Shown here: positions 1 to 23,913 of the stretch, one piece after another
Position numbering within the stretch: the first letter of the stretch is position 1
Layout of the letters: each line of letters opens with the position of its first letter
DNA from: a virus
Reading direction: 5' to 3' (one strand)
IMG/VR virus record: IMGVR_UViG_3300019886_000026
Coordinates: 1-23,913 of that record
Length of the DNA: 23,913 nucleotides
Program-made: the position numbers and the translations under genes
Notes under the pieces: generated by a model
Told to the model about the DNA's origin: nothing
Seen by the model: the letters and a program-made list of their open reading frames with translations, nothing else
The model's database searches: none

Positions 1-201
1 GATGCGGAGGTTGATGTGGGCGGGCATAAGCCACTCGGTCGAGTTGGCGGCGTGCCAGGTGAGCGCTTCCATGGCTTCGGGGTAGGTCCAGTGGCCGAAG
101 TTGGCGATGTCTCCCCAGCTCAGGATCATGGCTTGGCTGATTTTGCGGTTGTCGAACTTGACGATTTCGGCGATGAATGCGCGGAGTTCGGGGTCGTTCA
201 T
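1..201 (-). CDS. Hypothetical early phage protein, partial (C-terminus beyond window)
   Basis: The ATG at 199-201 opens a frame that runs without a stop to base 1, giving the first 67 residues (starting MNDPELRAFIAEIVKFDNRK). A good ribosome site, GGAGG followed by caccgc, lies just upstream. The start overlaps the stop of the replication-initiator-like gene by 4 bases (ATGA), so the two are probably translationally coupled. The visible part is soluble and rich in Trp and His (SWGDIANFGHWTYPEAMEAL, then WHAANSTEWLMPAHIN). I have an impression of similar small proteins beside replication genes in actinobacterial phages, but I cannot assign a function. The reading frame is well supported by start, ribosome site and coupling; the function is unknown. 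Confidence 0.7.
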   Translation of the reverse strand, partial: MNDPELRAFIAEIVKFDNRKISQAMILSWGDIANFGHWTYPEAMEALTWHAANSTEWLMPAHINLRI

Positions 202-1049
202 GCGGTGCCTCCCTCGATGAGTCGCAGACCCTCGGGCTGCTGCTGCTGCTGGTCGAACGGGTTGTAGCCGAGTAGGCCGGCGATGGCGACGTCGGTGGGG
301 TGCATCGCGTTGCCGGTGACGAGGGGTGGCCTCGAGGTGGCTCCGCGGGCTTCCTTGCGGATGTCGTCGACCATGGCGCCGAGGAGTGCGGGCCCGATGC
401 CGGTGCGCGAGTCCCAGCGCTTGAGTGCGGCATCGATCTCGGCATCGGTGGCATCGGCGCGGAGCCGCTGAACCTCGAACGCGAGAGAGGTCCGTGTTCG
501 GGCGGTGAGTCCGTCACCGATTGCGAGGGTGACGGCCTTCATCGCGTCGACGGACCCGGGCCCGCTTGGGGCTGGCCCGGACTCGCGCACGTCTAGGTCA
601 GGGGCTGCCCCCATAGTCAGTCCGTGGTCTTTGTCTTTACTAGGAGAGGAGTGGGTGGGTGTGACTCCACCTGTGACACCGCTGTGACGATGGCCGTTGA
701 CCTGCGACGTTGCTAGAAACGCGCCTTTTTCGTCGCGACTTTTTTGCTTCCGCGTAGCTGCTGCGGCGCGTTCTTTTTCAACCTGGGCCCTCATCGGGTT
801 GCGGTGTTCGGAGCCCCATTCGTGGAACCGGTAGCCCGTTTCGTCCGCTTCCCAGAGGCCGGCTGCGACCAGTCGATCGGCCTGTTTGCGCGTGCCGAGC
901 ATGTCCACGATGTCCGTATCGATGTGACCGTCGGTAAGATGTTGGGCGCAATACGAGCCAGCTCGTACCCAGAGCCCGAGGGCTGCGTTGCCAGCCGCAC
1001 GGGCTTTGCGGTGTAGCGCGAACCCGTCGTCTACGTTGAACCATGGCAT
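198..1049 (-). CDS. Replication initiator-like protein (winged-helix N-terminus)
   Basis: This 283-residue protein starts MPWFNVDDGFALHRK. Residues 1-90 match the pattern of the actinophage replication-organiser N-terminal domain: GLWVRAGSYCAQHLTDG, then a small HTH-like stretch (IDTDIVDMLGTRKQADRLVAAGLW) and GYRFHEWGSEHRNP. Residues 90-160 are a charged, low-complexity linker. A C-terminal helical domain (about 170-250) resembles the DnaD/O-type C-terminal part of such proteins. Near the end there is a run of five Gln encoded by CAG triplets. The start is supported by AAAGGAAG about 10 bases upstream. It lies last but one in the early leftward operon, behind a hairpin that separates it from the WhiB gene. 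The inferred role is to recruit host replication proteins to the phage origin. No helicase is visible in the window. Family-level recognition is good; the exact role is inferred. Confidence 0.65.
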   Translation of the reverse strand: MPWFNVDDGFALHRKARAAGNAALGLWVRAGSYCAQHLTDGHIDTDIVDMLGTRKQADRLVAAGLWEADETGYRFHEWGSEHRNPMRAQVEKERAAAATRKQKSRDEKGAFLATSQVNGHRHSGVTGGVTPTHSSPSKDKDHGLTMGAAPDLDVRESGPAPSGPGSVDAMKAVTLAIGDGLTARTRTSLAFEVQRLRADATDAEIDAALKRWDSRTGIGPALLGAMVDDIRKEARGATSRPPLVTGNAMHPTDVAIAGLLGYNPFDQQQQQPEGLRLIEGGTA

Positions 1050-1115
1050 GATGGGCAGGCTTCCTTTCGGTATGTCGTCGATGTGAAGCCTGTTCGTCGG
1101 TGGACAGAGTGCGAG

Positions 1116-1147
1116 GGCCCGGGGCGGCCGGTTGGTCGCCCCGGGCC
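1116..1147. terminator. Strong GC hairpin between whiB-like and replication genes
   Basis: The arms GGCCCGGGGCG (1116-1126) and CGCCCCGGGCC (1137-1147) form a perfect 11-bp stem with a 10-base loop. A TTTT run follows at 1148-1151 on the plus strand only. Leftward transcripts meet the same stem without a U tract, so it could be a partial terminator or attenuator for the early operon, or a terminator for antisense (plus-strand) transcription. Confidence 0.6.
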
Positions 1148-1167
1148 TTTTCGCGTCTGCGTGCCCA

Positions 1168-1647
1168 TCATGCCGCGTGGTGGGCGATCACTGGTAGGCC
1201 GCCGGGCCGCTCGGCCGTGGTGCGGTGTCGGTTGTTGAGTGGCGCGGGGATGCCGAGTTCGGCGCGGCGTGCGCGTACCCAGCGGACGGATACGCCGAGT
1301 GCGGTGTTGATCTCTTTGGGGAACCAGCCGCCGTACAGCATCTGGTCGACTTTTTCGCGGGTGGCTTTGCCGACGCGGAGGCTGCTGGAGTGCCAGGCGG
1401 GTGCGTCGGTGTTGCCTTCGGTGGTGCGGGCGCGTTGGCGTGGTGACTGGCCTCCTCGGACGGTCCATTCGTCGCCGGTGTCGAACGCGTCCTGGAGGCA
1501 TTCGGCGGCGACGTCGCAGCGTGCGCACACCCGGGCGACTTCGGGCGGGACGTAGTAGAGCTGCTGGCCGCTGTTGCCGACCTCGAGCACGAACGACTCG
1601 GGGTCGGTGCCGGCACAGTTCGCGTCCTCTCGCCAGTCTGCTGCCAT
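1168..1647 (-). CDS. WhiB-family Fe-S regulator with C-terminal HTH
   Basis: This 159-residue protein has the WhiB cysteine spacing C11-x29-C41-x2-C44-x5-C50, which in the family holds a [4Fe-4S] cluster. It is followed by VRGG (63-66) where cellular WhiB proteins usually carry a G(V/I)WGG turn; here Arg replaces the Trp. Phage WhiB proteins are often close to 80 residues. This one continues with a basic region and a likely helix-turn-helix at about 93-130 (KATREKVDQMLYGGWFPKEI, then NTALGVSVRWVRARRAELGI). It could therefore contact DNA through its own HTH as well as acting with the sigma factor as WhiB proteins do. I prefer the ATG at 1647 because GGTGA lies 5 bases upstream. A GTG at 1656, overlapping the previous stop as GTGA, is the alternative. 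It probably regulates host or phage transcription. Confidence 0.85.
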   Translation of the reverse strand: MAADWREDANCAGTDPESFVLEVGNSGQQLYYVPPEVARVCARCDVAAECLQDAFDTGDEWTVRGGQSPRQRARTTEGNTDAPAWHSSSLRVGKATREKVDQMLYGGWFPKEINTALGVSVRWVRARRAELGIPAPLNNRHRTTAERPGGLPVIAHHAA

Positions 1648-1652
1648 GGTGG

Positions 1653-2168
1653 TCACCGGCTGAGGTGGGTGGAGGGGGTGCGGTTGATGCGGCCGTTCCA
1701 TGCGCCGAGGGTGTCGCCGGCGTCGAAGTTGTCGATGTCCGGCTCGACCTCCCCGCCGGGTGCCGCCTCGAGCCCGGTGGCGGCCTGGAACGCTGCCCGA
1801 CAGTTCGGGCAGGCGCACAGGACACCGAGGTCTTTGACGCGGGTGCCGGGGTCGAGGATGTAATCGACCTCGATGGTGTCGCAGGTGCGGTAGTTGGTTA
1901 CCCAGGTCGTGTCGACGCCGCGGGGGCTGACGGTGATATCGCGGCGTCCGTCCAACCAGGTGAACACCTGGATTTGCTCGGGGGAGACGCGGACGCCGGT
2001 GGTGTGTTCGACGAACGCGGCCAGCTCCTCGCCGGTGGGCTCGTCGAGGTCGAGGAGCGCGGCTTTCACCGTGCGGTGTGCGCGGCGGATGTGAGCCCGT
2101 GCGGCGTCGTAAACGGCGACTGCGCCGAGCAGCGCGAGGATCAGGTAGGCGCCGATGGTGTCGTTCAT
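1653..2168 (-). CDS. Membrane-anchored early protein with CxCxxC motif, unknown function
   Basis: The 171 residues begin MNDTIGAYLILALLGAVAVY, one hydrophobic segment (about 5-22) followed by a basic patch (RAHIRRAHR) that predicts a cytoplasmic body. The soluble part contains an acidic helix (EPTGEELAAFVEHTTGVRV), a possible beta domain (IQVFTWLDGRRDITVSPRGV) and the cluster C118-A-C120-P-N-C123, with a further Cys at 96, which may bind a metal. The end is acidic. The start overlaps the upstream coiled-coil gene by 4 bases (ATGA), and the stop lies 5 bases from the WhiB start. No family is recognised. The similar CxCxxC spacing in the neighbouring coiled-coil protein suggests, but does not prove, that the two work together. 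Confidence 0.75.
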   Translation of the reverse strand: MNDTIGAYLILALLGAVAVYDAARAHIRRAHRTVKAALLDLDEPTGEELAAFVEHTTGVRVSPEQIQVFTWLDGRRDITVSPRGVDTTWVTNYRTCDTIEVDYILDPGTRVKDLGVLCACPNCRAAFQAATGLEAAPGGEVEPDIDNFDAGDTLGAWNGRINRTPSTHLSR

Positions 2169-2851
2169 CGCGGCCACCGGGCGTCGAGGAGCAGTGCGGC
2201 GTCGGTGGCGGGGTAGATCTTCTGGTCGGCGTCGCGGAACAGGATGGTGGTTTCGCCGGCGCTGCGTGTGACGAGGACGCCGCGTACGTCGCTGGCGAGT
2301 ACGACGCCGTCTCCGGGCCGTTTGGGGCCGTCGCGGAGGTTGTCGACCTGGGTTTTCATCTCGCGGCACCGGCGTTCGAGATGGACGTTGTCCTGCTTGA
2401 GCTCGGCGATGGCGGCCCGCTGGGTGTCGACGATGCCGGTTTTGGCGTTGAGGTCCTTGCGGAGTTCGTTGCGTCGGCCCTCGAGGGCCTCGCCGCGTAC
2501 ACGGGCCGCAGAGAGCTTGTCGCGGAGGTGCTCGATTTCGCCGCCGTTGAGCTGGAACAGTTTGGACTCGGCGACGTCGAGGCGGCGCTTGAGGGCCGCG
2601 GCTTCCTGTTGGGCGTCGTCGCGCTGGGCACGGTAGGCGGCAGCGTCGGCCTGGAGCTGCGCCCGCTCGGCCTCGACGGCGGCCACGACGGTGGCGAGGC
2701 GGCTGGTGATGGCGGTCGGCTTCGGAAGGGCGAGGCCCTCGGGGACGTTGATGGAAGCCTGGTCGCGTCGGGCTGATTCGCACTGCTTGCAGCGGCAGTC
2801 GCCGGGCGACACGTAGGCGTCGAGGTCGTTGTAGGGGTTGTAGGGGCTCAT
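2165..2851 (-). CDS. Coiled-coil protein with N-terminal CxCxxC, unknown function
   Basis: The 228 residues fall into three parts. The N-terminus is rich in Tyr, Asn and Pro with a Cys cluster C19-R-C21-K-Q-C24. Residues 50-175 form a long heptad-like helix (for example RLATVVAAVEAERAQLQADA and LKRRLDVAESKLFQLNGGEI), expected to be a coiled coil. Residues 180-228 form a small C-terminal beta-type domain (DGVVLASDVRGVLVTRSAGE, then TTILFRDADQKIYP). The ATG at 2851 overlaps the stop of the previous gene by 4 bases. Its position between a recombination-type gene pair and the WhiB gene suggests an early function, perhaps a DNA-bound scaffold or structural partner, but I do not recognise the family. 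Confidence 0.75.
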   Translation of the reverse strand: MSPYNPYNDLDAYVSPGDCRCKQCESARRDQASINVPEGLALPKPTAITSRLATVVAAVEAERAQLQADAAAYRAQRDDAQQEAAALKRRLDVAESKLFQLNGGEIEHLRDKLSAARVRGEALEGRRNELRKDLNAKTGIVDTQRAAIAELKQDNVHLERRCREMKTQVDNLRDGPKRPGDGVVLASDVRGVLVTRSAGETTILFRDADQKIYPATDAALLLDARWPR

Positions 2852-3357
2852 TCGGTGTCTCCTGTGGTGTCGGTGGTGGTGAGTTCGGCTACTTGGCGTT
2901 CGATGGCTTCGCGGCGTTCGGGGGTTGCGGTTCTCCATTCGGTTTTGAGGGTGGCGAGCTGGTCGGCGGGGATGGCCTCGAGGGGTTCGACGACGAACAT
3001 GGCGGACTTGCCACGGCTCACGAGGAGCGGGAGGCGGCGCGGTTTGGCGAGGTGGGAGAGGTGGCTGATTCGGGTGCCGCCGACGTCCATGCCGCCGAAC
3101 CGCACCGCGGGGTCGCAGTAGAGGGTGACGCGGCGGCCCGTGTAGGTGGCGGCGTCGGGTCCCCAGCAGAAGACCAGCACGCGCCTCATCGACTTGCCGG
3201 GGCGCCACACGCGGGGGAACTCGGCAAGCTCGATCTGGACGGGCTGCTCGGCGTTGCCCGCGGCGACACCGGTGATGGTGAATGTCCTTGGTCCCGCGAT
3301 GAGGTCGACGGCGTCGAGCTGGTCGGAGACGGGCGCGATGGTGTCGGAGATGTCCAC
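2848..3357 (-). CDS. Early protein beside YqaJ exonuclease, possible recombination partner
   Basis: This 169-residue protein has a GTG start one base after the exonuclease stop. It opens MDISDTIAPVSDQLDAVDLI and contains a compact beta-rich core (about 20-125) with GPRTFTITGVAAGNAEQPVQ, WRPGKSMRRVLVFCWGPDA, VTLYCDPAVRFGG and ISHLSHLAKPRRLPLLVSRG. A charged helical tail (126-169, RREAIERQVAEL) follows. From memory, this type occurs as an unnamed conserved protein near exonuclease genes of actinophages. In two-gene phage recombination systems a YqaJ or lambda-type exonuclease is normally paired with a single-strand annealing protein, and no RecT, Erf or Bet homologue is visible here. This gene fills that position, so a DNA-binding or annealing role is a reasonable guess. 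It is not demonstrated by any motif I can see. Confidence 0.75.
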   Translation of the reverse strand: MDISDTIAPVSDQLDAVDLIAGPRTFTITGVAAGNAEQPVQIELAEFPRVWRPGKSMRRVLVFCWGPDAATYTGRRVTLYCDPAVRFGGMDVGGTRISHLSHLAKPRRLPLLVSRGKSAMFVVEPLEAIPADQLATLKTEWRTATPERREAIERQVAELTTTDTTGDTE

Positions 3358-3358
3358 G

Positions 3359-4039
3359 TCAGATCACCATGTCCTGGTAGATGGTGCGTTCGGTCACCGG
3401 GAGCCCGACAGTGGCGGTTTCGTAGTCGCGGATCATGGCGGCGGCGTTCTCCTCGAACTTGACGCACGCCTCGACCATCGCGTCGTGCCAGACGGGGTCC
3501 GGGAGGACGCGGGTCCACCACATCGGCATGCCGCCGGAGTAGGACACGAAGTCGATCCACTCGCGCCCGGACACGAGCAGCGCGGCTTGGCATTGTGCGG
3601 CGTGTTCGGCGGGGACCTGGCCGCCGAGGATGGTGCGGAGGTGACCTTTTGCCCGGGGCGCTTTGACCTCGATCAGGCCGAGGTCACCGACGACGCCGTC
3701 CGGGGAGTAGCCGAGCGACCAGCCGTCGCCGGACCGGACCATGAATCCGACTTCCCGAACGCGACGGCGGGTGACCTCGGCGTACAGGTCGCGGGCGCGG
3801 GCCTCGTCTTCGATGCCGCGGAGCATGTCGTCACCGACGTAGGTGGGGTCCGTGTAGCCGGTGATGCGTTCGGCGACGAGCAGCGCAGTCAGGCCGCGCA
3901 CCTTGTCGTTGTTGGCGACCTTGAGTGTCGACGGGGTGACGAGCTGTCCGACGGTGGAGGCGGTGACGAGGCCGCGGCGCTGGTCGTGCCACTGGTCGGT
4001 GCCCTGGATGACGTCCGGGTACTCGGTGAGGGTGCTCAC
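3359..4039 (-). CDS. YqaJ-like phage exonuclease/recombinase nuclease
   Basis: The 226 residues carry the PD-(D/E)xK layout of the YqaJ/lambda exonuclease family: an N-terminal GTDQWHDQRRGLVTAS helix region, RGIEDEARARDLY (74-86, with the conserved Glu77 and Arg81), SPDG with Asp114, IEVKAP with Glu124 and Lys126, and AAQCQAALLVSG (147-157) with the paired Gln residues. In this family the Asp and E-x-K bind metal for 5'-3' digestion of double-stranded DNA, producing tails for strand annealing. The start is a GTG at 4039 overlapping the upstream stop (GTGA); longer in-frame extensions are Arg/Pro-rich shadow. It sits in the middle of the early operon, with a candidate partner protein immediately downstream. 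Confidence 0.88.
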   Translation of the reverse strand: MSTLTEYPDVIQGTDQWHDQRRGLVTASTVGQLVTPSTLKVANNDKVRGLTALLVAERITGYTDPTYVGDDMLRGIEDEARARDLYAEVTRRRVREVGFMVRSGDGWSLGYSPDGVVGDLGLIEVKAPRAKGHLRTILGGQVPAEHAAQCQAALLVSGREWIDFVSYSGGMPMWWTRVLPDPVWHDAMVEACVKFEENAAAMIRDYETATVGLPVTERTIYQDMVI

Positions 4040-4317
4040 TGGCCCACCTTGGGGACGAAGTCGAGGCTCGGCCGGTCGTCGGCCTGGTGGATGAGGTGTT
4101 CGCCCTCGGCGACCATGGTGTCGTAGAGCCCGGGGAAGCCGGCGACGATGGCCCCGACGGATGCTGCTCGGGTGGCGAACTGGTCGGCGTGGATGAGGGG
4201 TGTGCAGCGCGGCGGCGCGGGCTTGTCTGCCAGCCACTGGTCGAATCGGCCGTAGGCGTAGGCGCGGGCAAGTTCGCGGATGAAGTAGTAGGGGGAGTCG
4301 TACGCGGGTTCGGGCAT
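4036..4317 (-). CDS. Small early protein upstream of exonuclease, unknown
   Basis: A 93-residue acidic-to-neutral protein (MPEPAYDSPYYFIRELARAY...). It has no membrane segment and looks helical, with an aromatic N-terminus (YYFIRELARAYAYGRFDQWL) and a central Ala/Gly-rich part. The ATG at 4317 is preceded by AGAGGAC at usable spacing and, further upstream, by a CAG-triplet run (see findings). Its stop overlaps the GTG of the exonuclease gene, so the two are co-translated. No family is recognised. Position argues for an accessory role in early DNA metabolism. Confidence 0.7.
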   Translation of the reverse strand: MPEPAYDSPYYFIRELARAYAYGRFDQWLADKPAPPRCTPLIHADQFATRAASVGAIVAGFPGLYDTMVAEGEHLIHQADDRPSLDFVPKVGQ

Positions 4318-4355
4318 CAAGTGTCCTCTGCTGCTGCTGGTCGGCGGGCTGGTGG

Positions 4356-4541
4356 TCAGTAGGCGCGGTGGCCGAGGGTTGCTCGGTGCCAGGCCTCGGC
4401 GTTCATCTGGGCGACGCGGGCGCGGCGGTTGCGCTTGCCGGACCCGGCGGCCCGGACGACGCCGTAGATGGTGCCGGCGATGGCCCCGGGGATGACGATG
4501 AAGTCGAGCCAGAGGGCGAGCAGGATGACGGCGGCGTTCAC
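4356..4541 (-). CDS. Small single-TM early protein
   Basis: The 61 residues start at a GTG that overlaps the previous stop (GTGA). Residues 1-30 are hydrophobic (AAVILLALWLDFIVIPGAIA) and predict one transmembrane helix. A basic cytoplasmic-type tail follows (SGKRNRRARVAQMNAEAWHR). Such tiny membrane proteins in early phage operons can alter the host envelope or exclude other phages, but nothing in the sequence fixes a role. The longer in-frame upstream extension is Arg/Pro-rich and lies across the neighbouring gene, so it was not used. Confidence 0.65.
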   Translation of the reverse strand: MNAAVILLALWLDFIVIPGAIAGTIYGVVRAAGSGKRNRRARVAQMNAEAWHRATLGHRAY

Positions 4542-4801
4542 GTGGCGCTCCCTTGGTAGGTGAAGCGGTGCTTGCGGTCGGGTTCGCCGGGTCGGCCGGT
4601 GAGTGGCCGGCGGACGTCGGGTGCGTAGATGAGGTAGGTGACGGGTGGCGGCCCGTCGGGGATTTGCTCGAGCAGGGTGACCTCGATGCGGACCGGAACG
4701 GGGATGTTGAGGGTTTTGGGGAGGAAGCCGCCGAGGGTGGCGACGTCCATGGTGAGTCCGTCGTTGGGGCCGCCACACAGTTCGACCATGACGCGGGTCA
4801 T
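4538..4801 (-). CDS. Small conserved-type early protein (CGGPNDG motif), unknown
   Basis: The 87 residues begin MTRVMVELCGGPNDGLTMDV. Small proteins with an N-terminal GGPxDG turn followed by a beta-rich body and a C-terminal aromatic Tyr/Arg segment are common in actinobacterial phages and have no assigned role, to my knowledge. Here the body includes VPVRIEVTLLEQI and PPPVTYLIYAPDVRR. Both ends are coupled: the ATG at 4801 overlaps the HTH gene stop, and its own stop overlaps the GTG of the small membrane protein. There is no membrane segment. Confidence 0.7.
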   Translation of the reverse strand: MTRVMVELCGGPNDGLTMDVATLGGFLPKTLNIPVPVRIEVTLLEQIPDGPPPVTYLIYAPDVRRPLTGRPGEPDRKHRFTYQGSAT

Positions 4802-5109
4802 TCGGTGGCGTTCCAATCCGTCTCGTCCTCGTCCTCGATGTCGGTGCGGGAAGGGGTCCGCTGGGCTTCCCAGCCGGGGTCGTTGATGTCGATGCGGTTG
4901 CGTCCGGTGACGTTGAGTGGCAGCGGGGTGCCGGCGGGGAGGCCGAGCCAGGCGAGGAGGTCGGCGGGGTTGATGACGAAATCGCCGAGGTCGCCGGTGC
5001 GGCCTGCGGTGAGCTTGCCGGCGCGGATGGCGCGGCGGATGGTTTCTTCGCCTTTGCGTGCGGCGTCGGCGGCTTCGCGGGTGGTGTAGAAGAGTGGCGG
5101 GCTGGTCAC
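4798..5109 (-). CDS. Excisionase/MerR-like HTH DNA-binding protein, first gene of early operon
   Basis: From the GTG at 5109 the protein has 103 residues. Residues 6-55 form a small winged HTH of the helix_turn_helix_17 type (LFYTTREAADAARKGEETIR, then RAIRAGKLTAGRTGDLGDFV and INPADLLAWLGL), the fold used by phage excisionases and small MerR-like regulators. The tail is acidic (TDIEDEDETDW). GGAGG five bases before this GTG supports the start. A TTG at 5175 is in frame, but it overlaps the -35 of the proposed promoter and would lie upstream of the expected transcript start, so I reject it. As the promoter-proximal gene beside a divergent promoter pair, it may be the local regulator. No integrase is in view, so an excision role cannot be tested here. 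Confidence 0.75.
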   Translation of the reverse strand: MTSPPLFYTTREAADAARKGEETIRRAIRAGKLTAGRTGDLGDFVINPADLLAWLGLPAGTPLPLNVTGRNRIDINDPGWEAQRTPSRTDIEDEDETDWNATE

Positions 5110-5146
5110 GGTGGCCTCCGGTGCGGCGTGGTCGGTGTTGGTGGAG

Positions 5147-5175
5147 ACGGTACGCCGGATAGTGATTTGTCGCAA
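5147..5175 (-). promoter_or_regulatory. Sigma70-like promoter for leftward early operon
   Basis: On the minus strand, TTGCGA (5175-5170) is separated by exactly 17 bases from TACCGT (5152-5147), giving -35 and -10 elements of the vegetative type. A start about 7 bases on (near 5140) would leave a short leader before the GGAGG and GTG at 5109. Its -35 lies four bases from the -35 of the opposing promoter. Confidence 0.5.
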
Positions 5176-5179
5176 TATG

Positions 5180-5208
5180 TTGCCATTCGTCGTGGTTGGG
5201 GTTAGCGT
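5180..5208 (+). promoter_or_regulatory. Sigma70-like promoter for rightward accessory cassette
   Basis: TTGCCA (5180-5185), a 17-base spacer and TAGCGT (5203-5208) form a plausible vegetative promoter. The first gene starts at 5244 behind GGAGG (5231-5235). The two -35 boxes of the divergent pair read TCGCAA-tatg-TTGCCA, a near-palindrome that could also be an operator. Confidence 0.5.
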
Positions 5209-5243
5209 TCTGCCTCACACCACCGACCACGGAGGCAGCAGCC

Positions 5244-5516
5244 ATGAACACCACCGACATCACCCCGACCGACTTTGAGGACCAGAACCCCGGCGACGCC
5301 GCAGACGCGATCCGGAAGGCCCGGTTCAAGGCAGCCCAGTCCGCGGCGTTCAACGAGATGGCTGACCGCTACGTCGCCGAGGGCAGCCCCGCCACACTCG
5401 CCGCCGCGTATACCGTCGGCAACTTCCGGTTGCTCGGCGCGGACGCTTGGGCGCTCGGCGAGGCGAGGGACGCGTTCCTCGGTGCCGAGCTCGACCCCGC
5501 CGAGTTGCACGCCTGA
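5244..5516 (+). CDS. Small acidic protein, first gene of rightward cassette, unknown
   Basis: The 90 residues (MNTTDITPTDFEDQNPGDAA...) start at the ATG preceded by GGAGGCAGCAGCC. It is soluble and helical, with an acidic N-terminal tail (DFEDQNPGD) and an Ala-rich body (ARFKAAQSAAFNEMADRYV, then AYTVGNFRLLGADAWALGEA). No family is recognised. It is the first gene behind the rightward promoter. Its TGA shares one base with the ATG of the next gene, so they form one translation unit. It could be a small regulator or host-interaction protein; no motif decides this. Confidence 0.75.
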   Translation: MNTTDITPTDFEDQNPGDAADAIRKARFKAAQSAAFNEMADRYVAEGSPATLAAAYTVGNFRLLGADAWALGEARDAFLGAELDPAELHA

Positions 5517-5776
5517 TGGGCGTCTCGATCGGTTTCGGTATCGGCCCAGTGCGGGTGTCGCGCCGGATTGGTCGCCATCGTCGGCGGCGCACCTCTTCCG
5601 GGCTCGGCTCGGCGTTCACTGTCCTGCTCGCCGCGGCTGTCGTGTTCTACGTCGCCGTGGCGTGCTGGACGGCCGCGCTGGTGGTCCTGGGTGCGTCGCT
5701 CGCCAAGCCGGAGTGGCGACCGACAGCCCGACGCACCGCCACGATCCCGTGGCGCATCCTGAACCACCTCATCTAG
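5516..5776 (+). CDS. Small membrane protein with GFGIGPVRVS N-terminus
   Basis: The 86 residues begin MGVSIGFGIGPVRVSRRIG, followed by an Arg cluster (RHRRRR) and a long hydrophobic segment at about 33-62 (AFTVLLAAAVVFYVAVACWT, then AALVVLGA). It ends basic. The N-terminal pattern recalls short actinobacterial and actinophage membrane proteins whose start describes a Gly/Pro beta hairpin before a TM segment; their function is unknown. The ATG overlaps the preceding TGA by one base, which fixes the start. The upstream in-frame extension is Arg-rich and overlaps the earlier gene, so it was rejected. A role at the host membrane, such as superinfection exclusion, is possible by position only. Confidence 0.75.
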   Translation: MGVSIGFGIGPVRVSRRIGRHRRRRTSSGLGSAFTVLLAAAVVFYVAVACWTAALVVLGASLAKPEWRPTARRTATIPWRILNHLI

Positions 5777-5804
5777 GAGAGCGTGGAAGCTGCCGAACGC
5801 GTCG

Positions 5805-5915
5805 GTGCCGTCGTCGAGGCCACTGTTCGAACAGGTGTACGCGTTCCCGTCCGGGCACGTCATGCTCATCGACGAGACGGGTGCGCACTGGCGCGCCGAG
5901 AAAATCGAGGACTAG
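5805..5915 (+). CDS. Possible 36-residue small protein
   Basis: From the GTG at 5805 to the TAG at 5913-5915 the frame reads VPSSRPLFEQVYAFPSGHVM, then LIDETGAHWRAEKIED. The composition looks like a real globular fragment rather than the Arg-rich shadows in the other two frames here. A CTG at 5790 in the same frame sits 10 bases after AGGAG and could be the true start. It fills the otherwise empty gap in a tightly packed cassette. Length, weak start signals and unknown family keep confidence low. Confidence 0.35.
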   Translation: MPSSRPLFEQVYAFPSGHVMLIDETGAHWRAEKIED

Positions 5916-5976
5916 CAGTAACGTTCCGCCGCCCACCGACGACATACCCAGCACAACCAACCGAGAGGACACCACG

Positions 5977-6114
5977 ATGGCCCGCCACAACGCCAAGGAC
6001 GACAAAGCCGAGCAGGACCGCATCCGGGAGACCGAACGCCGGATCAACGAGCAGAACCGGAAAGAGGCCGACGCGGCCAAGCGGCTCGAGAACCTGCTCA
6101 AGGACGACAAGTAG
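5977..6114 (+). CDS. Very small, highly charged helical protein
   Basis: The 45 residues (MARHNAKDDKAEQDRIRETE...) are almost entirely Lys, Arg, Asp, Glu, Asn and Ala, and should form one long amphipathic helix or short coiled coil. There are no hydrophobic core or membrane residues to speak of. GAGAGGAC lies upstream of the ATG with workable spacing. It ends 13 bases before a GC hairpin. Such charged micro-proteins can bind nucleic acid or host proteins, but nothing specific can be said. Confidence 0.6.
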   Translation: MARHNAKDDKAEQDRIRETERRINEQNRKEADAAKRLENLLKDDK

Positions 6115-6127
6115 CCCACAGTTCCGA

Positions 6128-6160
6128 GCGGGGCCGCTGCTCAACCGGCGGCGGCCCCGC
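6128..6160. terminator. GC hairpin inside rightward cassette
   Basis: The arms GCGGGGCCGC (6128-6137) and GCGGCCCCGC (6151-6160) are perfect complements of 10 bp around a 13-base loop. No U tract follows on either strand. It may reduce transcription after the 45-residue gene, or stabilise a processed mRNA 5' end, because the ribosome site AAAGGAG (6168-6174) of the next gene lies directly behind it. Confidence 0.5.
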
Positions 6161-6178
6161 GAACCGTAAAGGAGCACC

Positions 6179-6364
6179 GTGAACCCGTTCCGCTCGAGCT
6201 GGCGCGTCATGACCCTCATCACCATCGGCCCGGTCACCGCGGTCGTCGTGGGTGTCGTGCTCGTGCTCGGCGCGCCGGACTGGTCCCAGGACGCTTCCTA
6301 CGGCGGCACACCCGTACCACCAGTCGTCACCCAGCAGCACGGCTGGACCCACACCAACCGCTAG
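6179..6364 (+). CDS. Small single-TM protein, unknown
   Basis: The 61 residues start at a GTG with a strong AAAGGAG site 4 bases upstream. Residues 11-32 are hydrophobic (MTLITIGPVTAVVVGVVLVL) and predict one transmembrane helix or an uncleaved signal anchor. The short remainder (APDWSQDASYGGTPVPPVVT) is polar and Pro/Gly-rich and probably lies outside the membrane. It has no lipobox. It sits between a hairpin and the pentapeptide-repeat gene in the rightward cassette. It is the second clear membrane protein of the cassette, which fits an envelope-directed function by inference only. Confidence 0.7.
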   Translation: MNPFRSSWRVMTLITIGPVTAVVVGVVLVLGAPDWSQDASYGGTPVPPVVTQQHGWTHTNR

Positions 6365-6380
6365 CAGCAGAAAGCAGACC

Positions 6381-7139
6381 ATGACCGACCACGTGAACCT
6401 TCTGGAACTCATCGCCGCCGACTACACGATGCCGAAAGGCTACGACCGGTGGCTCATCCGGTCTGTGCGACCTGATCTGCGGTCTTCGCGCGGGTTCCGC
6501 TGGCCGTACCCGGGCGGCGTTGCTCGAGCAGACGGGCCTTTCGAGGCGGACAACTCGGGGGGCTGCCCGAGCGCCGTGGGCGACGGGATTTGCGCCGCCA
6601 CGAACTGGGCTGGCATGTCTTCCGGCGGTATCCCGGCGGTGACGCTGTTGCTGGTCGCCGTCAAGACGGGCGACATTCTCGGGCACGAAGAGGGCGAGTC
6701 CAAGTTGCGGTTCAAGGCCGCCAAGGTGGTGGACGTCATCGACGGCACCCAACTGTTGAAGGAGCGCGGGGCCAACGCGGACCTCAGCTCGGCGGACCTC
6801 AGCTCGGCGAACCTCCGCTTGGCGGACCTCCGCTTGGCGGACCTCAGCTTGGCGGACCTCCGCTTGGCGAACCTCAGCTTGGCGAACCTCCGCTCGGCGG
6901 ACCTCCGCTCGGCGAACCTCCGCTCGGCGGACCTCCGCTCGGCGAACCTCAGCTCGGCGGACCTCAGCTTGGCGGACCTCAGCTTGGCGGACCTCAGCTC
7001 GGCGAACCTCCGCTCGGCGAACCTCAGCTCGGCGAACCTCCGCTCGGCGAACCTCAGCTCGGCGCCTCACGGTAACGCCAACACCCACCTGCCCAGCGGC
7101 TGGTCAGTCAACAGCGACGGCCTGATCGTTCCAGACTAG
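6381..7139 (+). CDS. Pentapeptide-repeat protein with unique N-terminal domain
   Basis: The 252 residues start at the ATG at 6381. Residues 1-132 form a globular domain without repeats (LLELIAADYTMPKGYDRWLI; WPYPGGVARADGPFEADNSG; then a hydrophobic strand AVTLLLVAVKTGDILGH and KVVDVIDGTQLL). Residues 133-227 are 19 uninterrupted five-residue units of the form A(D/N)L(S/R)(S/L), the signature of right-handed beta-helix pentapeptide proteins. A short tail (PHGNANTHLPSGWSVNSDGL) follows. Some members, such as MfpA and Qnr, mimic DNA and bind gyrase, but many others have no known role. The DNA-level regularity suggests recent amplification. It is the last gene of the cassette and is followed by a hairpin terminator. 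Function is unknown; a host-directed or decoy role is an inference. Confidence 0.85.
   Translation: MTDHVNLLELIAADYTMPKGYDRWLIRSVRPDLRSSRGFRWPYPGGVARADGPFEADNSGGCPSAVGDGICAATNWAGMSSGGIPAVTLLLVAVKTGDILGHEEGESKLRFKAAKVVDVIDGTQLLKERGANADLSSADLSSANLRLADLRLADLSLADLRLANLSLANLRSADLRSANLRSADLRSANLSSADLSLADLSLADLSSANLRSANLSSANLRSANLSSAPHGNANTHLPSGWSVNSDGLIVPD
6777..7061 (+). repeat. 19 tandem 15-bp units encoding pentapeptide repeats
   Basis: Every unit has the form GCG (G/A)AC CTC (AG/CG)C T(C/T)G. Variation is confined to three sites, each with only two states, which toggle Asp/Asn, Ser/Arg and Ser/Leu. Codon choice is otherwise identical in all 19 units, unlike the rest of the gene. All six frames remain open here because of the repeat structure. 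Confidence 0.9.
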
Positions 7140-7148
7140 GGCGTAGAA

Positions 7149-7180
7149 GGGCCCCGCCGGGCAGCAGTCCGACGGGGCCC
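7149..7180. terminator. Bidirectional hairpin terminator between convergent operons
   Basis: GGGCCCCGCCGG (7149-7160) pairs with CCGACGGGGCCC (7169-7180), a 12-bp stem with one mismatch and an 8-base loop. It lies between the end of the pentapeptide gene (7139) and the end of the leftward late operon (7193). There is no long U tract, as is usual for GC-rich actinobacterial DNA. Confidence 0.7.
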
Positions 7181-7192
7181 GCTCATCTTCCC

Positions 7193-7396
7193 CTACTCGG
7201 CGCCGGGGGCCGCCTCGGGGGGCTCGGGGTGGTCGGTGTCGCCGTCGTCCTCCGGCTGGTTGGGCTGGTCAGGTGGAAGCGCGGCCCGGATGTCAGCGAC
7301 CTTGGCGACGATCTTCTGTACGTGCCCGGGGTGCGTACCGGTCAGCTGGATGATTTCCTGCTCGAGCTCGGCGAGCAGCGCGTCAATGTGGATCAT
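7193..7396 (-). CDS. Small acidic protein, last gene of late operon
   Basis: The 67 residues (MIHIDALLAELEQEIIQLTG...) form an N-terminal amphipathic helix or coiled coil to about residue 40, followed by a Pro/Asp/Glu tail (PPDQPNQPEDDGDTDHPEPP). GGAGG lies 4 bases upstream of the ATG, which also overlaps the holin-candidate stop by 4 bases. It is the final gene of the lysis block. A lysis-accessory role is suggested by position alone; no family is recognised. Confidence 0.7.
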   Translation of the reverse strand: MIHIDALLAELEQEIIQLTGTHPGHVQKIVAKVADIRAALPPDQPNQPEDDGDTDHPEPPEAAPGAE

Positions 7397-7695
7397 GGTG
7401 CCTCCGGTTCCGCCGCGGGATTGGGGTCGAGCCCTTGCACTGGCGCGAGGATAGCGCCGAACGCCGCTGGTGGCGCGACGCGGTTCCGCGGCCCGACGAC
7501 GACGCCGGTGGTGGCGGCCGCGATGGGCAGCAGCGCGAGCAGGGCCGTCGCCCACGTCGGCAGGGTCACCCCTGCGCCCTCGAGCGCGACCAGGACCGCG
7601 GCAGGCGGGATGCCGAACAGCGCGACCAGCCACGCCTTGGCGTGCGTCTCGAGCACGCTGAGCGCGCCGATCGGTCCGCCGTGCTGCCCTCTCAC
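7393..7695 (-). CDS. Holin candidate (two membrane segments)
   Basis: The 100 residues start at a GTG overlapping the endolysin stop (GTGA). There are two hydrophobic segments: about 21-40 (AWLVALFGIPPAAVLVALEG) and 48-67 (WATALLALLPIAAATTGVVV). A short Gly/Pro turn lies between them and an Arg-Asn-Arg (PRNR) follows, with a polar Pro-rich tail. Size, topology and position directly after the endolysin gene match two-TM phage holins, which permeabilise the membrane to release endolysin. The single-TM gene at 9105-9338 is a competing or cooperating candidate. Sequence identity to a named holin family cannot be checked here. Confidence 0.6.
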   Translation of the reverse strand: MRGQHGGPIGALSVLETHAKAWLVALFGIPPAAVLVALEGAGVTLPTWATALLALLPIAAATTGVVVGPRNRVAPPAAFGAILAPVQGLDPNPAAEPEAP

Positions 7696-8411
7696 GAGGC
7701 GATCCGCGCGGCGAGCAGGTCGGCCACGGCTTTGGCGATGGCCGCGACGTCCACGACAGCGACGGGCGCCACGTTGGCGGCCTTGAGCGCGTCCACCTCA
7801 GCCTTGATCTGCGGCACCGCGCGGAACACGTCGCCGACGTTCACGTAGTCGCCGGTCGCGACCGTGCCTGCCGGATTGCCGCCGGTGACCAGGATGTTGT
7901 AACGCATGAACAGGGCGACGTCATCATTCGTGGTTGCCACATCTGCCTCCGGTGCCGGGTCTACGCCTGGCCAGTAGTCGGCGACGCTGGATAGGTCCCA
8001 GGCCGCCGTGTTGGTGTGCTGTTTCGCGACCGCGCCCGCGGGGATCGCCGGGTTCTTGTCGTACTTCGCGATCCAGTAGTGCGGCTCGGGGATGCCCGCG
8101 TTCTGGAACGCCGCGCGAACCAGCGGCCACGTGCTGTAGTTGCAGTAGACGGTGGGGTCCGCGCCGGCTGCTCGGCGTGCCGCGACCCAGGGGGGTGCGT
8201 CGGCCGGTGTGGGCATGTTGGCGCCGGACTCGACGTCGAGGACGTGCCCGCGGCGGTCGGCGGCGCGGACGGAGATCTCGACCTTGCTCGCGTTCGGGAA
8301 GCGGTCCCACTCGGCTTGTGTCCACGCGTACGGGCCGTTGATGTAGCCGGCGACCATCGTCGCGGTGGCGGGGATATTCGCCGGGGAGACGGCGTCGTAC
8401 ATGGTCCGCAT
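7692..8411 (-). CDS. Endolysin, glycoside hydrolase 25-like lysozyme domain
   Basis: The 239 residues show a TIM-barrel lysozyme-like domain in residues 1-150. It opens with MYDAVSPANIPATATMVAGY, contains a DVESG strand (D59, E61, the usual acidic pair), PTVYCNYSTWPLVRA, HYWIAKYD (111-118) and AKQHTNTAAWDLSSVADYW. This layout matches the GH25/DUF1906-like muralytic domains of actinophage LysA proteins, which cleave peptidoglycan glycan strands. A C-terminal region (about 160-239) with an Ala/Val-rich helix (VDVAAIAKAVADLLAARIAS) probably serves wall targeting or oligomerisation; no known binding motif is visible. There is no signal peptide, so export depends on a holin. AAAGG followed by CAG triplets precedes the ATG. 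An ATG three codons further in is an alternative start. Confidence 0.8.
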   Translation of the reverse strand: MRTMYDAVSPANIPATATMVAGYINGPYAWTQAEWDRFPNASKVEISVRAADRRGHVLDVESGANMPTPADAPPWVAARRAAGADPTVYCNYSTWPLVRAAFQNAGIPEPHYWIAKYDKNPAIPAGAVAKQHTNTAAWDLSSVADYWPGVDPAPEADVATTNDDVALFMRYNILVTGGNPAGTVATGDYVNVGDVFRAVPQIKAEVDALKAANVAPVAVVDVAAIAKAVADLLAARIAS

Positions 8412-8448
8412 CTGCTGCTGCCTTTCGGTCGAGGTCGAGCCTACCCGG

Positions 8449-9108
8449 TCACGTGCACACGTACTGCGGATCGCCGTCGTTCGTATCGGCTGCCGCCCGG
8501 GTGCATTCGTGCTGGACGCCTAGCGCGTCCGTGTAGCCGTACGCGGACAGAACGGGGCCCGGAGGCCCGGTGGCCCCGTCGACGCCGTTGGTGCCGTTAG
8601 TGCCGGGGTCGCCCTTGACCGACACGCCGGGGTCGCCCTTCGGGCCGGTGGCACCCGTAGCGCCGGGTGTCCCGTTAGTGCCCGGTATCGGGGCAGGGAT
8701 GAGGGGCTTGATCAGGGAGAACAGAAAGTCGGTAGAGGGTGCTGGGCCGACCGCACCCGTATCGCCTTTTGGGCCGACAGCGCCACCGGGCCCCATCGCG
8801 CCCGTGGCGCCCGCCTGTCCTGGTGAACCTGGTGCTGGCGCGCTGGCCACGGGTGTGCCGCCGAGGTCCTGGACCTGCTTGGAGAGCTGTTGCACCGCCG
8901 AGTAGGCGGATTGCGCGGTCGCGTCCGAGGTGGTGAGCTGCGTCTTCGCGTCGGACAGTCGGGTGGCGAGCACGAAACCGAACGCGGTGAGGCCGAGCAC
9001 CCCGACCAGCATGATGGCCATCCCGGCGAAGAACCACCTGTGCGACGCGTCATCGCGTGCGTCGTCCGCCGCGGGCTGGACGACGGTGCGATCGATGTCA
9101 CCCGTCAT
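8449..9108 (-). CDS. Membrane-anchored collagen-like protein in lysis block
   Basis: The 219 residues contain a cytoplasmic N-terminus (1-24), one transmembrane helix (about 25-48, WFFAGMAIMLVGVLGLTAFG), a helical or coiled-coil stalk (50-85, SDAKTQLTTSDATAQSAYSA), then two collagen-like G-X-Y blocks (about 93-125 and 143-185; examples GSPGQAGATGAMGPGGAVGP and GTNGTNGVDGATGPPGP) split by a hydrophobic insert (FLFSLIKPLIPAPIPG). The tail holds two Cys near the end (ECTRAAADTNDGDPQYVC) that could form a disulfide outside the cell. Both ends of the gene fit the operon: its ATG overlaps the upstream stop by 4 bases. Collagen-like proteins are common in phages, but a membrane-anchored one beside an endolysin could be a lysis or envelope protein. 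That role is inferred. Confidence 0.75.
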   Translation of the reverse strand: MTGDIDRTVVQPAADDARDDASHRWFFAGMAIMLVGVLGLTAFGFVLATRLSDAKTQLTTSDATAQSAYSAVQQLSKQVQDLGGTPVASAPAPGSPGQAGATGAMGPGGAVGPKGDTGAVGPAPSTDFLFSLIKPLIPAPIPGTNGTPGATGATGPKGDPGVSVKGDPGTNGTNGVDGATGPPGPVLSAYGYTDALGVQHECTRAAADTNDGDPQYVCT

Positions 9109-9338
9109 GGCCGCTCACCTCGCCGTTTGAACTCCTCGTAAAACTCTTCGAACGCTGCTCGGCGTTCGTCGTCCTCGTCACCGGCGTCGGTGTTGAGGGC
9201 CTTTTCGATGACTCCGCGTGCTGCTGCTCGGCGCTCGCGTGGGCTCGAGCGCCGGACCGCCATGATGCCGACGACGCCGCCGGAGATGGCCGTGATGCAC
9301 GCGGCGATCCCGGTGAGGATCGTTCCCCAGTCAACCAC
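9105..9338 (-). CDS. Small single-TM protein, possible holin
   Basis: From the GTG at 9338 (GGAGG 7 bases upstream) the protein has 77 residues. It has one N-terminal hydrophobic segment (about 5-27, GTILTGIAACITAISGGVVG), then a basic stretch (RRSSPRERRAAARG) and an acidic, aromatic tail (DEDDERRAAFEEFYEEFKRR). The N-terminal segment with little preceding it and a charged cytoplasmic tail suits a small class III holin or a holin regulator. It is the first gene of the lysis block and overlaps the collagen-like gene by ATGA. Longer frames upstream are shadow sequence. Confidence 0.6.
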   Translation of the reverse strand: MVDWGTILTGIAACITAISGGVVGIMAVRRSSPRERRAAARGVIEKALNTDAGDEDDERRAAFEEFYEEFKRRGERP

Positions 9339-9388
9339 GGACGCACCTCCCGCATGGTCTCTCGCCCTCCACTGTGGACTCTGCGTGA

Positions 9389-10000
9389 CTATACGTCGGT
9401 GATCAGTGACGACGCGCCGAGCCGTTCGATAATCATCGAACTGGGGTTGGTGGCCCCGCCGAACACGCTGATGGTGCCGGTGCCGGTGAGCCGCTTGCCC
9501 GTGGCCACGAACGTCTTGGTGATGGCGGTGGTCGTCTTGAAGTAGCCCACCACCGTGAGCTGCATGGGCGCGCCGATCTGCACCTGGTTCGGGTTGGGAA
9601 GGTTCGGCGCCGGGAGCAGGTCGGCGACGATTTGAGCGCCCGCGAGGTTCGTGTCCCGGATGGCGAAGTCCGGCTCCAGACTCGACGTGATCGCCTGATA
9701 GTTGATGATCGCGGTAATCCGGAAGAACGAGTTCGCCGGGAGCGGGACAGCGCCCGTGTCGATGTTGACCAACGCTTCGGTCGCGGCGATAGCCGACGCC
9801 AGCGTGGCCGTGGTGGTGTAGCGCTTGCCGCCCATGAGGTTGGTGGCCGCGCCCGCGAGGGTGTTGGCCGCGATGGCGGCGTTGTTGACCGTCGTCAGCG
9901 CGGTGTCGATGACCCCGAAGCCTCCGTCCATCTGGGCGGGCCCGTTGGGGCTGTCCGTGAGCGCAGACAACGGGATAGACCAGCCGGGTGTGACTGCCAT
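9389..10000 (-). CDS. Virion-like protein downstream of tail genes, unknown
   Basis: The 203 residues (MAVTPGWSIPLSALTDSPNG...) start at an ATG behind AAAGGGG. An N-terminal helical half (PAQMDGGFGVIDTALTTVNN, then AAIAANTLAGAATNL) precedes beta-type repeats rich in Thr, Val and Gly (PMQLTVVGYFKTTTAITKTF, then GTGTISVFGGATNPSSMIIE), typical of phage tail-fibre or head-decoration folds. It is the last gene before the lysis block and follows the tail-tip genes. A minor tail or fibre role is therefore likely, but no enzymatic or receptor-binding motif is recognised. Confidence 0.7.
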   Translation of the reverse strand: MAVTPGWSIPLSALTDSPNGPAQMDGGFGVIDTALTTVNNAAIAANTLAGAATNLMGGKRYTTTATLASAIAATEALVNIDTGAVPLPANSFFRITAIINYQAITSSLEPDFAIRDTNLAGAQIVADLLPAPNLPNPNQVQIGAPMQLTVVGYFKTTTAITKTFVATGKRLTGTGTISVFGGATNPSSMIIERLGASSLITDV

Positions 10001-10012
10001 GTGAGCCCCTTT

Positions 10013-10744
10013 CTATTTCGGTTCGACGGCGAGTAGGCGGGTGCCGACCGCCACGCCCGTACCTGTGCCCGTAACGGTGACGCGGTACATCATCTGGAAA
10101 TTGTTCTGCCCGGGGTTGATGCCGTTGGACTGCAGCGTGTAGAAGCCCATCAGATTGTCGCCCTCGGTCGGGGGCGGAGCCGCTCCTCCCTGGCCGCCCT
10201 TGTGGACGGTCGTACCCTGGAACGGACCCGGCGCGACGTTGGACGCCCCCGAGATCTTCCATCCGATCTCGATATCGGACTGGTTGCTCGACACATCGGC
10301 CGACCAGGTAACCGCGACCTTGCAGGACGCCCCGACCTGGACGCTCAGCGCCGGGCCGTTGTCGGCGAACGCTGTCCACACCCCGGCGGTCGGGCCGAGT
10401 ATCACGACGCCCCCCGCCGTCGCCGTCTGAATCTGCGACGTGGCGTTCTGCCCGGGCAGGCCGAGTTTGCCCATGATGACGTAGGAGTCGTCCATCTTGA
10501 GCAGGAACACAGTGTCGCCGGGGAAGTATTGGACGTTGGAGCCCTGTTGTAAGACGAGGAGGTTCTGTAGCACGGTGCCGTTGACCTGGACGAGGTTTTG
10601 GTTGGTGTTCTCGTTCCAGGAAATGATCTGCCCGGAGAGCTGGAACACGGACTTCGCGAAGCCGTTGTTGCCGTCCTGGCCGCCGGCAGCGCCGATCGCG
10701 GCGGCGAGTGCGGACGTGAGTTGCTGCTGCAGCGGGGTCGTCAT
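10013..10744 (-). CDS. Tail-tip or fibre protein, unknown
   Basis: The 243 residues start at the ATG at 10744, overlapping the DUF5047-type gene stop (ATGA). Residues 1-30 are helical and Ala-rich. Residues 38-100 form an OB-like beta module (SGQIISWNENTNQNLVQVNG; QYFPGDTVFLLKMDDSYVIM; GKLGLPGQ) like the small barrels in tail hub proteins. Residues 105-243 are a beta-rich C-terminal domain (SCKVAVTWSADVSSNQSDIE, then NNFQMMYRVTVTGTGTGVAV) resembling fibre or carbohydrate-binding folds. Its position after the tape measure and tail-tip genes supports a minor tail protein. The fold guesses are inference from pattern only. Confidence 0.7.
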   Translation of the reverse strand: MTTPLQQQLTSALAAAIGAAGGQDGNNGFAKSVFQLSGQIISWNENTNQNLVQVNGTVLQNLLVLQQGSNVQYFPGDTVFLLKMDDSYVIMGKLGLPGQNATSQIQTATAGGVVILGPTAGVWTAFADNGPALSVQVGASCKVAVTWSADVSSNQSDIEIGWKISGASNVAPGPFQGTTVHKGGQGGAAPPPTEGDNLMGFYTLQSNGINPGQNNFQMMYRVTVTGTGTGVAVGTRLLAVEPK

Positions 10745-11877
10745 TTGAACACCGATACTCTCGTCGAGGCGGACATCGTGCCGCCGGCAGCGGTCAGCGG
10801 GGTGGTGATCTTGTCGAGGGTGTGGAGTTCCGACTGCCGCCCGTGGTCGTACGTGACGAGGACACAGTCGTGTCCGACGAGGGCGTAGTTGGGTGTGGCG
10901 TTGAAGTCGACTTGGTAGGGCAGGCCGCTCCGGAGCGCGATCTGCGCACGCGCGGCGGCGATGCACTGGTCGGGTTGGGCGAGGAAGTTGCTGGTGTAGT
11001 ACTGGGTGACGACACCGAACGGGCCGAGGTAGTAGGTCGGCGAGGCGGGGTTGAAGTCGGCCCACACGCCGGAGACCGCGTTGCCGCCGGCAGGGCCGCC
11101 CGACGCGACGCACACGTTGAACATGCCCTCACGGGTGGTGCTCCGGGACAGGCTCGATAGCACGCCGCTCGGGCCGCCGTTGACTTCCCACACGGGCGCC
11201 GTAGTCGACGGCAGCGACATCACTTGCAGGCGACCCCGGTAGTCGAAAAACATGATCTTGCCGAGCGAGGACACCACATCTTGCAGGAACGCGAGCCGGT
11301 CACTGTCGAGGATGTGGGAGACGGCGAACGTGGTGTCGGCGAAATCGTAGTCGACCGGGACGCCCGGTAGCGCCGCCTGAACGACGCTGGTAATGCAGTC
11401 CTGGACGCTCGAGCCCGGCAAGAATTGCTGGGGCGCGATCGGCTTGAAGTCCTGCACCGCGCGCATCCGGTCGTACGCGGTGACGGTGATCGGGCCGTCC
11501 GGCGCGTCGGGTTGCGCGCACACGTACATCTTGAAATAGCCCTGGCCAACCCACTCGGTGAACCCGTTGCCGTACTGGACGCCGCACTCGACGTACAACT
11601 CGTTGCCGTAAGGGACCAGCAGTCCGCTCGAGTTGCCTGGCCACGACCCGTCGGTCGAGAGGTCCAGGCTGCCCTGAATGTCTGCCGTCGTGTCGTCCGT
11701 GATCGAACCGCCAGAGATGGGGATGTAGGTGTTGCCCGGGTTGGTGGCGGGCGTGGTGGTGTTGACGACGCTGACCGGGGACGTGCCCGTCTGGAAGGGC
11801 GCGACCACGGCCGCGCGGGACACCATCTTGTGCGGGCCGCGGAGTGCGTCGAGGAACGCCTGCGTGACAGCGCGCAT
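10741..11877 (-). CDS. DUF5047-type tail-tip protein
   Basis: The 378 residues begin MRAVTQAFLDALRGPHKMVS, the start typical of DUF5047 proteins of actinobacterial phages. Further matches are GGSITDDTTADIQGSLDLS, LLVPYGNELYVECGVQYGNG, WVGQGYFKMYVCAQPDAPDG and PITVTAYDRMRAVQDF, followed by an adaptor-like C-terminal part (LAFLQDVVSSLGKIMFFDYR, then ALVGHDCVLVTYDHGR). The family lies in tail-tip gene clusters and probably forms part of the baseplate or hub that contacts the host. The ATG shares one base with the stop of the upstream minor tail gene, which fixes the start. In-frame upstream sequence is Arg-rich shadow. Confidence 0.78.
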   Translation of the reverse strand: MRAVTQAFLDALRGPHKMVSRAAVVAPFQTGTSPVSVVNTTTPATNPGNTYIPISGGSITDDTTADIQGSLDLSTDGSWPGNSSGLLVPYGNELYVECGVQYGNGFTEWVGQGYFKMYVCAQPDAPDGPITVTAYDRMRAVQDFKPIAPQQFLPGSSVQDCITSVVQAALPGVPVDYDFADTTFAVSHILDSDRLAFLQDVVSSLGKIMFFDYRGRLQVMSLPSTTAPVWEVNGGPSGVLSSLSRSTTREGMFNVCVASGGPAGGNAVSGVWADFNPASPTYYLGPFGVVTQYYTSNFLAQPDQCIAAARAQIALRSGLPYQVDFNATPNYALVGHDCVLVTYDHGRQSELHTLDKITTPLTAAGGTMSASTRVSVFK

Positions 11878-13289
11878 CAGGGCACGACCAGCGAGGCCGT
11901 GGAGACCGAGTTGACGAGGTCGAGCCAGGTGGCCTTGGCGGCGATGACGTCCGCCCAAGTGGCGTAGGTGTTGACCACGTCTTGCCAGGTGAAGGTGACC
12001 CCGGCGACGGTCGCGGCGGGCGCGGCGACTTCCTTGAACACCACGGCGTGGTAGCGCGCCTTGGTGTGCGCTGTCGCCCGTGTCCGGCTGTACCCGGTCG
12101 CCACGACGTACATCGAGAACACGCCGTCCACGGTGCCGTTGGGGGCCTGAAGCAGCATCGGTACGCCGGCGGCGATGCGGGCGTCGAGGCCGTCGCAGTC
12201 CTGCAACGTGGTGGTGCGGAACGTGATGGTCACCTCGCGCGATCCCATCACGTCGGTGACGACGCCCGGGTTGGTGCGGTTCACGATGTCGTACACCGAA
12301 CTCCGGGAAGGCCTGGATACGTCGCCCCAGTCGGTGACGACGACGGCGGTGTTCTGCCCGGGGAAGGTGGGGAACTTGAGCCACACCGCGACGGGTACCG
12401 GGGTGACGACCGCGGTCTCTTGCTTGACGAAATCGGCCTGCCGGAACGCGAACAGCAGCGACCTCGAGATCGCCGCTACGCCGCCGGTGACGGTCAAGGT
12501 CTGGGCGGTGACGGAATGCAGGTTCGAGGCTGCCGACACCCGCGAGTAGAACAGCGACTGGCCGGAACCGAGCGCGTTCGCGAGGGTGATAGTCGAGCCG
12601 AACGGGGTGAGCGTGCTGCCCGCAGTGGCCGCGCCGTTCTGCTTCCACGCGAAGTGGATGATCTCCCGGTTGTTGCCGGGGATGGTCAGGAAGTTCGTGG
12701 GGATGTTCTGCGCCGAGGCGTTGACCAGGCCGTTGATCACGTCATAGCCGGGTTGCGCGTTCTGCCACCCCACGATGAACGCCGAGGTGGACGCGCCCGC
12801 CGCGCCGCCGGTGAACGTGACTGTGGGCGCGGTGTCGCCGGGGACATAGCGGCGCGTGTAGAACGCCATCGGGCCGTACACCAGCTCGGTGGACCAGCCC
12901 ACGATCGTGGCCGGCGGCGAGCCGGTGCCGGAGTTCTGGATGCCCGCGAACAGCACCATCAGGTCGCCCTCGGCGATGCCCGCCGGGAGCCCGGGTACGA
13001 CGGGCGTGTTGTTGCCGGTCGCGTGCGTGCCTTGGGCGACAAACGAGATCTGGGCACTGTCGACGTAGGTGGCGCGGTAGGTGTTGGCCACCGACGGCTT
13101 GAACTCGGCATCCCAAAATGTCGCGGTGCCGCCGGCGATCGGGACGGCTTGGCCGCCCCGGACGGGCGCCCAAGTGATCCCGTCAAGCGAGCGTTCGAAC
13201 AGCACCGTGTCCGCGTTCGCCGGAATCGACGACGCCGTGAGTTTGAGGCGCCCGAGATCGCTTTCGGTGTAGACGGCCGTGAGGCTCAT
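11877..13289 (-). CDS. Minor tail protein with inserted beta domain and 10-residue C-terminal repeats
   Basis: The 470 residues start MSLTAVYTESDLGRLKLTAS, a Fibronectin- or Ig-like beta strand region (1-80, ending ANTYRATYVDSAQ). Residues about 82-285 look like a separate inserted beta-sandwich (GIAEGDLMVLFAGI; YTRRYVPGDTAPTVTFTGGA; AISRSLLFAFRQADF). After it the original domain appears to resume (VKQETAVVTPVPVAVWLKFP) and continues as a beta-rich tail domain (PSRSSVYDIVNRTNPGVVTD; EVTITFRTTTLQDCDGLDAR). The end has three 10-residue repeats starting TWQDVVNTYA, TWADVIAAKA and TWLDLVNSVS (434-463). It lies directly after the tape measure gene, the place of distal tail or tip proteins, and its ATG overlaps the tape measure stop. 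Receptor contact is a likely but unproven role. Confidence 0.75.
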   Translation of the reverse strand: MSLTAVYTESDLGRLKLTASSIPANADTVLFERSLDGITWAPVRGGQAVPIAGGTATFWDAEFKPSVANTYRATYVDSAQISFVAQGTHATGNNTPVVPGLPAGIAEGDLMVLFAGIQNSGTGSPPATIVGWSTELVYGPMAFYTRRYVPGDTAPTVTFTGGAAGASTSAFIVGWQNAQPGYDVINGLVNASAQNIPTNFLTIPGNNREIIHFAWKQNGAATAGSTLTPFGSTITLANALGSGQSLFYSRVSAASNLHSVTAQTLTVTGGVAAISRSLLFAFRQADFVKQETAVVTPVPVAVWLKFPTFPGQNTAVVVTDWGDVSRPSRSSVYDIVNRTNPGVVTDVMGSREVTITFRTTTLQDCDGLDARIAAGVPMLLQAPNGTVDGVFSMYVVATGYSRTRATAHTKARYHAVVFKEVAAPAATVAGVTFTWQDVVNTYATWADVIAAKATWLDLVNSVSTASLVVP

Positions 13290-15601
13290 CGTCGGCTCCC
13301 CGTTCCGGTGGTGACGCCGGTGACGACGCCAGTGAGCACGTCCGCGAGCTGGACCTGCGTGACCTGCTTGACGCCGTCGCCGAAGTCCGCGTTGACGTTG
13401 ATGATCACGGGCTGCGGTGCGTCGAGACCGGCGGTGAGCGACGCAGTGCCGCCGCCGGACAGGAAGTTCTGTGTGGCCGAGGGCAGCCCGGACCCGGCGG
13501 CCATGACGGCGGACGTCATCCGGCCGGCGGCCTTCGTGGCGAAGTGTGCGTGCTTGTCGATACCGGCGGCGAGGCCCTCGGGGATCGCGACACCGGGCCC
13601 GTCGCGGAACGCCTTCGACGGGGAGTTGACCTTGAGGATGTTGTTGACGGTGTTGAGCAGCCCGGATGCGACGTTCGCGGCGGCGGCCAGGGCGGATTGG
13701 GCCTTGCGCTTGATGCCCGCAGTGAGGCCGTCCACGATGGACTCGCCGATACCGGACATCTGGCCGTTCATCCCGTCGAACGCGCCCAGGATGCCGTTCG
13801 CCGAGCCTGCGGTAGCCGAGTTCCAGGGCTGGAACTGCGCGGAGAGTTTCCTTTGCACGTCCGACGTGCCGAGCCCGACGATGGCGCCAAACTGGCTCGT
13901 CTGCGACTGCAGACCCCAGAGCGCACCGCCGGCAGCGGCTGCCGTGTTATGCGACCACGGCTGCAACTGGTCGGCGAGGTTCCCGGAGATGGCCGAGTTG
14001 CCGTCCATCACGTCCTTTTCCATCTGTGCCCAGTTGGTGTGCACGATGGTGTTGGACGTCGATGCCGCGTACTGGAATCCGGATGTCATGGTGGCCAGGG
14101 CGCCGGACAGGTCACCGGTCAGCGCCTGGACCAGCGCGATCACGGTATCCGTCACGAGCATAAACGGGATCGATAGCGCGAGAACCACAGGCGTGATGCC
14201 GATAAACGAGAACGCCATCACCTTGATCAGCGGCACGATGCTGCCCAGTGCAGGCGTCAGCCCCTTGATCAGTGCGTCGACGAGCTTCCCGAACGCGCCG
14301 ACCAGGGGGACCAGCACGGGCCCCATGTCCTTGATCATTTTGATCAGGGCTGGACCGAGGGTGTTCGCGATGGTCTGGAACACCGGCTTCAGCTCGTCGA
14401 ACACCGGCTGGAGCTGCTGCCCGACGGCGACCGCGATATCGAGAATCGGCTGGATGAGCGGGGACACCGCGCCGAGCAGGGACTCCGCGGCGGTCGCCAT
14501 CGTCGACAGTAGCTCACCGATGGACTTGAGTAACGCCTGCCCGGGGAGGCTGGTGACGAATTCCTTGATGACTGTGAGGACCGGCTTAGTGGCAGACAGA
14601 AGGTCGCCGAAGCCGCCGCCGAGCCCGTCGAACAGGCCCTTGCCGATCTCGGCGATCGTCTTGAAACTGTCGCCGATTTTCTTGATCTCGGCGATGCCGT
14701 TGTCGATCCACGTCTTGAGGCGGCCGTCACCGGCGGCTTTCGTGATGAACGCGTCGAATTTGTCGGCGAGGCCCTTGAGCCCGCCGGTGAGTTTCACCAG
14801 CTCGGGCATGGCCGTGGCGGCGATACGGATGAACGCCTGCCCGATCGGGGCGAGACCGGCGCCGATGTTCGACACAAGCTGGCCGGTGCCGGTGAGGATG
14901 GTGTTCAGGTCCCGCGTGGTCAGGCTGGACTTGAGCATCGCCGTGAACGACACCGCGACGCCGGAGATGGACTTGGCTACGTCGTCGAAACCGGGCTTGA
15001 GCTGCGGGATCAACGTCTTGAGGTTCGCGACCGCGGGCTGTAGGTCCTTCGCGAACACGGCCGACACGGACGCCTTGAGGCTGTCGATCGTGGGGGTGAG
15101 CGCGCTGAACGCCTTTTTGATGCCGTCGGCGCCGAGCTTGAACGTGAGCAGCGCCGCGACGCCGGCGGCGACCGCGGCAGGGATGAGGAACAGCGCGCCG
15201 GAGGCGACGACGGTGGCGTGCCCGACGGCGACCAGCGCGGGGATGGCTTGCTGGAGCCCGATGCCCAGGGCGCCGACCTGGCCGAGTGAGCGTGCTGCGT
15301 TGCCGGCGAACGAGGCGAGTCCGGCGCCGAGGTTGGACAGTTTCGACGCGAACGACTTGGACCGTTTGTCGGATTCGGCCTCGAGCGCGTCGAGGTTCCG
15401 CTTGACGTCCGCGGCGGCTTTATCGTCGATCTTGGCCTGGTCGGATGCGGCTTTCTTCGCGTCCGCGGCCATCTTGGAGTTGATCTTCTCTTGCTGCTTG
15501 TCGACCAGCTCAAGATCCGCGGCGGCTTTCGCGGCCGCCCGTGTCAGGCCGTCGGTGGTGCCGTCGAACTTGATCGTGATCTTGCGGATACCGGTCGCCA
15601 T
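13286..15601 (-). CDS. Tail tape measure protein
   Basis: With 771 residues this is the longest protein encoded by a tail gene, in the usual place after the tail assembly chaperones and before the tail-tip genes. Residues 20-85 are a charged coiled coil (ELVDKQQEKINSKMAADAKK). A strongly hydrophobic pair follows at about 120-155 (PALVAVGHATVVASGALFLI, then PAAVAAGVAALLTFKLG). A second hydrophobic patch lies near 455-500 (VMAFSFIGITPVVLALSIPF). The rest is Ala/Gly-rich helix. C-terminal motifs include KVNSPSKAFRDGPGVAIPEG (a common tape-measure signature) and PVIINVNADFGDG. Tape measure length scales with tail length at roughly 0.15 nm per residue in siphoviruses, so a tail near 115 nm is expected. 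No lytic transglycosylase or peptidase domain is visible. The ATG shares one base with the upstream stop. Confidence 0.9.
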   Translation of the reverse strand: MATGIRKITIKFDGTTDGLTRAAAKAAADLELVDKQQEKINSKMAADAKKAASDQAKIDDKAAADVKRNLDALEAESDKRSKSFASKLSNLGAGLASFAGNAARSLGQVGALGIGLQQAIPALVAVGHATVVASGALFLIPAAVAAGVAALLTFKLGADGIKKAFSALTPTIDSLKASVSAVFAKDLQPAVANLKTLIPQLKPGFDDVAKSISGVAVSFTAMLKSSLTTRDLNTILTGTGQLVSNIGAGLAPIGQAFIRIAATAMPELVKLTGGLKGLADKFDAFITKAAGDGRLKTWIDNGIAEIKKIGDSFKTIAEIGKGLFDGLGGGFGDLLSATKPVLTVIKEFVTSLPGQALLKSIGELLSTMATAAESLLGAVSPLIQPILDIAVAVGQQLQPVFDELKPVFQTIANTLGPALIKMIKDMGPVLVPLVGAFGKLVDALIKGLTPALGSIVPLIKVMAFSFIGITPVVLALSIPFMLVTDTVIALVQALTGDLSGALATMTSGFQYAASTSNTIVHTNWAQMEKDVMDGNSAISGNLADQLQPWSHNTAAAAGGALWGLQSQTSQFGAIVGLGTSDVQRKLSAQFQPWNSATAGSANGILGAFDGMNGQMSGIGESIVDGLTAGIKRKAQSALAAAANVASGLLNTVNNILKVNSPSKAFRDGPGVAIPEGLAAGIDKHAHFATKAAGRMTSAVMAAGSGLPSATQNFLSGGGTASLTAGLDAPQPVIINVNADFGDGVKQVTQVQLADVLTGVVTGVTTGTGSRR

Positions 15602-16092
15602 CAGTCGCCCCGCCCGAACTCGTTGATGACGTCGTCGGCGACCCGGTTCCACGCCTCATCGATCTGCGCGGCGTTGCGGTCCACAGTCTTGAAGAAGAAG
15701 TAGCCGTCGGTGCCGAGGTGCGGGTGCCACTGCCGCCCGGAACTCGAGCCGTAGCGCGGCGCCCCGTACCAGCCGGACCGGCCGTCCATGCCGAACTCGG
15801 CGGCGAACAGCAGCCCGTACGCGGGCTTGCGGTTGCGGCCGAGCCGCGCCGAGCCGCCCATCGTGATCGACGGGACCCGGTCCCGCACCGCCTTGATCGT
15901 GCCCGCCACCAGGCCGACCTGACGGCCCTCGGCGTACCCGGCTGCCTTCGCGTTGAGCGCCAGGAACCCGGCGAGTTTCTGCGACTCGTCGCGGAGCTTG
16001 TCGGACGCCTCTTTCGGCAGGTACTGGAGCTTGCGGAGAGTGGTACGGACGCCGGTGATGCTCACCTTGACGGTGAGGGTTTGCCTGGCCAT
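15601..16092 (-). CDS. HK97 gp10-like neck/tail-completion protein
   Basis: The 163 residues start MARQTLTVKVSITGVRTTLR at an ATG with GGAGG 8 bases upstream; an in-frame TTG five codons earlier lies on that site and is rejected. The pattern (a beta strand, then a helix with KLRDESQKLAGFLALNAKAA, a basic loop GGSARLGRNRKPAYGLLFAA, and a C-terminal helix KTVDRNAAQIDEAWNRVADD) resembles HK97 gp10-type proteins, which join head and tail. In HK97-like genomes that gene lies before the major tail protein. Here it lies between the chaperones and the tape measure, so it is either displaced or specialised for tail initiation. The assignment is by pattern only. Confidence 0.6.
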   Translation of the reverse strand: MARQTLTVKVSITGVRTTLRKLQYLPKEASDKLRDESQKLAGFLALNAKAAGYAEGRQVGLVAGTIKAVRDRVPSITMGGSARLGRNRKPAYGLLFAAEFGMDGRSGWYGAPRYGSSSGRQWHPHLGTDGYFFFKTVDRNAAQIDEAWNRVADDVINEFGRGD

Positions 16093-16114
16093 CCGTACCA
16101 CCTCCAATCCGGGG

Positions 16115-16572
16115 CTAGCCGCTCAGTGTGCGGCGGGCCTCCGGCCCCGAGGTGTGCGGTGTTGCGGTGAGCTTAATGCGCGTCTCGAGTATCTCGAGGG
16201 CCGTGATCAGGTCGCGTTCGGGAACATCTGCCCAGACGTGGGCGGGAATTCCGGTCCAGACGGCAAGCTCAAGGACGGCGTAGGCGACGGAACCGGCAAC
16301 GTAGGGCCCGCCTCGTCTGCGTCCTCCTGGGTGTCGAAGTCGAGCGCCGGGTAGGTGTCGACGAATTCGGCTTCGGTGCCCGTGTAGCCCAGCGTGCGGC
16401 GCGCGGTGACCCACGCCAGCGGGTAGAGGTCGGACATCGCGAGCCGCTCGAGCAGGGTGCGCAGTGACCGGCGCTGGGTTTTGTCGGTGCGTTCCCACAC
16501 GTAGATGTCGCGGGAGTCCGCGACAACCACGGTGGGCGGGTCGAGCTTGTCCAGGGTGAACGTGATTTCCAT
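16115..16572 (-). CDS. Tail assembly chaperone GT-type fusion made by -1 frameshift
   Basis: A -1 slip at GGGCCCT joins the first 90 residues of the chaperone to a second frame ending at 16115, giving a 152-residue protein. After the join it reads YVAGSVAYAVLELAVWTGIP, AHVWADVPERDLITALEILE, TRIKL, a natural helical sequence unlike the Arg-rich shadow upstream of the join in that frame. It has no start codon or ribosome site of its own, which supports production by frameshift. The order chaperone, gp10-like gene, tape measure matches the known coupling of these proteins in tail assembly. The coordinates span both frames; the shift is at 16303-16309. Confidence 0.8.
16207..16572 (-). CDS. Tail assembly chaperone, unshifted G-type product
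   Basis: This 121-residue zero-frame product starts MEITFTLDKLDPPTVVVADS. Its first 80 residues carry the typical chaperone fold pattern (RDIYVWERTDKTQRRSLRTL, SDLYPLAWVTARRTLGY, then an acidic stretch DTQEDADEAG). The last 30 residues after the slip site are low-complexity Pro/Ser (LPVPSPTPSLSLPSGPEFPP). That is what is expected where the functional extension lies in another frame. The equivalents are lambda gpG and gpGT, which bind the tape measure and recruit major tail protein. The ATG at 16572 is preceded by a CAG-rich leader and a more distant AGGAG. Confidence 0.8.
   Translation of the reverse strand: MEITFTLDKLDPPTVVVADSRDIYVWERTDKTQRRSLRTLLERLAMSDLYPLAWVTARRTLGYTGTEAEFVDTYPALDFDTQEDADEAGPTLPVPSPTPSLSLPSGPEFPPTSGQMFPNAT
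16303..16309 (-). other. -1 slippery heptamer GGGCCCT
   Basis: On the minus strand, codons GGC CCT preceded by G form the X XXY YYZ pattern G-GGC-CCT. A -1 shift re-pairs both tRNAs as GGG CCC, then reads TAC. It falls exactly where the first frame turns into low-complexity Pro/Ser and the second frame becomes protein-like. I see no strong downstream stem. Confidence 0.78.
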
Positions 16573-16606
16573 GCTGCTGCTCGCTCTCCTAGGCCATGGT
16601 GATCGG

Positions 16607-16906
16607 CTAGCTGGAGACTACCGCGTACACGTGGGTGCGTAGGACGGCGCCCGGGGTCGCCTGAAAAAGGACGTTGAAGTAGGTCAGGCCGCCGGAAACC
16701 TGCGTGTAGTGACCCGCGATCGGCACGGGAAGGGCGCCCGCTGGGAACACGGTCGCGGTGCTTGAGTCGTACCCCGAGTCCTCCGTGGCGTAGCCGCCGA
16801 CGCTGAGGATCACCTGCCCTGCCTCGGGCCCCGGGGCGCCCACGTCGACTAGGCCGTCAGAATCGGCGGTGCCCGTGTAGTGCCGCCAGACTACGGAGGT
16901 CGTCAC
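16607..16906 (-). CDS. Small virion-like protein, unknown
   Basis: The 99 residues (MTTSVVWRHYTGTADSDGLV...) start at a GTG overlapping the upstream stop (GTGA). The sequence alternates polar and aliphatic residues with many Gly, Thr and Tyr (GQVILSVGGYATEDSGYDSS; GHYTQVSGGLTYFNVLFQAT), so it is likely an all-beta protein. It lies between the major tail protein and the chaperones, together with a second small beta-rich gene. A tail-decoration or accessory structural role is plausible. No family is recognised. Confidence 0.65.
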   Translation of the reverse strand: MTTSVVWRHYTGTADSDGLVDVGAPGPEAGQVILSVGGYATEDSGYDSSTATVFPAGALPVPIAGHYTQVSGGLTYFNVLFQATPGAVLRTHVYAVVSS

Positions 16907-17280
16907 TGGGCAGCTCCGACAACCGCGCGCGTCACGGAAGTGATCAGGGAGTAGTTGACGTAGGCGCGGCCGATGTCCGCGCCGACTGGGGTGGTGACGT
17001 CGACGGACGCCGCGGTCTGCCGGTAGTTCGGGCTGGACAGCGGGATGATCGTGGGGACGGTGCCGACGGGCACGGTGACGGCGCGGTCGGTGATCGGCAG
17101 GTCGCCGTCAACAACGCCGGGCGTGACGATCGTGACAGTGATCGGAGCGCCGCCGCCGTTGACGACGTGCAGTGCGACGCGGCCGACGTCGACAACGTCG
17201 TTACCGGCGGTCGGGGCGGACATCGTGGGCAGTAGTCCCGCGAACGGGATGAGTTGCGTGGTGACTGATACGCGGGTCAT
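16903..17280 (-). CDS. Small Ig-like virion protein, unknown
   Basis: The 125 residues (MTRVSVTTQLIPFAGLLPTM...) are dominated by Val, Thr, Pro and Gly strands (ALHVVNGGGAPITVTIVTPG; RAVTVPVGTVPTIIPLSS; YVNYSLITSVTRAVVG), in keeping with a single immunoglobulin-like or decoration-protein domain. It follows the major tail gene directly (3 bases from its stop) and overlaps the next gene by 4 bases. From memory, similar short beta proteins occur at this place in other actinophage genomes. It could decorate the tail tube or the capsid. Function is not proven. Confidence 0.65.
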   Translation of the reverse strand: MTRVSVTTQLIPFAGLLPTMSAPTAGNDVVDVGRVALHVVNGGGAPITVTIVTPGVVDGDLPITDRAVTVPVGTVPTIIPLSSPNYRQTAASVDVTTPVGADIGRAYVNYSLITSVTRAVVGAAQ

Positions 17281-17283
17281 GGG

Positions 17284-17721
17284 TTATCCAATCCGGGTGT
17301 AGAAGAGGCTGTTGCCGGACAGGGAGCCGACGATCTGGAGCGTGATCTCGGTCATTTCCGTGACGCGCGCGTCACCGCCGACGGGGGCCGCCTTGATGAA
17401 CACCTGCCCCGCGAACCGGACGTGCTCCCCCACGATGTCCGGGTGGTGGTCGAGGACGAACGGCAACGTCTGCCCGTTGTTGGCCCACAGGAAATCGGAG
17501 ATCCCGGCGAGGCGCCAGTCCGCGACGAACTTGAGGTCCAACGACGGCTCGTCGTCGGTTTCCTCGATGAACACGTTGTTGGTCGCGTCCGTGCAGAACG
17601 TGTAGACGCGGTCGCCGTCCTTGATGCCCGGGTCGAGGGTCCAACTGGTCAACTGGCACTCGAAGTCCACGGCGTTCGCCGTGAACGTGACGGACTTGAG
17701 CCGCCTTTGGTGAACGCTCAT
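17284..17721 (-). CDS. Major tail protein candidate
   Basis: The 145 residues (MSVHQRRLKSVTFTANAVDF...) show the small tail-tube pattern: an N-terminal strand, ECQLTSWTLDPGIKDGDRVY, a flexible loop, then LDLKFVADWRLAGISDFLW and a final strand group ARVTEMTEITLQIVGSLSG. It is small for a tail-tube protein but lies where one is expected, between the terminator-like gene and the chaperones. It ends with TAA while many neighbours end with TGA. Its ATG overlaps the upstream stop by 4 bases. The assignment rests on position and pattern. Confidence 0.68.
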   Translation of the reverse strand: MSVHQRRLKSVTFTANAVDFECQLTSWTLDPGIKDGDRVYTFCTDATNNVFIEETDDEPSLDLKFVADWRLAGISDFLWANNGQTLPFVLDHHPDIVGEHVRFAGQVFIKAAPVGGDARVTEMTEITLQIVGSLSGNSLFYTRIG

Positions 17722-18083
17722 GTCAAGCTCGCTTCCACGGTGAATTGGTAACAGGGGTAGTCGGTGCCGCCGTTGGAGATGGTCGCCGGGGCCGCGGTCG
17801 TGACGGCCATGTAGTTGAGCACGTCGATCGCCTCGGACACCGCGGGGACCAGCGGGAACAGGGCCTCTAGCGGGCGTTCGGAGAAGTCGGCTATCAGCCA
17901 CACCGTGAACGTCGCAGTGTCGGGCTGCTCGGCGTACACCGCCCAACCCAGTGTCGGCGGCGACACCATCACCCCGGGCGGAGACACGATGTCACCAGGC
18001 TCGCTGTAGATCCGGACGCCGGGGATGCCGGACACGGCGGCCACCAGCGCGTTGAACGCGTCCCCGATCACGCTGCTCGTCAT
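17718..18083 (-). CDS. Tail terminator-like protein
   Basis: The 121 residues (MTSSVIGDAFNALVAAVSGI...) have the typical layout of small tail terminators: an N-terminal helix, a strand GVRIYSEPGDIVSPPGVMVS, a central strand TATFTVWLIADFSERPLEAL, a helix (VSEAIDVLNYMAVTT) and C-terminal strands (YPCYQFTVEASLT). Position, directly before the major tail protein and after a connector gene, fits. In lambda-like phages this protein caps the tail tube and joins it to the head. Coupled by ATGA to the preceding gene. Confidence 0.65.
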   Translation of the reverse strand: MTSSVIGDAFNALVAAVSGIPGVRIYSEPGDIVSPPGVMVSPPTLGWAVYAEQPDTATFTVWLIADFSERPLEALFPLVPAVSEAIDVLNYMAVTTAAPATISNGGTDYPCYQFTVEASLT

Positions 18084-18436
18084 CCGAGCACCGCCAGGGC
18101 GAAGCGTCCGATGCGGAGTAGCCGGTCGATGTCCGGGTCGAACGTCGACACCCTCGCCGCGCCCATGTCGCCGAGCTGGACCATGCCGTCCGGGGACTGC
18201 TGGCGCCGTACATACCGCGCGGCGAGGCGGATGGTGCCGAGCATCAGCGCCGGGTCCGACTCGGGGTCCGGCAGCAGCACGAGAGGGTCGTGCGCGTAGT
18301 TGAACAGGGGCCGCTGGTCCTGGACGAACGACGCCGCCGCGCCGAGCTCCGCAGTGATGCGGGGGTCGTCGCGCGCGTCGTCGAGAGCGATCTTCTGATC
18401 GTTCTTGTAATCGTCCAGGACCGGCGGCCAGCTCAC
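18080..18436 (-). CDS. Head-tail connector protein candidate (gp6-like)
   Basis: The 118 residues (MSWPPVLDDYKNDQKIALDD...) are mainly helical, with RDDPRITAELGAAASFVQDQ, DPALMLGTIRLAARYVRRQQ and a C-terminal end RLLRIGRFALAVLG. Short four-helix proteins of this kind (HK97 gp6 and relatives) form the ring beneath the portal. It lies after the capsid gene and before the terminator-like gene, as expected. The start is a GTG overlapping the previous stop (GTGA). Recognised by pattern only. Confidence 0.65.
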   Translation of the reverse strand: MSWPPVLDDYKNDQKIALDDARDDPRITAELGAAASFVQDQRPLFNYAHDPLVLLPDPESDPALMLGTIRLAARYVRRQQSPDGMVQLGDMGAARVSTFDPDIDRLLRIGRFALAVLG

Positions 18437-18600
18437 GCTTCGCTCCCGTCCAGGTCGAGCATCTCGGGCACCCAGCCCTGTTCGGTGAGGATGTGCCCAC
18501 CGGCCCGGGTGTAGTCGGTCGTGGTCTCGGGCTCGAGCGACTCGTCGACGTCGGGCGTGGCCGGGTCGTCCGGCTTCCCGGTCTTGCGTGCGGCTGCCAT
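18433..18600 (-). CDS. Very small acidic head-region protein
   Basis: The 55 residues (MAAARKTGKPDDPATPDVDE...) are acidic, Pro/Thr-rich and likely disordered for 30 residues, followed by a short conserved-looking end (RAGGHILTEQGWVPEMLDLD). GGAGG lies 9 bases before the ATG. It sits between two connector-region genes and is coupled to the connector by GTGA. Similar tiny proteins occur at this place in actinophage genomes, without known function. It might be a head-joining or assembly peptide. Confidence 0.65.
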   Translation of the reverse strand: MAAARKTGKPDDPATPDVDESLEPETTTDYTRAGGHILTEQGWVPEMLDLDGSEA

Positions 18601-18602
18601 GA

Positions 18603-18839
18603 TCAGGAACCTCCGTCTACTGCGGACGGGTCGAAACCGGCCACGATCCGGCCAGCCGCCGCCTGCGCTTCTGCCTGGGTGCCGAACTCGCCCTTGAGGA
18701 TCGCCGTCGAACCTGAGACCCCGAGCTGTGCGAGCGTGACGAACCAGGGGTCGCCGCCGTTCTGTGCGCCGGCCGCGACGTTGAACGCGTCGCGGCGCAC
18801 CCAGTTTCCGCCTGCGGTTTCGAGCCAAACGTCGCCCAT
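18603..18839 (-). CDS. Small protein directly after capsid fusion, unknown
   Basis: The 78 residues (MGDVWLETAGGNWVRRDAFN...) share one base with the stop of the fusion gene. The sequence is compact and mixed alpha/beta (GGDPWFVTLAQLGVSGSTAI, then LKGEFGTQAEAQAAAGRIVA). It lies where a capsid accessory or head-decoration gene is often found. It looks folded rather than a linker. No homologous family is recognised. Confidence 0.65.
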   Translation of the reverse strand: MGDVWLETAGGNWVRRDAFNVAAGAQNGGDPWFVTLAQLGVSGSTAILKGEFGTQAEAQAAAGRIVAGFDPSAVDGGS

Positions 18840-21800
18840 CAGGGGGTCACGGTGTGGCGGATGGCGGCGAGGCCGCGCGGGCGCAGCAGCCGGGTCGCGG
18901 AGTAGCCGAACAGCGCGAGGTCGATGTTCGCCGGGCCGCTGCGCTCCTCGAACCGGAACGTGAGGAGACCGGATTCCCAGTACCACACGTCGTTCGAGTT
19001 GAACATGAGCACGTCCGCGTCACCAGCGGCGTTGCCGGTCATCGACCAGGCGGGCTGGAACGCGAGCCCGTCGACGTACCAGCCCTGCGAGATCGCGTTG
19101 CCGAGCCCGGTCGCGTTCTGCGCACCGATGCTCGGGAGCAGCGGACGGCCGTCAGAACCCGATGCGGACGCGAGTGCCGAGGTGGCTTCCTGCGACATGA
19201 GGGCCCGGTTCGGCGAGGCGAAGCGACGGAACGGGTACAGAGCCTCGGCGGCCCGGATGCCCGCGAGCAGCTTTTCGCCGCCCTGGGTGCCGGTCGTCGA
19301 GACGGTCGCGCTGGCCTGCGCACCGGACGGGACGAACCCGGCGGTGATGGTGCCAGCCTGGCCGTTGGCGCCGTTGAGCTCGGCGTACACCTTGGCTTCG
19401 GTCTGCTGGGAGTAAGACTCCTGCATGGCCTGCATCGCGATCGCGTCGATCGCCGGGTTGCTCGAGTCCATGATCTCGCGGGTGAGCTGGAACACGCCGG
19501 AGATGGCGCCCGGGGTGACCGTGACCGTGCCGATGGTCAGGGTGCCCGACGTCGGGTTGGTGCCCTCCGTGTGCGTGCTCGTCATCGACGCCGCGGAGGT
19601 GAATGACGGCAGTGTGAACGGGGTCGCGTCGGTCAGGGTGCCGCGGGACACCGAGTTGACCAGCGGGCGGCCCTGCATGAGCTGGGTGACGTACAGCTCC
19701 GGCCGGTAGCCGGGCGGGATGACGGCGGCCGCGTTGCTGGTGTTCGCCGCGCCGAACGTCAATTCGTCCGCCGCGAGCTGCGCAGCGTCCTGCGTCTGCT
19801 TGGTGAACTTCGCGAGCCGGTCACGGGCATCGGAGTCGCCCTCGGTGCGGGCCTTCCACGCGTCCTTGACCATCGAGTGGCCGTGACCGTTCATCGCGTA
19901 CACGGGGGCTTCCCGGGTCACGGTGGCGCGGCCAGCGCGGACAACGTCGCGGCCGCCCGGCTCGAGCTGGGGTGTCGGCAGTGCGGCGATGGCGTTCGTC
20001 ATCGCGGCGGTGAACGCGGCCTCAAGGCCGGCGGTGAACGTGGCCATGTCCGGCAGCGTCGCGCCGGCCGGGGCCGGCGGGGTGACGGCCGGAGCCGGGG
20101 GAGTGACGACCTCGGGCATGGTGGGTGCTTCCTCTCGGGAGGCGACAACCGCTGCCACTCTGGCAGCGTCGAAAGCGGGCATCGCGGTCAGGGCGACCGC
20201 GACAAGGGTGGCGGAGGAGACGTCGTACGCGCCGGTCTGCTCGTTGTACTCCACGGCGTCCTCGGGCGAAGAAAACTCGACCTCGACGGACATGCCGTCG
20301 TATACGTGGTCCTCGGCGGCGAACAGCATCTGGTCGCCGAGGGTGCCGCGGCCGACACCGAACGCGGCGTTGAGCCCGGTCGCGGTGCTGGTCAGGGACT
20401 TAGCGGCGGCGAACGACTCGTCGCGGTTGTGGTCCTTGTTCAGCTTCACCCGCGACACATCCGACGACCAGTGCAGCGACCCCGGCGCGAAGGACCACTT
20501 GCGGCCCTTGCTCATCGCCGGCGTGTTCCAGGGGATCACCTGCCCGGAGATGGTGCGGCGCTCACTCGACGCGGCGAACGACTCGGTGCCAGTCGGGAAG
20601 TCGAACCGCAGAGTGCCATCCGTGGCGGCGTCGAACGTGACCGGGACGCCGTCGCGCGCCCACCGGCGACCGGGGATCACGGCGTCGTTCATGAACGCGA
20701 TGTCCTGGTCGCGCATGTGCGCGGCCGCGGCGACCGGGGTGCGCTGGTTCCCCGGCGGCGGCGACTTCACCGGCGCCGCCGGGGCGGGCACCGCCGGGAC
20801 CTCGGGGGTCACGACCGGGACACCAGCGGGAACAGGGGCGATCTTGGCATTCGGAATCCACTCCTCCTCGGCGATCCGCTGGTCGTCGTACGCGCCGACA
20901 CCGCGGCCGGCGGCGTAGACCTGCATCCGGGTGAGGGTGTCGGACCGCAGGAAGCCGGTGTAGTCGAACCTCACGGTGACGTTGCGGGGGCACACGTCGT
21001 TCATCGACAGTCGGCCCTCGACGGCCGACACGTACGCGGCCAGCACGAAATCGATCAAATCGAGGCGCCGCATCTCGGCGTTCGCGTACGTCTTCGAGTT
21101 GATCGCCACGCCGAGTTCTTCGGGGTCCAGCCCCACCAGCCGGGCTATCTCGAGCACGAGATAGTCGCGCTGCGCCGCGAGCTGGAGCTGCTCCGGGGAC
21201 CACGCGAGGGTCTTCAGTTCGACGGCGGCACCGACGTAGCCGGTTGCCCGACGCCGGCGGGTGGTCTCCCACTGGTCGAGCATGTCGTCGACTTTTTCCG
21301 GGGGCTGGTCAGCGACGCCGTCTTTCGGGGCGAAATACGACAGCGGGGGGATGCCGTCGATGCTGTTGCCCGCGGAGATGCGGAGCTTGATCGCCGCGCG
21401 GATGGTCGCCGCGCCGGCCTCGAGGAGCGCGTCGTGCGGGGACTCGAAGCGAATCAGCTCGGCGTCCGGCACCCACTGCCACGCGCCACCCTGGGTGTGC
21501 CGGTCCGGGTCGATATCGGACGTGTACACCTGCCAGTTCTTCCGGATCGTGACCGACAGCGGGTCGAGCCGGCGCACCTCGGTGGGGTAGCCGTCGAACC
21601 CGAACTTGGTGATCCGCCACCATGAGTACTTGTGGAACAGCAAGTCCTCGAGCACGTGCGTCATGCTGATCGACCGGGCGTAGTCGTGCTCCGGCTGCCC
21701 GAGCAGGGACGCCGTCGAGCCGGTCTTGAGCCGCTCGCGGGTGTCGAGGTTGTACGCGCGGAGCGGGAGCACGCCGAGGGTGCCGCAGATCAGGTCCCGG

Positions 21801-22015
21801 GCGCGCTTCACCGCCGGCACGGACATCGCGGCGCGCCGTTCGACGCGCGGCTCGAGCCAGCCGTCGATGCCGACGGACGCGCCGTTCGTCATCTCCGGCG
21901 GGATGTCGAGCTGGAAGTTGAGGGGCGACACGCGCGGCGGCCGCGGCTCGGCGGGGCGCGAGGCCTCGACGGTGGGGTAGTTCTCCCCGAACGTCCAGAG
22001 GTCTCGAAGTCGCAT
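18839..22015 (-). CDS. Portal-prohead protease-major capsid fusion (single 1058-residue reading frame)
   Basis: One uninterrupted frame holds three normally separate head proteins. Residues 1-400 are a portal (RRAAMSVPAVKRARDLICGT; ARSISMTHVLEDLLFHKYSW; AQRDYLVLEIARLVGLDPEE; INSKTYANAEMRR). A Pro/Ala linker follows (about 395-430). Residues 485-630 are a U35/S78-type prohead protease (RRTISGQVIPWN; KLNKDHNR with H529; DGMSVEVEF with S576; VALTAMPAFDAARVAAV). Residues 633-1058 are a delta-like N-terminal segment (Pro/Ala-rich, then AAFTAAMTNAIAALP) and an HK97-fold capsid protein (PPGYRPELYVTQLMQGRPLV; GVFQLTREIMDSSNPAIDAI; a C-terminal RFEERSGPANIDLALFGYSA). Known phages usually encode these as two or three genes. 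Portal is needed at 12 copies and capsid at hundreds, so processing or internal initiation seems needed. The start at 22015 lacks a clear ribosome site. The frame is certain; how it is used is not. Confidence 0.9.
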   Translation of the reverse strand: MRLRDLWTFGENYPTVEASRPAEPRPPRVSPLNFQLDIPPEMTNGASVGIDGWLEPRVERRAAMSVPAVKRARDLICGTLGVLPLRAYNLDTRERLKTGSTASLLGQPEHDYARSISMTHVLEDLLFHKYSWWRITKFGFDGYPTEVRRLDPLSVTIRKNWQVYTSDIDPDRHTQGGAWQWVPDAELIRFESPHDALLEAGAATIRAAIKLRISAGNSIDGIPPLSYFAPKDGVADQPPEKVDDMLDQWETTRRRRATGYVGAAVELKTLAWSPEQLQLAAQRDYLVLEIARLVGLDPEELGVAINSKTYANAEMRRLDLIDFVLAAYVSAVEGRLSMNDVCPRNVTVRFDYTGFLRSDTLTRMQVYAAGRGVGAYDDQRIAEEEWIPNAKIAPVPAGVPVVTPEVPAVPAPAAPVKSPPPGNQRTPVAAAAHMRDQDIAFMNDAVIPGRRWARDGVPVTFDAATDGTLRFDFPTGTESFAASSERRTISGQVIPWNTPAMSKGRKWSFAPGSLHWSSDVSRVKLNKDHNRDESFAAAKSLTSTATGLNAAFGVGRGTLGDQMLFAAEDHVYDGMSVEVEFSSPEDAVEYNEQTGAYDVSSATLVAVALTAMPAFDAARVAAVVASREEAPTMPEVVTPPAPAVTPPAPAGATLPDMATFTAGLEAAFTAAMTNAIAALPTPQLEPGGRDVVRAGRATVTREAPVYAMNGHGHSMVKDAWKARTEGDSDARDRLAKFTKQTQDAAQLAADELTFGAANTSNAAAVIPPGYRPELYVTQLMQGRPLVNSVSRGTLTDATPFTLPSFTSAASMTSTHTEGTNPTSGTLTIGTVTVTPGAISGVFQLTREIMDSSNPAIDAIAMQAMQESYSQQTEAKVYAELNGANGQAGTITAGFVPSGAQASATVSTTGTQGGEKLLAGIRAAEALYPFRRFASPNRALMSQEATSALASASGSDGRPLLPSIGAQNATGLGNAISQGWYVDGLAFQPAWSMTGNAAGDADVLMFNSNDVWYWESGLLTFRFEERSGPANIDLALFGYSATRLLRPRGLAAIRHTVTP

Positions 22016-22072
22016 GATCGAGAGAGTACAGCCAACCGGCGGCAGACCGGACGCGCCGAGTCCGTTTCGTGT

Positions 22073-23629
22073 CTACCGTGCCCGACCAGCCCGGATGAAC
22101 AGCTCCGGAGGCGGCGGCGGCAGTGTCCGGGCTAGGTGCGTCGCGCCGGCGGCCGCGTACGTCCCGTCGACATGCAGACCAGCCTTGTGCCGGGTGAAAC
22201 GCCACGCGTCGCCCTGCCGGAGCTTCTCCGCGGCGGCGACGTGCGCGTTGAGCATCTGGTCGTCGGAGTGGGCGATCTTGTGCGCCGCGACCTGTTCGGC
22301 GAACCCCATGCACACCGCCGTCACCGCGGCCTTGAGTTCCTCCACCTCGACCCCGAACGGCGGCCACGCCTCGAGCGTCCCCGCGGCACCCCGCTCGGCC
22401 ATATCCGCCGCGAACGCCGCCGCCGGACCCGACGGGAACCAGCCGAGCTTGCGGGGCTTCACCCTCCGCACCCACTCCGGGAGTTCCACGCGCATCGCCT
22501 CGACCGACGTCCACGACGCGAGCGGCTCGACCCGCACACGGCCGTCCCGGAGCAGCGCCGCGGCCACCAGTGACGCGTGCTGCCCGTCCATCGAGACGTC
22601 GATGCAGCACGCCACCGACGACCGGTACTCCTCGAGGTCCCCAAGCTCGAGGCACGCCGTCCACGCCTCCGCGTCGATCGCCGGGTCGAGCATCTGCACC
22701 CGCATGCACATGATCTCGGTCTTGAACCCCGCGAGTTCCTCCCCGCCGGCCTCCTCGGCGCGCACCGCGTCACCGAGCAGCGCGTCGAGGTCGATGCGGT
22801 GCCCGAGGTTCGGGTTGGCCATCGCGAGGGCCTCGACGTCCGTCGGCCGGGACCCGTCCGGCGCCGAGTACTCGAAAATGGCCAGACGAGAGTCGCCCAC
22901 GCCGGTCTCGATGAACGCGATAGCCGAATTCCGCGCCGAGTCGAGCACGACGGACTTGTCGTCGCCCTGGTTGCTGATCAGCCACGCTTGGGCCATCCGG
23001 ACAGCGTTCATCGCGGGCATCGCGGCATTCCACGCCGACCAGTCGTGGTGCTCCCGGAGTTCGTCCATGATCAGCCGCGCGATCGTGAGGGACCGGCCAC
23101 CCTTGCGGTTCGACGCGGCGATCTTGTACCGCGACTTGATCCGCTGGTTGTGCGGGTTGACCAGCGACAACCTCTGCTCGCCGTTCGCGCGCCGGATGCC
23201 GCCCTTGGGTATCTCTGCGGCGATTTCGTCGGTGTCCTCCGCTAGCATCACGGCCTTTTCCCACGACTCGCGGGCGTAGTCGAGGTTCGTCGACGTCCCC
23301 AGCACCAGCCCCACGTAGTCGATGTGCAGCCAGAACAGCGCGAGGATGACGAGCAGCTCCGTCTTGCCGTTCTGCCGCGCGACCAGCACCAGGACCTGTC
23401 GGAACCTCGGGCGGCCGTCCTCGAGCAGCTCGAGCGCGTGGATCACCACCCACTCTTGCCACCGGTCCAGCGGCCGGCCGAGCACGTCCCGGGCGAAGTC
23501 GATGACGTCGAACCCGTCCGTCGTGGAACGGTCAAGCTCACGGAGCGGTTTCGTCCAGAGGCGGGGCACCGCGCTTCCCAGCACGGCGGGCGCGGAGTTC
23601 GTCGCTAGCGGATTGCTTGACTGGTCCAT
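22073..23629 (-). CDS. terL: Terminase large subunit
   Basis: The 518 residues show the terminase ATPase and nuclease. The ATPase has a Walker A-like ARQNGKT (84-90) and a Walker B LIMDE (186-190), with an adenine-side motif DRWQEWVVIHALELL upstream. The nuclease begins at about 340 (CCIDVSMDGQ, with D344 and D348 as likely metal ligands) and ends with AHSDDQMLNAHVAAAEKLRQ. The enzyme cuts concatemeric phage DNA and pumps it through the portal. The assigned ATG (23629) is preceded by GGGGCAGCAGG and overlaps the small-subunit gene by 92 bases. GTG codons 15 and 20 residues further in are possible shorter starts. It precedes the portal fusion directly, as usual. Confidence 0.9.
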   Translation of the reverse strand: MDQSSNPLATNSAPAVLGSAVPRLWTKPLRELDRSTTDGFDVIDFARDVLGRPLDRWQEWVVIHALELLEDGRPRFRQVLVLVARQNGKTELLVILALFWLHIDYVGLVLGTSTNLDYARESWEKAVMLAEDTDEIAAEIPKGGIRRANGEQRLSLVNPHNQRIKSRYKIAASNRKGGRSLTIARLIMDELREHHDWSAWNAAMPAMNAVRMAQAWLISNQGDDKSVVLDSARNSAIAFIETGVGDSRLAIFEYSAPDGSRPTDVEALAMANPNLGHRIDLDALLGDAVRAEEAGGEELAGFKTEIMCMRVQMLDPAIDAEAWTACLELGDLEEYRSSVACCIDVSMDGQHASLVAAALLRDGRVRVEPLASWTSVEAMRVELPEWVRRVKPRKLGWFPSGPAAAFAADMAERGAAGTLEAWPPFGVEVEELKAAVTAVCMGFAEQVAAHKIAHSDDQMLNAHVAAAEKLRQGDAWRFTRHKAGLHVDGTYAAAGATHLARTLPPPPPELFIRAGRAR

Positions 23630-23858
23630 CCTGCTGCCCCGGTCCCGTGGTGACCGCTGAGCGCGCCTTGGGCGTCATGCGGAGTTCGATCAACGCTGCC
23701 AGCAGCTTAGGCCCGAAGTCCCGGAGCGCACCCGGGTCGTCGCCGGCGTCGTCGATCGCCGCCGCGTACTCGAGCGCCAGAGCAACCGCTACTTCGTCCT
23801 CATCTCGCCGTGTGACGGCCTTGAGTGACTCGAGTAGCGATGTGTACAGCCCGGTCAC
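23538..23858 (-). CDS. Terminase small subunit-like protein
   Basis: The 106 residues (MTGLYTSLLESLKAVTRRDE...) are mostly helical: SLLESLKAVTRRDEDEVAVA, then LALEYAAAIDDAGDDPGALR, GPKLLAALIELRMTPKARSA, and a basic C-terminal tail with DELRARRAGKR. This layout is common for the short gene placed directly before terL in actinophages. The small subunit binds the packaging site and regulates the large subunit. The GTG at 23858 overlaps an upstream stop (GTGA), and the 3' end overlaps terL out of frame. The identification is by gene order and general pattern rather than a defined motif. Confidence 0.65.
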   Translation of the reverse strand: MTGLYTSLLESLKAVTRRDEDEVAVALALEYAAAIDDAGDDPGALRDFGPKLLAALIELRMTPKARSAVTTGPGQQDGPVKQSASDELRARRAGKRGAPPLDETAP

Positions 23859-23913
23859 GGCAGGCCCACACGGGCCGAATCAGCCCCGGATCGACCGGAG
23901 AGGGAGAGACCAT
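23855..23913 (-). CDS. C-terminal end of upstream gene (partial)
   Basis: The minus-strand frame that enters at the right edge ends with TGA at 23857-23855, overlapping the GTG of the small terminase gene by 4 bases. The visible end reads LSLSGRSGADSARVGLP. The GTGA overlap matches the coupling used throughout this operon, which is the main reason for calling it. Genes in this place often encode an HNH endonuclease, but nothing here supports that. An alternative ATG at the very edge in another frame is equally short. Confidence 0.35.
   Translation of the reverse strand, partial: GLSLSGRSGADSARVGLP

Follow-up and report, generated by a model that had tools for sequence, protein, structure and literature searches.

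In the head module of phage HK97 the gene order is portal (gp3), protease (gp4), and then delta domain and capsid (gp5), with portal, protease, and capsid encoded by three separate genes. In phage lambda (C/Nu3), the scaffold is translated from a start codon nested within the protease gene. Fusions between head genes have also been described, including a scaffold-protease fusion mentioned for lambda (PMC5513430), and protease-capsid and protease-scaffold-capsid fusions, seen both in Arthrobacter clusters AM, AU, and AN (PMC5513430) and in small-genome actinophages such as Microbacterium EE (PMC7302621). The protease-scaffold-capsid form in small actinophages extends to Arthrobacter AN, AX, and FE (Maggie, Decurro), Microbacterium EE, Gordonia CW and DM, and Rhodococcus RRH1 (PMC7302621; PMC5513430); these phages have a separate portal gene, sometimes with lysin genes in between. 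The portal is likewise joined to another head protein in the portal-MuF fusions described in Microbacterium phages (PMC7302621), where the partner is MuF rather than protease and capsid. No description of a portal in frame with protease and capsid, or of an internal capsid start in protease-capsid fusions, was found in the open-licence literature, and a phage collection search returned no record covering 80% of the query. As far as searched, then, the protease-scaffold-capsid fusion is already known, while the version that includes the portal is undescribed.

The locus considered here lies in a complete IMG/VR record of 23.9 kb (IMGVR_UViG_3300019886_000026), all 23,913 nucleotides of which were analysed and are referred to as the window. 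Positions 18839–22015 form one uninterrupted open reading frame on the minus strand (as are all features below unless noted), running from ATG to stop and encoding a portal-protease-scaffold-capsid protein of 1058 amino acids (113.6 kDa predicted). The original prediction, made from the sequence without database searches, had recognized a portal, a U35-type protease, and an HK97-type capsid in this frame, joined by Pro/Ala-rich linkers, and this description holds. Profiles from Pfam and NCBIfam recover these three domains in the same order, and the structure prediction then proposed as a check, an AlphaFold model using an alignment of 54 fused proteins, has three folded parts separated by low-confidence linkers (residues 404–475 and 620–684) with a Pro plus Ala content of 35–38%. 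Third-codon G+C is 0.84–0.98 from end to end of the frame; a single coding frame thus spans both junctions, and nothing points to a frameshift. The PHROG family phrog_2263 ('major head protein') covers residues 474–1056 as one match, since protease-capsid fusions are reflected in that family.

The neighbouring genes have the order of an ordinary siphophage: upstream lies the terminase large subunit (22073–23629; phrog_9, 1.5e-73), and downstream follow a head-tail connector protein (18080–18436; phrog_5938), the major tail protein, and the tape measure. No Rfam families or tRNAs were found in the window. Elsewhere in it are a pentapeptide-repeat protein (6252–7139, plus strand, whereas the head and tail genes are on the minus strand; PF00805, 1.5e-20) and a collagen-like Gly-x-y repeat protein (8449–9108, minus strand), which adjoins a possible glycosyl hydrolase 25 gene (7692–8411) whose profile score is below the cut-off.

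The portal part comprises residues 1–403 (20807–22015) and is folded from about 55 to 400. It is an HK97-type portal by profile and by fold, with PF04860 matching residues 67–377 (1e-25; 90.8 bits against a curated cut-off of 39.1) and Foldseek matches in the PDB to 3kdr (TMt 0.78) and HK97 8fql (TMt 0.70). Linker 1 (residues 404–475; 20591–20806) is Pro/Ala-rich and predicted to be disordered. The protease part (residues ~476–630; 20126–20590) is termed S78-type rather than a family member by profile, because PF04586/S78 (residues 485–628, 1e-3) scores 19.3, just below the curated cut-off of 21, and TIGR01543 scores 17.7 against a cut-off of 59. Its assignment to the S78/U35 type comes instead from a proheadase-like fold, with a BFVD match to a proheadase fragment (TMt 0.73), together with His529 (codon 20429–20431) and Ser576 within a DGxS motif (codon 20288–20290). 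Both residues, candidates for the catalytic pair, are invariant in 54/54 fused proteins, consistent with an active protease. Residues 633–700 (19916–20119) form a scaffold/delta-like segment with one predicted helix (657–678) and, by analogy with HK97, may act as a scaffold. The remainder (residues ~701–1058; 18842–19915) is an HK97-fold major capsid protein by profile and fold: PF05065 matches residues 765–967 (1e-11; 44.9, cut-off 24.2), TIGR01554 scores 30.8 (cut-off 27.5), and Foldseek against the PDB returns HK97 and its relatives (2ft1, TMt 0.74).

The locus therefore resembles HK97 in its gene order, its portal and capsid folds, and the scaffold-like segment at the capsid N-terminus, but places in one frame what HK97 keeps as separate genes. 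It shares with the small-actinophage fusions a setting in actinobacterial small-genome siphophages, a related portal and protease, and a single gene that joins protease to HK97-type capsid through a scaffold segment, but has its portal in the same frame rather than in its own gene. NCBIfam NF045541 is a model naming such a protease-scaffold-capsid fusion, and the window protein does not match it.

Relatives were collected by scanning viral and genome contigs and classing loci by profile hits per reading frame. Of 105 loci that have all three parts, 68 carry them in one frame, a ratio that is not a prevalence since a fused query was used to draw the sample, chiefly its 80 best viral matches out of 320 and a further 22 in genomes; a few loci are mutual copies, and 90 members are non-redundant. 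The three-part order, which the original prediction had thought much rarer than two-part fusions, is thus common in this actinobacterial family, and the outcome named in advance as counting against the fusion, a region always split in related phages, does not hold. The remaining 37 loci have a separate portal gene followed by a protease-capsid fusion, which often overlaps it by 4 or 8 bases. Protease and capsid share a single frame in 105/105 loci and are apart in none. In more distant relatives from Amycolatopsis plasmid records the genes are separate (likewise in Pseudonocardia, for protease and capsid only). Named isolates with the fused form are Amycolatopsis roodepoortensis (DSM 46661), Actinophytocola, Labedaea, Prauserella, Nocardioides, Kribbella, Micromonospora, and Salinispora, with prophages among those in Amycolatopsis, Labedaea, Nocardioides, Kribbella, and Micromonospora, and an uncultured 1201-residue 'portal' in BFVD (A0A6J5S481) may be another fusion. 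In Kribbella jiaozuonensis, two scaffolds (L095 and L106) apparently carry two near-alike fused modules, judging by identical match scores. At another locus (L057, 2454–4300) an insert of ~1.8 kb separates the portal from the protease-capsid gene and contains a minus-strand pair of open reading frames (3019–3666 and 3666–4187) of unknown function.

That the window is a single metagenomic virus contig could suggest an error of assembly or sequencing, or a prophage in decay. Such an origin is vanishingly improbable: metagenomes and isolate genomes alike contribute to the 68 loci that share the fusion with intact domains, and its recurrence there, named isolate genomes included, together with the uniform third-codon G+C, rules out a sequencing error or hidden frameshift.

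A fused frame of this kind raises a stoichiometry problem, which the original prediction identified and which is real: about 12 portals are needed per head, against hundreds of capsid subunits. Two answers had been offered, cleavage by the built-in protease and an internal start for the capsid. Self-cleavage is plausible from the sequence, and because the portal is part of the full-length chain, cleavage would be required to release it. In a true polyprotein, the full-length chain would be the only product and would be cut to equimolar portal, protease, and capsid, with surplus portal and protease discarded. The single open frame, the active-looking protease, and low-confidence Pro/Ala linkers well suited to cleavage all agree with this scheme; no shared cleavage motif of the two linkers was evident by eye in the alignments. 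Such a scheme would, however, be wasteful, and it leaves unexplained a set of conserved features at the protease/capsid junction, described below, that is found also where the portal has a gene of its own. We regard it as improbable.

These features centre on an in-frame ATG (M633; 20117–20119) with a Shine-Dalgarno-like site, GAGAGGAAG (20128–20136), 8 nt before it. M633 lies in the second low-confidence linker, ahead of the scaffold-like helix, and would begin a product of 426 amino acids (residues 633–1058; 18839–20119; 44.2 kDa) carrying the scaffold/delta-like segment and the capsid; the predicted mass of the trimmed capsid is ~38 kDa. In the window the Shine-Dalgarno energy at M633 is -6.0, and the site is within the 2.3% least structured positions of the frame. 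In-frame start codons were scanned in the 90 non-redundant members by pairing the 16 upstream bases (to 4 before the start) with the anti-Shine-Dalgarno sequence, using a duplex energy threshold of -5.5 kcal/mol or lower and an interval of +2 to +20 codons past the protease domain; expected counts came from same-size intervals elsewhere in the same frames. An ATG passing the threshold follows the protease in 77/90 members (3.1 expected), comprising 48/58 fused members (2.0 expected) and 29/32 split members; the other 13 lack such an ATG, and some of them have a GTG. The residues flanking the start vary while the Shine-Dalgarno site is kept (SREEAPT/M, EKKENPA/M, TDQKGAT/V, and MQEEGGK/M, the stroke marking the start). 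Among cultured phages, Decurro, Penoan, and Adaia have a similar site 7–8 codons past the protease domain, which in Decurro falls at codon 160 of the protease-capsid gene; no clear internal site was found in Schiebs or Emperor, and McGonagall has a weak candidate only.

Shine-Dalgarno strength was set aside as sole evidence for an internal start. A synonymous codon redraw still reaches the threshold in 62/90 members, because the local residues (R/K/E/G) are purine-coded, so strength by itself is weak evidence, and third-position G+C and RNA structure were tested independently. The case rests on these two properties and on position. Once amino acid and the codon use of each frame are allowed for, third-position G+C drops by 0.18–0.38 from codon -9 to codon -2; pooled over codons -9 to -1, z is -19.1 for all members, -17.0 for fused members alone, and -9.7 for split members. 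Codon -1 is normal, +1 and +2 are slightly low, and later codons are normal. In the window alone this signal is modest (6 G/C against 8.0 expected). Predicted folding of 50 nt of RNA at the internal start averages -8.9 kcal/mol, compared with -15.8 in the same frames, and structure is weaker than the frame mean at 83/83 sites. Start codons inside folded domains that pass the same threshold served as a control against bias from choosing sites by their Shine-Dalgarno pairing, and these have normal structure (-16.9 kcal/mol, against -9.2 at the internal start) and a third-position G+C change of +0.34 per nine codons, against -2.20. The comparison thus shows, at the level of sequence, an in-frame start codon with a ribosome-binding signature under selection, giving strong comparative support to the second of the two answers.

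The purine-rich, A-rich, unstructured stretch might instead reflect a constraint on the protein, such as a cleavage site or hinge, or some other nucleic-acid signal. A protease might well be expected to cut at the protease/capsid junction, and, as the redraw indicates, R/K/E/G-rich residues yield Shine-Dalgarno-like DNA on their own. Yet the third-position effect persists after amino-acid correction and stops near the ATG, with codons from +3 onward normal, and Met is kept at its column in 40/54 fused proteins although its neighbours vary; a constraint of this kind is very unlikely to be the source of the signal. In many relatives, though not in the window, the product of the internal start opens with a CxxC motif (MPCQQCGN, MECDKCGH; seen in L003 near 7216 and in L020, L021, L038, L043, L079, L085, L095, L096, L098, L105, L107, and L109), possibly a small metal-binding element at the scaffold N-terminus.

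A start may also have been retained at the portal/protease junction. A start preceded by a Shine-Dalgarno site occurs in this linker in 47/58 fused members against 19.4 expected, with a recurring form in which (P/Q)EET is followed by GTG, ~20–30 codons ahead of the protease; many split members have an ATGA overlap with a similar CAGGAGG-type site. Third-position and structure signals are weaker here yet present (GTG z = -5.1, ATG z = -2.2). A quick-method tree of 88 rows, built on protease and capsid together, requires at least 6 changes of the fused/split label, so this junction has switched repeatedly; the tree is unrooted, which leaves gain and loss indistinguishable. These observations suggest that the fused and split forms interconvert when a translationally coupled junction loses or gains the portal stop and keeps its ribosome-binding site. 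The frame might then behave as an operon without stops, with initiation at both junctions producing nested portal-protease-capsid, protease-capsid, and capsid chains. This reading extends, and does not oppose, the use of M633, and it is a minority possibility here: it may hold in relatives, but the window candidates (V409, M434, and M442) are weak or structured. V409, the sole linker candidate passing the threshold, has a folding energy of -25 kcal/mol (97th percentile of structure), so that RNA structure seems to block its signal, and the Shine-Dalgarno site of M442 is weak; because V409 is heavily structured, a third product is not claimed for the window.

At the beginning of the frame, no Shine-Dalgarno site precedes the window's portal ATG. 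A -10-like hexamer, TACTCT (22023–22028), lies 7 nt before it and could belong to a leaderless promoter. TANNNT is present 6–7 bases before the candidate portal start in 29/55 fused relatives, compared with 0/1015 in-frame starts inside portal domains at that spacing, which points to a leaderless promoter; one is therefore probable, from sequence, between terminase and portal, at 22016–22028 in the window. In split relatives the hexamer precedes the portal start in 2/28 and a Shine-Dalgarno site in 24/29. A link between fusion and a leaderless portal start was rejected, as the two are not phylogenetically independent (6 independent pairs, median p = 1). Two relatives (L050 and L096) have short inverted repeats (CTTGTAGGAATCTCACAAG and CTTGTAGGGATCCGACAAG) just upstream of the proposed -10, possibly the operator of a regulated head promoter.

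Taken together, the head module of this actinobacterial siphophage is a shared stop-free frame for portal, protease, and scaffold-capsid in which a start signal before the capsid part has been kept, and we consider the following account of its expression probable. The portal ATG, lacking a Shine-Dalgarno site and possibly leaderless, would yield a small amount of the full-length chain, and M633, with its conserved Shine-Dalgarno site in an unstructured stretch, would yield the scaffold-capsid protein in bulk. The protease would reach the procapsid on full-length chains, cut the portal from itself, and trim the scaffold segment off the capsid subunits. If the leaderless start is real, its weak initiation and the Shine-Dalgarno-driven initiation of the capsid would set the ratio of the two products. 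We infer ribosome use of M633, the resulting capsid excess, and the cleavages, including release of the portal. As in lambda C/Nu3, a nested in-frame start in the protease gene is predicted to give a second head product; unlike the lambda product, which is scaffold only, it would carry the capsid, and the outer product carries the portal too. A more speculative extension, to which we give a low probability, is that the full-length chain is an assembly device, with 12 chains forming the portal ring, bringing protease and the earliest capsid subunits to the portal vertex, and nucleating a head that capsid from the internal start completes. Were this true, the fusion would help to ensure that each head has a single portal vertex and is loaded with protease.

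In summary, a single gene for portal, protease, and capsid is found in a widespread group of phages, and the conserved start codon ahead of the capsid part offers a concrete answer to how unequal amounts of these proteins could arise. If this explanation is true, a nested capsid gene can lie hidden behind the annotation 'capsid and protease fusion' in actinophages, and the full-length portal chain would tie portal incorporation to protease loading and head nucleation in a way that can be tested. The isolate prophages and cultured relatives make the explanation testable.
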